DNA from: Cytophagales bacterium
GTDB lineage: Bacteria; Bacteroidota; Bacteroidia; Cytophagales; Flammeovirgaceae
Direction of reading: 5' to 3'
DNA length: 64,000 bases
Assembly (NCBI GenBank): GCA_025056215.1
Contig: JANWWC010000002.1
Span: forward strand, 1-64,000
Shown here: positions 1 to 64,000 of the stretch, piece after piece
Position numbering within the stretch: position 1 is the stretch's first letter
How the letters are laid out: each line of letters opens with the position of its first letter
Made by a program: the position numbers and the translations under genes
The notes under the pieces: model-generated
What the model was told of the DNA's origin: nothing
The model's database searches: none
Seen by the model: the letters and a program-made list of their open reading frames with translations, nothing else

Positions 1-117
1 TATCTTGGCGACACTATGGTTTTGGGCGTACGCACAAACACCCATTATCTTAATTCGCAATCTCAGCCGTCTGCCAAACTAAAAAACGGGGCCATATCGT
101 TGTATACTTTGTTATAA
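1..117 (+). CDS. C-terminal fragment of an unidentified protein
   Basis: An open frame enters from the left edge and ends at a TAA at 115-117, leaving only the last 38 residues (they begin YLGDTMVLG and end SLYTLL). The fragment is too short to assign to a family. It is called coding because the frame is open from the first base and a normal-looking gene (aroE) follows on the same strand about 110 bases later. The bases between 118 and 226 hold no gene; they are A/T-rich and probably contain the aroE promoter. Confidence 0.5.
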   Translation, partial: YLGDTMVLGVRTNTHYLNSQSQPSAKLKNGAISLYTLL

Positions 118-226
118 ACATGATTTAAAAAAACGATTAAAGAATTTTGAGAGAGATTCAAACAACACAAAGGAAGTTGTGCTTTTTTTGTTTCTTTGCA
201 TGAACGTTTGAAATCTTTTTCTATTT

Positions 227-994
227 ATGAAACTATACGGGCTTATTGGATTTCCACTATCTCATTCGTTTTCAAAGAGGTATTTTACAGAAAAATTTCA
301 GAAAGAGAACATTACAGATTGTCAGTTCGAACTTTTTGAAATTCCTAAAGCAGAGCTTTTGTTAGAGATTATTAAAAAATATCCTTCTTTGAGAGGGGTT
401 ACGGTTACAATTCCGCATAAAAAAGCTGTAATTCCCCTTTTACAAAGCCTTGACGAATCAGCTCAAAAAGTAGGTGCTGTTAATGTTATTAAAATTTTGC
501 CTAACAAATCCTTACGGGGATATAACTCTGATTACTACGGATTTAAAGAGTCTTTACAAAAGTATCTCAGACCTGATATAAAACAAGCGCTTATTTTAGG
601 CACAGGGGGAGCTTCTTTGGCGGTGAGAGCTGCTTTAGCAGATTTAGGTTTAGAGTATATTTTCGTTTCTAGAAACCCTGAAAATATTCAAGATGAATCG
701 ATCAGCGATTTTTGCATTTCTTATAAAGACTTAACAGAAGAAATCATACAAGCTTATCCACTTATTATTAACTGTTCGCCTGTAGGAACTTATCCTAACA
801 TTCATGATTGTCCCAATATTCCATATGAATTTTTAAGTCGCCATCACATTCTTTACGATTTGGTGTACAATCCTGAAAATACACTTTTTATGCAGAAAGG
901 ACAACAACAAGGAGCTACTACTCTCAACGGCTTAGAAATGCTCTACAAGCAAGCAGAAAAGGCTTGGCAAATATGGAATGAAGATAATTTATAA
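227..994 (+). CDS. aroE: Shikimate dehydrogenase
   Basis: This enzyme reduces 3-dehydroshikimate to shikimate with NADPH in the cytoplasmic pathway to chorismate and aromatic amino acids. The 255-residue length is normal for Bacteroidota AroE. The substrate loop GFPLSHSFS lies near residues 8-16, the catalytic lysine is K65 in TIPHK, and the substrate-binding Asn and Asp sit in AVNV (N86) and GYNSD (D102). The nucleotide-binding glycine loop LGTGGAS is at about 124-130, followed by a Rossmann domain. It stands alone: the next gene, atpG, is convergent. Its stop codon nearly touches the hairpin that terminates atpG. Confidence 0.96.
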   Translation: MKLYGLIGFPLSHSFSKRYFTEKFQKENITDCQFELFEIPKAELLLEIIKKYPSLRGVTVTIPHKKAVIPLLQSLDESAQKVGAVNVIKILPNKSLRGYNSDYYGFKESLQKYLRPDIKQALILGTGGASLAVRAALADLGLEYIFVSRNPENIQDESISDFCISYKDLTEEIIQAYPLIINCSPVGTYPNIHDCPNIPYEFLSRHHILYDLVYNPENTLFMQKGQQQGATTLNGLEMLYKQAEKAWQIWNEDNL

Positions 995-996
995 AA

Positions 997-1026
997 AAAC
1001 TTGCTGAGTGAGTGTTCAGCAAGTTT
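997..1026 (-). terminator. Rho-independent terminator of atpG
   Basis: An 11-bp perfect inverted repeat (997-1007 with 1016-1026, AAACTTGCTGA / TCAGCAAGTTT) has an 8-base loop. Read on the minus strand, the stem runs into a T-tract formed by the A-run at 993-999, so it best fits termination of atpG. On the plus strand only three T follow, so it would be a weak terminator for aroE. Confidence 0.8.
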
Positions 1027-1042
1027 CAAGATTGTTGTAGTT

Positions 1043-1933
1043 TCACCATTGTTGTTGTGTTAAAGCGTTGGCTCCTCCTACAATTTCTAAGATTTCTTTG
1101 GTAATAGCGTCTTGGCGCGTTCGGTTGTAAGACAATCTAAGTTGTCGAAGAAGTTCCTTAGCATTGTCAGTGGCTTTATCCATGGCAGTCATACGCGCAC
1201 CATGCTCAGAAGCATTCGACTCCAACACAGCCTTATAAAACTCTATTTTCAAGGATTTCGGAATTAGTTCTGATAAAATTTCTTCTTTGGAAGGCTCAAA
1301 AATATATTCAGTATAAACATTTTGGTGAGTTGTTCCTGCTTGAGGGAGAATTGGCAAAAATTGTTGTACCTTAACAATTTGGGTAGCAACATTTTTAAAT
1401 TCGTTATAAACAATCTCTACAACATCGTAATTTCCATTCAAAAAATTGTTCATTGCAAATTCAGCTGCTTGCCTTACAGCATCAAAAGATAACTTTTGAA
1501 AAATATCTTTGTACTGGCTGATAACGAAAAAATTTTTCTTTTTAAAATAATCAAATCCTTTTGCACCAATACAAAGCAATTCGATTTGTCCGTCTTTAAG
1601 TTGCTTAGAATACTTTTCTGATATCAAACTTTGTACTGATTTTATTACGCTAGAGTTAAAAGCACCACAAAGCCCTCTGTCAGAGGTAATTACTACTATC
1701 AATACTTTTTTAATTTCTTTGATTTCTCCATAAGGATTTTCTCCTTCTGAAGAGAGAGTTGCTGAAACATTTTGCAAGATTTCAGAAAGCTTTTTCGCGT
1801 AAGGGCGCATCAAAAGAATTCTTTCTTGAGCTCGGCGCAGCTTTGCAGCTGCCACCATTTTCATTGCTTTTGTAATTTGTTGAGTGGAAGTTACGGAATT
1901 GATTCGATTTTTAACTTCTTTTAAACTCGGCAT
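1043..1933 (-). CDS. atpG: F1Fo ATP synthase subunit gamma
   Basis: Gamma is the rotating central stalk of F1 and couples proton flow to ATP synthesis at the inner membrane. The N-terminal helix (MPSLKEVKNRI, then QITKAMKMVAAAKLRRA) and the C-terminal helix (ARMTAMDKATDNA, then RQ-AITKEILEIVGGA) are the family signatures at the expected ends of a 296-residue protein. The Rossmann-like middle contains the usual ITSDRGLCGAFN. No other ATP synthase subunit is present: upstream lies divergent mrp and downstream convergent aroE, so this copy is a single-gene transcription unit with its own terminator at 997-1026. Confidence 0.97.
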   Translation of the reverse strand: MPSLKEVKNRINSVTSTQQITKAMKMVAAAKLRRAQERILLMRPYAKKLSEILQNVSATLSSEGENPYGEIKEIKKVLIVVITSDRGLCGAFNSSVIKSVQSLISEKYSKQLKDGQIELLCIGAKGFDYFKKKNFFVISQYKDIFQKLSFDAVRQAAEFAMNNFLNGNYDVVEIVYNEFKNVATQIVKVQQFLPILPQAGTTHQNVYTEYIFEPSKEEILSELIPKSLKIEFYKAVLESNASEHGARMTAMDKATDNAKELLRQLRLSYNRTRQDAITKEILEIVGGANALTQQQW

Positions 1934-1981
1934 GGCTATAACAAATATAAGTTTATTTTTGTTGCAAGTTTATAGAACAAT

Positions 1982-2013
1982 TTGGGATTTGCTAAACATC
2001 AGCTATATTTTTG
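1982..2013 (+). promoter_or_regulatory. Bacteroidota-type promoter of mrp
   Basis: TTG at 1982-1984 and TATTTTTG at 2006-2013 are 21 bases apart. They match the Bacteroidota sigma factor pattern (TTG near -33, TAnnTTTG near -7). The expected transcript start is about 2019, which supports the mrp ATG at 2032 and excludes an in-frame ATG at 2011 that would lie inside the promoter. Confidence 0.6.
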
Positions 2014-2031
2014 TACAGAAAATTCTTTCTT

Positions 2032-3120
2032 ATGGAAATTACAACCCAACAAATACTTCAAGTTTTATCAACCGTTGAAGAACCCGACCTCAAAAAAGAC
2101 ATTGTAACGCTTGGCATGGTTACAAGTGTCGATATCGACGGAAAACATATTCATCTTACTATTAAGCTTACTACTCCTGCCTGTCCTTTGCAAGAGCTCA
2201 TTCGCTCCCGTTGTATAGAGACTATCCAAAATAGCCTTGGAAAAGATCTCATCGTTACCGTGAACATGATTGCCGATGTTACTTCGAGCCGCAAGTCGCC
2301 TATTTTACCGGGTGTAAAAAATATTGTAGCCATCGCATCAGGCAAAGGAGGTGTCGGAAAATCTACGGTTACTTCTCATTTGGCATTAGCTCTTGCTAAA
2401 AGTGGCGCTAAAGTAGGAATCATCGACGCCGATATTTTTGGACCTTCTATTCCTACGATGTTTGCCTGTGAAGGAGCACGTCCAGGCGTAGTTACCAAAA
2501 ATAATGGGAAACATTTTCTTATTCCTGTCGAACAATACGGAATAAAACTATTATCAATCGGTTTTTTGGCATCACCTGAAGATGCAGTAGTATGGCGAGG
2601 ACCTATGGCAAGCTCTGCTCTCAAACAATTTATGACCGATGCAGAATGGGGAGAGCTCGATTATTTATTAATAGACCTACCTCCTGGCACTAGCGATATC
2701 CATCTCACCTTAGTACAAACTGTATCGCTTACTGGTGCCGTAATAGTGACAACTCCTCAAAAAGTAGCGCTATCAGATGCCCAAAAAGCGATTTCTATGT
2801 TCAAACAAAAAGCAATCAACGTTCCTATTTTAGGAATTATAGAAAACATGGCGTACTTTACACCTGCTGAGCTTCCTAATCACCGTTATTATATTTTCGG
2901 GAAAGACGGCGGCAAGGTACTAGCCAGGCGCCACGAAGTTCCTTTTTTAGGAGAAATTCCGTTAGTCCAAAGCATCAGAGAAGCAGGCGATAACGGAAAA
3001 CCATTGATATCCTCCGATGAGATTACCTATAACGCATTTTGGCAGATTGCACAAACACTTGCTCAACAAATCGCCATCAGAAATGCAGAAAAGGCATTGG
3101 AAGCCATCGAAAAACAATAA
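2032..3120 (+). CDS. mrp: Mrp/ApbC-type iron-sulfur cluster carrier ATPase
   Basis: A cytoplasmic P-loop ATPase of the Mrp/NBP35 family that is thought to carry and deliver Fe-S clusters. The 362-residue protein starts with a MIP18/DUF59 domain (about residues 5-85, with Cys51 in TTPACP). The deviant Walker A motif SGKGGVGKS follows at about 103-111, then the DADIFGPSIP and DLPPGTSD motifs. The usual C-terminal CxxC is absent: the region reads ENMAYFTPAELPNHRYYIFG, a form that I recall as common in Bacteroidota homologues. The start at 2032 was chosen over 2011 because of the promoter at 1982-2013. It is divergent from atpG. Confidence 0.93.
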   Translation: MEITTQQILQVLSTVEEPDLKKDIVTLGMVTSVDIDGKHIHLTIKLTTPACPLQELIRSRCIETIQNSLGKDLIVTVNMIADVTSSRKSPILPGVKNIVAIASGKGGVGKSTVTSHLALALAKSGAKVGIIDADIFGPSIPTMFACEGARPGVVTKNNGKHFLIPVEQYGIKLLSIGFLASPEDAVVWRGPMASSALKQFMTDAEWGELDYLLIDLPPGTSDIHLTLVQTVSLTGAVIVTTPQKVALSDAQKAISMFKQKAINVPILGIIENMAYFTPAELPNHRYYIFGKDGGKVLARRHEVPFLGEIPLVQSIREAGDNGKPLISSDEITYNAFWQIAQTLAQQIAIRNAEKALEAIEKQ

Positions 3121-3170
3121 TTTTTGTTCTAGGTTTCGAGTTGGCTCAATTCAAATTTTAGAAAATCGAC

Positions 3171-3178
3171 TATCTTTG
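3171..3178 (+). promoter_or_regulatory. -7 element upstream of the M20 gene
   Basis: TATCTTTG matches the Bacteroidota -7 consensus TAnnTTTG exactly and ends 16 bases before the start codon at 3195. The nearest TTG (3141-3143) is 27 bases upstream, longer than the usual spacing, so the -33 element is uncertain. Confidence 0.45.
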
Positions 3179-3194
3179 TAGAAAATAGAACTTT

Positions 3195-4388
3195 ATGAGT
3201 TTAATCGAAAAGATAAAACTGTTAGCAGAACAATTTTTTGAAGAAACCGTAGCCACTCGAAGATACATTCATGCTCATCCTGAGTTATCGTTTAAAGAAT
3301 ACAAGACTTCCGCTTTTGTAGCAGAAAAACTACGTCAAATGGGATTGTCTCCTCAAGAAGGAATTGCAGAAACTGGTGTTGTAGCACTTATTGAAGGAAA
3401 AAATCCTACAAGTAAAGTAGTTGCTCTGCGCGCTGATATGGACGCTCTGCCCATAAAAGAAGAAAACGCTGTTCCCTATAAATCCAAATATGATGGAATA
3501 ATGCACGCTTGTGGTCATGATGTTCATACATCTTCTCTTTTAGGCACTGCGAAAATTCTTACTCAATTGCGAGAAGATTTTGAAGGAACTGTTAAACTAA
3601 TTTTTCAGCCGGGAGAAGAAAAAAATCCAGGAGGAGCTTCGATTATGATTCGCGAAGGCGTCTTGCAAAATCCTGCTCCACAAGGAATTTTAGGGCAACA
3701 CGTCATGCCGTATTTGCCTGTTGGCAAAGTCGGTTTTCGAGAAGGTATGTATATGGCAAGTTCTGATGAGATATACCTCACTGTTTGCGGTAAAGGAGGA
3801 CACGGCGCTATGCCCGAAAATGCGATAGACCCTGTTCTGATTGCTTCTCATATAATTGTAGCACTACAACAAATTGTAAGTCGTTTTATTCCTCCTAAAA
3901 TTCCAGCTGTTCTCTCCTTTGGAAAAATTATAGGCAATGGAGCAACCAACGTCATTCCTAATGAAGTTCGTATCGAAGGAACACTTAGGACCTTTCACGA
4001 GGAATGGCGTGAAAAAGCAAAAGAAAAAATCCGCCAAATTGCGCAAGGAATAGCAGAAAGCATGGGTGGAAGTTGTATTGTCGAAATAGACAAGGGTTAT
4101 CCGTTTTTAGTAAATAATCCTGAACTGAGCAGACGCATGAAGCACGCTGCAGCCGAATATTTAGGAGATGAAAACGTAGTAGATTTAGATATTTGGATGG
4201 CTGCTGAAGATTTCGCTTATTATACTCACCATACAAATGCTTGTTTTTATCGCTTAGGAGTACGCAACGAAGCAAAAGGAATTATTTCAGGAGTACATAC
4301 TCCCACCTTCGATATCGATGAAGAAGCGCTCAAAATCGGAACGGGGCTTATGGCTTGGTTAGCCATTAAGGAACTGCATCAAAAATAA
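3195..4388 (+). CDS. M20D-family N-acyl-amino-acid amidohydrolase
   Basis: A cytoplasmic metallohydrolase of the hippurate hydrolase / N-acyl-L-amino-acid amidohydrolase group (M20D). It removes acyl groups from amino acid conjugates. The metal-binding motif HACGHDVH (about residues 104-111, including the Cys typical of M20D) is followed by FQPGEEKNPGG with the catalytic glutamates E141/E142. A dimerisation domain follows, then the C-terminal motif AAEDFAYY. The length (397 aa) is standard. The exact substrate cannot be read from sequence. It is convergent with metF, with only 25 bases between the stop codons. Confidence 0.9.
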   Translation: MSLIEKIKLLAEQFFEETVATRRYIHAHPELSFKEYKTSAFVAEKLRQMGLSPQEGIAETGVVALIEGKNPTSKVVALRADMDALPIKEENAVPYKSKYDGIMHACGHDVHTSSLLGTAKILTQLREDFEGTVKLIFQPGEEKNPGGASIMIREGVLQNPAPQGILGQHVMPYLPVGKVGFREGMYMASSDEIYLTVCGKGGHGAMPENAIDPVLIASHIIVALQQIVSRFIPPKIPAVLSFGKIIGNGATNVIPNEVRIEGTLRTFHEEWREKAKEKIRQIAQGIAESMGGSCIVEIDKGYPFLVNNPELSRRMKHAAAEYLGDENVVDLDIWMAAEDFAYYTHHTNACFYRLGVRNEAKGIISGVHTPTFDIDEEALKIGTGLMAWLAIKELHQK

Positions 4389-4413
4389 ACAGCAAACCCC
4401 AAAAGAATTAACA

Positions 4414-5367
4414 CTAAAACACCTTTGATGCGATGTATTTTATCGCCTCCGAACGACCCATCGTATAATAATGCAAACAAGGGACTCCTTTTTCCATAAG
4501 TTCTTTAGATTGCATTACGCACCACTCATTCCCTACCTGTTTAACTTGTTCATTATCTTTACATTTTTCTACTTCTTTCACCAATTCTTCTGGAATATCG
4601 ATGTGGAAAGTACTCGGCAACGCAGAAAGTTGCTTCTTAGAAGAAAGGGGCTTCAACCCCGGAATAATAGGAACATGAATTCCCATCTCCCTGCATTTTT
4701 CTACAAAATTAAAATATACTTTGTTATCAAAAAACATTTGAGTAACAATATAATGAGCTCCTTTTTCTACTTTCATTTTCAGATAATGCATATCTGTTTT
4801 GAGATTAGGAGCTTCAAAATGTTTTTCAGGATAGCCCGCTACTCCAATACAAAAATTTGTTTTAAAAGGCAGTTTTAATTCAGGATCTAAATATTTGCCG
4901 TTATTCATATTTACAACTTGCTCCAAAAGTTCAATGGCGTAGGTATGTCCACCTGGAGTAGGCATAAAATGTGGCTCGTTTTTGATAGGATCGCCTCGAA
5001 GCACCAAAATATTTTCAATACCTAAAAAAGATAAATCAATAAGCGCATTTTCAGTTTCTTCTTTGTTGAAACCACCGCAAATGATATGAGGAACCGCTTC
5101 GACTTTGTATTTGTTCATAATAGCAGCACAAATCCCAACCGTTCCAGGCCTTTTATAAACTACATGTTTTTCTAAAAGTCCATTAGGAAGTTGGCGAAAT
5201 ACATATTCTTCTCGATGATAAGTAACGTCAATAAAAGCAGGCTTGAATTCCATCAAAGGGTCAATTGCATCAAAAATAGATTGGATGCTCTGCCCTTTTA
5301 ACGGAGGTAAAATCTCAAAAGAAAAAACCGTTCGTTGAGATTGCTTTAAATAGTCTACAATTTTCAT
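4414..5367 (-). CDS. metF: 5,10-methylenetetrahydrofolate reductase
   Basis: A flavoenzyme that reduces methylene-THF to methyl-THF for methionine synthesis. The 317-residue TIM barrel shows FSFEILPP at the N-terminus, DVTYHR, the folate-binding stretch ILVLRGDP, and TQMFFDN with IPGLKP near the C-terminus. Its ATG overlaps the stop of the upstream yfhO-type gene by four bases (5364-5367), indicating translational coupling. It is the last gene of the pdhB-yfhO-metF operon. Confidence 0.96.
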   Translation of the reverse strand: MKIVDYLKQSQRTVFSFEILPPLKGQSIQSIFDAIDPLMEFKPAFIDVTYHREEYVFRQLPNGLLEKHVVYKRPGTVGICAAIMNKYKVEAVPHIICGGFNKEETENALIDLSFLGIENILVLRGDPIKNEPHFMPTPGGHTYAIELLEQVVNMNNGKYLDPELKLPFKTNFCIGVAGYPEKHFEAPNLKTDMHYLKMKVEKGAHYIVTQMFFDNKVYFNFVEKCREMGIHVPIIPGLKPLSSKKQLSALPSTFHIDIPEELVKEVEKCKDNEQVKQVGNEWCVMQSKELMEKGVPCLHYYTMGRSEAIKYIASKVF

Positions 5368-7892
5368 TTCGTTTGAGGAGATGTTATTATCTTTTTATTT
5401 TCTAATACAATCATAAACAAGCAAAATCCTATAAATGCAAAAGCCAGCCACCCTCCTATTTTAGTAAGCAAAGTCATTTTATAAAAATAAGTCGGAACAA
5501 ACTCCATTTCTACAAGATGCTTGCCTGCAGGAAGTTCTAAGCCTCTTAAAACGTAATTCACGCGAACTAACTTTGTTGGTTTTTCATCTACTTTCACTTG
5601 CCAATCAGGATAATACACTTCTGAAAAAACTACAAAAGACGGGAAAATATTATTAGTTTCATAAACCATTTTATTAGGGTTTTCCCGGTAAAGCAATCGA
5701 ATTGAAGCAGTGCTATCCACTTGAAAAGAAGTGGCAGAAACAGAAAACTTACTTGTATCTATCACAGCACTAGTTTTTGTATTGATAGAAAGAAGTTTTT
5801 GCATTTCTTCATTAGGAGAACCAACTGTTTCTAATGAACTTACGAACCAAGCTGCTCCGTAGTGCGCCGGATTCAAAATCACGTCATTTTCCCGGTCACC
5901 ATACTTAAAATATTTTGTGTTCAGCATATTAAAAATGTAATAACTTTCAAATTGAAGGTTTCCTTTTTGAGCATCTTCAACAAACCGACTAAGTTCAGGA
6001 GTAATAGCTTTTTCAATTAAATCTTGATAGCGACTCATTTTTACAGGCGAATATCCTCCGACAGACTTGTGAAAATAAGACGTATTAGCCTCGTTAAAAG
6101 GATTTTGAATATTAAATACGCGGTAATAAGAAGTATCTGCCAAAATTTTTAAATCCGCAGGAGAAGCCGTGTGAGCTTGTTCGCGCGGATTTTTTATAAA
6201 ATCATCATAATTCAAATATCGTTTTCCTACTAAAAATAAATCGCCAATTGCTAATGTTACTACTGTTGCCCAAGCGTATTGTCTAGGAAGTTTCCCTATG
6301 AATGCCAAATAGATCATGCCAGCAGAGAGAGCAACAAGCACAAAAGAGCGAAAAATGTCGTATCGAGCAAGATTTTTTCTATCCGAATAAAGCGCATTTA
6401 CCATAAGCTCTATCAATTGCTTGTTGTCGTTTCCAAAAATACTTGCAACGGTAGCTTCATCGCTAGGAGTAGAGTATTCTATAAAATTAGTAGCAAACCA
6501 CAGTAAAACAAATAATCCTAAAAATCCTGTTGTCGCGTAAATCAACCTTTTTTTAAGCTCATCAGATAGTTTTTCAGCATCTATCAGCTTTTGCAAAGTA
6601 ATAAAAGCACCCACAGGGATGATTAGCAACGTAATTCCTAAAGCCATCGAAACAGATCGAAATTTGTTAAACAAAGGAACGTAATCAAATAAAAAGTAGT
6701 TGAACCAAGCCAAGTTTCTACCCCAAGCGAACATCATGCAAATTAAAGCTCCTCCTAACATCCAATAACGAGTACGAGTTTCGAGTATAAACATCCCTAA
6801 AACAAATAAAAAGACGAGTACAACGCCCGCATAAAGAGGCCCGGCAGTGAAACGTTGGTCTCCGTGATAAAACGGCAGTCGAAAACTTTTTTCGATTTCT
6901 TTCATGCGATTTTTCCCTACTACTCTTTCGAGCAACTGATAGGTTTCTAATCCTTTTTGGAGGCGTTCGGAGCTTGAACCTCCATACCAATAAGGAACAA
7001 CCAAAGTAAATGTTTCACCAATTCCTTGACTCCATTCGAAAGCATAATCTTTTTCTAAGCCGTCTGCGGTTCTATTCGATTGCTCTGAAGAAACTGATTC
7101 CGAAAGTTCACTTCCGCCCCTCATAGTATATTTTCCGTACTCTTTTGTCATGAGAATTCCACCAATATTAGAAAGAGCTCCGAGTCCCCCTGCGAGCGCT
7201 GAAATTCCCAAAGAAAAAACGGCTGTTTTAAATTGTCTTTCTTTTATGAGAAAATAAGTTTCTACACCTACAAAAATGAGTACTACCCAAAATAAATAAA
7301 ACGTCATTTGAGCATGTTCGGCTTGCATATTTCTAATCGTGCCAATGATAATAGCCAACGCACCAAGCCACCATTTTTTTGTAAAAACAAGATGAATTCC
7401 CCCTAAAATGAGAGCAGAGGTCGCAATAGCTTCAAGTTTTGTGCTGTGCCCCACTTCAATGAGAATAATTGTGTGAGTTCCTAACGCAAAACAAATAGCG
7501 CCTAAAGCTGCCCAAATTGGACGTACGCCAAAACACAACAATCCTAAGAAAGAATACATCAATACATGCAAAAAAACAGCAGGAGCAAAAAGGCTTTCTG
7601 GAAGTGTAATAATAGGAAAAAGATAAATCAGACGCGAAGGATATTCTGCACGAGCACTAGGCAATACTCCTGTAATGTAGTTAGGCATTCCGCTAAACAT
7701 CGCTACATTCCAGAAAGCGACTTGTTTGGTTTTATGATAATAGTCCATCGCTTGTTTGGTCATGCCTTCAAACTGCCGCAAGTCGGCTTGATAAATTCGC
7801 TTGCCATTAAAAATCTGCGGCTTAAAGTAAATCAAAGTAATAGATAGCATTAATCCTATGCTTACCAAATAAGCGACGATACTATTTTTCAT
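5364..7892 (-). CDS. YfhO-family multi-spanning membrane protein
   Basis: A very large (842 aa) inner-membrane protein with many hydrophobic segments through the first two thirds and one more at the C-terminus (FAFIGFCLFMIVL). A soluble beta-rich domain lies before the last helix. This is the YfhO layout, a GT-C-fold-like family linked in Gram-positives to lipoteichoic acid glycosylation; its function in Bacteroidota is unknown. Conserved-looking features are GPLYAG and the C-terminal VRVNYVLRGLELPAG block, where the PDWQVKVDEKP loop resembles other YfhO proteins. It lies 12 bases after pdhB and overlaps metF by four bases. Confidence 0.85.
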   Translation of the reverse strand: MKNSIVAYLVSIGLMLSITLIYFKPQIFNGKRIYQADLRQFEGMTKQAMDYYHKTKQVAFWNVAMFSGMPNYITGVLPSARAEYPSRLIYLFPIITLPESLFAPAVFLHVLMYSFLGLLCFGVRPIWAALGAICFALGTHTIILIEVGHSTKLEAIATSALILGGIHLVFTKKWWLGALAIIIGTIRNMQAEHAQMTFYLFWVVLIFVGVETYFLIKERQFKTAVFSLGISALAGGLGALSNIGGILMTKEYGKYTMRGGSELSESVSSEQSNRTADGLEKDYAFEWSQGIGETFTLVVPYWYGGSSSERLQKGLETYQLLERVVGKNRMKEIEKSFRLPFYHGDQRFTAGPLYAGVVLVFLFVLGMFILETRTRYWMLGGALICMMFAWGRNLAWFNYFLFDYVPLFNKFRSVSMALGITLLIIPVGAFITLQKLIDAEKLSDELKKRLIYATTGFLGLFVLLWFATNFIEYSTPSDEATVASIFGNDNKQLIELMVNALYSDRKNLARYDIFRSFVLVALSAGMIYLAFIGKLPRQYAWATVVTLAIGDLFLVGKRYLNYDDFIKNPREQAHTASPADLKILADTSYYRVFNIQNPFNEANTSYFHKSVGGYSPVKMSRYQDLIEKAITPELSRFVEDAQKGNLQFESYYIFNMLNTKYFKYGDRENDVILNPAHYGAAWFVSSLETVGSPNEEMQKLLSINTKTSAVIDTSKFSVSATSFQVDSTASIRLLYRENPNKMVYETNNIFPSFVVFSEVYYPDWQVKVDEKPTKLVRVNYVLRGLELPAGKHLVEMEFVPTYFYKMTLLTKIGGWLAFAFIGFCLFMIVLENKKIITSPQTK

Positions 7893-7904
7893 CTTAGTCC
7901 AAGT

Positions 7905-8885
7905 TTATACAAGATATAAAACTTCTTTGACTGCCTGCATAGAACGTTTCACATTAGGCAAAGTAGCCTCTACAAGCGTAGGAGCATATGCTAAAGGAAC
8001 ATCCATGCTATTAATCCTACGAATAGGAGCATCTAAATAATCAAAAGCATGACGTTGAACTTGGTAAGCAATATCAGTCGAAATAGAGGCTAAAGGCCAA
8101 GCTTCTTCAATAATTACCAAGCGATTTGTCTTCTTTACAGAATTAATAACTGTCTTATAATCAATAGGTCTTACAGAACGAAGATCAATTACTTCGCAAG
8201 AAATTCCTTCTTTTGCAGCTTCTTGAGCTGTTGCAAAAGCCACCTTCATCATTTTACCAAAAGAAACGATTGTTACATCTGTTCCTTCTTTTTTAACTGC
8301 AGCAACCCCTATAGGAAGTAAATATTCTCCTTCTGGAACAGGGCCTTTATCTCCATACATTAGTTCGGACTCCATGAATATCACTGGGTCATTATCGCGA
8401 ATAGAAGTTTTGAGAAGCCCCTTTGCATCATATGGATCCGAGGGAACCACTACTTTAAGCCCCGGCGTATTAGCATACCAATTTTCAAAGTTTTGAGAAT
8501 GTTGTGCTCCGAGTTGTCCTGCATTTCCTGTAGGTCCACGAAACACAATCGGAACTTTAAACTGCCCTCCCGACATAGATAGCATTTTAGCTGCTCCATT
8601 GATGATTTGGTCAATAGCAACAAGTGAAAAATTAAAAGTCATAAACTCAACAATAGGCCGCAAGCCATTCATAGCAGCTCCTATTCCAATTCCGGCAAAT
8701 CCTAATTCGGAAATAGGCGTATCAATGACGCGCTTCGGACCAAATTCATCAAGCATTCCTTGACTTACTTTGTAAGCACCGTTGTATTCTGCTACCTCTT
8801 CTCCACATAAAAAAACATTAGGATCTCTCCTCATTTCCTCTTGCATTGCCTCGCGCAGGGCTTCTCTGAATTGGATTTCTCTCAT
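7905..8885 (-). CDS. pdhB: Pyruvate dehydrogenase E1 component subunit beta
   Basis: The beta half of the heterotetrameric E1 that decarboxylates pyruvate with thiamine diphosphate and passes the acetyl group to lipoyl-E2. The 326 residues begin with REIQFREALREAM and carry the transketolase-like pyrimidine-binding stretch (CGEEVAEYNG, then DTPISELGFAGIGIGAAM). The C-terminal domain has DLRSVRPID and EEAWPLAS, both typical of PDH-beta. Neither E1 alpha nor E3 is present. E2 (pdhC) is about 12 kb away on the other strand. It is the first gene of a minus-strand operon with the YfhO-type gene and metF. Confidence 0.95.
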   Translation of the reverse strand: MREIQFREALREAMQEEMRRDPNVFLCGEEVAEYNGAYKVSQGMLDEFGPKRVIDTPISELGFAGIGIGAAMNGLRPIVEFMTFNFSLVAIDQIINGAAKMLSMSGGQFKVPIVFRGPTGNAGQLGAQHSQNFENWYANTPGLKVVVPSDPYDAKGLLKTSIRDNDPVIFMESELMYGDKGPVPEGEYLLPIGVAAVKKEGTDVTIVSFGKMMKVAFATAQEAAKEGISCEVIDLRSVRPIDYKTVINSVKKTNRLVIIEEAWPLASISTDIAYQVQRHAFDYLDAPIRRINSMDVPLAYAPTLVEATLPNVKRSMQAVKEVLYLV

Positions 8886-9027
8886 TTTTAGTTGATTAAA
8901 TAAATGTTTTTTGACTTTTGCGTAAAATTATAATACCATTCGACAAACTGAAAAGTATAAGACTTGAATTTTCAAGATTTTTCATTTTTATTCGTTTTCA
9001 GAAATTATATTTAAACAAGTTTACGCA

Positions 9028-9654
9028 ATGAATACCTACTACTTAATAAATCCGCTCAAAGCGCTTTTACTCTTGAATGCGACCCTTTTTCTTTCTGCAT
9101 GCGCTACAACCTCTTCTGAAAAAAAACAATCTCAAAGTAGTTCGCGATTGTTATCCGATGTACTAAATGAACAAATTTCACAAAAATCGTCTGCTGACGA
9201 AGTAATTAACAACTTAGGCAACATGATTGACCCTCAAAAAGGAATGTTTTTGGTCCTTCGAGAAGGAAATACAGAGGTACTAAAGTACGTGAACAGCAAA
9301 GAACAACTTTCTCAAAGGCTTCGTAATCATAAAAATCTTTTTCAAAATATCAATTGTAAATTCGAAAATGCAGATGAACTACCTGAATTTAATGAAGCAG
9401 GCGAATTTACCAAAAAAGGCTGTTTCGCTGTTCCTTATACGACGCCCTTAATCGTTGAAAAAATGAAGCTCCTTCAAAATCAACTCGATATGGAATTTAC
9501 AAAAGAAGAAATTCGTGCTTCTTTGGCAATAGACACGAGCATTACACATGCGGTAGTAATTACTGACGCTTTTATGGAATTACTTTTTTCAGAAAAAGGT
9601 AGTGATTGGCATTTGGTGTGCATCAATTTAGCTACATACGACGCAAGTTTGTAG
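9028..9654 (+). CDS. Hypothetical lipoprotein
   Basis: I do not recognise the family. The 208-residue product has a hydrophobic N-terminus ending in the lipobox LSAC (Cys at about 25), then a polar Ser/Gln-rich linker, so it is very probably a lipoprotein. The body has no clear motif; there are two cysteines in INCKFENA and KKGCFAVPY. It stands alone between divergent pdhB and convergent clcF-like genes, and its stop lies five bases from the end of the antiporter gene. Confidence 0.75.
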   Translation: MNTYYLINPLKALLLLNATLFLSACATTSSEKKQSQSSSRLLSDVLNEQISQKSSADEVINNLGNMIDPQKGMFLVLREGNTEVLKYVNSKEQLSQRLRNHKNLFQNINCKFENADELPEFNEAGEFTKKGCFAVPYTTPLIVEKMKLLQNQLDMEFTKEEIRASLAIDTSITHAVVITDAFMELLFSEKGSDWHLVCINLATYDASL

Positions 9655-9659
9655 CTGTT

Positions 9660-10931
9660 CTAGATCTCGCCGATTTTTTTACCAACCCATTTTACAGAAT
9701 AGCGATGTTTAGCCACCCCAATCATTTGAGATGTGTAAATACCAGAGTGTCCTGAAAATACATAAGCTGTTACGCAAGCAATTCCAAAATAAGTACTTCC
9801 TTGCGCACCAAAAATTTCAATTGCCATTAATAAACAAGCTATCGGAGTATGAGTAGCACCTGCAAAAACAGCGGCAAATCCCATGCCCGCTAATAAGCTT
9901 CGTCCTAATGGAATCCACGTAGAAAGTGTATTTCCTAAAGTAGCGCCTACAAAAAACAAAGGTGTAACTTCTCCGCCCTTAAATCCCGCTCCTAGGGTAA
10001 AAGTAGTAAGCAGCGTTTTAGCAAAAAAATCATAAAAATAGCTCTCCTCTGAAAAAGAAGACATAATAACAGGTATTCCTAAGCCAACATAACGCGTACT
10101 GCCAGAAACAAATACAAATATTGCAATTAAAAAACCACCTAATAACGGACGAAAAGGCGGATAAAGAATATATTTAAAAATGCGACTCCAAAAATGAGAG
10201 AGTTCGGCAAACAATCGAGCCACTCCTCCAAAGCAAATTCCAGCAACCAGCGCCCAACATAAATTAAAAATAGTTAGTTTCGGAATGTTTTCAATTGCAT
10301 AATGAGTATGCGTTACATTCCAAGCATCACATACATAATCCCCTACGAAAGCTGCTAAAAAAGATGGCAGAATAGCATCATAACGTATTTTACCAATTTT
10401 AAATACTTCGAGTGCAAAAAAAGCGCCCGCAAGAGGTGTCCCAAAAACGGAGCCAAAACCCGCACTTACACCCATTATGAGCAAATATCTTCTATATCGA
10501 CTCGATAACCTGAACCATTTACTAATCTGATCTGCCAACGAACTTCCCATCTGAACAGCAGTTCCTTCTCTACCTGCAGAGCCTCCAAAAAGATGAGTAA
10601 GAAGGGTTCCAATCAATACTAAGAAAGTCATTCGCAATGGAATAGTCTTTTGGGGGGTGTAAAACTCTTCCAAAATATAGTTATTTCCTTTCGATAATTC
10701 TTTTCCCCAATAATGATATATCCAACCAATCAAAAAACCAGCTATTGGTAAAAATGCAATTATCCATATGTTAGCCTCTCGCCAAGCAGTTGCCTTATCT
10801 AATAAAATTAGAAAAATAGCTGACGAAGTTCCAGCTAATATTCCTACTCCTATCGAACCTACTACTGATAGTAATAAATGTTCGCCTAATCCTACTAATG
10901 AAATTACCCTTTTTTTGAAAAAGTGATTCAT
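9660..10931 (-). CDS. CLC-type anion/proton antiporter, probable fluoride subtype
   Basis: An inner-membrane CLC protein of 423 residues without cytoplasmic CBS domains. The CLC signature stretches are visible: GSAGREGTAVQMG (about 117-129, holding the gating glutamate), GSVFGTPLAGAFFALEV, and GFKGGEVTPLFFVGATLGN. The GREGT form (rather than GREGP), the short length and the GGEVTP motif are, as far as I know, typical of the fluoride-exporting CLC-F clade, so fluoride/proton exchange is the best guess. No fluoride riboswitch is visible in the 168 bases upstream. A chloride-type antiporter remains possible. Confidence 0.88.
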   Translation of the reverse strand: MNHFFKKRVISLVGLGEHLLLSVVGSIGVGILAGTSSAIFLILLDKATAWREANIWIIAFLPIAGFLIGWIYHYWGKELSKGNNYILEEFYTPQKTIPLRMTFLVLIGTLLTHLFGGSAGREGTAVQMGSSLADQISKWFRLSSRYRRYLLIMGVSAGFGSVFGTPLAGAFFALEVFKIGKIRYDAILPSFLAAFVGDYVCDAWNVTHTHYAIENIPKLTIFNLCWALVAGICFGGVARLFAELSHFWSRIFKYILYPPFRPLLGGFLIAIFVFVSGSTRYVGLGIPVIMSSFSEESYFYDFFAKTLLTTFTLGAGFKGGEVTPLFFVGATLGNTLSTWIPLGRSLLAGMGFAAVFAGATHTPIACLLMAIEIFGAQGSTYFGIACVTAYVFSGHSGIYTSQMIGVAKHRYSVKWVGKKIGEI

Positions 10932-11099
10932 GTAACTTTCTTGTCGAAACTTTGTTTATAACTTTGTTTAATGCAATTTTAAACAATAATCAAAATTTAT
11001 ACAGATAAAGGCTTTTTTTCAAAACTTGTGTTATTATATTAAATACTTTTCACCGCTTGCAAAATTTCAATAATTTTACGCAATAATTTTCAAATATTG

Positions 11100-12389
11100 A
11101 TGTCTACACCAGTTTCTTCTGCTTCTTATAGAAAAATTGCTCCGAATGTTCAGCCATTCAACGATTTTGAACTTGTAAAACCGGTCTATTATTATTTAGA
11201 TAATCGCACGTGCGTCTGGGTTTTATACTCGGACATGCAGCCAATTATCAACATGCAAATTTTGTTAAATGCGGGAAAATGGCATGAGCCAAAACAAGGG
11301 TTAGCGCCTCTGTTGGGTAAAATGATAGCTGAAGGCACAAAGCAACATAATTCGCAACAAATCCATGAATTTTTTGACTCATTAGGAATTTTTTGGGATA
11401 TCTCAACAGGTGTAGACCAAACCCAAATGAACTTTTATGCCATGTCGAAGCATTTTGAAAAACTACTTTACATGGTAGCAGAACTACTCACCGAAGCCAC
11501 ATTTCCACCAAAAGAATTAGAGCAATTCAAACAAAAGATTATCCAACAAATTCAAATCAATAAACAAAAAACCAACCAAGAAGCAAACTTGTTAAGTCGA
11601 GAATGTTTGTACGGCAATTCCCATCCTTATGGATACCGATTAACTGAAGAATTAGTACAAACGGTACAATCTGAAGACCTACTTTGCTTTTATCATCAAG
11701 CCATATGTGCATCACCTTTTCATATTATCTTATCGGGAGAGATTAGCGAAAAACATCTCATTTCTTTGAACAAAACGATAGGAAGTCTTTCCATTTGCTC
11801 AGACACTCAACCCTTAGTCGTTCATACAAAAAATTCTTCTCACCCTACTCGTATAGTAGTAGAAAAAGAAAATGCTTTACAAACTTCAATTCGCGTCGTT
11901 TGTCCGCTATTTGTAAAAAAGCATCCGCATCAAATTCCTTTTGGTGTCCTTAACGAGGTGTTAGGAGGGTATTTTGGCTCGCGGCTCATGAAAAACCTGC
12001 GAGAAAAACACGGCTTCACCTACGGAGTTCACTCAACCATTACTTTTATGCGTCATGAAGGATTTTTTTCTATTGGAACAGACGTGAATAAAGAACACCG
12101 CGATGCAGCCTTAGAACAAATCAAATTCGAGATTGAAAGATTATGCCAACAACTAATCCCAGAAGAAGAATTAACTATCGTAAAAAATTACATGAGTGGC
12201 GTTTATCTAAAGTCAGTAAATACTCCAATTGCAATCGCAGATTTATACAAAAACATTAGTTATCACCAACTTCCCGACAATTATTTCGACCACTACATTT
12301 CACACATCAACAGCGTTACAGCGGAGGAACTACTAGAGCTTTCACAAAAATATCTTTCTGGCGCTTTTTCAGAAATTTTAGTAGGATAA
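11100..12389 (+). CDS. M16-family peptidase-like protein, zinc motif lost
   Basis: A 429-residue protein with the two-domain fold of M16 (insulinase/PqqL-type) half-enzymes. Where an active member has HxxEH (GxAHFLEHM), this protein reads GLAPLLGKMIAEGT (about residues 67-80), so neither zinc ligands nor the catalytic Glu are present. The substrate-side motif LREKHGFTYGVHS is kept. This matches the inactive partner of heterodimeric M16 enzymes; an active partner is not in the window. The start is the ATG at 11100 rather than the TTG just before it. Its stop overlaps the next gene by one base (TAATG). Confidence 0.85.
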   Translation: MSTPVSSASYRKIAPNVQPFNDFELVKPVYYYLDNRTCVWVLYSDMQPIINMQILLNAGKWHEPKQGLAPLLGKMIAEGTKQHNSQQIHEFFDSLGIFWDISTGVDQTQMNFYAMSKHFEKLLYMVAELLTEATFPPKELEQFKQKIIQQIQINKQKTNQEANLLSRECLYGNSHPYGYRLTEELVQTVQSEDLLCFYHQAICASPFHIILSGEISEKHLISLNKTIGSLSICSDTQPLVVHTKNSSHPTRIVVEKENALQTSIRVVCPLFVKKHPHQIPFGVLNEVLGGYFGSRLMKNLREKHGFTYGVHSTITFMRHEGFFSIGTDVNKEHRDAALEQIKFEIERLCQQLIPEEELTIVKNYMSGVYLKSVNTPIAIADLYKNISYHQLPDNYFDHYISHINSVTAEELLELSQKYLSGAFSEILVG

Positions 12390-13387
12390 TGAACATTTCA
12401 AAAGAAATCCTTCAGAACGCAGTCGAAAAGCTCTCTTCTGAATCTGAGTCTGTCTGGAAAGAAACTGCTCTCGCTATTTTTCGATGGCAAGCTTCTCATA
12501 ATGAGATTTATCGGAAATATTTAAGTTATCTTCGAGTCAATCCAGAAAAAATTCAAACAATAGAAAAAATTCCTTTCTTGCCTATTCGATTTTTTAAAGA
12601 ACAAATCGTTATCACAGGTTCTTTTTCGGCCGAAACTATTTTTGAAAGCAGCAGAACTACAGGACAAATACCCAGCAAACACTATATTCGGGATTTATCA
12701 CTTTACCACCGTCATACTGTCCGATTGTTCGAAATGTTTTACGGGAAATTGTCTAATTACCATTTATTTGCTTTATTACCTTCCTATTTAGAACGTCCGA
12801 ACTCTTCACTGGTGAGCATGGTAAGCGCTTTTATGAAACATACGGCTCAACCTTCAGGTTTTTATCTTGCTGAATGGGAACAACTTTCTAAGCAAGTAAG
12901 GTATCTTCTCCAGCAAGGAAAAAAAGTAATAATTTTAGGAGTTACTTTCGCACTGCTCGATTGGGCAGAAAGTGCTCCTACCAATCTACAAGGAGCTATC
13001 CTAATGGAAACAGGAGGAATGAAAGGAAAAAGAAAAGAAATAATCCGACAAGAATTGCATGATATTTTACAAAAAGCTTTTTCAATCAAAAAAGTACACG
13101 CCGAATACGGAATGACCGAGCTTCTCTCTCAAGCCTACAGTACAGGAGATGGCTGGTTTAAAATGTCGCCATTTTTCCGGATTTTACTTCGAGACTTGTA
13201 TGACCCTTTCGACATTACTCACCGCAAAACTGGCGGAATCAACATCATCGACTTAGCTAATCTCGACTCTTGTTGTTTTATTGAAACACAAGATATTGGA
13301 ACTCTACACGCTGACAAACAATCTTTTCAAATACTCGGACGTGCCGATAACACCGATACAAGAGGCTGTAATCTCATGGTATTTTAA
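12389..13387 (+). CDS. LuxE/PaaK-like acyl-protein synthetase
   Basis: A 332-residue member of the LuxE acyl-protein synthetase group, adenylate-forming enzymes that activate a carboxylic acid. Visible family stretches are FLPIRFFKEQIVITG, ESSRTTG (the nucleotide loop, about residues 89-95), GGMKGKRKEI and HAEYGMTELLSQAYS. The C-terminal LGRADNTDTRGCNLM resembles the hinge region. The substrate is unknown. It is translationally coupled to the M16-like gene (start A is the last base of the TAA) and is followed 26 bases later by menA. The link to menaquinone synthesis is only positional. Confidence 0.8.
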   Translation: MNISKEILQNAVEKLSSESESVWKETALAIFRWQASHNEIYRKYLSYLRVNPEKIQTIEKIPFLPIRFFKEQIVITGSFSAETIFESSRTTGQIPSKHYIRDLSLYHRHTVRLFEMFYGKLSNYHLFALLPSYLERPNSSLVSMVSAFMKHTAQPSGFYLAEWEQLSKQVRYLLQQGKKVIILGVTFALLDWAESAPTNLQGAILMETGGMKGKRKEIIRQELHDILQKAFSIKKVHAEYGMTELLSQAYSTGDGWFKMSPFFRILLRDLYDPFDITHRKTGGINIIDLANLDSCCFIETQDIGTLHADKQSFQILGRADNTDTRGCNLMVF

Positions 13388-13413
13388 AGACTTAAAAAAA
13401 CTAATATCAAGCT

Positions 13414-14319
13414 ATGCAGATTCAATATTGGATAAAAGCTTTGCGATTGCGAACCTTACCTTTAGCAGTTGCAAGCATCGGAATGGGAAGTTTTTTAGCC
13501 GCATCGCGTGGATTGTTCGAAGTTTCAATTTTAATATGGGCTACTCTTACAAGTATATGCCTGCAAATTCTTTCTAATCTCGCCAATGACTATGGAGATT
13601 CTATTCATGGAGTCGATTCATCAGAACGAATAGGACCTCAACGAATGGTGCAAAGCGGTTATATTAGTGCTTCTGCTATGAAAAAAGCTCTCTTTGTCAT
13701 GACATTTTTTTCTCTTGCTTGCGGAATTATGCTTCTTAAAACTGCTTTTTATCCTAATAATATGACAGAATTTTGGATTTTCTTCGGAATAGGACTACTC
13801 GCTCTTCTTGCTGCGATTGCTTATACCAATGGGAAACGCCCTTACGGCTATGAAGGTTATGGCGATATAAGTGTACTGATTTTTTTTGGATATGTTGCCG
13901 TAGGAGGAACTTTTTTTCTCCACACTAAAACATGGGATTGGTTAGTATTACTCCCTGCTACCTCTTCAGGGGTTCTGGCAGTAGGAGTACTCAATCTTAA
14001 CAACATGCGCGATATAGAATCTGACAAAGCTGCAGGAAAATACTCTATTCCTGTCAGGATAGGTTATGAAAAAGCTCTCATTTATCACGGATTGTTATGT
14101 CGAATCGCTTTGATTTGTTCCTTGCTTTATGTTGTACAACTTCCTAATCCTCAATGGTATCAGTATCTTTTTGCTATTCCGATTGGATTCTTATTATATC
14201 GTCATCTTCGCGCAATTGGTCTCCAACCTCCTCACAAATTAGATTCTCATCTAAAAGAATTGGTTTTTATTTCACTCTTATTTACAATTTTCTTTGGAAT
14301 TTGCATCATAGTATATTGA
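13414..14319 (+). CDS. menA: 1,4-dihydroxy-2-naphthoate polyprenyltransferase
   Basis: An inner-membrane UbiA-family prenyltransferase that attaches the isoprenoid tail to dihydroxynaphthoate to make demethylmenaquinone. The first Asp-rich prenyl-diphosphate motif NDYGDSIHGVDSSER is at about residues 55-69 and the second, NLNNMRDIESDKAAGK, at about 195-210. The 301 residues include eight or so hydrophobic segments. It is the last gene of a plus-strand run with the M16-like and LuxE-like genes. Its 3' end overlaps the end of convergent yicC by 14 bases. Confidence 0.93.
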   Translation: MQIQYWIKALRLRTLPLAVASIGMGSFLAASRGLFEVSILIWATLTSICLQILSNLANDYGDSIHGVDSSERIGPQRMVQSGYISASAMKKALFVMTFFSLACGIMLLKTAFYPNNMTEFWIFFGIGLLALLAAIAYTNGKRPYGYEGYGDISVLIFFGYVAVGGTFFLHTKTWDWLVLLPATSSGVLAVGVLNLNNMRDIESDKAAGKYSIPVRIGYEKALIYHGLLCRIALICSLLYVVQLPNPQWYQYLFAIPIGFLLYRHLRAIGLQPPHKLDSHLKELVFISLLFTIFFGICIIVY

Positions 14320-15199
14320 GCGATTGCTCTTTAATTTTTTCGAGTTCTTCTTTCATTTCAATTACAATCCTTTGAATATCGGCATCATTTGCTTTTGAGC
14401 CAATCGTATTGATTTCTCTTCCGATCTCTTGAGCGATAAATCCGAGCTTTTTTCCGTGCGAATGCTCTGAATCAAGTTGTATGGTTTCTACAAAATAATT
14501 CAGATGAGTACGCAACCGAACTTTTTCTTCACTAATATCCAATTTTTCAATGTAGTAAATAAGTTCTTGCTCAAAACGATTGCCATCAAAATGTTCGCTA
14601 CGTATCCATTCTTCCATGTGTTTGCGCAGTTTTTCGCGAATTCTTACAATCCGCTGAGGTTCATAGTGTTCAATCTTAAGAAGACCTTGCTCGATACGAT
14701 GAATATATTCTAATAGTTTTTGAGCGAGCATTTTTCCTTCCTGTAAACGAAACTCATTACAAGCTATGATCGACTTTTCGAGAGCGTACTGAGCCGATTC
14801 CCAAATTTCTTCGCACTCTTCAGTATCGTTTTCAGTTTCTTTAGAAACTACATCAGGCATGAGCATGACAATACGCAACAAATCTTGTGAAGGGGCTTGC
14901 AATCTATCTGCTAAAGATTTAATTTCTCGGTAGTATGCCTCCGCCAAAAGGGAATTGATTCTCAATTTTTGCAAAGAAGCATCTTTGCTAATAATAGAAA
15001 CAACACAATGTATTTTACCTCTTTCTAAACCATTCGCAATCATATTTTTAATCTCTGCCTCACGCGATGAAAGTAAGTTGCTTACTCGCAACGAAACATC
15101 TAAACCTTTGTTAGAGTTGAGAGAACGAATCTCTGCTGCAAGCGTATATTTTTCTGTGTCTACCTGAAAAGCCCCAAAGCCAGTCATCGATTTCAGCAT
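14306..15199 (-). CDS. yicC: YicC-family endoribonuclease
   Basis: A 297-residue YicC/YloC protein; family members are reported to be endoribonucleases acting in RNA turnover. The N-terminus MLKSMTGFGAF with EIRSLNSNKGLDVSLR is the family signature. The C-terminal DUF1732 region has EKLDISEEKVRLRTHLNYF, GKKLGFIAQEIGREINTIGSKAND and EMKEELEKIKEQSLNIL. The final 14 bases overlap the end of menA. Upstream of its start is the unexplained 283-base stretch before the SpoIIE-type gene. Confidence 0.92.
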   Translation of the reverse strand: MLKSMTGFGAFQVDTEKYTLAAEIRSLNSNKGLDVSLRVSNLLSSREAEIKNMIANGLERGKIHCVVSIISKDASLQKLRINSLLAEAYYREIKSLADRLQAPSQDLLRIVMLMPDVVSKETENDTEECEEIWESAQYALEKSIIACNEFRLQEGKMLAQKLLEYIHRIEQGLLKIEHYEPQRIVRIREKLRKHMEEWIRSEHFDGNRFEQELIYYIEKLDISEEKVRLRTHLNYFVETIQLDSEHSHGKKLGFIAQEIGREINTIGSKANDADIQRIVIEMKEELEKIKEQSLNIL

Positions 15200-15203
15200 A
15201 CAA

Positions 15204-15461
15204 TTATATTTTACTTTCTTTTTTACCGAGTTTATTTATCGAAATGCTTTTTTTGCATGGCTGACTTATACCTTCCTTCACAAAATCCTCTGAAAGTACA
15301 TGCTTAGTCATTCTGCTGTTCACATGTTTGCGCCAACGTAGCCAACTTCTATGACTTAATTCCCTGCGTATCAATGCTATCACACCTGATTTTAACGAAC
15401 CAAATTGACGCAAATAGCATCTTTCCCCTGTCATTTCAAGAATACGGTCAATGCCCCTCAT
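15204..15461 (-). other. Unexplained stretch between yicC and the SpoIIE-type gene, with an 85-codon frame
   Basis: This stretch (and the whole gap 15200-15482) has no recognisable gene. It is less A/T-rich than other gaps and carries an uninterrupted 85-codon minus-strand frame. The frame is in phase with the preceding phosphatase gene after its TGA. The predicted product is basic (RRELSHRSWLRWRKHVN) and matches no family I know. The minus-strand RNA could also fold: GCAUG/CAUGC enclosing UACUUUC/GAAGGUA (about 15255-15303). It may be a small gene, a structured RNA or a remnant of transferred DNA. Confidence 0.25.
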
Positions 15462-15482
15462 CAGATAGAGAAAAAAATTTTT

Positions 15483-18170
15483 TCATATCTGAACTCCTAA
15501 TAAAGTAATATCGTCGCGTTGCTCGGTACCCTTCATGTGTTCGTCGAGCGCTGCTAATAAATGCGCCGCTTGCTGTTTCATGCTTAAATGAACACTTTCT
15601 TCTAAAAGTTTTTTGAGATAATTAGAACCAATTTTATTATGTTCAACATCGTTTTGGTGTGTAAATCCGTCCGTAGTCAAATAAAGCCTATCTCCTTCTT
15701 GAACAAAAAGCTCATGTTTGGTAAATTGTTTTGCAGTCTTAAAAATACCTCCAACCGATTTATTATCTCCTTTGTACGTTTCTATTGTTTTTGTTCCTTT
15801 TTTAATTATGTATAATGGTCGTTTTGCGCCTGAAAACTCTACTTTGATTTCTGCTCCATTGCTATAGTGAAATATACAGATACCAATATCCATACCATCA
15901 TCATTCATTTTTGCTTCTTGCTTTAGTGCGCTGATAATTCCTTTATTCATCAGAGTAAGAACTTGAGCAGAATCTAAAACATACTTCTGATTTATGATTT
16001 CGTTGAGCAATGTGTTGCCAATCATAGACATAAAAGCGCCAGAAACCCCATGACCTGTACAATCAGCAACTGCGAGCACAGCAATTTGATGACTCTCTAA
16101 ATATGAAAACCAATAAAAATCTCCTGAAACAATATCTTTAGGCTTATAAATGATAAAATAATCAGAAAATCTCTTCTGAATACTCTCTATACTGGGCAAT
16201 ACAGCTTGCTGAATAGTTTGAGCATAGCGAATGCTGTCAGTAATTTTTTGTTTAGATAATTTTACTTCTTCATAGATTTTCGCGTTTGATATCGCTACCG
16301 ATAAGTAAGAGCTTAAAATACGCAATATTTGCATATCTATTCCATGATAAGCATTGCTCTGGTAGCTCTGGACAGTAAAAATACCTGTTATTTTATCTTT
16401 GTCTATAAGAGGAATAAAACAAACTGACTGCGGAAAATCTGATAAGGTAAGTGTATGATGTGGCAAGTATTTTTGAATTTCTTCATGAGTATTATTAATA
16501 ATAAGTTCTTTATTGTTATTGATGCACCAACCAGCTAAACAGTTTTTATCATCTATTTTTTCTTCAAAAGAGGGTTGGAAAACTCCTTGCTTAATAAAAT
16601 CTTTATAATGAAGTGTACGTTTAGCTTCATCGTAGAGTGCTATTCCAAAAATCTCAACAGGGAACAATTTAGATATATGAGAATATACAAAATTTGCTAA
16701 TGCGTGAAAATCTAATTGAGACGTAAGTTCTCTTCCGATATCCCGCATAGCCAATATATCTTGGTTAGCATGTTCAATTTCATCTTTTGCTTTTTTAATT
16801 TCTTGGTGTGCTTTTTCCAATTCCTGATGTTGTTTGCGAATTTTTTGATAGTTTCTGTAGTATACATATCCAAAACCTACAAGAAGAACCGCAATCACTG
16901 CAAGCGCTTCTAATTCCAGCGTTAAAAATTTTAATTTTCTTTCGCTTTCTTCAATCTGCTCTTTTTCTTTAATGATGATAGAATCTTTGTGAACGATAGT
17001 TTCTTTCATTTTATCTATCATCATCTTAGTTTTCTTCTGAACAGCTTCATATGCTAAATCATTTTCGATAAGAGCACTTTCTAGTCGTTTGACATACTCT
17101 TGAAGTGCACGCCTTTTTTCTACAGACATGGTGGCACTTTCTCGCTTTAATTTTTGATTGATGATTTCAATCTCTTTGCGAAGCTCTGCACCATGTTCTT
17201 GCAGCATTTGCTTTTCAGATTCCAGCTGATTAAAAACAAAATTAAAATTTTGGTCATATTGAAATCCTATAGAATCTATCGGTAACTCTACCGTAGCCTT
17301 AGCGGGATCTTGGACATACAAATACACATAGTTGCCAAACACATCATATTCTTTGCGAATAATGTTATATGAATCTATGTAAAAATCACTTGTATCTAGC
17401 CCTTGGGATACGATTTTAAATTCTCCTTTTTCATCTGTAGTATGTTGTCTATTATTTACATAAACAGTTTTATTCTTCACAGGGGTCAAATCATCATCAT
17501 AAACAACTACTACTAATGTAGGATTCAAAGCCGTTTTAATTTTTTCTTCTAAATTCTCATCCATAAAATTTTTTTCAGAATTGGCAGTAGGAGGTACTGC
17601 AGGCCTGCTTGTATTATTCTGATTTCTATGCCTAAAATGAATTGTTACGGTATTAGCGATTGCATTGTAAGAGTATTCTTCGGGATTAATATAAATACCA
17701 TCTACAATAAATTTACTTTTATCTTGCATTTTAAACGATGCAGGAGTTTCAATAACGAAATTTCCATTCTTATCTGTAAAAACAGGAGCATCTGAATTTA
17801 CGCCACTGAGCACTACAGAAACATTCGGAATAGGCCTATTATTCAAATCTACAACTTTGCCTCCCAGAGGTTCTCCTGCTGGCCACATCAAAATTTGCAA
17901 ACGCTTTTTATTTCGGTCGTATCCCCAATTTTGTAACTTAAATCCTTTCTTTTTTGCTTCTACTTTTTCAGGATATTCTTTTTCTGAAGGCATTATATAC
18001 TCAAACCTCCCTTGGTTGTTAGATTCTATCTCTGGGCTATTATCAATAGCGACTATCACCTCCGGAATTGGACTCCCATCAGGAGCAATGACCTTACCCT
18101 GTACTTTCGTTTGAGCGTAGGAATTCGCACATACTATAAAGCCAATAATAAAAAAAGCAAAATTTTTCAT
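15483..18170 (-). CDS. Membrane-bound SpoIIE-type PP2C phosphatase with extracellular CarboxypepD_reg-like repeats and GAF
   Basis: An 895-residue signalling protein. A signal peptide (residues 1-19, ending SYAQ) precedes three beta-sandwich modules: VQGKVIAPDGSPIPEV at about 23, LGGKVVDLNNRPIPNV at about 103 and a third near 220. Then come a coiled coil (about 320-430), one membrane helix (ALAVIAVLLVGFGYVYY), a second coiled coil, a GAF domain and the C-terminal phosphatase. The phosphatase keeps its metal-binding acids in VSGDFYW, ADCTGHGVSGAFM and LTTDGFTHQND. It probably dephosphorylates an anti-sigma-factor antagonist or a similar partner. It follows the FecR-like gene on the same strand but after a terminator, so it likely has its own promoter. 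Confidence 0.9.
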   Translation of the reverse strand: MKNFAFFIIGFIVCANSYAQTKVQGKVIAPDGSPIPEVIVAIDNSPEIESNNQGRFEYIMPSEKEYPEKVEAKKKGFKLQNWGYDRNKKRLQILMWPAGEPLGGKVVDLNNRPIPNVSVVLSGVNSDAPVFTDKNGNFVIETPASFKMQDKSKFIVDGIYINPEEYSYNAIANTVTIHFRHRNQNNTSRPAVPPTANSEKNFMDENLEEKIKTALNPTLVVVVYDDDLTPVKNKTVYVNNRQHTTDEKGEFKIVSQGLDTSDFYIDSYNIIRKEYDVFGNYVYLYVQDPAKATVELPIDSIGFQYDQNFNFVFNQLESEKQMLQEHGAELRKEIEIINQKLKRESATMSVEKRRALQEYVKRLESALIENDLAYEAVQKKTKMMIDKMKETIVHKDSIIIKEKEQIEESERKLKFLTLELEALAVIAVLLVGFGYVYYRNYQKIRKQHQELEKAHQEIKKAKDEIEHANQDILAMRDIGRELTSQLDFHALANFVYSHISKLFPVEIFGIALYDEAKRTLHYKDFIKQGVFQPSFEEKIDDKNCLAGWCINNNKELIINNTHEEIQKYLPHHTLTLSDFPQSVCFIPLIDKDKITGIFTVQSYQSNAYHGIDMQILRILSSYLSVAISNAKIYEEVKLSKQKITDSIRYAQTIQQAVLPSIESIQKRFSDYFIIYKPKDIVSGDFYWFSYLESHQIAVLAVADCTGHGVSGAFMSMIGNTLLNEIINQKYVLDSAQVLTLMNKGIISALKQEAKMNDDGMDIGICIFHYSNGAEIKVEFSGAKRPLYIIKKGTKTIETYKGDNKSVGGIFKTAKQFTKHELFVQEGDRLYLTTDGFTHQNDVEHNKIGSNYLKKLLEESVHLSMKQQAAHLLAALDEHMKGTEQRDDITLLGVQI

Positions 18171-18263
18171 CTTTAAATTAAGGAAATTATATCAAATCGG
18201 ATTTTCATTTAATAAAACAAGCGCTCTAAAATAATACCATTTGTTAAAAAGCAAAAGAAAAAA

Positions 18264-18279
18264 CCGCACAATAGTGCGG
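18264..18279 (-). terminator. Rho-independent terminator after the FecR-like gene
   Basis: CCGCAC (18264-18269) and GTGCGG (18274-18279) form a 6-bp stem with a 4-base loop. On the minus strand it is followed by a T-rich tract, the complement of the A-run at 18255-18263. It lies about 35 bases after the stop of the FecR-like gene and separates it from the SpoIIE-type phosphatase gene. Confidence 0.75.
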
Positions 18280-18313
18280 CTTTTCACGTTATCTATTCCG
18301 TTGAGAAGAATTT

Positions 18314-19246
18314 TTAGTTATTCTTTGTTCTGGATTCTTTAGTAAGCATATTCCGATTCAAAAACTGATTATACATGTTTTGATATTGCTCAACCTGCTC
18401 CGAAGAAGAAATAGCGTCTTCGAAAGCAAAAATAGAATTAGCCAACAATCCTCTATCTTCGAAGAAGCGAGCCATAATCACTTTGTTCAAAGCAGATTCA
18501 TCATAAGGCGGAAGTTGAGCCATTTCGCGCTTAATATTAGCTACTTCAGAAGGTTTCAGCTTCTTTAAGCTGTATTCTTCATCACCAGAATTAATTTCAG
18601 GAGCACCTACAGCCGCTACAGAATACATCAACGCTTTCTCTTCTTTGCGAAGTTCCTCGCTGTTCAAATCGAGTACAATGTAAGGTTGATCTACTTCTTT
18701 CACTAATAAAACATCGCCAAACATGTTTTTAACAGTAAATTTATATTTAGTAATATCCTTTGCTTTTGATGCATCGGATAAATACCATTTAATCATTACT
18801 TTCGAGTCGATTACATCAGTTTGCGAAGGCAACATAAACTGAATAGGTGCTGACAAAGCTCGTTGTACAGAACCTGTTTTTGCCATGCGTGACTGACGAC
18901 TTGCTACAGCATCTCCTCCTGTAAGTTCATCAATGATAAATTGCGCGTACTGATCAGCTAAGGAGCTTTGAGAAGTAGATAACTTCGCTTCTAATTCTTT
19001 TGTTGTGTAAGTACCTGCTTTGCGAATCTCAATAGTTTTCCCACTTTTATGAGCTAAACCTAAATAAGCATCATTGCCCACTGTGATAGACTGTCCTTCC
19101 ATAATAGTAGAACCTACTTTAAGCGGATTTCCCGCCACAGTATTAGTACCTTTAGTACCTAATACCTTGAAAACGTACCCCTGTGCGTATGCACTTGCTA
19201 TTGAAATTAATAGCGCACCAATCGTAGAAAGAATAGAGTTTTTCAT
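18314..19246 (-). CDS. Secreted FecR-like domain protein
   Basis: A 310-residue exported protein. The start is placed at 19246 because this ATG gives a clean signal peptide (MKNSILSTIGALLISIASAYAQ); an in-frame ATG at 19303 adds a hydrophilic extension before it. After the signal, GYVFKVLGTKG...VGSTIMEGQSITVG...GLAHKSGKTIEIRKAGTYT matches the FecR-like beta domain that also occurs outside iron regulation. The rest has an Ig-like stretch (QTDVIDSKVMIKWYL) and a helical C-terminus. It lies 81 bases downstream of the CHASE2 gene on the same strand and is probably co-transcribed with it. Confidence 0.7.
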   Translation of the reverse strand: MKNSILSTIGALLISIASAYAQGYVFKVLGTKGTNTVAGNPLKVGSTIMEGQSITVGNDAYLGLAHKSGKTIEIRKAGTYTTKELEAKLSTSQSSLADQYAQFIIDELTGGDAVASRQSRMAKTGSVQRALSAPIQFMLPSQTDVIDSKVMIKWYLSDASKAKDITKYKFTVKNMFGDVLLVKEVDQPYIVLDLNSEELRKEEKALMYSVAAVGAPEINSGDEEYSLKKLKPSEVANIKREMAQLPPYDESALNKVIMARFFEDRGLLANSIFAFEDAISSSEQVEQYQNMYNQFLNRNMLTKESRTKNN

Positions 19247-19327
19247 GTTTGTCACTAAATTTAAGTTGTTCAAAAAATATATGTAAAAAAAACGGTTTTT
19301 CATTGTTATATTATTTTTTGATTTCCT

Positions 19328-20656
19328 TCAGTTTTGCACATTTTTTTCTCGTTCCGTTGAAGCTTCCAAAGCTGGAGCAGAATACTGATATATTTGTACA
19401 TCTTCTTTTCGTTCCATTGAGATTTCAGGCTTACCGAAGTAACTTGAAAATATCTTTTTGACAGAAGTCAAAATCACATCGACATATATCTCTGCTAAAT
19501 CACCAGACAAAAGAACTGCAAATGTTGTCAAAGTCAAATCTATTTTTTGTCTATACCACGCAAATGCAAAAAAGTTGATAGTAAAAATGCCAATTGTTTG
19601 GAGCAATTGAATAAATTTAGAAAGTAAATTATACCAAAGCCCCCATCGCTCACTTTGTAATATGCTCAAAAATATAGCCACATTGAAATAACAAGCAACT
19701 ACTGCTATTACATTGCTATAAGTTTCGTCCATCACGTCAATATAAGTTTCTTCCAACATCATAGAAAGAATATTCGCATGAACCACCACTCCAAACATAT
19801 CCGGATATCCCCTTCCTACTGATTTCTCATTCAAAGGAGTGAAAAATTTATCTTCGTCCCAAAAGTAATCTTCATATCCACTTCCCATGTATCCCATCAG
19901 AACGATTTTTCCCTCTATAACACTGGGCTCAAACGTTTCATTAAAGACATCTTCTATATCGAGTTTTGTGTATTTATCCAAATTTCCTTTGAAATAAATA
20001 GTTTCTACCTCATTTCCACGAGCTAAGAACTTTTTAGCTTTTTCGGGACGATAGAATTCCATAATTTTTGCTGCGAAGCAAACCTCTTCATGGCCGTTCT
20101 TTAACTTCTCTTTTACAGGGACATTTCGCCATGTCACAAAATTTCCTCCTTCTTCATCGCTAATGGTATTTGCAAAACCAGTATGAGCAAAATCAGAAAT
20201 GAGAGAATAAGATTTGATGAGCGTGTCCCACAGTCCCGTTTCTTCATTATAACCTTCTACTTTGCTTACCATTACAAAATTTTTTGCATTTTTCACTGCC
20301 ATTGCTAAAGCAGTATCGCCATGTGGATTATCGGGCTTTGGATAAGAAAAAAAAGCGTCTATTCCAATCACTGCTGGATTATACTTATTCAATATTTCGA
20401 TCTCCCGTGCTATTTCTTCGCGAGACAATTTTCCTATGTTTACCAACACAATGTTTGTATCGCTGGGTACTTGGTCATTCTGCCTGAATTTGGTGTAATA
20501 AATATCTGTCAATTCGTAATCGCTCAACACTTGCTCAAACACATTCAAAAAATCAAACTGAACACCAATCGAACCCAGTATTCCCATTACGGCAAACACT
20601 GTAATTGTGCCAAAAAGATTAGTTAGATTAAAAATTTTTTTCAAAAAACGTTTCAT
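19328..20656 (-). CDS. CHASE2-domain membrane sensor protein
   Basis: A 442-residue protein with one N-terminal membrane helix (about 12-32), a large extracytoplasmic CHASE2 domain and C-terminal membrane helices. CHASE2 hallmarks include NIVLVNIGKLSREEIAREIEILNKYNPAVIGID and GKIVLMGYMGSGYEDYFWD. No kinase, cyclase or other output domain follows the last helices; the tail is about 35 polar residues. It could act as a sensor without its own output, signalling through the neighbouring FecR-like protein and phosphatase, but that link is inferred from position only. Confidence 0.85.
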   Translation of the reverse strand: MKRFLKKIFNLTNLFGTITVFAVMGILGSIGVQFDFLNVFEQVLSDYELTDIYYTKFRQNDQVPSDTNIVLVNIGKLSREEIAREIEILNKYNPAVIGIDAFFSYPKPDNPHGDTALAMAVKNAKNFVMVSKVEGYNEETGLWDTLIKSYSLISDFAHTGFANTISDEEGGNFVTWRNVPVKEKLKNGHEEVCFAAKIMEFYRPEKAKKFLARGNEVETIYFKGNLDKYTKLDIEDVFNETFEPSVIEGKIVLMGYMGSGYEDYFWDEDKFFTPLNEKSVGRGYPDMFGVVVHANILSMMLEETYIDVMDETYSNVIAVVACYFNVAIFLSILQSERWGLWYNLLSKFIQLLQTIGIFTINFFAFAWYRQKIDLTLTTFAVLLSGDLAEIYVDVILTSVKKIFSSYFGKPEISMERKEDVQIYQYSAPALEASTEREKNVQN

Positions 20657-20678
20657 TTAGAACTTTTTTCTTCCTATG

Positions 20679-20732
20679 AAAAACGAATTTTCTGTTTTAT
20701 AGTTGTAAAGATAATAAGAAAAAACGAATTTT
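20679..20732. repeat. Two direct copies of AAAAACGAATTTT between the CHASE2 gene and pdhC
   Basis: The 13-base sequence AAAAACGAATTTT occurs at 20679-20691 and again at 20720-20732 (41-base period) in the divergent gap 20657-20928. Copies on one helical face could be regulator sites, but in such A/T-rich DNA chance is possible. The rest of the 272-base gap shows no gene. Confidence 0.35.
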
Positions 20733-20928
20733 TGCTAAACTTTTGCTCTGATTTTTAAAAAGTTATCAATTCTATACAACCCAATATTTGGAAAATACCA
20801 TTTTACAAAAAATTTTTGCGCGAATGAACTTTTTAAAGAAATCCGCAAAAAGGGCTAAGTCTTTTCTTGACATATTAAAAAGAACCAACGAGTTTTGAGC
20901 ATTAAAAAATCGAAAAAATAGAAGTAAT

Positions 20929-22506
20929 ATGGCTGAAGTGATTCGCATGCCCAAAATGAGCGATACGATGATAGAGGGAGTCATCGCTAAGTGGCTTGTA
21001 AAAGTAGGAGATAAAGTAAAACCAGGTGACATCATAGCAGAAGTAGAAACCGACAAAGCTACTATGGAACTCGAAAACTATGAGAGTGGCACTATTTTAC
21101 ATATTAGCGTCCCAGATAAAGGCACAGTTCCTGTAAATGGAATTATCGCAATTGTAGGGCAACCAGGCGAAGACTTTTCAGCCTTATTAACTTCGACATC
21201 AAATGCATCAACTTCAAAGCCTTCAGCTTCACCTGCCACAACTTCTCCTTCATCAGATATCAAAGCCACAGTAATTCGCATGCCTAAAATGAGCGATACT
21301 ATGAAAGAAGGGGTAATTGCTAAGTGGCTTGTAAAAGTGGGAGATAAAATAAAACCAGGTGACATCATAGCAGAAGTAGAAACCGACAAAGCTACTATGG
21401 AGCTTGAAAACTATGAAAGTGGAACTTTGTTATACATTGGCGTAGAAGAAGGTAAACCTATTCCTGTAGATGGAATCATCGCAATTGTCGGCGAGCCTGG
21501 TACAGATTATACCCCACTTTTACAACAATCTCCTACTTCGTCCTCTAAAGCTTCTACCACCAATGGAAAAGAAACTACCACTTCACCCGTACCAGCAGCG
21601 CCCTCAATTCAAAATACTTCCGTAGATGCTCAACAAAAAACGAAAGGCAGAATATTCGCTTCGCCATTAGCTAAAAAGATTGCATCAGAAAGAGGTTTAG
21701 ATATTTCTCAAATTCCGGGAACAGGCGAAAACGGAAGAATAATTAAACGAGACGTAGAAAACTATCAACCTGCAGCCAAAGTTAGTTCTATTCCTACTGT
21801 ACAGCAATTTGTTGAAATAGGTAAAGAATCCTTCACAGAAGAACCTGTTTCGCAAATGCGAAAAACTATCGCGCGCCGTCTATCAGAAAGTTTATTTACC
21901 TCTCCGCACTTTTATGTAACAATGGAAATTAATATGGATAAAGCAATTCAGGCGCGAACTGTGATTAATGAAAGCTCTCCTGTCAAGATTTCTTTTAATG
22001 ATATGATTATCAAAGCTACAGCTATCGCCCTAAAGAAACATCCTAAAGTAAATTCTTCTTGGTTAGGTGATAAGATTCGCTATAATCAACACATTCATAT
22101 TGGAGTGGCGGTAGCAGTAGAAGAAGGATTGTTAGTACCTGTAGTTCGCTTTGCAGACCAAAAATCTTTATCTCAAATTTCGGCAGAGGTTAAAGAATTA
22201 GGAGCAAAAGCCAAGTCCAAAAAATTACAACCTTCCGACTGGGAAGGTAATACATTTACCATTTCTAATTTAGGAATGTTTGGAGTAGAAGAGTTTACTG
22301 CTATTATAAACCCTCCTGACGCTTGCATTTTAGCAGTTGGCAGTATTAAAGAAACTCCTATTGTTAGAAATGGGCAAATTGTAATTGGAAATGTAATGAA
22401 GGTCACTCTTTCATCAGACCACAGAATCGTAGACGGAGCCATTGCAGCAGCCTTTTTGAAAACTCTTAAAGAACTTTTAGAAGAACCTTACAAATTGTTA
22501 ATATAA
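20929..22506 (+). CDS. pdhC: Dihydrolipoyl acetyltransferase, pyruvate dehydrogenase E2
   Basis: The E2 core of the pyruvate dehydrogenase complex moves acetyl groups from E1 to CoA on lipoyl arms. The 525 residues contain two biotinyl/lipoyl domains (about 1-80 and 112-190, each with the lipoylated lysine in ETDKATM), separated by a Ser/Thr/Pro/Ala linker. The E1/E3-binding domain follows (FASPLAKKIASERGLDISQIPGTGENGRIIKRDV, about 240-275), then the acetyltransferase domain with active-site LSSDHRIVDGA near the end. The two lipoyl domains are almost identical at DNA level. It is unlinked to pdhB, about 12 kb away. A terminator-like hairpin follows the stop. Confidence 0.96.
   Translation: MAEVIRMPKMSDTMIEGVIAKWLVKVGDKVKPGDIIAEVETDKATMELENYESGTILHISVPDKGTVPVNGIIAIVGQPGEDFSALLTSTSNASTSKPSASPATTSPSSDIKATVIRMPKMSDTMKEGVIAKWLVKVGDKIKPGDIIAEVETDKATMELENYESGTLLYIGVEEGKPIPVDGIIAIVGEPGTDYTPLLQQSPTSSSKASTTNGKETTTSPVPAAPSIQNTSVDAQQKTKGRIFASPLAKKIASERGLDISQIPGTGENGRIIKRDVENYQPAAKVSSIPTVQQFVEIGKESFTEEPVSQMRKTIARRLSESLFTSPHFYVTMEINMDKAIQARTVINESSPVKISFNDMIIKATAIALKKHPKVNSSWLGDKIRYNQHIHIGVAVAVEEGLLVPVVRFADQKSLSQISAEVKELGAKAKSKKLQPSDWEGNTFTISNLGMFGVEEFTAIINPPDACILAVGSIKETPIVRNGQIVIGNVMKVTLSSDHRIVDGAIAAAFLKTLKELLEEPYKLLI
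20938..21425 (+). repeat. Intragenic direct repeat encoding duplicated lipoyl domains
   Basis: 20938-21092 and 21271-21425 are 155-base direct copies, offset by exactly 333 bases (111 codons), inside pdhC. A stretch of 52 bases (21017-21068 and 21350-21401) is identical, including synonymous positions, which points to a recent duplication or gene conversion around the lipoyl-lysine codon. Confidence 0.9.
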
Positions 22507-22509
22507 TCA

Positions 22510-22535
22510 AAAAATGCCGTAATGAGTGCATTTTT
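22510..22535 (+). terminator. Terminator-like hairpin after pdhC
   Basis: AAAAATGC (22510-22517) pairs with GCATTTTT (22528-22535), with a 10-base loop and a T-rich right side. It begins three bases after the pdhC stop. Only 3 bp are G/C-containing, so strength is uncertain. Confidence 0.5.
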
Positions 22536-22538
22536 GTT

Positions 22539-22546
22539 TATTTTTG
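22539..22546 (+). promoter_or_regulatory. -7 element upstream of the CAP-domain gene
   Basis: TATTTTTG fits the Bacteroidota -7 pattern TAnnTTTG. It ends 17 bases before the proposed start at 22564, which argues against the longer in-frame start at 22522. No convincing TTG -33 element was seen. Confidence 0.4.
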
Positions 22547-22563
22547 AAAAAAGGTCGCTAATT

Positions 22564-23499
22564 ATGATGAAATGGATAGTATGGTTATTTTTCACCTACC
22601 CTGTGGCTGCTCAACTTACTGTTTATACTATCGATGGTTGCAGTCGATGCAACTATATTGTTAGTAGGTTGCGACAGAACAATATTCAATTTGTCGAATG
22701 TAATACTTCTCAATCACAATCTTGTGATAATGCTTTCAACAAGGTGGTAGCTCACTTAAATGAAGAAAACTTTACAATGCCGCTTATTACCGATGGGAAG
22801 AAAATATGGTATAATATTACTAGCTTAAGCAACTTAATTGATGAAATCGTACAGGAGTATAAAGAAAAAAAAATTGGAGGTGCATCACCGCAAGAAAACT
22901 TAAAATCTGTAAATCCTTACAAAAATATCACACCAAAAGGTTTCTCAGATGAAGAAATGAACCAAGCCTACTTTATTTTAGAAAAAGCTACCTATCTTTC
23001 AGAAGAGGAGAAAAAAGTAATTTATTTTTGCAATCTAGCTCGCCTGAACGGAAAAGTTTTTGCGGATGCTATCGTAAAGCCTTATGCAGAAAAATACCCA
23101 ACATCGAACAGTGCTTACGTAAAAAGCTTAATTGCAGATTTATTAAAAACTGGCACACTTGCAGTCTACCGACCTTCAGAATCTTTAAGCAAAGCGGCAA
23201 AATATCATGCAGAAGACATGGGAAAAAATGGACTAATAGGACACAAATCTTCTAATGGAAAATCTTTCTTTGAAAGAATTTCTCTATTTCATCGCGGAAA
23301 TATGTCCGCTGAAAACTGCAGTTATGGCGTTTACGACCCTATGGAAATAGTCGTTTATCTACTTATTGATGAAGGAATAGAAAGCAAAGGACATCGCAAT
23401 AACATCTTAAATCGAAATTATTCTTTTATAGGTGTAGGAATTGCTCCTCATAGTGTTTATGGAACAAATTGCGTGATGGATTTTTCAGATACAGAGTAA
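22564..23499 (+). CDS. Secreted glutaredoxin-like / CAP (SCP) domain fusion protein
   Basis: A 311-residue exported protein. The start at 22564 gives a signal peptide (MMKWIVWLFFTYPVAAQ). The first domain (about residues 18-100) has a thioredoxin/glutaredoxin layout: LTVYTIDGCSRCNYI with a CxxC, a second strand, then TMPLITDGKKIWYN with the probable cis-Pro. The second domain (about 150-311) is a CAP/SCP domain: AKYHAEDMGKNGLIGHKSSNG, SAENCSYG, GHRNNILNRNYSFIGVGIAP. CAP proteins are extracellular and of varied function. Joining a redox-active fold to CAP is uncommon. It lies between pdhC and purF, with no functional link visible. Confidence 0.85.
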   Translation: MMKWIVWLFFTYPVAAQLTVYTIDGCSRCNYIVSRLRQNNIQFVECNTSQSQSCDNAFNKVVAHLNEENFTMPLITDGKKIWYNITSLSNLIDEIVQEYKEKKIGGASPQENLKSVNPYKNITPKGFSDEEMNQAYFILEKATYLSEEEKKVIYFCNLARLNGKVFADAIVKPYAEKYPTSNSAYVKSLIADLLKTGTLAVYRPSESLSKAAKYHAEDMGKNGLIGHKSSNGKSFFERISLFHRGNMSAENCSYGVYDPMEIVVYLLIDEGIESKGHRNNILNRNYSFIGVGIAPHSVYGTNCVMDFSDTE

Positions 23500-23503
23500 T
23501 TTT

Positions 23504-23533
23504 TTGTATATCATCCCTATTTCTATAATTTTG
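23504..23533 (+). promoter_or_regulatory. Bacteroidota-type promoter of purF
   Basis: TTG at 23504-23506 and TAATTTTG at 23526-23533 are 19 bases apart, matching the TTG / TAnnTTTG pattern. The predicted transcript would carry a leader of roughly 70 bases before the purF start at 23608. Confidence 0.55.
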
Positions 23534-23607
23534 CTGCAGAAACTTGTACCATATTTTTCACCAATCTTACAATACAAATTGCCTTTTTTACAAAGGCACC
23601 TAATGTT

Positions 23608-25506
23608 ATGAGCGAACTCATCAAACACGAATGTGGAATAGCCTTCTTAAGGCTGCGAAAACCTTTGCAATATTATTTAGATAAATACCAAACTCCTGCT
23701 TATGCTATCAACAAGCTGTACCTGCTAATGGAGAAACAACACAATCGAGGGCAAGATGGGGCAGGGATGGCAAGCGTAAAAATAGGTCTCAAGCCAGGTA
23801 TTTCTTACATCGATAGGATTCGCTCTGTAGAAGAAAATGCTATTCAACATATTTTCAAAAAAGCCAATAAAAAATTAAAAAAAGTACTCGAACATGAGCC
23901 CGAACGTTGGCTCGATGGAGAATGGTTAAAAGAAAATATTCCGTATGTGGCAGAGGTTTATATGGGTCATCTTCGCTATGGAACAAGTGGAGGAAACGGA
24001 GAAGCTTTTTGTCATCCGATGCTTAGGCGAAACAATTGGCGCAGCCGAAACTTGCTCCTAGCAGGTAATTTCAACATGACCAACAACGACGAATTGTTTA
24101 AAAAACTTATCGAACTAGGACAGCACCCCGATGAAATGATCGATACCGTCACTGTTTTGGAAAAATTTGGGCATTTTCTCGACGACGAAGTACAAATGCT
24201 TTTCGAAAAGTACCATGCTATGGACTATTCGAATTATGAAATCACAGAGAAAATAGAAAATGAACTTGATATGCTCAACATCGTCAAGCGGGCTTGCAAA
24301 GATTTAGATGGAGGCTACGCTTTGATGGGTATCAATGGCTCAGGCTGCGCATTTGTAGCACGTGACCCTCACGGAATTCGACCCGCTTACTATTATGCTG
24401 ACGATGAAATTATTGTAGCAGCGTCCGAAAAGCCGGCTATCAAAACTACCTTTAACGTAGAGTATGAGGCTATCAAAGAAATAGAACCTGGAAGTGCACT
24501 CATTGTCAATAAAAAAGGCGAGTATAATGTTTTGCCGTTTATTCAGAAGAAAGAAAAAAAATCGTGCAGTTTTGAAAGAATTTACTTTTCCCGCGGAACA
24601 GACCCAGAAATTTACAATGAGCGCAAAAAGTTAGGAGCTTTGCTCGTTCCACAAATCTTAGAGGCTATTGATTACGATTTAGAGAATACTGTATTTTCTT
24701 ACATTCCTAATACTGCAGAAACAGCTTTTTTAGGAATGATGGATGCTATAGAAAAATATTTGGTAAAAGAACGTAAAAAAGCCATCGAAGAAGGCAAAAT
24801 AAAAGGAGCAAAATTAGAAAAGCTTCTCTCTTTTCGCCCTAGAATGGAAAAACTTGTAGTGAAAGATACGAAGCTGCGTACTTTTATCACCGACGAAGAC
24901 CACCGAGACGATTTTATTACTCACGTGTATGATACGACTTATGAAGTAATTCGCAAAAAACAAGACACGATTGTTGTGATAGATGATTCTATTGTACGAG
25001 GCTCTACCTTAGAAAGAAGTATCATCACGATGCTCGACCGTTTAGAACCTAAATGCATCATTATCGTGTCTTCAGCTCCACAAATTCGATATCCGGATTG
25101 TTATGGAATAGATATGGCGAAAATTGGCGAATTTGTAGCTTTTCGCGCCATGATCGCTCTCTTAGAAGAAAAAGGAGAAAAATATAAACTACAACAGGTT
25201 TACCAAAAGTGCAAAGAAGCAGATAATTTAGACATTAAAAAAGTTCCTAACTTTGTAAAAGAACTTTACGAAGAATTTACATATGAAGAAATTTCACAAA
25301 AAGTAGCTCAAATTATTAAGCTTCCGCACATTCAAGCAGAAGTAAAAGTGATTTACCAGAAAGTAGAAAATCTTCATAAAGCGTGCCCCAATCATTTAGG
25401 AGATTGGTATTTTACAGGGAATTATCCTACTGCTGGAGGTAACAGAATTGTAAATAAAGCTTTTATACACTTTATGGAAGGGAAAAAGACGCGTGCCTAC
25501 GATTAG
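23608..25506 (+). CDS. purF: Amidophosphoribosyltransferase, long Bacteroidota form
   Basis: Catalyses the first committed step of purine synthesis: PRPP plus glutamine to phosphoribosylamine. The N-terminal class II glutamine amidotransferase domain starts after a short propeptide (MSELIKHE), with catalytic Cys9 in ECGIAFLRL and QHNRGQDGAGM downstream. The C-terminal phosphoribosyltransferase domain carries the PRPP loop VVIDDSIVRGSTL. At 632 residues it is longer than the roughly 470-500-residue enterobacterial enzyme, in keeping with a long Bacteroidota form. It appears monocistronic; ileS follows after 49 bases. Confidence 0.93.
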   Translation: MSELIKHECGIAFLRLRKPLQYYLDKYQTPAYAINKLYLLMEKQHNRGQDGAGMASVKIGLKPGISYIDRIRSVEENAIQHIFKKANKKLKKVLEHEPERWLDGEWLKENIPYVAEVYMGHLRYGTSGGNGEAFCHPMLRRNNWRSRNLLLAGNFNMTNNDELFKKLIELGQHPDEMIDTVTVLEKFGHFLDDEVQMLFEKYHAMDYSNYEITEKIENELDMLNIVKRACKDLDGGYALMGINGSGCAFVARDPHGIRPAYYYADDEIIVAASEKPAIKTTFNVEYEAIKEIEPGSALIVNKKGEYNVLPFIQKKEKKSCSFERIYFSRGTDPEIYNERKKLGALLVPQILEAIDYDLENTVFSYIPNTAETAFLGMMDAIEKYLVKERKKAIEEGKIKGAKLEKLLSFRPRMEKLVVKDTKLRTFITDEDHRDDFITHVYDTTYEVIRKKQDTIVVIDDSIVRGSTLERSIITMLDRLEPKCIIIVSSAPQIRYPDCYGIDMAKIGEFVAFRAMIALLEEKGEKYKLQQVYQKCKEADNLDIKKVPNFVKELYEEFTYEEISQKVAQIIKLPHIQAEVKVIYQKVENLHKACPNHLGDWYFTGNYPTAGGNRIVNKAFIHFMEGKKTRAYD

Positions 25507-25555
25507 CTTTTTTTGTATAATGTACTAATTTCGCAGCACATTTTACAAAAAAGTT

Positions 25556-28500
25556 ATGAAATATCGAGAATACAAAGGATTAGATTTACCTCAAATCGGA
25601 AACGAAATCAGAAAATATTGGGAAGAAAATCGAATTTTTGAAAAATCTATCACAAGTCGAGAAGGATGCCCTAACTTTGTATTTTATGAAGGTCCTCCAT
25701 CTGCAAACGGTACGCCAGGAATTCACCATGTGATGGCGCGAACTATCAAAGATATCTTTTGCAGATATAAAACTCTCAAAGGCTATAAGGTAGAACGCAA
25801 AGCGGGGTGGGATACACACGGACTTCCTGTTGAACTTCAAGTAGAAAAAGAATTAGGGATTTCTAAAGAAGACATAGGCAAAAAAATTTCGATTGCTGAA
25901 TACAATCAAAAATGTCGTGAAACTGTATTCCGGTATACAGAGGAATGGAACGAACTTACCCGAAAAATGGGTTACTGGGTGGATTTATCAAATCCTTACA
26001 TTACTTATACAAATGAATATATTGAATCGGTTTGGAATTTAATTAAAAGACTTTACGAAAAAGGATTGTTATACAAGGGCTATACTATTCAACCCTATTC
26101 TCCTGCAGCAGGTACTGGATTGAGCTCGCACGAACTTAATTTGCCAGGTTGTTATAAAAATGTAAAAGATTTATCAGTGATTGCTCAGTTTAAACTCATC
26201 AAAAACGAAAAATATAAAGAATTAGGGCTACCTGAAGCTGAAACAGTTTATATGCTCGCGTGGACTACTACACCTTGGACCCTTCCTTCGAATGCAGCCT
26301 TAGCAGTAGGAGATGAAATTGAATATGTCTGTGTAAAAACTATTAATCAATATTCTTTGCAAACTATTTACGTCATCTTAGCAAAAGATCTCGTTAGCAA
26401 GTATTTTACAGAAGAACCTGTAGAAATTTCAAAACTAAAACCTGGAACAAAATTACCTTACAAAGTCATAAAAGAATTTTTAGGGAAACAACTTGTGGGA
26501 CTTCGATACGAACAACTATTACCTTATGTCCAGCCTGAAGGCGATGCCTTTCGAGTGATTAGTGGTGATTTTGTAAGTACTACCGACGGAACAGGAATCG
26601 TTCATATAGCACCTACTTTTGGAGCTGACGATAAACGCGCTGCCGAAGCAGCTAATATCCCTGCTATTTTGGTAAAAGATGAAAATGGGAAACTCCAACC
26701 TTTAGTAGATAAAAATGGGCGCTTTGTCAAAGAAGTTACTGATTTTGCGTATATGTTTGTAAAAAACGAATATTACCCTGAAGGACAAGCTCCCGAAAAA
26801 TCAGTAGATGTACTTATTGCTATCAAATTGAAAGAAGAAGGAAAATGTTTTGATTCTCGCAAATACGAACACAGCTATCCTCATTGTTGGAGAACTGACA
26901 AACCAGTTTTGTACTATCCTCTTTCTTCCTGGTTTATTCGCACTACAGCAATGCGGGAAAGAATGGTAGAACTCAATAAAACCATTAATTGGAAACCTAA
27001 ATCGACAGGAGAAGGCAGATTTGGCAACTGGCTCGAAAATTTAGTAGACTGGAATTTGTCTCGCTCGCGCTATTGGGGAACTCCTCTTCCCATTTGGAGA
27101 ACGGAAGACGGAACCGAAGAAATCTGCATTGGAAGTATCGATGAACTTGAAAAAGAAGTCCAAAAAGCAAAACATCTTCAAAAACGTCCGTTTAACCGCG
27201 CCGAACTCGACTTGCATAGGCCTTATGTAGATGATATTGTACTACTTTCTCCCTCTGGAAAGCCTATGTATCGCGAGCCCGACTTGATTGATGTATGGTT
27301 CGATTCGGGTGCTATGCCTTTTGCACAATGGCATTATCCCTTTGAAAATCAGGATAAAATACAACAAAGAACTGCCTATCCTGCTGACTTTATTTCAGAA
27401 GGAGTAGATCAGACCCGCGGTTGGTTCTTCACTTTGCACGCAATTTCAGTTATGTTAGAAGATAGCGTGGCTTTCAAAAACGTAGTTTCTACGGGCTTAG
27501 TACTCGATAAGAACGGAAACAAAATGTCCAAGCGTTTGGGCAATGTTATCAATCCATTCGAAGCAATCGACCAATACGGAATAGATGCAGTTCGTTGGTA
27601 CATGATTGAAAACTCTTCTCCTTGGGATAATCTAAAATTTAATCTGGATGGAGTAGAAGAAGGTAAAAGAAAATTTTTTGGAACTCTTTACAACACTTAT
27701 GCCTTCTTTGCTTTGTATGCCAACTTAGATAATTTCGACAATAGCCAGCCTTCTATTCCTCTTTCTGAGCGAACTGAATTAGACCGCTGGATTTTGTCGC
27801 GATTGCACTCACTCATTAAGCTTTGCGACGACGCCTATCAAGATTATGAACCCACAAAAGTAGCACGCGCTTTGTTAGAATTTGTATGTGAAGACCTGAG
27901 CAATTGGTACGTACGCCTGAGCCGAAAACGTTTTTGGGTGGGACATATGAACCAAGATAAGTTAGCTGCCTATCAAACTTTATTCGAATGTTTGATCACG
28001 GTTGCTAAAATTCTTTCACCAATTTCTCCATTTTATGCAGAAAGGCTCTTTCTAGATTTAAATGAAGTAACTAAAACGGAAAATGTTGAATCTGTGCATT
28101 TGAGCTATTTTCCCGTTTCTAACGATTCCTATATAAATTCTTCTTTAGAGGAACGCATGAGTTTAGCGCAACGAATCTGTTCAATTGTTCATGCTATTCG
28201 TAAAAAGGAAAAAATAAAAGTACGTCAGCCTTTGCAAAAAATTTTGATTCCAGATTTAGACGAAAGAGTTACTCAGCAAATCCAAGCGGTAGAAGATATT
28301 ATCAAAGCAGAGGTAAATATCAAAGAAATTGAATTCATTAACGACTCTTCTGGAATTCTCATCAAACGCATCAAACCTAATTTCAAAGCACTCGGAGCAA
28401 AAGGTTGGGGCAAGATGATGAAAGAGATTCAGAACGCTATTGCTCAAATGCAACAAGAGCAAATTCGGCAAATTGAACAAACTAATGCTTATAAGATTAA

Positions 28501-28891
28501 TGTTCAAGGCCAAGAAGTTTTACTTACCTTAGAAGATGTAGAAATTATTTCTGAAGACATCCCAGGCTGGTCAGTAGGAAAAGATGGTCATTTGACAGTA
28601 GCTCTCGATATCAGAATCACAGATACATTGCGTTATGAAGGTATTGCCCGCGAATTAGTCAATCGAATTCAAAATATTCGGAAGGATAGTGGATTTGATG
28701 TACAAGACAAAATCAGAATTACTCTTTCTGATAGTCAAACGCTTGTAAATGAAGCTATTCAATGGCATAAACACTACATTTGTTCGGAAACACAAGCTCT
28801 GTCGTTAGAAACTAAAAAAGAACTTCATAATCCTATCGAAATAGACTTAGACGATTTTACTATTTTAGCAGAAGTAAACAGAGTACAATAG
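25556..28891 (+). CDS. ileS: Isoleucyl-tRNA synthetase
   Basis: A class I synthetase that charges tRNA-Ile in the cytoplasm. The 1111-residue length is of the longer, eukaryote-like type found in Bacteroidota. The HIGH-type motif is SANGTPGIHHVMAR (about residues 48-61) and the KMSKS loop is GNKMSKRLGN. The editing domain contains the threonine-rich AWTTTPWTLPSN, and the anticodon-binding region includes SNWYVRLSRKRFW. No T-box leader is visible. It is convergent with rlpA, with 13 bases between stops. Confidence 0.97.
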   Translation: MKYREYKGLDLPQIGNEIRKYWEENRIFEKSITSREGCPNFVFYEGPPSANGTPGIHHVMARTIKDIFCRYKTLKGYKVERKAGWDTHGLPVELQVEKELGISKEDIGKKISIAEYNQKCRETVFRYTEEWNELTRKMGYWVDLSNPYITYTNEYIESVWNLIKRLYEKGLLYKGYTIQPYSPAAGTGLSSHELNLPGCYKNVKDLSVIAQFKLIKNEKYKELGLPEAETVYMLAWTTTPWTLPSNAALAVGDEIEYVCVKTINQYSLQTIYVILAKDLVSKYFTEEPVEISKLKPGTKLPYKVIKEFLGKQLVGLRYEQLLPYVQPEGDAFRVISGDFVSTTDGTGIVHIAPTFGADDKRAAEAANIPAILVKDENGKLQPLVDKNGRFVKEVTDFAYMFVKNEYYPEGQAPEKSVDVLIAIKLKEEGKCFDSRKYEHSYPHCWRTDKPVLYYPLSSWFIRTTAMRERMVELNKTINWKPKSTGEGRFGNWLENLVDWNLSRSRYWGTPLPIWRTEDGTEEICIGSIDELEKEVQKAKHLQKRPFNRAELDLHRPYVDDIVLLSPSGKPMYREPDLIDVWFDSGAMPFAQWHYPFENQDKIQQRTAYPADFISEGVDQTRGWFFTLHAISVMLEDSVAFKNVVSTGLVLDKNGNKMSKRLGNVINPFEAIDQYGIDAVRWYMIENSSPWDNLKFNLDGVEEGKRKFFGTLYNTYAFFALYANLDNFDNSQPSIPLSERTELDRWILSRLHSLIKLCDDAYQDYEPTKVARALLEFVCEDLSNWYVRLSRKRFWVGHMNQDKLAAYQTLFECLITVAKILSPISPFYAERLFLDLNEVTKTENVESVHLSYFPVSNDSYINSSLEERMSLAQRICSIVHAIRKKEKIKVRQPLQKILIPDLDERVTQQIQAVEDIIKAEVNIKEIEFINDSSGILIKRIKPNFKALGAKGWGKMMKEIQNAIAQMQQEQIRQIEQTNAYKINVQGQEVLLTLEDVEIISEDIPGWSVGKDGHLTVALDIRITDTLRYEGIARELVNRIQNIRKDSGFDVQDKIRITLSDSQTLVNEAIQWHKHYICSETQALSLETKKELHNPIEIDLDDFTILAEVNRVQ

Positions 28892-28904
28892 AACAACTTT
28901 TTTC

Positions 28905-29969
28905 TCATTCGAAGTGTTTTCTCACGAAAGCATCGGGATATCCTTTTGCCTTCAAGAAAACAAGCTCCTTTTTAATTTCTTCTTCTGTGGGTTTAGCTCC
29001 AAAGATAATGCGATACACCAGTTTTTTGTTCTCATATCCTGCTTGAACATAAATTTCTTCTAATCCTCTGTTCATAGCTTCTTTTCCGATGCTAATTGCA
29101 GTAGATATATCACTATACACTCCAATTTGCAATCCAAATCCTCTAACTTTTCTAGGAGTGCCCCAGATGCTATAGGTATTCACAGGTTTAAATTTTTCAG
29201 ATAAACTTACTTCTTTAGGAAATTGAGGTTCTGATTTAGCGCTAGCAGTGGATTGAGGTTTCGGCTTCGATTTAGATTTTACTATTTTTTCTTCAATTTT
29301 CTTTTTTTCTTCTTTTTTTGAATCTGTTATTTTTTGCTTTTCTTTTTTTCGGGGTACTGTTTTTTCTGGTACTGCACTGCCTGATGTCTTTGACAGTTCT
29401 ACAGTAGGCACTGAGGCTATAGCAACTTTAGAATTTACATCTGCCGAAGGCGTATTTTTGTTTTCTTCCAATTTTTCTTGAGTAATGTTAGCAATTTCTT
29501 CTTTTAAAATATCTTTTTTTGATGGAAAAGGAGGCACTTGTTTAGAAATAGTCGTATCAGCAGATGTAATATTTTCGTCAGTAACTTCGGGCGTACCAAC
29601 TTTTAAGAGCTCTATCATTACATCGATAGTACCTTCTTGTACCATATCTAATTTAAGTGCAGCTGCCTTTGATACATCAATAATGCGTGTTTTTGAGAAG
29701 GGACCTCGATCGTTAATTCTAACAGTTACCCATTTACCATTAGCCAAATTAGTTACTTTTACAATACTATTAAACGGAATCAGCGGATGTGCCCCTGTCA
29801 TAGCGTACATATCAAAGATTTCGCCGGAAGCTGTCTTGCGACCATGAAATTTATTAGCATAAAAAGAAGCTTTTCCTGTTTGAGTAAATCCTACTTTTTC
29901 CCATTCGTTTTGGCTGTACGTCAGTTTGGCAACCCCTATCCAAAGAAAAAAATACAAAAAAAATTTCAT
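28905..29969 (-). CDS. rlpA: RlpA-like double-psi beta-barrel protein with SPOR domain
   Basis: An exported cell-wall protein of the RlpA family (septal or murein-associated; some members are lytic transglycosylases acting on denuded glycan). A signal peptide ends near LTYSQ (about residue 20). The RlpA domain follows (GKASFYANKFHGRKTASGEIFD, VKVTNLANGKWVTVRINDRGPF, IIDVSKAAALKLDM). Then comes a long low-complexity Lys/Ser/Glu/Pro linker (about 150-265) and a C-terminal SPOR domain (GLQIGVYSDISTAISIGKEA) that would bind denuded peptidoglycan. Whether it is catalytically active cannot be told from sequence. Confidence 0.9.
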   Translation of the reverse strand: MKFFLYFFLWIGVAKLTYSQNEWEKVGFTQTGKASFYANKFHGRKTASGEIFDMYAMTGAHPLIPFNSIVKVTNLANGKWVTVRINDRGPFSKTRIIDVSKAAALKLDMVQEGTIDVMIELLKVGTPEVTDENITSADTTISKQVPPFPSKKDILKEEIANITQEKLEENKNTPSADVNSKVAIASVPTVELSKTSGSAVPEKTVPRKKEKQKITDSKKEEKKKIEEKIVKSKSKPKPQSTASAKSEPQFPKEVSLSEKFKPVNTYSIWGTPRKVRGFGLQIGVYSDISTAISIGKEAMNRGLEEIYVQAGYENKKLVYRIIFGAKPTEEEIKKELVFLKAKGYPDAFVRKHFE

Positions 29970-30103
29970 GTGGCTATTCGTTTTTATAAACCCTTGTTAG
30001 CAATGATACTAAAAGTTGTTGAAAAAAACTAATATATTGTAAATTTCCGTCAAAATGCTACTTTGAATTGTCTTAATGCTAAAATAGAAAAAAACAGTTG
30101 CTT

Positions 30104-30925
30104 ATGAAAAAATCTGCCCCATTGTCATTATTATTAACTGCAACATGCGTTCTATTAGGAGCATTTTCTTTACCAAGCGATTCTGGATTTCGCGTAATTT
30201 CGAATAATAGTTTTCATAAGGGAGAAAAATATGTTTACACCGCTCACTACGGATTTATCAACATTGCGCAAGGAGTGGTTGAACTAGAAAAATCAATTTA
30301 TTGGATTCACAACCGCCCATGTTATAAAGTGAATGTAAGTGGAAAAACAATTGGTATGTTTACTTCTATGTTCAAAGTAAATGATTTTTGGTGTTCTTAC
30401 ATCGATACAATTGCAATAGTTCCTCATAAGTTTATCCGAGAAATACAAGAAAATAATTACCGGCTAAAAGAATATACCTATTTTGATCACACTCAACGCC
30501 GCGCTATTGTAAAATACGAAAAAGGCGATGGGAAAATAGGAACAGACACTTTTTCTATTAAACAATGGACACAAGATTTGGTAAGCGGATATTACTACAT
30601 TCGAACATTAGATTTTTACAACTTACAAAAAGGAGATACAATCACTATTCCAGCCTTTTTTGAAGACAAATCATATGACTTTAAAATAAAATATCTTGGA
30701 AAAGAAATTCTTAAAACGGAATTTGGAAAAATTAAAACTTTCGTTATGTCTCCTATCATGCCCGAGAATTCTTTATTTGACGGAGAAAATTCTATTCGTT
30801 TTTGGATTTCAGATGATGAAAATAGAGTTCCTTTAAAGGTAAAAGCCAAGATGTTCGTCGGCTCGTTCGAACTTGATCTCACAGCCAAGGAAGGCATGCG
30901 AAAGGAATTTTCAATAATCGATTGA
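30104..30925 (+). CDS. DUF3108-domain exported protein
   Basis: A 273-residue exported protein of the DUF3108 family, common in Gram-negatives and without a settled function. The ATG at 30104 is preferred over a TTG six bases earlier. A hydrophobic signal segment (about 5-22) precedes the conserved FHKGEKYVYTAHYGFINIAQGVVEL and FKVNDFWCSYIDT...PHKFIREIQEN stretches. The C-terminal FWISDDENRVPLKVKAKMFVGSFEL is also typical. It is convergent with gcvH, 48 bases apart; that gap contains an imperfect CAACCT/AGGTTG inverted repeat (30936-30967) that may serve as a terminator. Confidence 0.85.
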   Translation: MKKSAPLSLLLTATCVLLGAFSLPSDSGFRVISNNSFHKGEKYVYTAHYGFINIAQGVVELEKSIYWIHNRPCYKVNVSGKTIGMFTSMFKVNDFWCSYIDTIAIVPHKFIREIQENNYRLKEYTYFDHTQRRAIVKYEKGDGKIGTDTFSIKQWTQDLVSGYYYIRTLDFYNLQKGDTITIPAFFEDKSYDFKIKYLGKEILKTEFGKIKTFVMSPIMPENSLFDGENSIRFWISDDENRVPLKVKAKMFVGSFELDLTAKEGMRKEFSIID

Positions 30926-30973
30926 TTAAAACAACCTTTCGCCTTTGGAAAAGTAAAGCTAGGTTGAGTAGTT

Positions 30974-31354
30974 TTATGCCCCTACTAATTGCTGATAAGC
31001 TTCAGCAGTAAGCAAAGTATTAAAATCAGCAGGATTTTTTGCTCTTACCTTAATAATCCACCCCTCGCCATATGGGTCCTGATTAATAAGTTCTGGTTTT
31101 TGAACAATCGCCGGATTCACTTCTATTACTTCTGCATCTATTGGCATAAACAAGTCTGAGACGGTTTTCACTGCTTCAATAGTTCCAAAAATATCATTGG
31201 CGCGAACTGTCTTTCCTACTGTTGTAATATCTACAAACACAATATCGCCAAGTTCAGACTGCGCAAAATCTGTAATTCCTATGTAACCAGTTTCGCCTTC
31301 TAAGCGAATCCACTCATGGTCTTTGGTGTAACGAAGCTCTGATGGAAAGTTCAT
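30974..31354 (-). CDS. gcvH: Glycine cleavage system H protein
   Basis: The lipoyl carrier of the glycine cleavage system, passing the aminomethyl group among the P, T and L proteins; in some bacteria it is also the donor for lipoate relay. The ATG at 31354 (126 aa, [15 protein letters not shown]) fits all known homologues; an in-frame ATG 66 bases upstream would add an unlike N-terminus. Signature [16 protein letters not shown] and the lipoyl lysine in [15 protein letters not shown] are present. No gcvP or gcvT lies nearby. It follows the SpoIIE-type phosphatase gene by 114 bases. Confidence 0.97.
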
Positions 31355-31468
31355 ATTCTTAAAATTGAATTGAAGTAAAAAATTTGCGCTGCAATAATGC
31401 AATTTTCTGCTTGGATACACAAAAAGAATTACTAATGTCTTATAAGGATTTTCAATTCTTTAAAGAAA

Positions 31469-33550
31469 TTAAGCAAATTTAATAAGTAAGACTGTACAAT
31501 CGTCTTCTATGGGAATTTCTTCCCGAAACTTTTCTATATCCGCCATGATTGCTTCATAAATTCCAGATAAAGAAAGATGAATATTGTTTTGAAAAACCTT
31601 TAAAAGTCGCTCATTTCCATATTCCTCTTGGGTGTAAGGATTTTTAGACTCAATAATACCATCTGTATACAGCAAAATAATATCACCTTCGTGGTAAAAT
31701 CTTGTTTCAGTATCAATATATTGAGCATATTTTTCATTGCGCAAAATTCCCAATCCTAACCCACCTTGTTCAAGAAGTAAGAACTGATTTTCAGACTTGA
31801 CATAATAAAGCGCTGAACAATGTCCTGCTCTTGCAAAAGTAAGTGTTTTACTCTGAGTGTCTATTAAGCAGTAAAGCGCTGTAACATACATATTGCGATG
31901 CTGCCTCATACACTGGCTAATTGCCACATTTGCATGCACTAAGAAATCTTTAGGATTAGAATTGAGAGGTACTAAACTTTGAAAGATTCCTTTCATTTGT
32001 GCCATTACAAAAGCAGCTTTCACACCATGCCCTGAAACATCGGCTATCATCAAAGCGTACAAAAATTCGTTTACCTGATATACGTCGTAATAATCTCCTC
32101 CTACATCTGCTGCAGGAATCGAGTGAGCAAAAAATTCAAAATTTTCAGGCAAATCTACTTTCGTAGGTAACAAGCTTTGTTGAATCTGATAAGCGATTTG
32201 AAATTCACTTTTTAAGCGCTCATTCTCTCTGGATTGAATTAACAACCTTAAGTTATGAAGTGCTATGCTAAGTTGTGAAACCAGAGTTTTAAGCATAGAA
32301 ACAGCAGTAGCATCAAAATAGTTATTCAAACGACTTGCCATATAGAGTGTTCCTAAAAAGTTATTTTGAGAGCGCAATGGCATAGCAAGTATAGATTGAT
32401 AAGGTTGCTGATCTTTTCCTTTCGATTTTCGGCTACTAATTTTTAAAAGATCGGTGCCTTTATAACCTGCTTCGCGCGTCAATTCTGTAAGGCGTTGGGC
32501 TATTGCTAAAGGAGTTTGATGGCTTAAAATAAAATCATTTTTATCTGTTTGTACCCATGCTAAATCAGCATGAACAGTTGCCAAAGCTCCTGTCAATAAA
32601 GTATGATAAGCTCGATACTCGCTCTCCTCGTTGAGAATATCTTCGCTGAGCGCTTGTAAAGCTTCTATTTCACGAATTTTTTTTTCAAAAACAGAAGAGG
32701 TTGGCAGATTAAATATCAAAACCAAAAATGAGGCTAAAGCGTAAATCACTACAAACCCAATAAGAGCAATAAAAAAAATACTGTTAGTAAGCTCATCTAG
32801 TACTAAATTTTCTTCATCTAAAAAGTAAGAACTGATACTCATTAAAAAGTAAACGACACTGAGCAAAATAAAAAGTAGATAGATTAAAGAAATTATCTTT
32901 TGTTTAAAGTTCAGAATAGGAATCCAGCGCACATTGACAGAAAGAATAAGAGCACAAAACATCAAAAAGCCGACTGCCACTTTAATATAAATTTGAGCAC
33001 TGGTAGTAATCTGAAAAAAATGTTCTATCAAACTTGAAAAAAGAAGAATTTCAAAAATTTTCATGCTCCAATCGGTAAACTTAGTACGCTCATACAAAAT
33101 CATTCTGCGCCATTTAGTATAAGCTCGCACCAAAAAAGCTACTAACAAGCCGAGTTCTATATGAAAGAGTACTATTTTCAAAAAAACGTTTTTTTCTAAA
33201 GGGCTGTTCTTGATGTATTGCATAAAAAGAGAAATCATCAAAGAGGCTAACACACATAAGACTGCAGCCACAAACACCTGATAAAGAAGTGTATGATAAT
33301 CATGAGATTCATAGCGGCGCAGCCGAAAAGCAGAATAAGCATAAGTAGAAACCAAAAAAATATTTAGTAAAAGTCCTTGTAAAAAGTAAGCAAGAGCATA
33401 AGAAGTTTGCATTCCTACTACATAGTAAAAATGTTCTATCAAACTATATAACAACAGTATAAGCCAACTGCTAAGCGAAACAATTAATAACAATTGCTCT
33501 CGCTTACTTCCTTTGGGCAGATGCGAAATCTCTTCAAAAAATGGTCTCAT
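31469..33550 (-). CDS. Membrane SpoIIE-type PP2C phosphatase with GAF domain
   Basis: A 693-residue protein with about eight membrane segments (residues 25-280), a GAF domain (about 295-440) and a C-terminal SpoIIE/RsbU-like phosphatase. Phosphatase motifs are DVGGDYYDVYQ, ADVSGHGVKAAFVMA and LLYTDGIIESKNP. The N-terminus resembles seven-transmembrane-type receptor modules, so membrane or ligand sensing seems likely. It is the second SpoIIE-type phosphatase in the window but has a different sensor end from the one at 15483-18170. No anti-sigma factor or STAS gene is adjacent. Confidence 0.88.
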   Translation of the reverse strand: MRPFFEEISHLPKGSKREQLLLIVSLSSWLILLLYSLIEHFYYVVGMQTSYALAYFLQGLLLNIFLVSTYAYSAFRLRRYESHDYHTLLYQVFVAAVLCVLASLMISLFMQYIKNSPLEKNVFLKIVLFHIELGLLVAFLVRAYTKWRRMILYERTKFTDWSMKIFEILLFSSLIEHFFQITTSAQIYIKVAVGFLMFCALILSVNVRWIPILNFKQKIISLIYLLFILLSVVYFLMSISSYFLDEENLVLDELTNSIFFIALIGFVVIYALASFLVLIFNLPTSSVFEKKIREIEALQALSEDILNEESEYRAYHTLLTGALATVHADLAWVQTDKNDFILSHQTPLAIAQRLTELTREAGYKGTDLLKISSRKSKGKDQQPYQSILAMPLRSQNNFLGTLYMASRLNNYFDATAVSMLKTLVSQLSIALHNLRLLIQSRENERLKSEFQIAYQIQQSLLPTKVDLPENFEFFAHSIPAADVGGDYYDVYQVNEFLYALMIADVSGHGVKAAFVMAQMKGIFQSLVPLNSNPKDFLVHANVAISQCMRQHRNMYVTALYCLIDTQSKTLTFARAGHCSALYYVKSENQFLLLEQGGLGLGILRNEKYAQYIDTETRFYHEGDIILLYTDGIIESKNPYTQEEYGNERLLKVFQNNIHLSLSGIYEAIMADIEKFREEIPIEDDCTVLLIKFA

Positions 33551-33711
33551 GCTTTAGGGCAAGTAATAATAAATTCGTCGTAATCTTTTATTTTTTGGAA
33601 ATATCAAGATTTATTACAATAATTCAAAAAACATCGCTTATCTAAAAGTCGTTGGCATTATTTTGGCTTATTTTCTTAGCTTGAAAACGAACATCAAAAC
33701 TATGTTCACGC

Positions 33712-34125
33712 ATGAAACAGCATTACTATAAAACAAAAATTGTATTATCTTTGCTCTTTGCTTTTTTTGCGACTTTTAAAGTACATTCACAGGAAGAGAT
33801 AATTGTTTCTGTGAAAAGTGCTATCTCACAAGGAGATGCGGAAAAACTTAGCGCCTATTTTAATGATTTAGTAGAACTAAATATACGTGAACAAAAAGAT
33901 AATTATAGCAAAGCACAAGCGCAGTTCGTTTTAAAAAGTTTTTTTCAAAAATTTCCACCCGTATCTTTTGAATATATTCATCAAGGCTCTTCTAAAAAAG
34001 GAGTTCAATACGCTATTGGGAAATATTATTATAAAGGTGGTTCGTTTCGCGTGTATATGCTCATCAAAGAAACTACTAATGGAAAATATCTCATTAACAC
34101 ATTAGATTTCGGCGATGATGAATAA
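33712..34125 (+). CDS. DUF4783-domain exported protein
   Basis: A small exported protein of the DUF4783 family, restricted mostly to Bacteroidota and of unknown function. The 137 residues begin with a signal peptide (ending KVHSQ at about 27). The NTF2-like body follows: SVKSAISQGDAEKLSAYFNDLVELNI, VLKSFFQKFPPVSFEYIHQGSSKKGVQYAIG and a C-terminal YLINTLDFGDDE. It ends two bases before the convergent barrel gene of the first MbnP locus. Confidence 0.85.
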   Translation: MKQHYYKTKIVLSLLFAFFATFKVHSQEEIIVSVKSAISQGDAEKLSAYFNDLVELNIREQKDNYSKAQAQFVLKSFFQKFPPVSFEYIHQGSSKKGVQYAIGKYYYKGGSFRVYMLIKETTNGKYLINTLDFGDDE

Positions 34126-34127
34126 AA

Positions 34128-35039
34128 TCAAAAAACAAAAGAGAAATGAAGGTTCCATCTGTTTTCTGATCTGATATTTTGATTGGCCAAGTTTTGAACA
34201 AAAGGAATTTGAACGTTGCTCCCTACGATTATTTTACGAAAATAAAATTCACATCCCCATGAACCATTCCACAGCCTTCCTCCTGTTATTTCTATTGGAT
34301 ATTGGCTTTGGGTATCTTTCTCAGAAAATTCATAATAACTTCCTAAGTAAGGCATTAGTCCAAGTTCTCGAAATTTCGCTATAAAAAAAATTGCTATATT
34401 ATGAGCGGTTCTATTTCCAAAGCGATATTGTTGTTTGTTTTGTGTATTAAGTTTGTAGCTTAAATCGGTGGTAATTCCCCATTTATTAAAACGAAGCGTA
34501 TAAAATGCATTAAATAAAAAATCAACACTACCACTTCCTAATTGAAAGTTTGGATTAGCTACCTCTTTAGTGTTTTGTGCATCATACTGATATTTTCCAA
34601 AAGGAAATTTAATACCTGCCCCTACTAAAAAATTTTGTTTTACGCGTTTCATGCTGTTTGATGTATTTATTAAGGCATAAGAACCCAGTATTGCAGGGTC
34701 TCCTATACCGTTCAAAACGATTTTCTTACCTTGCGATTTTTGAATTTGAATGTTGTAATGATAAGGAAAAAAAGCAATTAACTGCAACTTAGACAAAGGA
34801 TAGTATCGCGCCCAAATTTCAGCTGTATAAAAGTGCTCTTCTGTATGAAATATAGGGCTTCTCTTTAAGTGCGACCGAAATGTCATGCTCCTATAGCGTA
34901 TTCCTACAAAATTTTTTGAAAACTGCGGCATAATTCCAGTGTAAATGTTGCCAACACCACACCCACAAATTTCACAGGCTAATGAGATTTTCCATAACAA
35001 TAAAAACCCCAAAGCTAAAAATAAATCAACCCTTCTCAT
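34128..35039 (-). CDS. Predicted outer-membrane beta-barrel protein with Cys-rich N-terminus
   Basis: A 303-residue exported protein, last gene of the first MbnP locus. After a signal segment (about 1-20) the mature chain would begin with CEICGCG (C22, C25, C27), a compact potential metal-binding cluster. The body alternates aromatic and polar residues, as outer-membrane barrels do (FVGIRYRSMTFRSHL, YTAEIWARYYPLSKLQLIAFFPYHYN, WGITTDLSYKLNT), and ends in Phe (HFSFVF), the usual sorting signal. It overlaps the peroxidase gene by four bases. A transport or receptor role for the metal handled by the locus is inferred. Confidence 0.7.
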   Translation of the reverse strand: MRRVDLFLALGFLLLWKISLACEICGCGVGNIYTGIMPQFSKNFVGIRYRSMTFRSHLKRSPIFHTEEHFYTAEIWARYYPLSKLQLIAFFPYHYNIQIQKSQGKKIVLNGIGDPAILGSYALINTSNSMKRVKQNFLVGAGIKFPFGKYQYDAQNTKEVANPNFQLGSGSVDFLFNAFYTLRFNKWGITTDLSYKLNTQNKQQYRFGNRTAHNIAIFFIAKFRELGLMPYLGSYYEFSEKDTQSQYPIEITGGRLWNGSWGCEFYFRKIIVGSNVQIPFVQNLANQNIRSENRWNLHFSFVF

Positions 35040-36106
35040 CTTATTTTGACATTGTTTGTAGGCGTTTTGATGGCAAATTCAGAAAGCTCAAAACGAGTAA
35101 TAAAAGACGTATCTGTAAGTGTTTGCAAAAAAGCAATGATTTGGCGTTTTTCTTCATCGCTCATCGGAATTCCTAGAATACCATTTTGTTTGAGAATTGG
35201 GTCAGTAGTAGCGCTATCTACTACCCCTTTTCTATAATGTTCAAGAACAGCATCTAACGTTTTAAAGCGCCCATCGTGCATGTAAGGCGCTGTATAAACC
35301 ACATTTCGCAAACTAGGCACTTTGAATTTGTAGCGGTCATCAGGGTTGAGAGTAATTTCAGCTCTTCCTAAATCATTACTGTATACTGGTAAACCGTTAT
35401 TTCGGAAGGTTCCATCTGTAAATAATTCTCCTGCATGGCAAACAGAGCATTTTTCTCTAAAAAGAGATAATCCTTTAAGTTCATCAGATGTAAGGATTCC
35501 TCCTTCATTTCGCACAAATTTATCATAGCGAGAATTAGCAGAAATACACATCAATTGAAATTGAGAGAGTGCTTTCAAGAAACGATCAGTAGTAATTTCT
35601 TCCGTTCCAAAAGCGGCTTTGAACATTTTAGGATAATGGGGATGTTTTCTCAATTTTTCTAACACATTTGACATCGTTTCACCCATCTCATTAGGCGCTT
35701 GAATAGGATGAGGAGGAAACAAATCGAGATCGAAAACTCCACCGTCCCAGAAGAAAAAACGCACCCATGCTAAGTTCATGATTGGTTGCGAATTGCGCCT
35801 TGTAGGCAAATCATCTATTCCGTGGCTAACAGCATGTCCGTGTTGTGTAAATGCTGAAGTTTGAATATGGCAAAAACTGCAACTTACCGTTCCATCGCGA
35901 GATAAAATACCATCATAAAACAAAGCGCGCCCTAATTCAAATCCTTCTTGTGTAATTGGATTTCGCGAAAAGTCGTAAACAGGAGAAGGAAAATTTTTAG
36001 GAACTTGAAACAAGATTTTTTTTGATGAAAAAGGTGCTTGCTTATCTTCTTCTTTGTAAGCACAACTCGTTAATGTAATCGCGATAAGCACAATAAATCC
36101 CTTCAT
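35036..36106 (-). CDS. Diheme peroxidase of the MauG/MbnH group, lipoprotein
   Basis: A 356-residue periplasmic enzyme of the cytochrome-c-peroxidase/MauG family. A lipobox (LTSC, Cys15) ends the signal peptide. Two c-heme sites, CSFCH (76-80) and CSVCH (220-224), mark the two domains. W120 in FFWDGG lies between the hemes, where MauG-like enzymes keep a bridging Trp. SLRNVVYTAPYMHDGRF is the conserved distal-side stretch. Its partner is probably the MbnP-like protein encoded just upstream. In methanotrophs MbnH converts a Trp of MbnP to kynurenine. Simple peroxide detoxification is an alternative. Confidence 0.9.
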   Translation of the reverse strand: MKGFIVLIAITLTSCAYKEEDKQAPFSSKKILFQVPKNFPSPVYDFSRNPITQEGFELGRALFYDGILSRDGTVSCSFCHIQTSAFTQHGHAVSHGIDDLPTRRNSQPIMNLAWVRFFFWDGGVFDLDLFPPHPIQAPNEMGETMSNVLEKLRKHPHYPKMFKAAFGTEEITTDRFLKALSQFQLMCISANSRYDKFVRNEGGILTSDELKGLSLFREKCSVCHAGELFTDGTFRNNGLPVYSNDLGRAEITLNPDDRYKFKVPSLRNVVYTAPYMHDGRFKTLDAVLEHYRKGVVDSATTDPILKQNGILGIPMSDEEKRQIIAFLQTLTDTSFITRFELSEFAIKTPTNNVKIR

Positions 36107-36155
36107 AAGTCACAGAATTTAAGACATCTTTGCTAAGAAGCAAAGAGAAAAAATT

Positions 36156-37016
36156 CTAATGAGTATGTCCTCCTACATTATGAACATGGTCAATTTTAAA
36201 CATATTAACATAATTATTAGCCAAGTTAGAAGACCAAACACTAAAGTGAGAATAAGGATTAGTCGCAAAACTTACAGTATAACTTCCTGAGAAAATTTTC
36301 AAGACATCTACTAAGATATGAACTGATGGAGTCTTATTAGAACGAACCCTTGCAGGTTCTGGACTTCTGAGAGTAGTAGTCCGAATGTTATTTACAGTAA
36401 CAGAAGAATATCCTCCAAATCCTCCGACATGGTAGAAAAATCGGCGTTGCCCATCAGAAGGACGTGTATAGGAAGATTGCGGAGAAGTTCCTTCAATTTT
36501 TACAAAAATATAACCAGAGTTCCATGTCCAGTACATGGGTTTCCCTGTAGCAGAGTCAGCTATATCTAAAACTCCGGTTCGACGTTCTATGGGCATGGTA
36601 GAACGTAAACTGTCGACTCCGATTGTAAAAGTTACTTCTACATAATCTCCTTCTGGGACATTCGAAATTGTAATTCTCTGAGAAGCAGCTACATGCTCAC
36701 GCACCAAAAAGTAACTTTCATCTTGCGGAACTATATATTCTCTTCCGTCGTTTGTTTTAAGTTTAATATTGCTAATGTAGTACTGAAAAACATCTACTGT
36801 AAAATCTTCATTAGAAGCATTTTTATAAGTAGCAGCGCCAAGAACGAGATCCTTATCTCCCACTACATTATCGAACTTTAAAATAATGCTGCCTCGTTTA
36901 TTGATATCGGGAGCAGGTTCTGAATGTTTATTTCCTTCTTTATTGCAGCCTAAAAAAATAGAAGCTAAGACAGTTATTATCAATCCTGCCAATTGATGAA
37001 ATGAAAATGTTTTCAT
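36156..37016 (-). CDS. MbnP-family copper-site lipoprotein
   Basis: A 286-residue lipoprotein (start at 37016, lipobox FLGC, Cys24). It belongs to the MbnP family, whose methanotroph member binds copper with histidines and a kynurenine made from Trp by MbnH. Visible family stretches are FTVDVFQYYISNIKL, IGVDSLRST and the central MYWTWNSGYIF with W163/W165. FYYHVGG with H196 follows, then HILVDVLKIF and a His-rich tail (DHVHNVGGHTH). It lacks the N-terminal FxH that the paralogues at 54730 and 55664 keep. The gene lies 49 bases upstream of the diheme peroxidase and 87 bases after the small Cys-rich gene. Confidence 0.85.
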   Translation of the reverse strand: MKTFSFHQLAGLIITVLASIFLGCNKEGNKHSEPAPDINKRGSIILKFDNVVGDKDLVLGAATYKNASNEDFTVDVFQYYISNIKLKTNDGREYIVPQDESYFLVREHVAASQRITISNVPEGDYVEVTFTIGVDSLRSTMPIERRTGVLDIADSATGKPMYWTWNSGYIFVKIEGTSPQSSYTRPSDGQRRFFYHVGGFGGYSSVTVNNIRTTTLRSPEPARVRSNKTPSVHILVDVLKIFSGSYTVSFATNPYSHFSVWSSNLANNYVNMFKIDHVHNVGGHTH

Positions 37017-37103
37017 AATAGATAAAATTTTTAGTTTGGTAAAATCGAAAAACAAAACTTGTGTCTAAAACTTGTACCATTGTCTGTCAAAAGAAAAAGA
37101 TGC

Positions 37104-37466
37104 TTACGCTAAAGAGGCAGGATGTGGAGGGTGAAAAATAGCGTTTATTGCTTCACTACCTAAAGAAAAGCTGTAAGGAACTGGATTAAATTCTTTAATG
37201 ATCTTACAATAAGAAAAATCCCATACAAGAAGTGGACAGCAATAAAGTATTTCAAACTTGAATTTAATTAAGTCGAATGCTTGAGCTTCTGTTTTATTAA
37301 GTTGCTTTTTTAGATAACATTTCCCTTGACAAAGTGGTACTTTTTTTTCGCATAAGTACTCGCTAACATAGCGGCGATTGAGCTGAAAACTCACCCAAAC
37401 GAGCCCCTTTGACGCTATCTGCAAAATAAATAAAAATGCTATTGCGAAAGAAAATATCTTTTTCAT
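37104..37466 (-). CDS. Small exported or membrane-anchored Cys-rich protein (C-x-GKCYLKKQ family)
   Basis: A 120-residue protein. The start at 37466 (MKKIFSFAIAFLFIL) fits the promoter and the MKK start of its relative at 58587; a longer in-frame start at 37514 would include the promoter. One N-terminal hydrophobic segment is followed by LCEKKVPLCQGKCYLKKQLNK (C39, C46, C50) and a tail with IFHPPHP. The 122-residue protein that opens the second locus shares the segment and motif. I recall similar small Bacteroidota proteins near metal genes but know no function. Cys and His groups suggest copper or another soft metal. Confidence 0.7.
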   Translation of the reverse strand: MKKIFSFAIAFLFILQIASKGLVWVSFQLNRRYVSEYLCEKKVPLCQGKCYLKKQLNKTEAQAFDLIKFKFEILYCCPLLVWDFSYCKIIKEFNPVPYSFSLGSEAINAIFHPPHPASLA

Positions 37467-37471
37467 AGGCC

Positions 37472-37501
37472 CAAATATAAAAACTCTCAAAGGAGTTACA
37501 A
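37472..37501 (-). promoter_or_regulatory. Promoter of the first MbnP locus
   Basis: On the minus strand TTG (complement of 37499-37501) and TATATTTG (complement of 37472-37479) are 19 bases apart, a full match to the Bacteroidota promoter pattern. The -7 element ends only five bases before the ATG at 37466, so the mRNA would be leaderless or nearly so. Confidence 0.5.
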
Positions 37502-37515
37502 TTAAAACTCTCAAA
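37480..37515. repeat. Direct repeats AAAACTCTCAAA around the promoter of the first MbnP locus
   Basis: AAAACTCTCAAA occurs at 37480-37491 and 37504-37515, a 24-base period. One copy fills the spacer between the -33 and -7 elements and the other lies just upstream of -33, a placement suited to a repressor or activator. No regulator gene is adjacent. Confidence 0.5.
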
Positions 37516-37527
37516 AAAGTTTCAACT

Positions 37528-38235
37528 TTATAAGTTTAAATCGTTAAAGCGTTGCCAATCGCTGGTTTGAGGCAGCCGAGCAGAAACGACAAGTGGTACT
37601 TTTTGAACAGGATGGATAAAAGAAACTTGCCGAGAATGCAAACAAATGCTATGCTCATCGCGATTAGGTTGAGAAAATCCGTATTTTACATCTCCTTGAA
37701 TAGGACAACCTATCTTAGCAAGTTGCGCTCGAATTTGATGCGGACGTCCTGTAATAGGATTCACTTCTAATAGAAAGTAATTTCCTGCGCGAGCGATAAT
37801 TCGATACCGTAACTCAGCCTCTACTCCATTTCGAACAGGTTTATTAAAAGCCTTAACTGTATTTGTATTTCTATCTTTTAGAAGCCAGTGAAAAAGAGTG
37901 CCGCTATCATGCGGTGGTTTCATGCGTACAGCAGCCCAATACGTTTTTGTAATCTTTCGCTCTCGAAACAAGGCATGCATCCTTTCTAATCCTTTTGAGG
38001 TTTTAGCAAAAATAACTAGTCCGCTTACAGGTCTATCAATTCGATGGACTACGCCACAAAATGCTTCCCCTGGCTTTTGGTACTTGGTGCGCAAATATTC
38101 TTTCACTAACTCTACTAAACTAATATCTCCTGTATCATCTTCTTGCACCAGCATTCCAGCAGGCTTATTCACTATAATAAGATGATTATCTTCGTATAAT
38201 ATTTGCAACAAATTCTCTTTTGGCTCAAACTTCAT
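37528..38235 (-). CDS. RluA-family RNA pseudouridine synthase
   Basis: A 235-residue pseudouridine synthase of the RluA type without an S4 domain. It isomerises uridines in rRNA or tRNA; the target is not predictable. The catalytic Asp lies in VVHRIDRPVSGLVIFAKT (about residues 63-80). LYEDNHLIIVNKPAGMLVQ at the N-terminus and PITGRPHQIRAQLAKIGCPIQGDVKYG toward the C-terminus are family signatures. It lies upstream of the first MbnP locus on the same strand but has no evident functional tie. Confidence 0.93.
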   Translation of the reverse strand: MKFEPKENLLQILYEDNHLIIVNKPAGMLVQEDDTGDISLVELVKEYLRTKYQKPGEAFCGVVHRIDRPVSGLVIFAKTSKGLERMHALFRERKITKTYWAAVRMKPPHDSGTLFHWLLKDRNTNTVKAFNKPVRNGVEAELRYRIIARAGNYFLLEVNPITGRPHQIRAQLAKIGCPIQGDVKYGFSQPNRDEHSICLHSRQVSFIHPVQKVPLVVSARLPQTSDWQRFNDLNL

Positions 38236-38286
38236 GCTTATCGCTTAAAGACGCAAAACTAACATAGTAAAAAATAATTATAAAAA

Positions 38287-38300
38287 ATGATGCAAATCAT
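38287..38300. promoter_or_regulatory. Crp/Fnr-like inverted repeat upstream of uspA
   Basis: ATGAT-GCAA-ATCAT is a perfect 14-base inverted repeat with TGAT-N4-ATCA at its core, close to the FNR-type site TTGAT-N4-ATCAA. It is 50 bases upstream of uspA and also in the region upstream of the divergent RluA-type gene. A second inverted repeat, CCAATT-N5-AATTGG, lies at 38314-38330. Confidence 0.4.
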
Positions 38301-38350
38301 CTTTTTTTTAACGCCAATTCCCGAAATTGGAAATGATCGTTTCACCTTAA

Positions 38351-39241
38351 ATGTTTAACAAAATGAAACTTCGCAAAATTTGTGTTCCTTATGAGTTCAC
38401 AACTGAATCAGAAAATGCAGTACAAACAGCAGTAGCGATTGCTTCTAAGACTTCTTTTTGCACTATAGAACTTCTATATGTGATTATCCATTATACACCT
38501 GGAGTAAATACAGGCGGAGCCTTGAATATTGCAAGTGCAGTAAGCATGGATTATGGAATTACCGAGGTAGGTAAGATTACAAGTGTAGGAGAAACCTACG
38601 TAAAAGAACAATTTGAGCAAATAAGAAATAAGTACAGCCTATCAAACGTTCCTATCCGTTTCAGAATTATCCATGGAGAAGACGGTATCAATTTTGCTGA
38701 TGTATATACGCAAGAAGTAGCTGATTTAATAGTATATGGAGCAGAAAACGTAAAAGGCGCAGAAGATTGGTTTTTAGCTTCTGAGGCAGATGAAATTATT
38801 CGAAAATCCAAAACACCTGTATTGATTGTAAAAGGCGAAAAACCTATTACTTCCTTCGAAAAAATTGTATTTGCATCGCTTTTTGAAGATGTCACTCCAG
38901 AGGTAGCCTTTACGTTGCGCTATTGGCAAGAACTTTTAGGCTCTAAGTTATATTTTGTAAAATTTGTAGAAAGCGACAGTCATAGCCAGTATTTACAAGC
39001 ACAAAATGAAATGAAGTATTTTGCTGAAAAATACTCTTTCAAAAATTATCACGCCGAAGCATTTGAAAGCAGCGATGTTGAAAAGGGCATTTTAGAGTAT
39101 GCAAATAATATTAAAGCAGATATGATTGTAGTAATGAGCCACAAATCTTCAAGCTCATGGCTCAAATCTATGATTCGCAGTAGCACAGAACAACATTTGG
39201 CGAATCATTCTAATCTTCCTGTTTTGGTTCTTCACGAGTAG
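38351..39241 (+). CDS. Tandem-domain universal stress protein
   Basis: A 296-residue cytoplasmic protein made of two UspA domains (about 1-155 and 165-296). The first starts LRKICVPYEFTTESENAVQTAVAIA and ends SKTPVLIVKG; the second begins EKIVFASLFED and ends with LANHSNLPVLVLHE. The second domain has DMIVVMSHKSSSS near where ATP-binding members carry G-2x-G-9x-G(S/T); the glycines are not all present, so nucleotide binding is doubtful. A second in-frame ATG at 38363 is a possible start. The Crp/Fnr-like repeat upstream hints at oxygen- or stress-dependent control. Confidence 0.9.
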   Translation: MFNKMKLRKICVPYEFTTESENAVQTAVAIASKTSFCTIELLYVIIHYTPGVNTGGALNIASAVSMDYGITEVGKITSVGETYVKEQFEQIRNKYSLSNVPIRFRIIHGEDGINFADVYTQEVADLIVYGAENVKGAEDWFLASEADEIIRKSKTPVLIVKGEKPITSFEKIVFASLFEDVTPEVAFTLRYWQELLGSKLYFVKFVESDSHSQYLQAQNEMKYFAEKYSFKNYHAEAFESSDVEKGILEYANNIKADMIVVMSHKSSSSWLKSMIRSSTEQHLANHSNLPVLVLHE

Positions 39242-39338
39242 ATTAATTTTTTTAACTTTCCTCCTCATGTAGGATTTTTTTAGGAATTTCATAGAACCTA
39301 AAACAAGGAAGAGAAGAACGGATCACTTAAATTATAAA

Positions 39339-39373
39339 AAAACACCAGTCAGTTAGCTTTAGACTGGTGTTTT
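39339..39373. terminator. Bidirectional terminator between uspA and the TonB-dependent receptor
   Basis: AAAACACCAGTC (39339-39350) and GACTGGTGTTTT (39362-39373) form a perfect 12-bp stem with an 11-base loop. T-runs follow on both strands, so it can end uspA on the plus strand and the receptor gene on the minus strand. Confidence 0.85.
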
Positions 39374-39378
39374 AGATT

Positions 39379-41754
39379 TTAAAACTTTAGATGCGCTGTA
39401 ATAAATACACTTCTCAAAGGCTGAATTAAAAATCCTGGCACAAAATTGCCTGAATAAGTAGGATCTACAGGAGCCCCTGATGTGTAATATTTTTGATTGA
39501 ATAAATTGTTCACTTGTACGTTCAGGCTATGCTCTTTATAAAACTTCCAACGAAGGTATCCATCAAGAATATGAGAAGAAGGTACTTTAAAATCGGGATT
39601 ATTAGTAAGTTCCATAAATTGCTCACTGATATAACGCGCTGATAATCCTATTTGTAAAACTTCAAACGGACAGTATTGCACTCCATAATTGATGAGCCAT
39701 TCGGGAGAAAGAATTTGCTGAACGCTTTTGAATACTGCCGTATCCCCACTCCGATATTCTCTTACGCGAGACTGCATATAAGTGAGGTTTCCTAAAACCT
39801 GCCACTTCGGAGTAATATCATATTGATAATCTAACTCTATCCCTGCGCGATAGCTCGAAGGAACATTTTGTTGAATATCAATAAACCCGTTCACTATAGA
39901 ACCTATTGGAGTAATTTCGTTTTGAAAAAGCATGTAAAATCCGTTAAGTTCTACAAAAGAACGATTTTTACGATATTTTATACCTAACTCCAAATCGTTC
40001 ACATACTCTTCCTTAAAATAAGATGTATTGCGAACATTAATTAAATTAGAAGGCTTGATACGCCAACTTCCCAAAATATCATAACGCGTAGGTTCACGCC
40101 CCGTTCTTCCTAAAGAAATATAAGCTTGCAAATTCTGATTGACTTCATAAGTTAACCCCACTTTCGGATTTATAAATAACCAATTATAAGTAGGAATATT
40201 GAGCGTATCCGGATTAAAGATAGGAGTTCGCGCTTGTGGATCTAATTCATCGGTAAATGAATATTGCAGCTTCATATCCATACTCACTGCACGCAATTGC
40301 ACATCAGCATAAAATGTAGTCTTTCCTTGCGTATGCGATAGTTTAGCAAAAGCGCTTGCTTCATTTTTTTGCACCTTATCAAAATAATATGGATTTGATG
40401 CTTGCGGTAAGTAACCTTCCTTATTTTCTCGCAAAAAAGTATAAACATGTACTCCCGTACTCCAGTCTGTTCTGCCATTTAGTGAACGATTGTTAAAAAT
40501 TGACATAAAACCGAAATGGCGATTTTGTAAAGGATAATTAATATGAACTAACACGTTCTGAGCAGGAGAAGTAGAGTCTTTATTGGTAGTATACAATGGA
40601 AATGGAAAACCAAACGGGAATATACCGCCCGCTCCTCCATAGTACAACGAGGATGTAATTTTTTGACGCTGATGAAATGTGTGGATATGCTGAAGTTGTG
40701 CAAACTGTTGTCCAAAATCGTCTTTATCGTTCACATCAAGGCTGTTAGTTCTGTAATCTCTTTCTAAAACATTTTTAGGCTCATTTAAATAAGCCAGTTG
40801 GTTTTTAGTTTGTCCATTAAAAGCGGTGAGCTTAAAAATGTCTTTTTTTCCAAAATAACCTCCTGAAAAAAAGAAAGAGTAAGATTCAGTTCCAGAATTT
40901 TTTTTGAAACCATCTGTAGTAATTTGCGAAAAACGCCCATAGAAAGCAAAATTATTAGGCAACAGTCCTGTTTTGTATTCTGCAGAAAGTTTGTGCGTAT
41001 TAAAAGAACCCGTAGTATATTGCAAATCGCCAGAAGATTTTCCTTCATTCAGATTAGCAGATTCGAAATTAATAGAACCTGCGTATGAAGCTGTCCCATT
41101 TACAGAAGTGCCTACTCCGCGCTGAATCTGAAAAGATTGAACACTGTTCATGATATCGGTAAAATTAGAAAAATACACTCCTTGATCAATCATATCGTTT
41201 AAAGGAACTCCATTAAGAGTAATATTTACACGCTTCTGAGGCATACCACGTAGGCGAAAATCTCCATAGTTTGTAAAGCCGGTTCCTGCTTGGGTACTTG
41301 TAATAAAAGAAGGACTCAATTTTTCCATTAAAAATAAGCCATCTTGCCCTATCATCTTTGCTTCTATCTGCTGAAGTTCTACCGTTTTTTGAGTGACGGG
41401 AGTTTGCTCATCAGCTCGATAACTATCTGTAATAATAATTTCGGGCAAAGAGGTCACCTTTGTAAACTGAACATCAATTACTAAGTTGCTTTGCGAAAGT
41501 TCTACATTTTCTGTTTTAGACTCATAGCCCAAATAAGAAAAAGTAATCGTATAAGTGCCAGGCTTCAAATTAGAAAGCGTGTAGTTTCCTTCTGCATCTG
41601 AAACCGTTCCCTTAAAAGTCTGATTGAGAATAATCGTAGCACCCGATAAAGGAGCTCCGTTTTCATCAGTAACTTTTCCAGAAATACTCAATTGCTGTGC
41701 TTTAAGATGAAAGAAACATCCTATTAAAAAGAAAAAGAAAACCTGTTTTTTCAT
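39379..41754 (-). CDS. TonB-dependent outer-membrane receptor under a TPP riboswitch, probable thiamine importer
   Basis: A 791-residue outer-membrane receptor. The start at 41754 gives a signal peptide (MKKQVFFFFLIGCFFHLKAQ); the open frame continues upstream through the riboswitch and is not coding there. A CarboxypepD_reg-like domain (SGKVTDENGAPLSGATI, about 25-105) precedes the plug (FRLRGMPQKRVNITLNGVPLNDMID) and the 22-strand barrel, ending AHLKF. The TPP aptamer in the leader points to thiamine or a thiamine precursor as cargo, as described for riboswitch-linked receptors in Bacteroides. No periplasmic or inner-membrane thiamine transporter lies nearby. Confidence 0.92.
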   Translation of the reverse strand: MKKQVFFFFLIGCFFHLKAQQLSISGKVTDENGAPLSGATIILNQTFKGTVSDAEGNYTLSNLKPGTYTITFSYLGYESKTENVELSQSNLVIDVQFTKVTSLPEIIITDSYRADEQTPVTQKTVELQQIEAKMIGQDGLFLMEKLSPSFITSTQAGTGFTNYGDFRLRGMPQKRVNITLNGVPLNDMIDQGVYFSNFTDIMNSVQSFQIQRGVGTSVNGTASYAGSINFESANLNEGKSSGDLQYTTGSFNTHKLSAEYKTGLLPNNFAFYGRFSQITTDGFKKNSGTESYSFFFSGGYFGKKDIFKLTAFNGQTKNQLAYLNEPKNVLERDYRTNSLDVNDKDDFGQQFAQLQHIHTFHQRQKITSSLYYGGAGGIFPFGFPFPLYTTNKDSTSPAQNVLVHINYPLQNRHFGFMSIFNNRSLNGRTDWSTGVHVYTFLRENKEGYLPQASNPYYFDKVQKNEASAFAKLSHTQGKTTFYADVQLRAVSMDMKLQYSFTDELDPQARTPIFNPDTLNIPTYNWLFINPKVGLTYEVNQNLQAYISLGRTGREPTRYDILGSWRIKPSNLINVRNTSYFKEEYVNDLELGIKYRKNRSFVELNGFYMLFQNEITPIGSIVNGFIDIQQNVPSSYRAGIELDYQYDITPKWQVLGNLTYMQSRVREYRSGDTAVFKSVQQILSPEWLINYGVQYCPFEVLQIGLSARYISEQFMELTNNPDFKVPSSHILDGYLRWKFYKEHSLNVQVNNLFNQKYYTSGAPVDPTYSGNFVPGFLIQPLRSVFITAHLKF

Positions 41755-41846
41755 AACATAAAACATTTTAGTTGTTAAAAAAACAGGGGGAATTTTTGGG
41801 ATAAACCCGTGCAAGGTGGGACACGTTCCGCGGCACGTGCTACGCT

Positions 41847-41920
41847 CACACTTCCCTACGACGGTACTAACCGTATCAGGTTCATTGGGTATAATCTCAG
41901 CCAAAAGGCACCCCCGTGTG
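41847..41920 (-). promoter_or_regulatory. TPP riboswitch (THI element)
   Basis: The minus strand contains the conserved thiamine pyrophosphate aptamer: GGGGTGCC, GGCTGAGA, ACCC, TGAACCTGAT, a short variable stem (GG...CC) and GTAGGGAA, closed by the P1 stem CACAC/GTGTG. It lies about 90 bases upstream of the receptor start. Between aptamer and gene, CCCCTGT (complement of 41783-41789), directly before a run of seven T, can pair with ACGGGGG at the 5' end of the aptamer, a plausible expression platform. The full gap 41755-42058 otherwise has no gene. Confidence 0.95.
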
Positions 41921-41988
41921 AAATACTGTTACAAAGAAAAAAAACTTCGAACTATTTTTCCAAATTTTTCCTATTAGCAAAACTAATA

Positions 41989-41996
41989 TAGATTTG
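41989..41996 (+). promoter_or_regulatory. -7 element upstream of the GH88 gene
   Basis: TAGATTTG matches TAnnTTTG, 62 bases before the start of the GH88 gene. No clear TTG is found at the expected spacing, so support is limited. Confidence 0.35.
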
Positions 41997-42058
41997 TAGC
42001 ACGTGTTTTTTTAAAAGTCTCTGGAAAAAGAATTCAGTCTTGTAAAAACTAATGGATA

Positions 42059-43282
42059 ATGAAAAAACTAGTTACTTTAGTAAGTTTAATGATTTGCATG
42101 TGGAGTTGCGATTCCCAAAAAGAAAATACTCAAGATAAATTTACTTGCGTAGACGTAGAAAAGCAAATTCGATATTGTGAAAAGCAACTTCGCAAATCTG
42201 TTGAAAACTTAGACCCACAACAAAAAAAACTTCCCCGTAATATCGAACATGGTGAGGCAACGTGGTCGTGCAGTCATTGGAGCGGATGGACTGCCGGTTT
42301 TTATCCAGGAATTCTCTGGTATATGTACGAAGCTACAAATGATAACTATTGGAAAGAAAAAGCAACTGAGTGGACTCTCGTATTAGATTCTAATAAGTGC
42401 CGCGACTGGAAAGATCACGACTTAGGATTCGTCATGTACTGTAGTTATGGAAACGCCTACCGCCTTACAAAAGATACTTCTTGGCTTTCTCCTATCTACA
42501 TGGCAGCCGATACGCTCATGACTTTATTCAACCCACAAGTAGGAACTATCCTTTCTTGGCCTTGGATGAAACGCAAAAAAGGTTGGCCCCACAACACAAT
42601 TATTGATAATATGATGAACCTCGAAATGCTGATGTTTGTCGCTCAGATGAAAAACGATGAACGCTATCGCCAAGTAGCTATACAACACGCAAATATGACA
42701 AAACAACACCATTTCAGAGACGATTTTACAACTTATCACGTTATAGTGTACGATAGCGCCCGCCCTGTTCCCTTGCAAAAAGTTACTTTTCAAGGTTATG
42801 CAGATAACTCTATGTGGGCACGCGGACAAGCATGGGCAATTTATGGTTTTACAATGATGTACCGTTTTACAAAACAAAAAGAATATCTCGTGCAGGCTCA
42901 AAAAGCTGCAGACGTGTATTTAGAACGATTACCAGAAGATTATATACCTTATTGGGATTTTATGGCGCCCAATATCCCTCATGAAGAACGCGACGCATCA
43001 GCGGCAGCTATTACCGCTTCAGCTCTGATTGAATTGGCTGATCATTCTGAAGAACCACTGCGTCAAAAATATTTCCAATCTTCTCAAAAAATGCTCGCTA
43101 CGCTTTCTTCGGAGGAATATTTAGCAGACGACAAAAATCACGCTTTTTTGTTGCATAGCGTTGGTTTTAAACCTGCAGGAGGAGAAATTGATATGCCAAT
43201 TATTTACGCCGATTACTATTATCTAGAAGCTCTTTTACGCACAAAACAATTCAAAGAAAAATATCCAAACAGTTGTATGTAA
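42059..43282 (+). CDS. GH88-family unsaturated glucuronyl hydrolase, lipoprotein
   Basis: A 407-residue (alpha/alpha)6-barrel enzyme of glycoside hydrolase family 88. It removes the unsaturated uronic acid that polysaccharide lyases leave at oligosaccharide ends. The lipobox MWSC (Cys16) indicates a lipoprotein. Catalytic Asp candidates sit in DHDLGF (about residues 121-126) and IIDNMMNLEML; further signatures are HWSGWTAGF, QGYADNSMWARGQAW and RDASAAAITASAL. No lyase or SusC/D pair is nearby. It is followed after one base by the OmpA-family gene and then ung, suggesting one transcript. Confidence 0.9.
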   Translation: MKKLVTLVSLMICMWSCDSQKENTQDKFTCVDVEKQIRYCEKQLRKSVENLDPQQKKLPRNIEHGEATWSCSHWSGWTAGFYPGILWYMYEATNDNYWKEKATEWTLVLDSNKCRDWKDHDLGFVMYCSYGNAYRLTKDTSWLSPIYMAADTLMTLFNPQVGTILSWPWMKRKKGWPHNTIIDNMMNLEMLMFVAQMKNDERYRQVAIQHANMTKQHHFRDDFTTYHVIVYDSARPVPLQKVTFQGYADNSMWARGQAWAIYGFTMMYRFTKQKEYLVQAQKAADVYLERLPEDYIPYWDFMAPNIPHEERDASAAAITASALIELADHSEEPLRQKYFQSSQKMLATLSSEEYLADDKNHAFLLHSVGFKPAGGEIDMPIIYADYYYLEALLRTKQFKEKYPNSCM

Positions 43283-43283
43283 T

Positions 43284-44528
43284 ATGAAAACCTATGCTTT
43301 TGTATGTGTTTTTTTAGTAGTAAGCATTTTTCTACCAGTAAGCGCCCAAATTTATTGGGCTTATGGAATCATTCACACCACAGACCCCTCTCCAGAACAG
43401 CACCAACTTTCTGCCATACTTGGAGAACCAGACGCAGATGAAACGGGTACACAAAGCAAAAACGCCTGGACAGTAAAATTTAACCAACAAAAAACCACTT
43501 CAGTAACGGTAGGCTTTGAAAAATTTATTCCTGTTCAAAAAATATTTGTTGCAGAAAACCTCGGTATTAGTCCCAAAGAAATTATTTTGATTGACGAACA
43601 AGGCTTTGAAAGAGATAGATATGTGATTAATGATAATTTCGACGTATCTCTAGATATCGTAAGCAAAATCTCACACGTTACACGATATTATAAGACTAAT
43701 TATTTAGTTTCTGCAGTGAAACTTATTGTAAGTCAATCGTTGTTAGGCGATGAAATCAGCCAAGTAGATGCTATTGGCATTTCTGAATACGATATAAGTT
43801 ATATACGCCCTACCCAAAAGCCTAATATTTATCAAATATATGCTGAAAGTGGATTAGATGAAACTCATCTTGAAGCCTCTACACTCTCTACTCCTATTAC
43901 GCTTAGCGGCGAAATTACTGAAACTTATTCAGAAGAACCTATAGACAGTGTCATGCTTTATTTTATCGAACATAAAAATCAAACCTTGCAAACTACTCGT
44001 ACCGACATCCGAGGAATTTATAAAATTGTCCTTTCTCCTGCTGTATATTCAGTAATTACAATGAAAGAAGGATATTTAGCTTCTTCCCCCAAAGTTATTC
44101 ACTTAGACAAAGCTGAAAAAAATGAATTACAATTAGACATGCAACTAACAGAAATGATACCAGACACTACTTATAAGTTTTATAACATCGAATTCCAGCC
44201 CAATTCATTAGAATTTGAAGCGTCTTCTATTCCTATCTTAGAACGATTTCGAAGAACATTAGAAGCCAATCCTAATATTATCGTGAGCATAAGCGTTCAT
44301 ACAGATTCAAGAGGAAACGATGAATATAACCTCAAGCTATCTCAACAGCGCGCAAAACGAATTTTTGAATATTTAGTAGAAAAAAATATAGATCCTTCTC
44401 GCTTAAAAGCAGAAGGTTTTGGTGAGACACAATTAATCAACCATTGTAAAAATGGAGTGCTCTGTTCTAATGAAGAACATCTTCAAAATAGAAGAGTGGA
44501 GTTTAAAATTACTGGATATTTGAAGTAA
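43284..44528 (+). CDS. OmpA-family protein with N-terminal beta domain and CarboxypepD_reg-like module
   Basis: A 414-residue exported protein. A signal peptide ends near LPVSAQ (about residue 22). The first domain (about 25-175) is beta-rich and unassigned (ILGEPDADETG, FIPVQKIFVAENL). A CarboxypepD_reg-like module follows (ITLSGEITETYSEEPIDSV, about 205-285). The C-terminal OmpA/MotB peptidoglycan-binding domain (about 295-410) has HTDSRGNDEYNLKLSQQRAKRIFEYL, and LQNRRVEFKI at the end. It probably links the outer membrane to the wall. It sits between the GH88 gene and ung with almost no spacing. Confidence 0.88.
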   Translation: MKTYAFVCVFLVVSIFLPVSAQIYWAYGIIHTTDPSPEQHQLSAILGEPDADETGTQSKNAWTVKFNQQKTTSVTVGFEKFIPVQKIFVAENLGISPKEIILIDEQGFERDRYVINDNFDVSLDIVSKISHVTRYYKTNYLVSAVKLIVSQSLLGDEISQVDAIGISEYDISYIRPTQKPNIYQIYAESGLDETHLEASTLSTPITLSGEITETYSEEPIDSVMLYFIEHKNQTLQTTRTDIRGIYKIVLSPAVYSVITMKEGYLASSPKVIHLDKAEKNELQLDMQLTEMIPDTTYKFYNIEFQPNSLEFEASSIPILERFRRTLEANPNIIVSISVHTDSRGNDEYNLKLSQQRAKRIFEYLVEKNIDPSRLKAEGFGETQLINHCKNGVLCSNEEHLQNRRVEFKITGYLK

Positions 44529-44530
44529 GC

Positions 44531-45217
44531 ATGATAGATGTTAAAATAGAACCTTCTTGGAAAAGAAAATTACAATCAGAATTTGAACAACCTTATTTTG
44601 AAGCACTCGTTAAGTTTGTCAAGCAAGAATATCAAAACGCAAAAACCCTTCCGAATGCTCCTAAAATTTATCCGCCTGGTAGCTTAATTTTCAATGCTTT
44701 CGATAAATGTCCCTTCGAAAATGTAAAGGTTGTTCTATTAGGGCAAGATCCTTATCATGGAGAAGGACAAGCCAACGGCATGTGTTTTGCTGTAAACGAA
44801 GGGGTTCCCTTTCCTCCTTCCCTACAAAACATTTTTCAAGAACTTCATGACGATTTAGGCAAACCAATTCCTACCTCAGGAACATTGCTCAATTGGGCAA
44901 AACAGGGCGTTTTGCTTCTCAATGCTACGCTCACCGTTCGAGAAGGACAACCAGGCTCTCATCAGAATAAAGGTTGGGAAATTTTTACAGATAAAGTAAT
45001 TCGAATTATTTCACAAGAAAAAAATCATGTCGTTTTTTTACTATGGGGAGCTTATGCTCAAAAAAAAGAAATACTCATCGACGCTTCTAAACACTGTATC
45101 CTCAAAGCAGCTCATCCTTCTCCTCTCTCCGCTCATAAAGGCTTTTTCGGATGCAAACATTTTAGCAAAGCTAACCAGTACCTCCTTCAACATGGAAAAC
45201 AGCCGATTGATTGGTAA
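44531..45217 (+). CDS. ung: Uracil-DNA glycosylase, family 1
   Basis: Excises uracil from DNA to start base-excision repair. The 228-residue protein has the water-activating motif GQDPYHGEGQANG (catalytic Asp about residue 71), the proline-rich VPFPPSLQNIF and the leucine/histidine loop AHPSPLSAHKGFFGCKHFS. It is the third gene of a tight plus-strand group, starting two bases after the OmpA-family stop. Confidence 0.97.
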   Translation: MIDVKIEPSWKRKLQSEFEQPYFEALVKFVKQEYQNAKTLPNAPKIYPPGSLIFNAFDKCPFENVKVVLLGQDPYHGEGQANGMCFAVNEGVPFPPSLQNIFQELHDDLGKPIPTSGTLLNWAKQGVLLLNATLTVREGQPGSHQNKGWEIFTDKVIRIISQEKNHVVFLLWGAYAQKKEILIDASKHCILKAAHPSPLSAHKGFFGCKHFSKANQYLLQHGKQPIDW

Positions 45218-45316
45218 ATAATCTTTTCAAAGGTTTCTAAAAGACTGTTAATCGCTCAACAAATTCGACAACTTTTTGAAGCTAATATGCGTATTAATTT
45301 TAAAAATGGTATTATT

Positions 45317-46312
45317 ATGATAAAAGTTTTCCTTTTTCCTTTTCTTTTCGTCATATTAGGCTGTATGCCATCAGGAAGTCCTCCAAATAAATCAGTAGTT
45401 TCGAATTCGAATAAAAAATATAAGGTAGGTGTAATCCCGAAAAGCACTTCTCACGCCTACTGGAAAAATGTACATGCAGGAGTCAGCAAAGCTGCTCTTG
45501 AATTAGGGGTAGAAATAGAATGGAAAGGCTCCAAAGGAGAGTCAAATGCGGAAGCACAAATTCGTATCCTGAAAGAAATGGGAGAAAATCCTTCTATCGA
45601 CGCAATACTTATTGCACCAAGTGATTATAAAGCGCTTGCCGCACCAATTGAAACTATTCAAAAAAAAGGCAAACCTGTTATTATCATAGACTCAGGAGTA
45701 GAAACTGATTATGTAGCCTATATTGCAAGTGATAACTATCACGGAGGAACGCATTGTGCAAAATATATTGCGGAACTTCTTGGTAAAGAACAAAGTACAG
45801 TTCTTGTATTAAGACATTTGCCCTACTCGGCTAGCACTTTAGAAAGGGAAAGAGGTTTCTTGGACGCTATTAAAAAATTTAAGAACATAAAAGTAATTCT
45901 TTCAGAAGATTTTGTGGGCGACGATTATGACTTTAGCCGAAAATATGTTGAAAAAATGATAGAAAAGTATCCTCACATAAAAGGAATTTTTGCTCCTGCA
46001 GAACCCCTTACAGTAGGAGCCTTCAGAGCTTTAGAAAGAAAAAATCTTAATAAAAAGATTAAGTTAGTAGGCTACGATGCAAGTACAGCATTGATTTCCG
46101 CAATTCATGAAGGAAAAATTGATGGCATTATGCTACAATCTCCTTATGATATGGGTTATGAGGCGCTTACTGTAGCTTACGCTTATTTACATAATATTCC
46201 GTTTAGCAAAATAAACTACACTGACCAAGCATTGCTTACTCCCTATAACTACAAAGAGCGTCCTCTACGAGAATTTCTCACACCAGAGGTAAACCACTGG
46301 GATATTCAATAA
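45317..46312 (+). CDS. Sugar-type ABC substrate-binding lipoprotein, orphan
   Basis: A 331-residue periplasmic-binding protein of the RbsB/Peripla_BP_4 type. The start at 45317 gives a lipoprotein signal with lipobox VILGC (Cys about 16); an in-frame ATG at 45287 is less fitting. Typical stretches are YKVGVIPKSTSHAYWKNVHAGVSKAALELG, PSIDAILIAPSDYKAL, KKGKPVIIIDSGV and SDNYHGG. No permease or ATPase lies within the window; its neighbours are ung and a convergent gene. It may serve a distant transporter or a sensor. Confidence 0.88.
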   Translation: MIKVFLFPFLFVILGCMPSGSPPNKSVVSNSNKKYKVGVIPKSTSHAYWKNVHAGVSKAALELGVEIEWKGSKGESNAEAQIRILKEMGENPSIDAILIAPSDYKALAAPIETIQKKGKPVIIIDSGVETDYVAYIASDNYHGGTHCAKYIAELLGKEQSTVLVLRHLPYSASTLERERGFLDAIKKFKNIKVILSEDFVGDDYDFSRKYVEKMIEKYPHIKGIFAPAEPLTVGAFRALERKNLNKKIKLVGYDASTALISAIHEGKIDGIMLQSPYDMGYEALTVAYAYLHNIPFSKINYTDQALLTPYNYKERPLREFLTPEVNHWDIQ

Positions 46313-48169
46313 TTACAGCTCATAATTCCAGAGCAATACTATTTTTTGACGAGAATTTAACCTGATTTTTTCACCACTTACTTCAACAATTTTATTAATA
46401 GAAGTAAAAGCACCGCGCTGCAAGGAAAGTGTAGAAGGAGATATCAAACGAATTTGAGGAACGAACGAAGTTCGTAATACGAGTTTTTTGTCTTGTAATG
46501 TAAAATTTGTTTGTAGCAATCCATGCTGAGAAGCAATTATATTAGAAGTAAAAAAAGGGAATATACACCACAAGCTATCTACTACAACTGCATGATGAGA
46601 AACATTGCGAAAAACTATGCAAGTTTGCAAAAAACGATTTCGAATAGTATACGTAACTTCTGAGCTGATTCCTCGACTGCTTAAATAACCGTTTGTAACT
46701 TCATAAGCATCTGAATAATAGAGACGAAGTTTTTTAGAACGCTTTTTAATAAAGGCAACTCCTTCATTCCCAAAAGTAAAAACTGAATCTTGGATTTTCA
46801 GATAAGGCATCAAATTAGGAACTTTCTGGTTTACAGGAATAGCCAAGTAAGGCAACCCGTAGGGAATGTGCTGATAATCGCTTACAGGTGCTTCACCAAA
46901 AGAACCTACCACAGGAATGACAAAATATCGATTTCGACAACGATAAGCCCATAACCCCATCGGAGAAGGTTTTTTTCTAAACTCATACCACTTATTTACT
47001 TTAGAAAAGGTAGGATTTCGAATCTGTGTAGCAGTATCCAAAGAGGTGACAATTTCTTGCAACGATAGTGCTAACTTTCCAAGTGCTCCAATAGAGTACT
47101 GCCAAATTCTATCTCTGCCTGCGTAAGCGTACGTAGCTCTTCCGCTATCCAACATGCGATTGATATGCTTTTCTTCATCATACTCGTGCTTTCTGTAATA
47201 TTCGTAACTTTTTTGAAAAACTGCTAACAGATTTTGAGGAGAAGTTGGCGAAAAGTCGGGATTTTTAATAAAAAAAGCGCTTTGTTCCCAAGTGTCTTCC
47301 CAAACGTTTTGCAAACTCCTACCATAAGGTGAACTATGAAAAGTAATAGGAGAAAATGTGTCCCACCAAAGTTGAGCTGTTTTTTTAAGCATAGGCTTCA
47401 TTTGTTCGATAGCAGCAGAATAACCAATTATTTTAGCTGCTTGATAAGTAAATCGAATAAATTCATGAAGATAACGGTCATATCTTCCTCGGCCTTGCTT
47501 GTCATCGTCTAAGAACCCGCCATTTTTCTGTAAAATACGTACACAAGTGTCAAGAATTCGATGCACAAAAATTGAATTTTGCTCCCATCCCAAGGCGGTT
47601 CGGTAAGCCATAGTCAAAGCCGCTACAGCGTAATAGTTAGCAGGATAGACCATTTTCAGCGAATCCTCCGACAGATAACGCCTTACATCAGTAAAATCTA
47701 TTAGTTTTTGTTTAGTTTGTTCATCAAAATCTTTCAAGAGAATATGTTCTGCATGTTGTGTATGCTGTCTAAATTTCCAAAACAGCTCTGCTGCATAAAG
47801 TTGAGCAAAAGTTTTTCCTTCTTTAGCTTCCTGAAGCAAATGATTTTGTATCCAAGTAGGTAAGTAGAACTCTTCTAAATAAAAGCTTTCAGAAAGTTGA
47901 ACATACCTTCCGAGAGTAGATGCCCATGAAGCCCATGTAAAACTTCCACCGACAGGAAGTCCAAACATTTCATTCGGAAAGTGCGTAGGCTCCTTAAGTT
48001 CTTTAAGAGAAGCCAATAATTCTTGGCGAACGAATGAGATTATTTCTCGTTGCAACTCTCCTAACGATCGTGATGAAAAGGGTTCCGAGTAGCTAACATT
48101 CCACAAAAAGAAAACTATAATTCTTACATAATATTTCATGTAGAATATGTTTGAAGTGAAAATACTCAT
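46313..48169 (-). CDS. Large exported protein, probable helical-toroid carbohydrate-active enzyme
   Basis: A 618-residue exported protein that I cannot assign firmly. The upstream ATG at 48169 overlaps the previous gene by four bases. The ATG at 48139 gives a better signal peptide (MKYYVRIIVFFLWNVSYSEP) and may be the true start. The first 400 residues are helical with repeated aromatic pairs (WASWASTLGRYVQL, NYYAVAALTMAYR, GGFLDDDKQGRGRYDRYLHEF), followed by a beta-rich domain. This layout recalls DUF2264-like and lyase-like (alpha/alpha) toroids. The role is a guess. Confidence 0.6.
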   Translation of the reverse strand: MSIFTSNIFYMKYYVRIIVFFLWNVSYSEPFSSRSLGELQREIISFVRQELLASLKELKEPTHFPNEMFGLPVGGSFTWASWASTLGRYVQLSESFYLEEFYLPTWIQNHLLQEAKEGKTFAQLYAAELFWKFRQHTQHAEHILLKDFDEQTKQKLIDFTDVRRYLSEDSLKMVYPANYYAVAALTMAYRTALGWEQNSIFVHRILDTCVRILQKNGGFLDDDKQGRGRYDRYLHEFIRFTYQAAKIIGYSAAIEQMKPMLKKTAQLWWDTFSPITFHSSPYGRSLQNVWEDTWEQSAFFIKNPDFSPTSPQNLLAVFQKSYEYYRKHEYDEEKHINRMLDSGRATYAYAGRDRIWQYSIGALGKLALSLQEIVTSLDTATQIRNPTFSKVNKWYEFRKKPSPMGLWAYRCRNRYFVIPVVGSFGEAPVSDYQHIPYGLPYLAIPVNQKVPNLMPYLKIQDSVFTFGNEGVAFIKKRSKKLRLYYSDAYEVTNGYLSSRGISSEVTYTIRNRFLQTCIVFRNVSHHAVVVDSLWCIFPFFTSNIIASQHGLLQTNFTLQDKKLVLRTSFVPQIRLISPSTLSLQRGAFTSINKIVEVSGEKIRLNSRQKIVLLWNYEL

Positions 48170-48627
48170 TTCATAAAAAGAAGCAAATGAGAAGAAGTAT
48201 CTTTAGGCAAAATGCGATGATTCACTACTTTTAATGAATCCAACAAACTATTTTCCTTTAGTTTTGCACTAATATCGGATACAGCAAAATACATTCCACA
48301 ATTAGGAGGAACTATTTTCGATTGAGCTTGAAAAGAAATATGAACTCGGCTTAATAAACCTGAAGAATCTGTAACTACAATTGTAATTTGTTTTTGAGAG
48401 ATAGGCAAATGACAGTAAAACTTCCCCTGCTGTGAACGATTGAGTGGTAACCCATTTTCATATTCTATTTTTAAGCCTGAAGCAGAAGATCGAAACAAAT
48501 TTCCTATTGAATCTTTTTGAATTATGCTTATAAGTAGTACATTCGTATTAGATGGCAATAAACTACACTCATTTGTACAGTAACATAAAAAAAATAACAT
48601 CAGTGCGCCTAAGAGAAATTGTTTCAT
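48166..48627 (-). CDS. Small lipoprotein, DUF6452-like
   Basis: A 153-residue protein with a hydrophobic N-terminus ending in the lipobox LCYC (Cys17). The body shows NVLLISIIQKDSIGN, LPLNRSQQGKFYCHLPI and VPPNCGMYFAVSDISAKL, a pattern I associate with the Bacteroidota DUF6452 lipoproteins (a late conserved CG). Its function is unknown. Its start codon overlaps the start codon of the divergent DUF4249 gene: both use the CATG at 48625-48628. It is translationally coupled to the large exported protein downstream. Confidence 0.65.
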   Translation of the reverse strand: MKQFLLGALMLFFLCYCTNECSLLPSNTNVLLISIIQKDSIGNLFRSSASGLKIEYENGLPLNRSQQGKFYCHLPISQKQITIVVTDSSGLLSRVHISFQAQSKIVPPNCGMYFAVSDISAKLKENSLLDSLKVVNHRILPKDTSSHLLLFMK

Positions 48628-49471
48628 GCAAAAAAGATTTAATTACAAAGCTAACAAGTTTCTTACAATTTTTGCAGGGATAACACTTCTTTTAGGAAGT
48701 TGTGAAGAGGTTGTGCGTCCCCCTATCGGAGCGGGAAATCCTTCTACTGTTATCGAAGCATGGCTTACAGACAGCGCTGACCGTCGTTTAAACTTCGTAA
48801 AAATTACTCAAACAATCGCTTACGATGCTCCTATTGCTATTCCGTTAGTAAGCGGCGGGAGTGTAAGAATTATTTCAGAAAATGATACAATGCCCTTTGT
48901 AGAAACAAGTCCAGGCTATTATCAAGCAGTAGATTCTTTTTTTCGGGCTGTGGCTTATCGCACTTACCGATTGGAGGTCAGAATCCAAGAACAAACTTAC
49001 ACAGCAACTGCAACTGCTCCTCCTCCTATTAAAATCGACAGCATTGTATTTACATGGAGAGAGGCTTTTCTTAACCAACCGGCAGGAGTGTATGCACAGA
49101 TTTTTCTAAGAGATGCGCGCCCTAATGCTACTCATGGCTGGAGAAGATTTTCTCTTATTAATCTTCAAAAGCGTTCTAATATAATAGTAATCGAGCAAAA
49201 AGAATGGGATGGAAAAGATAAATATACGTATTTATTTCCCGAAGCATTCTTTATCAACGACTTTATTACTATCAATGTTTATGGATTATCTGCTCATAAT
49301 TTCCAGTATCTCCAAAATATTCAACAACTATCAGAAAAAGGAACTCCTGCTCAGTCTGTACCAGAAAATCCTATTTCTAACTTTGAACCCAACACATTGG
49401 GCTTTTTTAGTGTAGCCTCAGTTACCTCCATTTCTGATACTATTAGGTTTAGCAAGTTGCGCGCTAATTAA
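48626..49471 (+). CDS. DUF4249-domain lipoprotein
   Basis: A 281-residue lipoprotein (lipobox LLGSC, Cys about 26) of the DUF4249 family, Bacteroidota envelope proteins often paired with TonB-dependent receptors. Typical stretches are SCEEVVRPP, STVIEAWLTDSADRR, VSGGSVRII, FVETSPGYYQAVDSFF and YTATATAPPPIKIDSI. The usual receptor gene is not adjacent. The only start available shares the CATG with the divergent DUF6452-like gene, so the promoter must lie inside that neighbour's coding region. Confidence 0.75.
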   Translation: MQKRFNYKANKFLTIFAGITLLLGSCEEVVRPPIGAGNPSTVIEAWLTDSADRRLNFVKITQTIAYDAPIAIPLVSGGSVRIISENDTMPFVETSPGYYQAVDSFFRAVAYRTYRLEVRIQEQTYTATATAPPPIKIDSIVFTWREAFLNQPAGVYAQIFLRDARPNATHGWRRFSLINLQKRSNIIVIEQKEWDGKDKYTYLFPEAFFINDFITINVYGLSAHNFQYLQNIQQLSEKGTPAQSVPENPISNFEPNTLGFFSVASVTSISDTIRFSKLRAN

Positions 49472-49560
49472 CTAAAATGCTTATATGGGAAATTATTTCT
49501 ACTTTTTGGAAAAGCAATAAAAATCTTAGCTTTACGTTTCAGAAATAAAATTGAGAATAA

Positions 49561-50289
49561 ATGGAGCAACTTTTCAATTATGAAGCAATTGTTAGCCTAT
49601 TTACCCTTGCACTCCTTGAAATCGTACTTGGAATAGACAATGTAATTTTTATATCTATCATTTGCGGGAAAGTAGCTCCTCAAGAAAGAGAAAAAGCCAG
49701 ACGCATCGGTATTCTGTTAGCTTTATTTGTCAGAATAAGTTTATTGACAGGAATACAATGGCTCACTACTCTTACAGAACCCATTTTTACGCTACTCCAA
49801 ATAGAATTTAGTTGGAAATCGATTATTCTTTTAGCAGGAGGTTTATTTCTGATTTACAAATCAGTAAGAGAAATTCACGATAAATTAGAAGGCGATAATG
49901 AAAATGAGATTCTCCTAAAAAACATGAGACTAGCTGAGGCTATCATTCAAATTATTATGATTGACATTGTATTTTCGTTTGATTCTATTTTAACTGCCGT
50001 GGGCCTATCGCGGCAAATTGTTATTATGATTATTGCAGTAATCATTGCAATGATAATGATGTTAATATACGCCAAAAAAATTGGCGACTTTGTAGATGAA
50101 CACCCCACTGTTAAAATGCTCGCTCTTGCTTTCTTAGTAATGATAGGATTTTTGCTCATTACAGAAAGCTTTGGTAAACACATCGAAAAAGGATATGTGT
50201 ATTTTGCAATGCTTTTTGCACTTTCTGTTGAACTTATGAACATGAAAATGACTAAAAACAAACGAAAAAGACTCATTAAACATGAATGA
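49561..50289 (+). CDS. TerC-family integral membrane protein
   Basis: A 242-residue inner-membrane protein with about seven helices. The TerC acidic signatures are visible: LGIDNVIFISI (about residues 23-33) and DIVFSFDSILTAVGL (about 138-152). TerC members have been linked to tellurite resistance and, more recently, to metal (manganese) efflux or metalation of exported proteins. Which applies here is not known. The stop overlaps the start of the DinB-like gene by eight bases; terC, the DinB-like gene, ribH and the OmpH gene look like one transcription unit. Confidence 0.9.
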   Translation: MEQLFNYEAIVSLFTLALLEIVLGIDNVIFISIICGKVAPQEREKARRIGILLALFVRISLLTGIQWLTTLTEPIFTLLQIEFSWKSIILLAGGLFLIYKSVREIHDKLEGDNENEILLKNMRLAEAIIQIIMIDIVFSFDSILTAVGLSRQIVIMIIAVIIAMIMMLIYAKKIGDFVDEHPTVKMLALAFLVMIGFLLITESFGKHIEKGYVYFAMLFALSVELMNMKMTKNKRKRLIKHE

Positions 50290-50764
50290 TACTTTATTAC
50301 GACTACATAAAGCAAACTATTGGGCGAATATGACCCTATGTGAAACCTTAACTCCAGAAGTTTATAACGATTATATTGCAGAAACATTTAGCCATGTAGT
50401 AAATGCTCAGTATATTTGGATGAGTCGCATTGAAGGAATTCCTTCTCCCTACAAAGTAAGAGAGATTCAGCCTCTTGCACAGCTTCCAGAGCGCATTCAA
50501 ACAATTTCCGAAAAATGGCTTCATTATTTAAAAAACGCTTCTCTTCAAGAGTTTCAACGGGTTATTCACTATACAAACTCATTTGGCGAAACGTTTAACA
50601 GTATTATTCTCGATGTATGTTTTCATTTGATTTCACACAGCCATTATCATCGGGGTCAGGTAAATCGCGCTTTGCGACTCTGTAAAGTAGAACCTAAAAA
50701 TATCGATTATATTACCTATTGCCGATTAGTAGATGCAGGAAAAATTAGTTCGACTTATTTATAA
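50282..50764 (+). CDS. DinB-like metal-dependent protein
   Basis: A 160-residue four-helix protein of the DinB/YfiT-like superfamily, which includes thiol-dependent transferases with a three-His metal site. Candidate ligands are the His in FSHVVNAQYIWM (about 38) and two in ISHSHYHRGQVNRAL (about 118-125). The substrate is unknown. The gene overlaps terC by eight bases and is followed three bases later by ribH. Confidence 0.85.
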   Translation: MNDTLLRLHKANYWANMTLCETLTPEVYNDYIAETFSHVVNAQYIWMSRIEGIPSPYKVREIQPLAQLPERIQTISEKWLHYLKNASLQEFQRVIHYTNSFGETFNSIILDVCFHLISHSHYHRGQVNRALRLCKVEPKNIDYITYCRLVDAGKISSTYL

Positions 50765-50767
50765 ACC

Positions 50768-51274
50768 ATGGCTTCTGCTTTAAAGAATTTAAGTGAATAT
50801 CCATCTTTCAAAATAGACATTTCCCAAAAAAAGATTGGGATTGTCGTTTCAAATTATCACGCTGAAATTACAGAAGCTCTTTTTGAGGGAGCTTATCAAA
50901 CCTTGTTAAAAGAAGGCGCCAAAAAAGAGCATATCCTCAAAAAATACGCTCCAGGCGCTTATGAACTCACCTTATGCGCTCAAAAGTTAGCAAAATTGCC
51001 TCTAATAGACGCGGTAATTTGCCTGGGCTGTGTCATTAAAGGAGAAACACAACATTTTGAGTTTATTTGTCATGCAGTAGCACAAGGACTTACACGCGTT
51101 TCGTTAGACACAGAAAAACCTGTCATCTTTGGAGTAATTACCCCTAACAATTATCAGGAAGCGCTCGAACGCGCAGGAGGAAAACACGGCAACAAAGGAG
51201 TAGAAGCCGCAGCAGCCGCTATTCAAATGTTAGCTTTTTGCGACGATTTTTCACCCAGGATTATACAACATTAA
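50768..51274 (+). CDS. ribH: 6,7-dimethyl-8-ribityllumazine synthase
   Basis: Condenses ribityl-aminouracil with dihydroxybutanone phosphate in riboflavin synthesis. The 168-residue protein shows the substrate loops VSNYHAEITEALFEGA, APGAYELTLCAQKLA and the catalytic His in IKGETQHFEFI. The C-terminal RAGGKHGNKGVEAAAAAI is also standard. No other rib gene is near. Confidence 0.96.
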   Translation: MASALKNLSEYPSFKIDISQKKIGIVVSNYHAEITEALFEGAYQTLLKEGAKKEHILKKYAPGAYELTLCAQKLAKLPLIDAVICLGCVIKGETQHFEFICHAVAQGLTRVSLDTEKPVIFGVITPNNYQEALERAGGKHGNKGVEAAAAAIQMLAFCDDFSPRIIQH

Positions 51275-51324
51275 GTTATTTATTTTTTATTTGCAGATGT
51301 TTTAAAACATGATTAAGTAAACTT

Positions 51325-51873
51325 ATGAAATACATTCAAAATTCAATATTGGTTGGTTTGCTCATTTTTGCTTTGAGTCTTTCTGCCCAGCATCATATCC
51401 AAAAAATTGGATATGTGGATTCAGACAGCGTTTTGTTTTCCCTTCCCGAGTACAAAATTCAAGCAAAATCACTAGAAACCTACCAAAAACAATTGCAAAC
51501 GCAGTTAGATAATCAAAAAAATGAAATTCAACGCAAATACGAAGACTATGAAAAAAATGCAGCCAACTGGGCTCCTCTTGTTTTAGAAGAGAAACAAAAA
51601 GAAATTCAACAGTTAGAACAAAACTTTTACGAGTTTCAGCAAAAAGCGCAAAACAGCTTACAACAAAAAGAGCAAGAACTTCTCAAACCATTGTTCGAAA
51701 AAATTAAAAAAGGAATTAGTGAAGTAGCCAAAGAAAGGGGTTATACTTATGTTCTTCCCGATCATATTTTCTTATATGCTGACAAAGAGCATGATTTAAC
51801 AGAAATTGTTATCAAACACTTAGGCGGTACTCTTCCTTCTACTGGAACATCTTCTAAAACAAGTGGAAAATAA
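51325..51873 (+). CDS. OmpH/Skp-family periplasmic chaperone
   Basis: A 182-residue exported protein of the Skp/OmpH family, which holds unfolded outer-membrane proteins in the periplasm. A signal peptide ends at SLSAQ (about residue 21), followed by IGYVDSDSVLFSLPEYK and a long Gln/Glu/Lys-rich coiled coil (about 45-125). The C-terminal EVAKERGYTYVLPDH is typical. It is probably the last gene of the terC operon and is convergent with the YceI gene of the second MbnP locus, 17 bases apart. Confidence 0.9.
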   Translation: MKYIQNSILVGLLIFALSLSAQHHIQKIGYVDSDSVLFSLPEYKIQAKSLETYQKQLQTQLDNQKNEIQRKYEDYEKNAANWAPLVLEEKQKEIQQLEQNFYEFQQKAQNSLQQKEQELLKPLFEKIKKGISEVAKERGYTYVLPDHIFLYADKEHDLTEIVIKHLGGTLPSTGTSSKTSGK

Positions 51874-51890
51874 AACACAGTTTTAAAGCT

Positions 51891-52418
51891 TTATTTTAAA
51901 TTGAACCATGCATCAACTTGAACCTTTTCAGCGATTTTCATCGATACAAGAGCAGGAATCTTTATATTATAATCTTCTAAAAAAAGAAAAAAACGAGTTT
52001 GCAGTCGAAAAGCGTTTGCAAGAGGAACAATAGAACCAGCAATTTCTACGTCTTGAGTAACTCCATGTAACGTCAATTTTCCTAAAGCAACAGCCCTAGA
52101 GCTGTCTTTCAAAGTGATAGGAGCTACATTTATTTTCCCTTGAAAAGTAGCAAATGGATATTTATGAGATTCCACATAATTTTCGTTGAAATGCTCTTGC
52201 ATTAGTTTGTTAGGAAAATCAAAAGTAGTCATCGGAATTTTAATAGCGATTTCTCCTGTATAAATGTTCATAGCTACAGCAGCTTTATTTGTTTGAGCAG
52301 TGATATCTTCAAGAGGAGCACTTGAAAAAAAAGAAATGACACCTTGGTTGGTTTTTACGATTTGAGCACGAACCGCTGTTGAGACAAAAAGAACCGCTAT
52401 CATGCAAATTGACTTCAT
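51891..52418 (-). CDS. YceI-family periplasmic lipocalin-like protein
   Basis: A 175-residue exported protein of the YceI family; members have a lipocalin-like barrel that binds polyisoprenoids such as ubiquinone-like lipids. A signal peptide (to VRAQ, about 19) precedes ISFFSSAPLEDITAQT, ESHKYPFATFQGKI and LTLHGVTQDVEI, the standard landmarks. It is the last gene of the second MbnP locus and overlaps the DUF5777 gene by four bases. An isoprenoid quinone carrier would fit a redox role for the locus, but that is inference. Confidence 0.92.
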   Translation of the reverse strand: MKSICMIAVLFVSTAVRAQIVKTNQGVISFFSSAPLEDITAQTNKAAVAMNIYTGEIAIKIPMTTFDFPNKLMQEHFNENYVESHKYPFATFQGKINVAPITLKDSSRAVALGKLTLHGVTQDVEIAGSIVPLANAFRLQTRFFLFLEDYNIKIPALVSMKIAEKVQVDAWFNLK

Positions 52419-53281
52419 TTTTTGCGAAAACTAAACATTCTTGAAATGTTGAACCCATAAAAAACATCTCCTTTTTCCCAATTGCCATAAGTTTCAGCAA
52501 TAACACCTTTTTCCACCATACTTCGAGAATTGGTAAAATGAAGTTGAAACACATGTCCACCTGTTTCAATATCAAATCCTATCGAAAAAGCGTTTTGATA
52601 GATGTTAGGCAACTGGTTGGGAAAGACATAAAAATATTCTGCATTGAGCGCGACCCGCTTAGAAAATTTAATGCGCCCTGCCCCTACACAACTTAAAATT
52701 GTGTTTTTCCCTTCACCCTCTCGAACGCCATTTCTATGCAAAACCGTAGGACTTACTTGAAAGGAGTAACGCTCTGAAAATTTTCGCGCTATTATGATTT
52801 GATGAACGTATGCTAAGCGATTTCTAAAAGCATAATTAGGATACAAAGCAGAATTGACCTTCAAAGTTTGAACTGTAGCAACTGAAAGCAAAGTAATAGT
52901 AACGGGTATTGATTGAGCCCCTGTGCGCTGGCGAAACAATTTATACTTTATGTAACTATCATATACTTTTTGAAAGCTACTTCTTCCAATTGCTATATTC
53001 AATCGGTCTGTAATTCCATACTCTAATCCCCATCGAATTTGAGATTGATCTAGCCCCCACAGTTCATAGTACCCAGAATTAACACTTCCGAAACGATGTG
53101 AAATGCGAAATTCTAAATGTTTTTGAGCGATTGTTTCAATGCTATGTGCGTTGATAACACGAGTATTTTTAAAAGTAGCTGACACCCATGTTGATGAATC
53201 TGTTTCAACATCAAGAATTTGCATTAAATCCTGGGCATAAGATAGATTAGCAAAAAAAAGAAAAGCTAAAACAATTCTCAT
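52415..53281 (-). CDS. DUF5777-family outer-membrane beta-barrel protein
   Basis: A 288-residue protein with a signal peptide (to LSYAQ, about 16) and a beta-rich body. LEFRISHRFGSVNSGYYELWGLDQSQIRWGLEYGITDRLNIAIGRS is characteristic of DUF5777 beta-barrel proteins of Bacteroidota. The chain alternates polar and aromatic residues and ends FGF-N-SRMFSFRKK. It overlaps yceI by four bases and follows the small c-heme lipoprotein by nine. DUF5777 proteins often accompany cytochrome-domain lipoproteins; the function is unknown. Confidence 0.8.
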   Translation of the reverse strand: MRIVLAFLFFANLSYAQDLMQILDVETDSSTWVSATFKNTRVINAHSIETIAQKHLEFRISHRFGSVNSGYYELWGLDQSQIRWGLEYGITDRLNIAIGRSSFQKVYDSYIKYKLFRQRTGAQSIPVTITLLSVATVQTLKVNSALYPNYAFRNRLAYVHQIIIARKFSERYSFQVSPTVLHRNGVREGEGKNTILSCVGAGRIKFSKRVALNAEYFYVFPNQLPNIYQNAFSIGFDIETGGHVFQLHFTNSRSMVEKGVIAETYGNWEKGDVFYGFNISRMFSFRKK

Positions 53282-53290
53282 ATACTACAA

Positions 53291-53695
53291 TTATTGCAAA
53301 AATCCATCTGCTTTCCAGCGCCTAAATATCTCTATTTCTTGGTCTGAAAGTTTAGGTCCTCCTCGAGGCATGAGTCGAGAGTCCCCTTCTGGGAGAGTAA
53401 TTCGGTAAATAATATTGTCAATCTCGTTTTTAGTAGTGGTATAGTCATAATTATGGCAACCTCTTGAATTACAATAGCTTCTTAACAATGGATTTAGGCT
53501 GGTGCTGAATTTTACAGCAGAGCCAGAATCATTTGCTCCATTAGAAGGCAAGTTGCTGGGACTATTACCTTGATTAAGGGGGCTTGGATTGCTTGTATTA
53601 TTACTACTTGGGGGAACATTGGAAGAAGGCTTTATAGTTTCATTTGAACATTGGACGAGCAATATTGCTAAAATGATTTTCAAAACTTTTTTCAT
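53291..53695 (-). CDS. Small c-type heme lipoprotein with a CX4CH site
   Basis: A 134-residue lipoprotein (lipobox LLVQC, Cys16). A low-complexity Ser/Asn/Pro linker (about 20-58) leads to a compact cytochrome-like domain: LNPLLRSYCNSRGCH, then LPEGDSRLMPRGGPKLSDQEIEIFRRWKADGFL. This is the planctomycete-type cytochrome C layout, with a likely axial Met in LMPRGG. The heme site reads CNSRGCH, that is CX4CH rather than CXXCH, confirmed in the DNA. It lies directly downstream of the cadherin-like cytochrome gene. Confidence 0.8.
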   Translation of the reverse strand: MKKVLKIILAILLVQCSNETIKPSSNVPPSSNNTSNPSPLNQGNSPSNLPSNGANDSGSAVKFSTSLNPLLRSYCNSRGCHNYDYTTTKNEIDNIIYRITLPEGDSRLMPRGGPKLSDQEIEIFRRWKADGFLQ

Positions 53696-53771
53696 TGTCG
53701 TATAAGATTTTATACTAACAAATATACATGCCTATATGAAAAATACCATATAGGCATAATATCTAAAAAGA

Positions 53772-54716
53772 TCATCGAAGAAATCCTCCTTCAGCCCATT
53801 TGCGAAAAGTTTGTATTTCTTCAGGTGTAAGAGGATCGTATCCTTCTGCAGGAGGTGGCATAATGAAAGGCTCCCACGCAGGAATCGTAATACGTTTCAT
53901 AACTTCTTGATGCTTATTAACAAGAGCTTGATAATCAGTACCAATTCCTGTAATATGGCCTCGGGTAATATGGCAATTAGTACATCCTCTTCTTGCTAAA
54001 ATAGGGCGAATTTCCCAAGTCCAAGTAGGATACGCTCCTGGAGTATATCCTCGAGGTCTTACTACTAAAATAAAAGCATCAGTTCGACTAAAAGCACCTG
54101 CACTATTGACCAACTGCAGTCGAATGCGATAAATATTGCTTCTCAACGTATCTGGGAAACGAATAATGCCTGTTAAAGAATCTATTACAATGCCAGCAGG
54201 CACCTCTGATCTATTTTGAATCCGATACGTTACCTGAGATGCATTTGTAGTAGGAGCTGCAGTAACATAAGCTGTTCCAGAATCTACCACAACAAAAGAA
54301 GGAGAGTATTCTACTCTAGAGGGAACTATTGTCCAAACCACTACTACCAGAGCATTATTTTTGATGTAACTCGCTTTTGCATTAGTGGCTTTTACAGATA
54401 AAGAATAAGTTCCAGCAGGAACACCTCCCCGTACAGTTATCTGCCCCGTCTGAGAATTGATAGAAAAGCGATTATCAGTAACATTTACCAACTCGAATAT
54501 CATAGGTCTCGAACCATTCACAGTAGGTTCTACAGAAATAGCATTTCTACCAAACTGAACAAATAATGTATCAGAGTACTTTAAGTCCGAAGGAGGGGCT
54601 TGTTCATTCGTTACGCGCTGATCAGGCCCAGGTTCCTTGCTTACTTTTTCCCTGCAAGCATACAATCCTAACAATAAACATTCCAAAGCTAACAAATAAA
54701 AAAGATAACGTTTCAT
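53772..54716 (-). CDS. Lipoprotein with Ig/cadherin-like repeats and a C-terminal c-type heme domain
   Basis: A 314-residue lipoprotein (lipobox LGLYAC, Cys21). Two cadherin- or putative-Ig-like modules occupy about 45-215; each has the sequence FSINSQTGQITVRGGVPAGTYSLSV or a similar DSLTGIIRFPDTLRSNIYRIRL. The C-terminal domain (about 225-314) has heme site CTNCH and FIMPPPAEGYDPLTPEEIQTFRKWAEGGFL, matching the neighbour at 53291. This looks like a heme group held away from the membrane by a spacer, suited to electron transfer. Confidence 0.82.
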   Translation of the reverse strand: MKRYLFYLLALECLLLGLYACREKVSKEPGPDQRVTNEQAPPSDLKYSDTLFVQFGRNAISVEPTVNGSRPMIFELVNVTDNRFSINSQTGQITVRGGVPAGTYSLSVKATNAKASYIKNNALVVVVWTIVPSRVEYSPSFVVVDSGTAYVTAAPTTNASQVTYRIQNRSEVPAGIVIDSLTGIIRFPDTLRSNIYRIRLQLVNSAGAFSRTDAFILVVRPRGYTPGAYPTWTWEIRPILARRGCTNCHITRGHITGIGTDYQALVNKHQEVMKRITIPAWEPFIMPPPAEGYDPLTPEEIQTFRKWAEGGFLR

Positions 54717-54729
54717 AGTTTCTGAATTT

Positions 54730-55644
54730 TTAATTTGAAATATTGAGCAATGAAAACATAGTTTGATAGTTGTTAGCTAACTTGGTCATCATATCAGGAT
54801 TAAAAGCATTGATAGTGCGATAAGTAGAATCGTAGTTAGAAACAGACCAACCTGGTAGCGTCTGGTTATGCGGCAAAGCCCCCAAAGAAATGTCTCGGAA
54901 AATACTTGTTAGATCTACCTTAATGGAGACTGTAGCAGTTTTACCTGGCAAAGCATTGTAAGCATTAGAACCAAAATTTAGAGTTACAGTTCGATAGTTT
55001 GTGTTTGCTCCTGTTTCAAAATAAAAATTGTATCTTTTGGTAGCACTATCTAGGGAGCCAGACGTACGCAAAAAGATGTAGCTCGTTTTCCATACCCATG
55101 AACTTACCTGCGCCATTTTGTCGATATCTAACTCGCCTTTGCGCAATGAAAAATTAGAGTTCGGAACTGAATCCACTCCAATTGCAAATCGAATCCCTGT
55201 GTAACTACCTACTGGAATGTTCGGAATAGTTACCACTTCCCGGCGGTTAGCAGGAACGTATTGAGTGTCCGTAAGTACTGTTCCGATGTACAACTCGCGT
55301 TCCATGTTTTCAACCAAATAATAAGAATCGGGTACTTTGTAAGTAGAACCATCTGCTTTCAATAACTCCACATTGCTCACCCAATAACGAATCTGACGAA
55401 AAGTGTATTTAAAATTTCCAATCGTTACAGGTGAATTGAGCGTAAGAGGAGTTGAACCTATTTGATGTTGAAAAGACAAGCACAAAATTCCACGGCTTGA
55501 ATCAACAAAAGATTTCAAAATATCTTGAAAAACTGTATCTCCGTTCGACTTGTAAATGAACTGCTTTTTAGGTTCTATCTCTTTTTGGCAACCATAAATA
55601 ACCGTTAAACTTAACACAAATAAGAAAAGAGAATTTTTATTCAT
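54730..55644 (-). CDS. MbnP-family lipoprotein, paralogue A
   Basis: A 304-residue lipoprotein (lipobox IYGC, Cys19) of the MbnP family. Shared landmarks are LCLSFQHQIGSTPLTL with H60, QIRYWVSNVEL, IGVDSVPNSN and SSWVWKTSYIF with W183/W185. Where the paralogues at 36156 and 56613 have YHVG or YHIG, it reads YFETGA, so that His is replaced by E210. The adjacent paralogue at 55664 is very similar, so the two arose by tandem duplication. A redox-modified Trp made by the MbnH-type enzyme of the locus is inferred. Confidence 0.85.
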   Translation of the reverse strand: MNKNSLFLFVLSLTVIYGCQKEIEPKKQFIYKSNGDTVFQDILKSFVDSSRGILCLSFQHQIGSTPLTLNSPVTIGNFKYTFRQIRYWVSNVELLKADGSTYKVPDSYYLVENMERELYIGTVLTDTQYVPANRREVVTIPNIPVGSYTGIRFAIGVDSVPNSNFSLRKGELDIDKMAQVSSWVWKTSYIFLRTSGSLDSATKRYNFYFETGANTNYRTVTLNFGSNAYNALPGKTATVSIKVDLTSIFRDISLGALPHNQTLPGWSVSNYDSTYRTINAFNPDMMTKLANNYQTMFSLLNISN

Positions 55645-55663
55645 AGCAATAAAAATTTAAGGT

Positions 55664-56584
55664 TTACTGATTAACAACTTTTTGGAAGCTAAACATATTC
55701 TGTACATTATTAGAATACATGCTCATCATAGGCGCGTTGCTGGCATTGATAGTTTTTGTTCCAGCTAAGTAGTTGTGAATTGCCCATGTCGGCAAGCGTT
55801 GAGAACTCGGAAGCGAAACTACATTAATTCCTTCGAATACTTTGCTAACATCTACCTTCAGATGCAAATAGCTTATCTTAGCAGCGCGAGACTTCAAGGG
55901 TGTTGTAAGATTGATAGTAATCACTCTCAAATTTTGATTTGCACCTGCTTCAAAGTAAAATGGATACTGCAAATTTGCGGAATCCATTACACCAGAAACG
56001 CGACTAAAAATATAGCTTGTTTTCCATACCCAAGAAGCCACTGAGTACATTTTATCGATATCTAACTCCCCAGCCTTAAGAGCAAAATTGCTATTTTTAA
56101 CGCTATCTATGCCTACATTAAAAGTTAAAGCTCTATAATCGCCTACTGGAATGTTTCCTATAATTACTTCTTCTCTTGTTGAAGGAGCCACATATTGAGT
56201 ATCGCGTTTGGTCGTACTGATATAGTATTCTCCCCCAAATTTTTCTACAAAATAGTAAGAATCAGGAACTTCATATATGCTTCCATCAGTCCTGATTAGC
56301 TTAACACCAGAAATCCAATAACGAATTTGATGAAACCGAAAACTTTTATTCGCACTCCGATACTCTCTTCCAAGCTCCAAAGGCCGATCTCCAAAATGAT
56401 GATTAAAATTTAAACTCAGAACTCCTTTGCTAGGATCGTAATTAGGAATTACAATAATACGCCTGAGCGTATCGGGAACGTTTACAACCTCTGTAATAGG
56501 TTCTACTTCTTTTTTCTTACAAGAAGCCATGAGTGAAATCCCTCCACATAGCATGGCGATTCGAAAAATATTTAACTTTTTCAT
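55664..56584 (-). CDS. MbnP-family lipoprotein, paralogue B
   Basis: A 306-residue lipoprotein (lipobox LMASC, Cys22), the closest relative of its downstream neighbour at 54730. Matching stretches include LSLNFNHHFGDRPLEL (H62, H63), QIRYWISGVKL, VPDSYYFVE, VGIDSVKNSNFAL and ASWVWKTSYIF (W185, W187). The middle motif is YFEAGA, again without the His of the other paralogues. It is 28 bases downstream of paralogue C and 19 upstream of paralogue A. Copper binding would rely on the N-terminal His and the Trp site if the family model applies. Confidence 0.85.
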   Translation of the reverse strand: MKKLNIFRIAMLCGGISLMASCKKKEVEPITEVVNVPDTLRRIIVIPNYDPSKGVLSLNFNHHFGDRPLELGREYRSANKSFRFHQIRYWISGVKLIRTDGSIYEVPDSYYFVEKFGGEYYISTTKRDTQYVAPSTREEVIIGNIPVGDYRALTFNVGIDSVKNSNFALKAGELDIDKMYSVASWVWKTSYIFSRVSGVMDSANLQYPFYFEAGANQNLRVITINLTTPLKSRAAKISYLHLKVDVSKVFEGINVVSLPSSQRLPTWAIHNYLAGTKTINASNAPMMSMYSNNVQNMFSFQKVVNQ

Positions 56585-56612
56585 CAGTTATTTAAATAAA
56601 AAAGATTAATTT

Positions 56613-57434
56613 TTAATAAAACACAAAAGCTCTAAAACCATTTGCATAATTATCAGCAATCAAGTATGAATCTTTCCAGTCGTGAATTGAATGAACAGCG
56701 CTCATATCGATGGTATGAGGGTTTTTAAAAATCTCAGCAACATCGAATTCTAAAATGAGAGTAGTAGTTTTTCCACCTCTAAACTTAATCGGTTGATTAA
56801 GCTTACGATTTACCATGTCAAACCTTTGAATACGATAATTAGGATTCAAGCCTATGTGATATTCAAAAAATTGCCATGAGCTTGTATTTTGAATGCGATA
56901 ATTTCCTTCAATGAGAAAAAACTTATATCCTGTCACCCAATCCCAAAACATTCCTAAAGCAGGATCGAGCTCTCCTTTGTGGTCTAATCGACTATTCTGA
57001 AGACTATCAACCCCAATTCCTAAAGTTAATACGTCGAATACGACAGAGGTATCTACCCAACCAACATCGAAAGTAAGACGCGTTCTATTAAGTGACTTTT
57101 CTATTAAATAAGATTTGCTATCTTGGAAACTTTCTCCCGTAAGGCTATTAAAAAGTTGTATTTTCGAGAGATAAAACATCAAAGTCCCTACTTTATAAAA
57201 ATCTCCATTCGCATTTTTATATTCTGTTTGTAAAGAAAATGGAAGTTCTTCATTCACCAACTTAATTTCTACACGAAGCAAGCCCTTGTGAGATGGAGTG
57301 GACCTTAACGAATCTTTTTTGTGGTCATCCATTGCTGGATTTGTCGGGCTCTGAGAGGGAGAAATATTCTCTTTCCTCCGACAACACATCAACATAAAAA
57401 AACAATTGATTATAATCCAAAATTGTAGTTTCAT
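56613..57434 (-). CDS. MbnP-family lipoprotein, paralogue C
   Basis: A 273-residue lipoprotein (lipobox LMCC, Cys17 or Cys18) of the MbnP family and the most divergent of the three in this locus. It keeps YKVGTLMFYLSKIQL, IGVDSLQNSRL, GMFWDWVTGYKF (W164, W166) and EYHIGLNPNYR with H193, but lacks the N-terminal FxH of paralogues A and B. It starts three bases after the diheme peroxidase gene, the position that the obligate MbnP partner would be expected to take. Confidence 0.83.
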   Translation of the reverse strand: MKLQFWIIINCFFMLMCCRRKENISPSQSPTNPAMDDHKKDSLRSTPSHKGLLRVEIKLVNEELPFSLQTEYKNANGDFYKVGTLMFYLSKIQLFNSLTGESFQDSKSYLIEKSLNRTRLTFDVGWVDTSVVFDVLTLGIGVDSLQNSRLDHKGELDPALGMFWDWVTGYKFFLIEGNYRIQNTSSWQFFEYHIGLNPNYRIQRFDMVNRKLNQPIKFRGGKTTTLILEFDVAEIFKNPHTIDMSAVHSIHDWKDSYLIADNYANGFRAFVFY

Positions 57435-57437
57435 AGA

Positions 57438-58523
57438 CTAATGCTTAAAAGGATTCTGAATCAGTGGATTTTTAAGAAAATCTTCATCAGTAAGAGTATG
57501 TAAAAAAGCAATAATAGCCTCTTGTTCTTCTTTTGAAAGCGCTATCCCATAAGTACCATCTGCTCGTCGAAATCCTTCATCGATTGTAGGAGAGTATTTC
57601 ATTCCATTTACATAATGTTGAAGAACTTCTTGAAGGGTCGAAAATCTTCCGTCGTGCATATATGGAGCTGTACGAGCTACATTTCTTAAGGAGGGAGTTT
57701 TGTATTTGCCTATGTCTTTACTGTCAAAACTCACTCTGCCGTGTCCGAAAGCAATGCGTTCATGTTCTTCGCTAAAAACACTATCCAAGCCGTTGTTATG
57801 AAATTGAGTATCGGTAAACAAATCAGTGCTGTGGCAACGCCTACAATGTTGTTCAAAAAAATGCAATCCTTTTAACTCTAAAGCGCTTAAACGCTCCCCT
57901 TCATTGCGAACAAATTTATCATAACGGCTATTAGCTGAAATGATAGCTCGCTGATACTGAGCCAAAGCGCGAAGAATGTTTTGGGTAGAAATTTTTTTAT
58001 CTGGAAAAGCGCGCTCAAAACGCTCTTTGTAGTCATAACGATTTTGGAGTTCAGATGATAACTGTTTTAAATCTTGATTCATTTCATGGATACTAGTAAT
58101 AGGAGCTACAGACAAAGATTCTAAGTTGCGCGCTCCCCCATCCCAAAACAATCCATTATTTTGCCAAGCCATATTGAATATGACAGGAGTGTGGCGATGA
58201 AGAGTAGATTTATCGGCACCTATGTTAGTGCGCGGGATACCGTCAGAAAAATACTTTTCTGGCTGATGACAGCTTCCACAAGAAATATCATTGGCACCTG
58301 AAAGAGCTACATCAAAAAAAAGCATCCTGCCCAGTTCCACTCCCTCTTTGGTTTGTGGATTATCTGGGAAAGGAGCAACAAGTGGAAAGTTCTTAGGCAA
58401 ACTTTCCCATGAAAAAGGATACTTATAAGCAGCAAGAGGGGTATCGCTCTTTTCACATGAAAACAAACACAATAACATCATAGCAATAACACACCCCTGC
58501 CCTAAAAAAGGCTTGGTTTTCAT
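57438..58523 (-). CDS. Diheme peroxidase of the MauG/MbnH group, lipoprotein
   Basis: A 361-residue lipoprotein (lipobox LFSC, Cys23) related to the enzyme at 35036. Heme sites are CGSCH (82-86) and CRRCH (227-231); W127 in LFWDGG lies between them. SLRNVARTAPYMHDGRF is the conserved distal stretch. MauG-like enzymes use two hemes to oxidise aromatic side chains of a partner protein, and MbnH does so to a Trp of MbnP. The three MbnP paralogues directly downstream make that role more likely than simple peroxide removal. Confidence 0.92.
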   Translation of the reverse strand: MKTKPFLGQGCVIAMMLLCLFSCEKSDTPLAAYKYPFSWESLPKNFPLVAPFPDNPQTKEGVELGRMLFFDVALSGANDISCGSCHQPEKYFSDGIPRTNIGADKSTLHRHTPVIFNMAWQNNGLFWDGGARNLESLSVAPITSIHEMNQDLKQLSSELQNRYDYKERFERAFPDKKISTQNILRALAQYQRAIISANSRYDKFVRNEGERLSALELKGLHFFEQHCRRCHSTDLFTDTQFHNNGLDSVFSEEHERIAFGHGRVSFDSKDIGKYKTPSLRNVARTAPYMHDGRFSTLQEVLQHYVNGMKYSPTIDEGFRRADGTYGIALSKEEQEAIIAFLHTLTDEDFLKNPLIQNPFKH

Positions 58524-58586
58524 ACCTTTATTATTTTTTAGGATTATAAGAATTGAAAGAAAAGAAGATGAATGAATAATGTGCGT

Positions 58587-58955
58587 TTAAATTGCACGTG
58601 GAGGTTGGTGATTAGAAGAAAGATGGGCTGAAATAACAGAAAAGAAATAAGGTTTGCACGTTATTGAAGACGTAGCAGAATGTAAACGGAGCTCAAATTT
58701 GGAACTCACAATAGAAAAAACTTCGTGAGGTTTTTTGAACTTAAACTCACTTTTTTGCTCTTCGTCTGTAGCCTTATCGATTTGCTTTTTGAGATAGCAT
58801 TTACCTTCGCACTTTTTTTCTATTTTTTGCTTATTTTCACAATAAAGCGAAATAATTTGTTGTTTGTTTTGATAATAATAAGTGAAAAAGAAAAATGGCA
58901 TGAAAGCCTTTGCAATCACGCATAAAATCAATGCTATGGACAACGCTTTTTTCAT
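58587..58955 (-). CDS. Small exported or membrane-anchored Cys-rich protein (C-x-GKCYLKKQ family)
   Basis: A 122-residue protein that opens the second MbnP locus and is related to the one at 37104. An N-terminal hydrophobic segment (about 5-28) is followed by LYCENKQKIEKKCEGKCYLKKQIDK (C39, C49, C53); the tail contains SSNHQPP. The shared elements are a Cys at residue 39, the CxGKCYLKKQ block and a final HxPP. Position and motif suggest metal delivery or sensing at the periplasmic face. A transcript start between this gene and the one upstream is proposed at 58970-59001. Confidence 0.7.
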   Translation of the reverse strand: MKKALSIALILCVIAKAFMPFFFFTYYYQNKQQIISLYCENKQKIEKKCEGKCYLKKQIDKATDEEQKSEFKFKKPHEVFSIVSSKFELRLHSATSSITCKPYFFSVISAHLSSNHQPPRAI

Positions 58956-58969
58956 GCCACTATTTTTTG

Positions 58970-59001
58970 CAAAATAAAAAACATCAAACTCAATCTTGCA
59001 A
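58970..59001 (-). promoter_or_regulatory. Possible promoter of the second MbnP locus
   Basis: On the minus strand TTG (complement of 58999-59001) lies 22 bases before TATTTTG (complement of 58970-58976), a one-base-short match to the -7 pattern, 14 bases upstream of the ATG at 58955. Without it the locus would be read from manC through the gene at 59010. Confidence 0.4.
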
Positions 59002-59009
59002 AAAATTTT

Positions 59010-59888
59010 TTACTTTTCTATTGAAATAAACACAACCTTTTCCTGTAATTCAGGATTAGAAGCCTTTACTCGGTTTAGCCATTCGACAAAAGCTTCCGGC
59101 TCCATTGTCTTAATTCCATCGATAGTCGTCAGAAGAGGCTTTAGAATAGGCTTAGAGCTATACAAAACGTATACTCGGTTAAACGTGCGTTCTGAGTCAG
59201 TAGTTAGAGAATACTCTACCAAACTCCTACTTTCTGATGGAAAATAATCTTTGTAACGATATGAGAAAAAAATGTATTCTTTATCTGCTTCTACTGGTAA
59301 GCCTTCATCGTAACTTTCTTTCATAGAAGCATAAGGAAGCAACCGATACACTTTATTGTTTTCTCGCATAAAAACAGTGACAAATCCTGCCTTAGGCGCT
59401 TTAAATTGTAAAAAAAGCTTTTGTTTATCTTTAAATTGAGTAGTAACACAAGAACTTTCTGGGCAGTTAAGCGTGTTAGCCTGAAAAGTAGTTTGGGCAA
59501 AATTAATTTCCCGCGCCTTTCCACTTACCTTGCATTCTAAGTACAAAAATTGCTCTTTTCCTTTTTGTTCAAGAATCCATTTGCATTCTTCTTCATCGCT
59601 TTTCACCCATTCTCCTTTAATAAATGCATTTGAAATATTGGTCATATTCATGGAAGAAGAAGCATTTTGCGATTTTACTACCATGTCAGTACCTTGTACA
59701 ACCATTGTACCAAACTCATTAGCGAGCGCTTTCAGTTTGGCTGCCTCTAAAACACGATATTTAAATTCGCTAACACTAATTTGCTCGTTGATCAACTGTA
59801 CTTCTGTAGCATTTACCGTCCTAAGTTTTTGTGCTATGCCATTTCCACTCAAAAATCCTATTAGAATCCAAATTTTTATTTGTCTCAT
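59010..59888 (-). CDS. Exported DUF4384-like protein
   Basis: A 292-residue exported protein with a signal peptide (to GIAQ, about residue 20). The first part (AKLKALANEFGTMVVQGTDMVV, then IKGEWVKSDEEECKW) resembles the small alpha/beta domains of FlgT-N type. The second half (LFLQFKAPKAGFVTVFMRENNKVYRLLPYASMKES) matches DUF4384, which usually presents a beta-sandwich at the cell surface. Its function is unknown. It starts one base after the manC stop, so the two are co-transcribed; it ends 54 bases before the second MbnP locus. Confidence 0.65.
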   Translation of the reverse strand: MRQIKIWILIGFLSGNGIAQKLRTVNATEVQLINEQISVSEFKYRVLEAAKLKALANEFGTMVVQGTDMVVKSQNASSSMNMTNISNAFIKGEWVKSDEEECKWILEQKGKEQFLYLECKVSGKAREINFAQTTFQANTLNCPESSCVTTQFKDKQKLFLQFKAPKAGFVTVFMRENNKVYRLLPYASMKESYDEGLPVEADKEYIFFSYRYKDYFPSESRSLVEYSLTTDSERTFNRVYVLYSSKPILKPLLTTIDGIKTMEPEAFVEWLNRVKASNPELQEKVVFISIEK

Positions 59889-59889
59889 G

Positions 59890-60969
59890 TCACAAATATT
59901 TATCGCCTTTTTGTTCTCTAATGTCTTTTACAAAATCTTTGATGCGCTGCTCTTGGTCTTTTTCACAAATAAGAAGCACATTATTGTATTCCGCTACAAT
60001 AAAATTTTTTAAACCCTGCACGACTACGAGTTTCTCATCGGGCATCTTAAAAATCGAATTGTAAGTTTCATAAGTGAGTACGTTTCCTTGTATGACATTT
60101 TGATGAGCATCTTTGTCAGAAATTTCGTACAGCGATTTCCAAGTTCCCAAATCTGACCAACCAAAGTCTGCTCTTAGTACATATACATTTTTAGATTTTT
60201 CCATAACTCCGTAGTCAATAGAGATAGAACGACACAAGGAATAAGCTCTTTCGATTGCTTTTTTTTCTTTTTCGGTATAAAAGTGCGGGCAAATTTCATA
60301 AAAAGCCTCATGGATATCAGGCAAATGCTCTTGAAATTCTTTGAGAATAGTTTGTACATTAAATATAAAAATACCCGCATTCCATACAAAATCTCCACTT
60401 GCTAAAAAAGCCTTTGCCAATTCTAAATTAGGCTTCTCAGTAAACGTTTTCACCTTATGAATATTTCCAAGCATTACCTTCTCGTTTACCTGAATGTATC
60501 CATATCCAGTATCAGGACGAGTGGGATGTATTCCTAGAGTAACAATAATCTCGTTTTTTGATGCGGCTTCTAAAGCAATTTGAGTTGATTTTATAAACTC
60601 GTCTTGTTTGGTAATGATATGGTCAGCGGGCGCTACTACAATATTTGCTTGAGAGTTCTTTTGGTAAATTTTATAAGAAGCATATGCAATACAAGGAGCT
60701 GTATTGCGCATAAAAGGCTCTAATAAAATTTGATGTTCCTCCAAGAAAGGAACTTGCATTTTAATTAAATCGTGGTATTTTTCATTAGTAACAATAAAAA
60801 TATTTTCCTTCGGACAAAACCCTTCGAAGCGCTCAACAGTTTGCTGAATGAGCGTTTTCCCTTGTCCCAAAAAATCGTGAAATTGTTTCGGATGAGACTC
60901 GCGACTAAAAGGCCAGAAGCGACTTCCAACACCGCCAGCCATAATAACTACATACTGATTCTCAGACAT
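59890..60969 (-). CDS. manC: Mannose-1-phosphate guanylyltransferase
   Basis: Makes GDP-mannose for envelope polysaccharides and glycoproteins. The start at 60969 (359 aa, MSENQYVVIMAGGVGSRFWP) places the nucleotide-binding loop GGVGSRFWPFSR at the N-terminus, as in all homologues; the open frame extends upstream to 61212 without homology. Other signatures are HPKQFHDFLGQ, PFMRNTAPCIAYAS, VAPADHII, FTEKP and WNAGIFIF. The C-terminal isomerase domain of bifunctional enzymes is absent. The 204-base gap to the divergent gene at 61174 must hold both promoters. Confidence 0.95.
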   Translation of the reverse strand: MSENQYVVIMAGGVGSRFWPFSRESHPKQFHDFLGQGKTLIQQTVERFEGFCPKENIFIVTNEKYHDLIKMQVPFLEEHQILLEPFMRNTAPCIAYASYKIYQKNSQANIVVAPADHIITKQDEFIKSTQIALEAASKNEIIVTLGIHPTRPDTGYGYIQVNEKVMLGNIHKVKTFTEKPNLELAKAFLASGDFVWNAGIFIFNVQTILKEFQEHLPDIHEAFYEICPHFYTEKEKKAIERAYSLCRSISIDYGVMEKSKNVYVLRADFGWSDLGTWKSLYEISDKDAHQNVIQGNVLTYETYNSIFKMPDEKLVVVQGLKNFIVAEYNNVLLICEKDQEQRIKDFVKDIREQKGDKYL

Positions 60970-61173
60970 ACCTGCAAACTCTAAAAAACTTATTAAACAA
61001 AACAAACAAATCAAACTATAAAAACAAAACTTAGTTTCTTGCTTTGTAACATAAGGAAAATTTTTTATCTCAAATGAAAAAGTGATTAATAAACTTGGAG
61101 CCCATTCCAAAGGATACTTTTGATACTTCGCATTTTTGTTATAGCTTTGTACTTCTAAGCAAGGGTATTTTCT

Positions 61174-64000
61174 ATGATTGAAAGCGCTTTTTTTCAAAAA
61201 CTCGCCTCTCAATTAGAAGGCGAGCTCTATTACGACCAAACCATGCGTCTTCTTTACGCTACTGATGGCTCCCATTATAGAGAACTCCCATGCGCAGTAG
61301 CTATCCCCAAAACTGAAAGCGACATTCAAAAACTCATCTCATTTGCCCAACATCACAAATTAGGAATTATTCCTCGCACTGCAGGAACTTCATTAGCTGG
61401 ACAAGTGGTAGGAAATGGGATTGTAGTAGATGTTTCTAAATATTTTAATAAAATACTAGAAATAAATCCTGAAGAAAATTATGTACGCGTTCAGCCGGGA
61501 GTAGTACGCGATCATCTAAATCATTTTTTGGCACCTTATGGAAAATTTTTTGGTCCTGAGACTTCTACCGCTAACCGCGCTATGATTGGCGGAATGGTCG
61601 GAAATAACTCTTGCGGCGCTGGCTCCATCGTATACGGCTCTACACGAGATCATTTGCTAGAAGTACGCGGCTTTTTGAGCGATGGTAGTGAAGTCATTTT
61701 TAAAGCCATTTCTGACAAAGAATTTTGGGAAAAGACGCGTTTAAACACCTTAGAAGGAAAAATATATAATTTTATAGCAAACATACTTTCTGACCCTCAT
61801 CATCAAAAACAAATCAGAGAAAATTATCCCAAGCCAAGCATTCCAAGAAGAAATACGGGATATGCACTCGATTTATTATTAGAAACTTCTCCTTTTACGC
61901 AAGGAAAAGAACCTTTCAATTTTTGCAAACTTATTGCTGGTTCGGAAGGTACGCTGATGTTTGTTACAGAAATCAAACTCCATATTAACGACTTACCTCC
62001 TAAGCACAAATGTCTGATTTGCGTGCATACTCATAGCGTCGTAGAAGCTATGCGCGCAAATATCGTAGCAGTAAAATATAAGCCTTACGCTTCCGAACTG
62101 ATCGATAGCTTTATTTTAGAGTGTAGCAAAGTGAATAAAGAACAAGCTCAAAACAGATTTTTCTTACAAGGAGAACCGGGTGCTGTGTTAGTAGTAGAAA
62201 TTGCGTGTGAAACGGAAGAAGAACGCAATCAACGCCGAGATGCTCTCATCGCAGAACTGCAAGAACTTCATTTAGGATATGCTTATCCTGTTTTGTATGG
62301 AGAAGATATGAATAAAGTATGGAGTTTGCGAAAAGCGGGATTAGGGCTGCTCGGCAACCTTCCAGGCGACGCTAAGCCAACGGAATTGTGCGAAGATACT
62401 TGCGTAGATGTGCAAGATCTTCCACAATATATTGAAGAATTTCAAGCAATGCTCGATAAATACCATTTACAATCGGTGTATTATGCGCACGCTGGAACGG
62501 GCGAAATTCATATTAAACCTATCATTAATCTCAAAACTTCAGAAGGACAACGTTTATTTAGAAAAGTAGCCGAAGAAACTGCTAAATTGGTCAAAAAATA
62601 CAACGGTTCTCTTTCTGGAGAACACGGCGACGGGCGTTTACGCGGAGAATTTATCCCTTACATGCTCGGAGAGCACAATTACCAATTACTCAAAGCTCTC
62701 AAAAAAACTTTCGACCCTTATGGCATCATGAATCCAGGCAAAATTGTCGATACGCCTCCTATGGATAAATTCTTGCGGCACCAACCAGAGCACCGTGTAC
62801 CAGAACCCACTACTATTTTTCACTATCCAGAAGGCGGAGGAGTATTGTATTTAGCTGAAAAATGCACAGGCTCAGCGGATTGCCGAAAAACAGAAATTAC
62901 AGGTGGTACCATGTGTCCGAGTTACATGGCAACGCGCAACGAACGAGAAACTACTCGCGCTCGCGCCAACATTTTGCGAGAAATTTTGACTACATCCACT
63001 AAAATAAATCGGTTCGATAGCCAAGAAATTTATCAAGTCATGGACTTATGCTTAAGTTGTAAAGGCTGTAAAGCAGAGTGTCCCAGCAATGTAGACATAG
63101 CAAAAGCTAAAGCAGAATTTTTACAAGGCTATTACGATGCTAATGGTGTTCCTTTGAGAACTCAATTAATCGCTAATTTTTCCCTGCTCAACAAACTTGC
63201 TTCTTTTACTCCTCAATTATACAACTTTATTGTAACAAACTCTTTCACATCAAGTATTTTTAAATCAATCACAGGCTTTGCTGAACAGCGCAGCCTTCCT
63301 ACAATGTACAAAACAACTCTCAAAAATTGGTACAAAAAAAGAAAATCAAACATTTACACTACTACTAAAGGCAAGGTGTATTTATTTGCCGACGAATTTA
63401 CAAACTACAACGACACCGAAATAGGTATCAAAGCAGTAGAATTGTTAGAAAAATTAGGTTACCAAGTAATCATTCCTCATACTTTAGAAAGTGGAAGAAC
63501 ATACCTTTCTAAAGGCTTGCTTCGGAAAGCGCAATCTATTGCTATCAGAAATGTAGAACTTATGCACGGTGTTATCGATGAAAAAACGCCTCTTATTGGG
63601 GTAGAACCCTCCGCAATTCTTACTTGGCGCGATGAATATATCGACCTTATGCCCAACGAGGAAATGCGCCGAAAAGCCAAAGCGATTGCTCAAAATGTAT
63701 TTTTATTTGAAGAGTTTATCGCTCAAGAAGCTGATAAGGGCAACATCACTAAAGAATCTTTTAAAGCTCGAAAACAAATTATCAAACTACACGGTCATTG
63801 TCATCAGAAAGCGTTAGCGAGTTTAGTTCCTACTAAAAAAGCACTTCAACTCCCCGAGGGCTATGAAGTGCATTTAATCCGCTCTGGCTGTTGTGGCATG
63901 GCAGGAAGTTTTGGTTATGAAGCAGAACATTATGAAATTTCTATGAAAATAGGAGAACTTGTTCTCTTTCCAGAAATAAGAAAACTAAACGGAAGTACCA
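61174..64000 (+). CDS. D-lactate-dehydrogenase-like FAD and Fe-S fusion protein, truncated by the window edge
   Basis: An open frame from the ATG at 61174 to the window end (at least 942 codons, no stop). An FAD-binding PCMH domain (IIPRTAGTSLAGQVVGNG, TANRAMIGGMVGNNSCGAGS) is followed by the FAD-oxidase C domain (SGEHGDGRLRGEF). Then come ferredoxin-like cysteine motifs (CTGSADCRKTEITGGTMCPSY and CLSCKGCKAECPS) and a CCG-type domain (HGHCHQKAL, SGCCGMAGSFG). This is the Dld/GlcD-GlcF type fusion that oxidises D-lactate or another 2-hydroxyacid and passes electrons to quinone. The substrate is not certain. Confidence 0.93.
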   Translation, partial: MIESAFFQKLASQLEGELYYDQTMRLLYATDGSHYRELPCAVAIPKTESDIQKLISFAQHHKLGIIPRTAGTSLAGQVVGNGIVVDVSKYFNKILEINPEENYVRVQPGVVRDHLNHFLAPYGKFFGPETSTANRAMIGGMVGNNSCGAGSIVYGSTRDHLLEVRGFLSDGSEVIFKAISDKEFWEKTRLNTLEGKIYNFIANILSDPHHQKQIRENYPKPSIPRRNTGYALDLLLETSPFTQGKEPFNFCKLIAGSEGTLMFVTEIKLHINDLPPKHKCLICVHTHSVVEAMRANIVAVKYKPYASELIDSFILECSKVNKEQAQNRFFLQGEPGAVLVVEIACETEEERNQRRDALIAELQELHLGYAYPVLYGEDMNKVWSLRKAGLGLLGNLPGDAKPTELCEDTCVDVQDLPQYIEEFQAMLDKYHLQSVYYAHAGTGEIHIKPIINLKTSEGQRLFRKVAEETAKLVKKYNGSLSGEHGDGRLRGEFIPYMLGEHNYQLLKALKKTFDPYGIMNPGKIVDTPPMDKFLRHQPEHRVPEPTTIFHYPEGGGVLYLAEKCTGSADCRKTEITGGTMCPSYMATRNERETTRARANILREILTTSTKINRFDSQEIYQVMDLCLSCKGCKAECPSNVDIAKAKAEFLQGYYDANGVPLRTQLIANFSLLNKLASFTPQLYNFIVTNSFTSSIFKSITGFAEQRSLPTMYKTTLKNWYKKRKSNIYTTTKGKVYLFADEFTNYNDTEIGIKAVELLEKLGYQVIIPHTLESGRTYLSKGLLRKAQSIAIRNVELMHGVIDEKTPLIGVEPSAILTWRDEYIDLMPNEEMRRKAKAIAQNVFLFEEFIAQEADKGNITKESFKARKQIIKLHGHCHQKALASLVPTKKALQLPEGYEVHLIRSGCCGMAGSFGYEAEHYEISMKIGELVLFPEIRKLNGST

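Follow-up and report, generated by a model that had tools for sequence, protein, structure and literature searches.

Nine adjoining genes in a 64,000-nucleotide stretch of a Cytophagales genome (hereafter the window) most likely represent a rare variant MbnP/MbnH group that lies beside an unrelated and common DUF5777 cassette. The front group would comprise a small Cys-motif protein, the dihaem enzyme MauG1, the lipoproteins MbnP_c, MbnP_b, and MbnP_a, and an Ig/cadherin-like c-haem lipoprotein. Two of the three MbnP proteins belong to a distinct clade, here called E-type, in which a conserved His is replaced by Glu. MbnP/MbnH pairs are widespread, yet they have been studied chiefly in methanotrophs. 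The E-type clade provides a natural comparison, one enzyme chemistry with the conserved His turned into Glu, and makes it testable whether these proteins bind copper destined for cytochrome oxidase or serve another role.

Gene content of the locus

All nine minus-strand open reading frames of an earlier, sequence-only reading, which run in the order given there from 58955 down to 51891, are real genes (Table 1). Pfam matches were obtained for CCP_MauG (3.9e-52), the three MbnP proteins (1.5e-37, 6.5e-35, and 1.1e-29), DUF5777 (4.2e-92), and YceI (1.2e-12). The intergenic gaps measure 63, 3, 28, 19, 13, 76, 9, and -4 bases; thus, the several overlaps described previously reduce to a single one of 4 bases between DUF5777 and YceI. 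Six lipobox-like N-termini can be recognized by eye, as had been claimed, although that of the small haem protein (LVQC) is weak. The same protein had been called a c-haem lipoprotein; its motif, C-NSRG-CH, is CX4CH and not CXXCH, but 60 members of its family carry CX2CH or CX4CH, with one CX5CH, so that haem attachment is still likely. The small Cys-motif protein matches no Pfam family above cut-off and no NCBIfam model. It belongs to a family of 27 members, which are encoded on the same strand within 2.5 kb of 26 of 65 MbnP genes.

Table 1. Features of the two MbnP/MbnH loci in the window and of the adjoining DUF5777 cassette
Feature	Position	Strand	Basis or remark
Small Cys-motif membrane protein (YCxNK..CxGKCxLxKxL ... 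PP)	58587-58955	-	family comparison
MauG1, MauG/MbnH-type dihaem lipoprotein	57438-58523	-	Pfam, NCBIfam, PDB match, tree
MbnP_c, H-type MbnP lipoprotein (WDW ... YHIG), divergent	56613-57434	-	Pfam, alignment
MbnP_b, E-type MbnP lipoprotein (SWVWKTS ... FEAG)	55664-56584	-	Pfam, alignment, tree
MbnP_a, E-type MbnP lipoprotein (SWVWKTS ... FETG)	54730-55644	-	Pfam, alignment, tree, low-confidence model
Lipoprotein, two Ig/cadherin-like domains and C-terminal CXXCH haem domain	53772-54716	-	
13-pair hairpin with T-rich tail, inside the 76-base gap	53727-53758	-	RNA folding
Small CX4CH haem lipoprotein (likely haem), DUF5777 cassette	53291-53695	-	
DUF5777 outer-membrane barrel, DUF5777 cassette	52415-53281	-	Pfam
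YceI-family protein, DUF5777 cassette	51891-52418	-	Pfam
Second Cys-motif protein	37104-37514	-	
MbnP_d, H-type MbnP	36156-37055	-	listed start TTG; in-frame ATG gives 36156-37016
MauG2, second MauG/MbnH-type dihaem protein	35036-36106	-	
Bar2, N-terminal CEICGCG	34128-35039	-	

Two probable neighbouring groups

The nine genes had been proposed to form one system, a view that does not agree with gene neighbourhoods in other genomes. Of 33 genomes with both families, only that of the window places MbnP less than 10 kb from DUF5777; in the next two they are ~16 kb apart. Among the matches listed for the class sample (150 per family), the two come within 20 kb of each other in one genome of 71, once more that of the window. 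The families show no correlation in occurrence among relatives (Fisher p 0.50) and a weak one across the class (p 0.02, uncorrected for kinship). YceI is found near 45 and a c-haem gene (cHem) near 43 of 54 DUF5777 loci, and MbnP occurs within 2.5 kb of one, which is the locus in the window.

The rear genes of the locus combine DUF5777 with an adjacent YceI and a c-haem protein and are a separate, common cassette of Bacteroidota, for which the name DUF5777 cassette is coined here. Their content and order are as in genome G001 (L075: cHem, cHem, DUF5777, YceI). In other genomes, the cassette is often accompanied by a tRNA_anti-like OB protein or a Rieske protein, and it does not stand beside MbnP; the Rieske count (7/54 DUF5777 loci) comes from a loose pattern, with L053 alone confirmed by Pfam. 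The structure model of the DUF5777 protein is of low confidence (pLDDT 49.5). The boundary between the groups may lie one gene further forward: its own genome aside, the Ig/cadherin haem lipoprotein is closest to a protein encoded in a DUF5777 cassette, that of G001 (E 1.2e-16), and so may belong to the rear group instead.

The hairpin that separates the two haem genes was overlooked in the sequence-only reading. It has a folding energy of -24.9 kcal/mol as RNA (z -4.75; 0/200 shuffles as low) and is a possible terminator or processing site. Because its tail is just moderately T-rich, a single transcript of all nine genes is also possible. Matches to a Bacteroidota promoter pattern numbered 6, with 4 expected, and none fell in the locus; a sigma-70 scan (36 sites against 24.6 expected) was uninformative.

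The nine genes might still work as a single system in this lineage, the DUF5777/YceI/c-haem cassette having been recruited as quinone-linked electron partners of MauG1 and the MbnP proteins. Their common strand and close spacing, the presence of relatives of the Ig/cadherin haem lipoprotein in both contexts, and the recurrence of c-haem neighbours at E-type loci (see below) are all compatible with such recruitment. However, contiguity confined to one genome in 33, the lack of MbnP within 2.5 kb at 53 of 54 DUF5777 loci, the uncorrelated presence of the families in relatives, and the hairpin in the 76-base gap make it unlikely.

MauG/MbnH-type enzymes

MauG1 contains CXXCH motifs at 82-86 and 227-231, an inter-haem Trp127, and Tyr304, which aligns with a Tyr of MbnH 6e1c and which we take to be the ligand at the second-haem position. 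This ligand position is occupied by Tyr in MauG and by Met in peroxidases. Both CXXCH motifs, Trp127, and Tyr304 are kept in 56/56 rows of a MauG-family alignment from which, as from the gene-order tree, rows over 500 aa were dropped. The best PDB match of MauG1 is the MbnH-family enzyme 6e1c (1.2e-44), and TIGR04039 (MbnH) is the best NCBIfam model for both MauG proteins of the window, though their scores (230.0 and 217.8 bits) fall below its cut-off of 362.85. Among 58 relatives, 44 possess MbnP, and all 44 carry MauG-family genes (p 2e-8). Moreover, in a tree from which rows >450 or <250 aa were dropped, MauG1 is sister to the MauG that adjoins E-type MbnP in G256, a member of another family (SH-aLRT 90).

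MbnP proteins and the E-type clade

The MbnP proteins score 104-173 bits with PF20243 (MbnP; curated cut-off 27) and 24.3-43.8 bits with TIGR04052 (MbnP equivalog), that is, below its cut-off of 140. Both Trp residues of the WxW motif are identical in the four MbnP proteins of the two loci in the window, whereas WxW is missing from C9, the genome's fifth MbnP. A conserved His follows WxW in 61 of 65 MbnP rows. The three MbnP proteins of the locus had been treated alike; however, the conserved-His position holds His in MbnP_c (and in MbnP_d) and Glu in MbnP_a and MbnP_b, which are 47% identical to each other. The first six structure matches of the MbnP_a model, which is of low confidence (mean pLDDT 57), are chains of 7l6g (E 6e-7 to 2e-6).

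MbnP_a and MbnP_b belong to the E-type clade, which spans four families (f1, f4, f11, and f19); of the 390 genomes sampled from the order, 10 encode such proteins. Its 15 rows share Glu210 (15/15, by definition), Arg135-Glu136 (15/15), Trp88 (14/15), and Ser188 (14/15), whereas H-type proteins have Tyr88 (51/76) and Gly188 (75/76). In the MbnP tree, from which five long-branch rows had been removed, 14 of the 15 E-type rows form one group (support 89). Tree supports of 88-90 do not reach 95, and long branches lead to MbnP_c and MauG1. E-type loci usually have their own MbnH-like enzyme. A search of 395 class genomes with an E-type (A3) profile at E <= 1e-40 returned two matches outside the genome's own, both with His (YHLG), and no E-type protein. 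With Glu in place of the conserved His, and with a further Trp and an Arg-Glu pair fixed in the clade, MbnP_a and MbnP_b probably have a site that differs from the usual one in metal, affinity, or redox role.

Two other readings of these proteins were weighed. The MauG proteins might be ordinary cytochrome c peroxidases engaged in peroxide defence and the MbnP proteins unmodified binding lipoproteins; many bacterial cytochrome c peroxidase structures do match MauG1 (E down to 1e-34), but the better match to 6e1c, the invariant haem-proximal Tyr, and the constant company of MauG wherever MbnP occurs in relatives make this improbable. It is still harder to regard MbnP_a and MbnP_b as decaying duplicates that have lost their metal site. 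Loss of the conserved His and the similarity of the pair would be expected of such duplicates, but the same residues are fixed across the clade in four families, and the E-type proteins retain invariant positions, open frames, and lipoboxes.

Haem and SCO1-like neighbours

Beside E-type MbnP, both G256 (E 4.5e-13) and G282 (E 0.0016) encode relatives of the Ig/cadherin haem lipoprotein. In addition, monohaem proteins occur within 4 kb of 8/14 E-type loci but only 4/57 H-only loci (p 1e-4), and two of these four are false by sequence, one being a Fur-like regulator and the other a zinc alcohol dehydrogenase. SCO1-like genes are found at 7/14 E-type loci versus 0/57 H-only loci (p 3e-6; SCO1-SenC Pfam). 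This count was repeated with a profile, the first SCO pattern having missed L144, and L001-L010, which are copies of the genome's own or already sampled places, were excluded from the counts. All seven SCO-bearing E-type loci come from one family (f11) and so represent few independent events; no SCO gene was found at the window locus. One H-only locus (L015) has an SCO-like gene on the opposite strand. An association of c-haem lipoproteins with E-type MbnP, in keeping with their earlier proposal as possible partners, recurs in other families. Pfam places TonB-dependent receptors near a few MbnP loci (L022, L042, L142, L144, and L150); an association with such receptors was considered and dropped, since most of the inspected neighbours of 700-850 aa are other proteins.

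Proposed function and relation to known systems

With moderate confidence, we favour two adjoining groups, of which the front one would be a methanobactin-independent variant of MbnP/MbnH maturation and the rear one a separate cassette. Independence from methanobactin, already suggested from the sequence, is upheld: the genome contains no MbnB-family match (PF05114, E 0.001). MauG1, fed by peroxide or oxygen, would oxidize the WxW Trp of the exported MbnP lipoproteins, as suggested by the MopE/CorA and MbnP precedents, and thereby create a metal site in the envelope. MauG1 thus probably modifies Trp in the MbnP proteins, and the latter probably bind copper. MbnP_c would carry the usual site, and MbnP_a and MbnP_b an E-type site in which Glu takes the place of the His, a predicted ligand. 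Electrons or copper could be passed on by the monohaem c lipoprotein here, and by a small cytochrome c and an SCO1-like copper chaperone in other genomes. The CX4CH lipoprotein, DUF5777 barrel, and YceI protein would be a redox or envelope cassette that came to sit behind the front group. A bolder and rather doubtful extension is that E-type MbnPs contain a new protein-derived cofactor: a dedicated MbnH-like enzyme would act on three Trp residues fixed in the clade, Trp88 and the WxW pair, beside a Glu that replaces the His ligand. The product would be a metal or redox site unlike the Kyn-His copper site, in electron exchange with the neighbouring monohaem lipoprotein at the cell surface.

The locus shares with the MbnP/MbnH pair ("metallo-mystery pair", TIGR04052/TIGR04039, GenProp0940; 7l6g, 6e1c) the MbnP fold, WxW, and an adjoining MauG-type dihaem partner. 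It differs in that its proteins lie far under the equivalog cut-offs and are lipoproteins, in that inspection by eye shows no four-Cys motif in the window MbnPs, in that the E-type proteins lack the conserved His, and in the additional Cys-motif protein and c-haem lipoprotein. That the pair occurs far beyond methanobactin producers has already been published, and, like the pairs described there, the window locus is found outside a methanobactin operon (PMC3621798). In MopE/SACCP and CorA/CorB of methanotrophs, according to PMC3912023, a surface protein is co-transcribed with a MauG-like dihaem protein, and CorA has a copper site formed by Trp-derived kynurenine (Kyn62), His64, and His114. These proteins and the window MbnPs were not detected as one sequence family.

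A second MbnP/MbnH locus

An ordinary MbnP/MbnH locus lies at 34128-37514 of the window and had escaped the sequence-only reading. In relatives, MbnP precedes MauG in 39 cases and MauG precedes MbnP in 15, with neither arrangement in 3. The idea, prompted by these two orders, that the two loci of the window are halves of an ancestral MauG-MbnP/MbnP-MauG cluster was rejected because the tree kept MauG1 apart from the MauG-first group; both neighbourhoods and the tree tie MauG1 to E-type loci instead.

Organisation of the nine-gene stretch

The sequence-only reading had joined nine minus-strand genes into one MbnP/MbnH system. All nine are confirmed as open reading frames with unchanged coordinates (see the table), and Pfam supports YceI, DUF5777, the three MbnP proteins, and CCP_MauG. 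The intergenic gaps measure 63, 3, 28, 19, 13, 76, 9, and -4 bases, and only the last of these is an overlap, where several had been claimed.

A conserved neighbourhood of the full set was not found when relatives and the class sample were searched, as the closeness of MbnP and DUF5777 is, among the matches listed, unique to this genome (2.4 kb between match starts). Among the 58 relatives, MbnP is present in 44, DUF5777 in 42, and CCP_MauG in 48; the first two occur together in 33 genomes, this one included, and here alone do they lie within 10 kb of each other, while in G008 and G014 the spacing is approx. 16 kb. In the class sample (129 genomes; MbnP in 90, DUF5777 in 116), the matches listed include 71 genomes with both, in which a distance of up to 20 kb is found here alone and the next-nearest pair lies 22.8 kb apart. 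The presence of MbnP co-occurs with that of MauG in the relatives (both, first only, second only, neither: 44/0/4/10, p 2e-8) and is uncorrelated with that of DUF5777 (33/11/9/5, p 0.50); in the class, the latter correlation is weak and not corrected for kinship (85/5/31/8, p 0.02). Moreover, at 54 DUF5777 loci, the same strand within 2.5 kb carries YceI at 45, the family haem protein at 43, and MbnP at one, which is that of the window. G001, from the same family, has a separate cassette (L075) in the order haem, haem, DUF5777, YceI.

The nine-gene stretch is thus read as a front group of six genes and a rear group of three, a c-haem lipoprotein-DUF5777-YceI cassette, with the border at a hairpin between the window's two haem genes. 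This hairpin, a near-perfect inverted repeat of 13 pairs present once in the window, is followed by TATATTTGTT and has a predicted RNA fold of -24.9 kcal/mol (z -4.75; 0/200 shuffles as low). The window's Ig-like haem lipoprotein resembles both that of the G256 E-type locus (4.5e-13) and one in the G001 cassette (1.2e-16); because of the latter likeness, its placement in the front or rear group is not certain.

Some DUF5777 cassettes contain a tRNA_anti-like or Rieske protein. Rieske-type lipoproteins lie in or near those of L053, L054, L068, L070, and L084, most of which lack the family haem protein.

Features of the window and of compared loci
Feature	Position	Content
Nine-gene stretch	58955-51891 (-)	Cys-motif protein, MauG1, MbnP_c, MbnP_b, MbnP_a, Ig/cadherin-like haem lipoprotein, small CX4CH haem lipoprotein, DUF5777, YceI
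Hairpin	53727-53758	
Second MbnP/MbnH locus	34128-37514	Cys-motif protein, MbnP_d, MauG2, Bar2 barrel (N-terminus CEICGCG)
TonB-dependent receptor, siderophore type	39379-41904	Two genes from the second MbnP locus
Fifth MbnP match of the genome (C9)	L048 7842-9275	478 aa, without WxW, Asp replacing His
G256 E-type locus		Cys-motif, MbnP(H), MbnP(H), MbnP(E), 304 aa Ig-like haem lipoprotein, MauG
Downstream of G256 E-type locus	L140 2982-6243	Two membrane proteins, each ending in a cytochrome c domain
G282 locus		Cys-motif, MbnP(E), MauG, 200 aa Ig-like CX4CH lipoprotein, MbnP(H), MauG, Bar2
G374 locus		Small cytochrome c after MauG
Several f11 genomes		E-type MauG, then His-rich lipoprotein, SCO1/SenC-family protein
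Beside a MauG/MbnP pair	L020 4569-5939	456 aa, copper type II monooxygenase domain and CX4CH haem motif

A subfamily of MbnP with Glu in place of His

From its protein families and relatives, the window is taken to be Bacteroidota DNA. The genome spans 2.83 Mb in 17 contigs and is 99.5% complete. Its matches number five for MbnP, two for CCP_MauG, and one for DUF5777, and the window holds four of the five MbnP and both MauG. WxW is found in all four MbnPs of the two window loci. A later His, present in methanotroph MbnP (7l6g), is kept in 61 of 65 rows; it is Glu in MbnP_a and MbnP_b (E-type; proteins keeping His are H-type), Lys in one, and Asp in the fifth MbnP of this genome. A low-confidence predicted model of MbnP_a (pLDDT 57) has 7l6g as its first structure match.

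With MbnP_b as query, 12 of 390 genomes of the order gave matches at E <= 1e-22, and 14 places were inspected. The Glu is shared by ten genomes of families f1, f4, f11, and f19 (this one, G256, G374, G282, G271, G210, G419, G401, G434, and G409), and a further row from G497 (f13) has it without the other signature residues. In total, 94 rows comprise 76 with His, 15 with Glu, and three others. Glu rows carry Arg135-Glu136 (15/15), Trp88 (14/15), and Ser188 (14/15), whereas His rows have Tyr88 (51/76) and Gly188 (75/76). In a tree from which five long rows were left out, 14 of 15 Glu rows fall into a single group with an SH-aLRT of 89; the MbnP_a/MbnP_b pair clusters with G256 (support 88). Screening 395 genomes of the class with a profile (E <= 1e-40) yielded no further Glu-type MbnP, and no description of the type was found in the mainly open-access literature searched.

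MauG1 matches the MbnH-family structure 6e1c best (1.2e-44), followed by cytochrome c peroxidases and MauG. The NCBIfam MbnH model is also its best match, yet below the curated cut-off (230 vs 363 bits). Across 56 MauG-family rows, neither CXXCH motif varies, nor do Trp127 and Tyr304; the 6e1c residue aligned with Tyr304 is likewise a Tyr. This is the position of the distal haem ligand, which is Tyr in MauG and Met in peroxidases. MauG1 and the MauG encoded at the E-type locus of G256 are sisters (support 90), although the gene adjoining MauG1 in the window encodes H-type MbnP_c.

Neighbours of E-type loci and a proposed mechanism

When neighbours on the same strand within 4 kb were counted alike at all loci, monohaem proteins were found at 8/14 Glu-row vs 4/57 His-only loci (p 1e-4; two of the latter four are false by eye) and SCO1-like genes at 7/14 vs 0/57 (p 3e-6), p-values that overstate the number of independent events because many E loci come from one family. 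A SCO-like gene occurs on the opposite strand at one His-only locus; four f11 loci have an additional cytochrome c of 112-119 aa after the SCO1/SenC-family protein.

MbnH forms kynurenine in MbnP. The earlier claim that the system is methanobactin-independent agrees with this genome, in which no MbnB-family protein was found. The CorA copper site consists of Kyn62/His64/His114, and the CorA gene is transcribed together with that of a MauG-like protein, the proposed kynurenine-forming enzyme (PMC3912023). The MbnP/MbnH pair is spread far wider than methanobactin producers (PMC3621798). From these precedents and the absence of MbnB, it is proposed by analogy that MauG1 would oxidise a Trp of exported MbnPs and so build metal sites. 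The E-type site would differ, and the Ig-like c-haem lipoprotein may be its redox partner. Copper is favoured as the metal, from the SCO1-like neighbours in other genomes.

The second MbnP/MbnH locus, absent from the sequence-only reading, is of the ordinary kind, since MauG2 and MbnP_d are up to 63% and 56% identical, respectively, to proteins of relatives.
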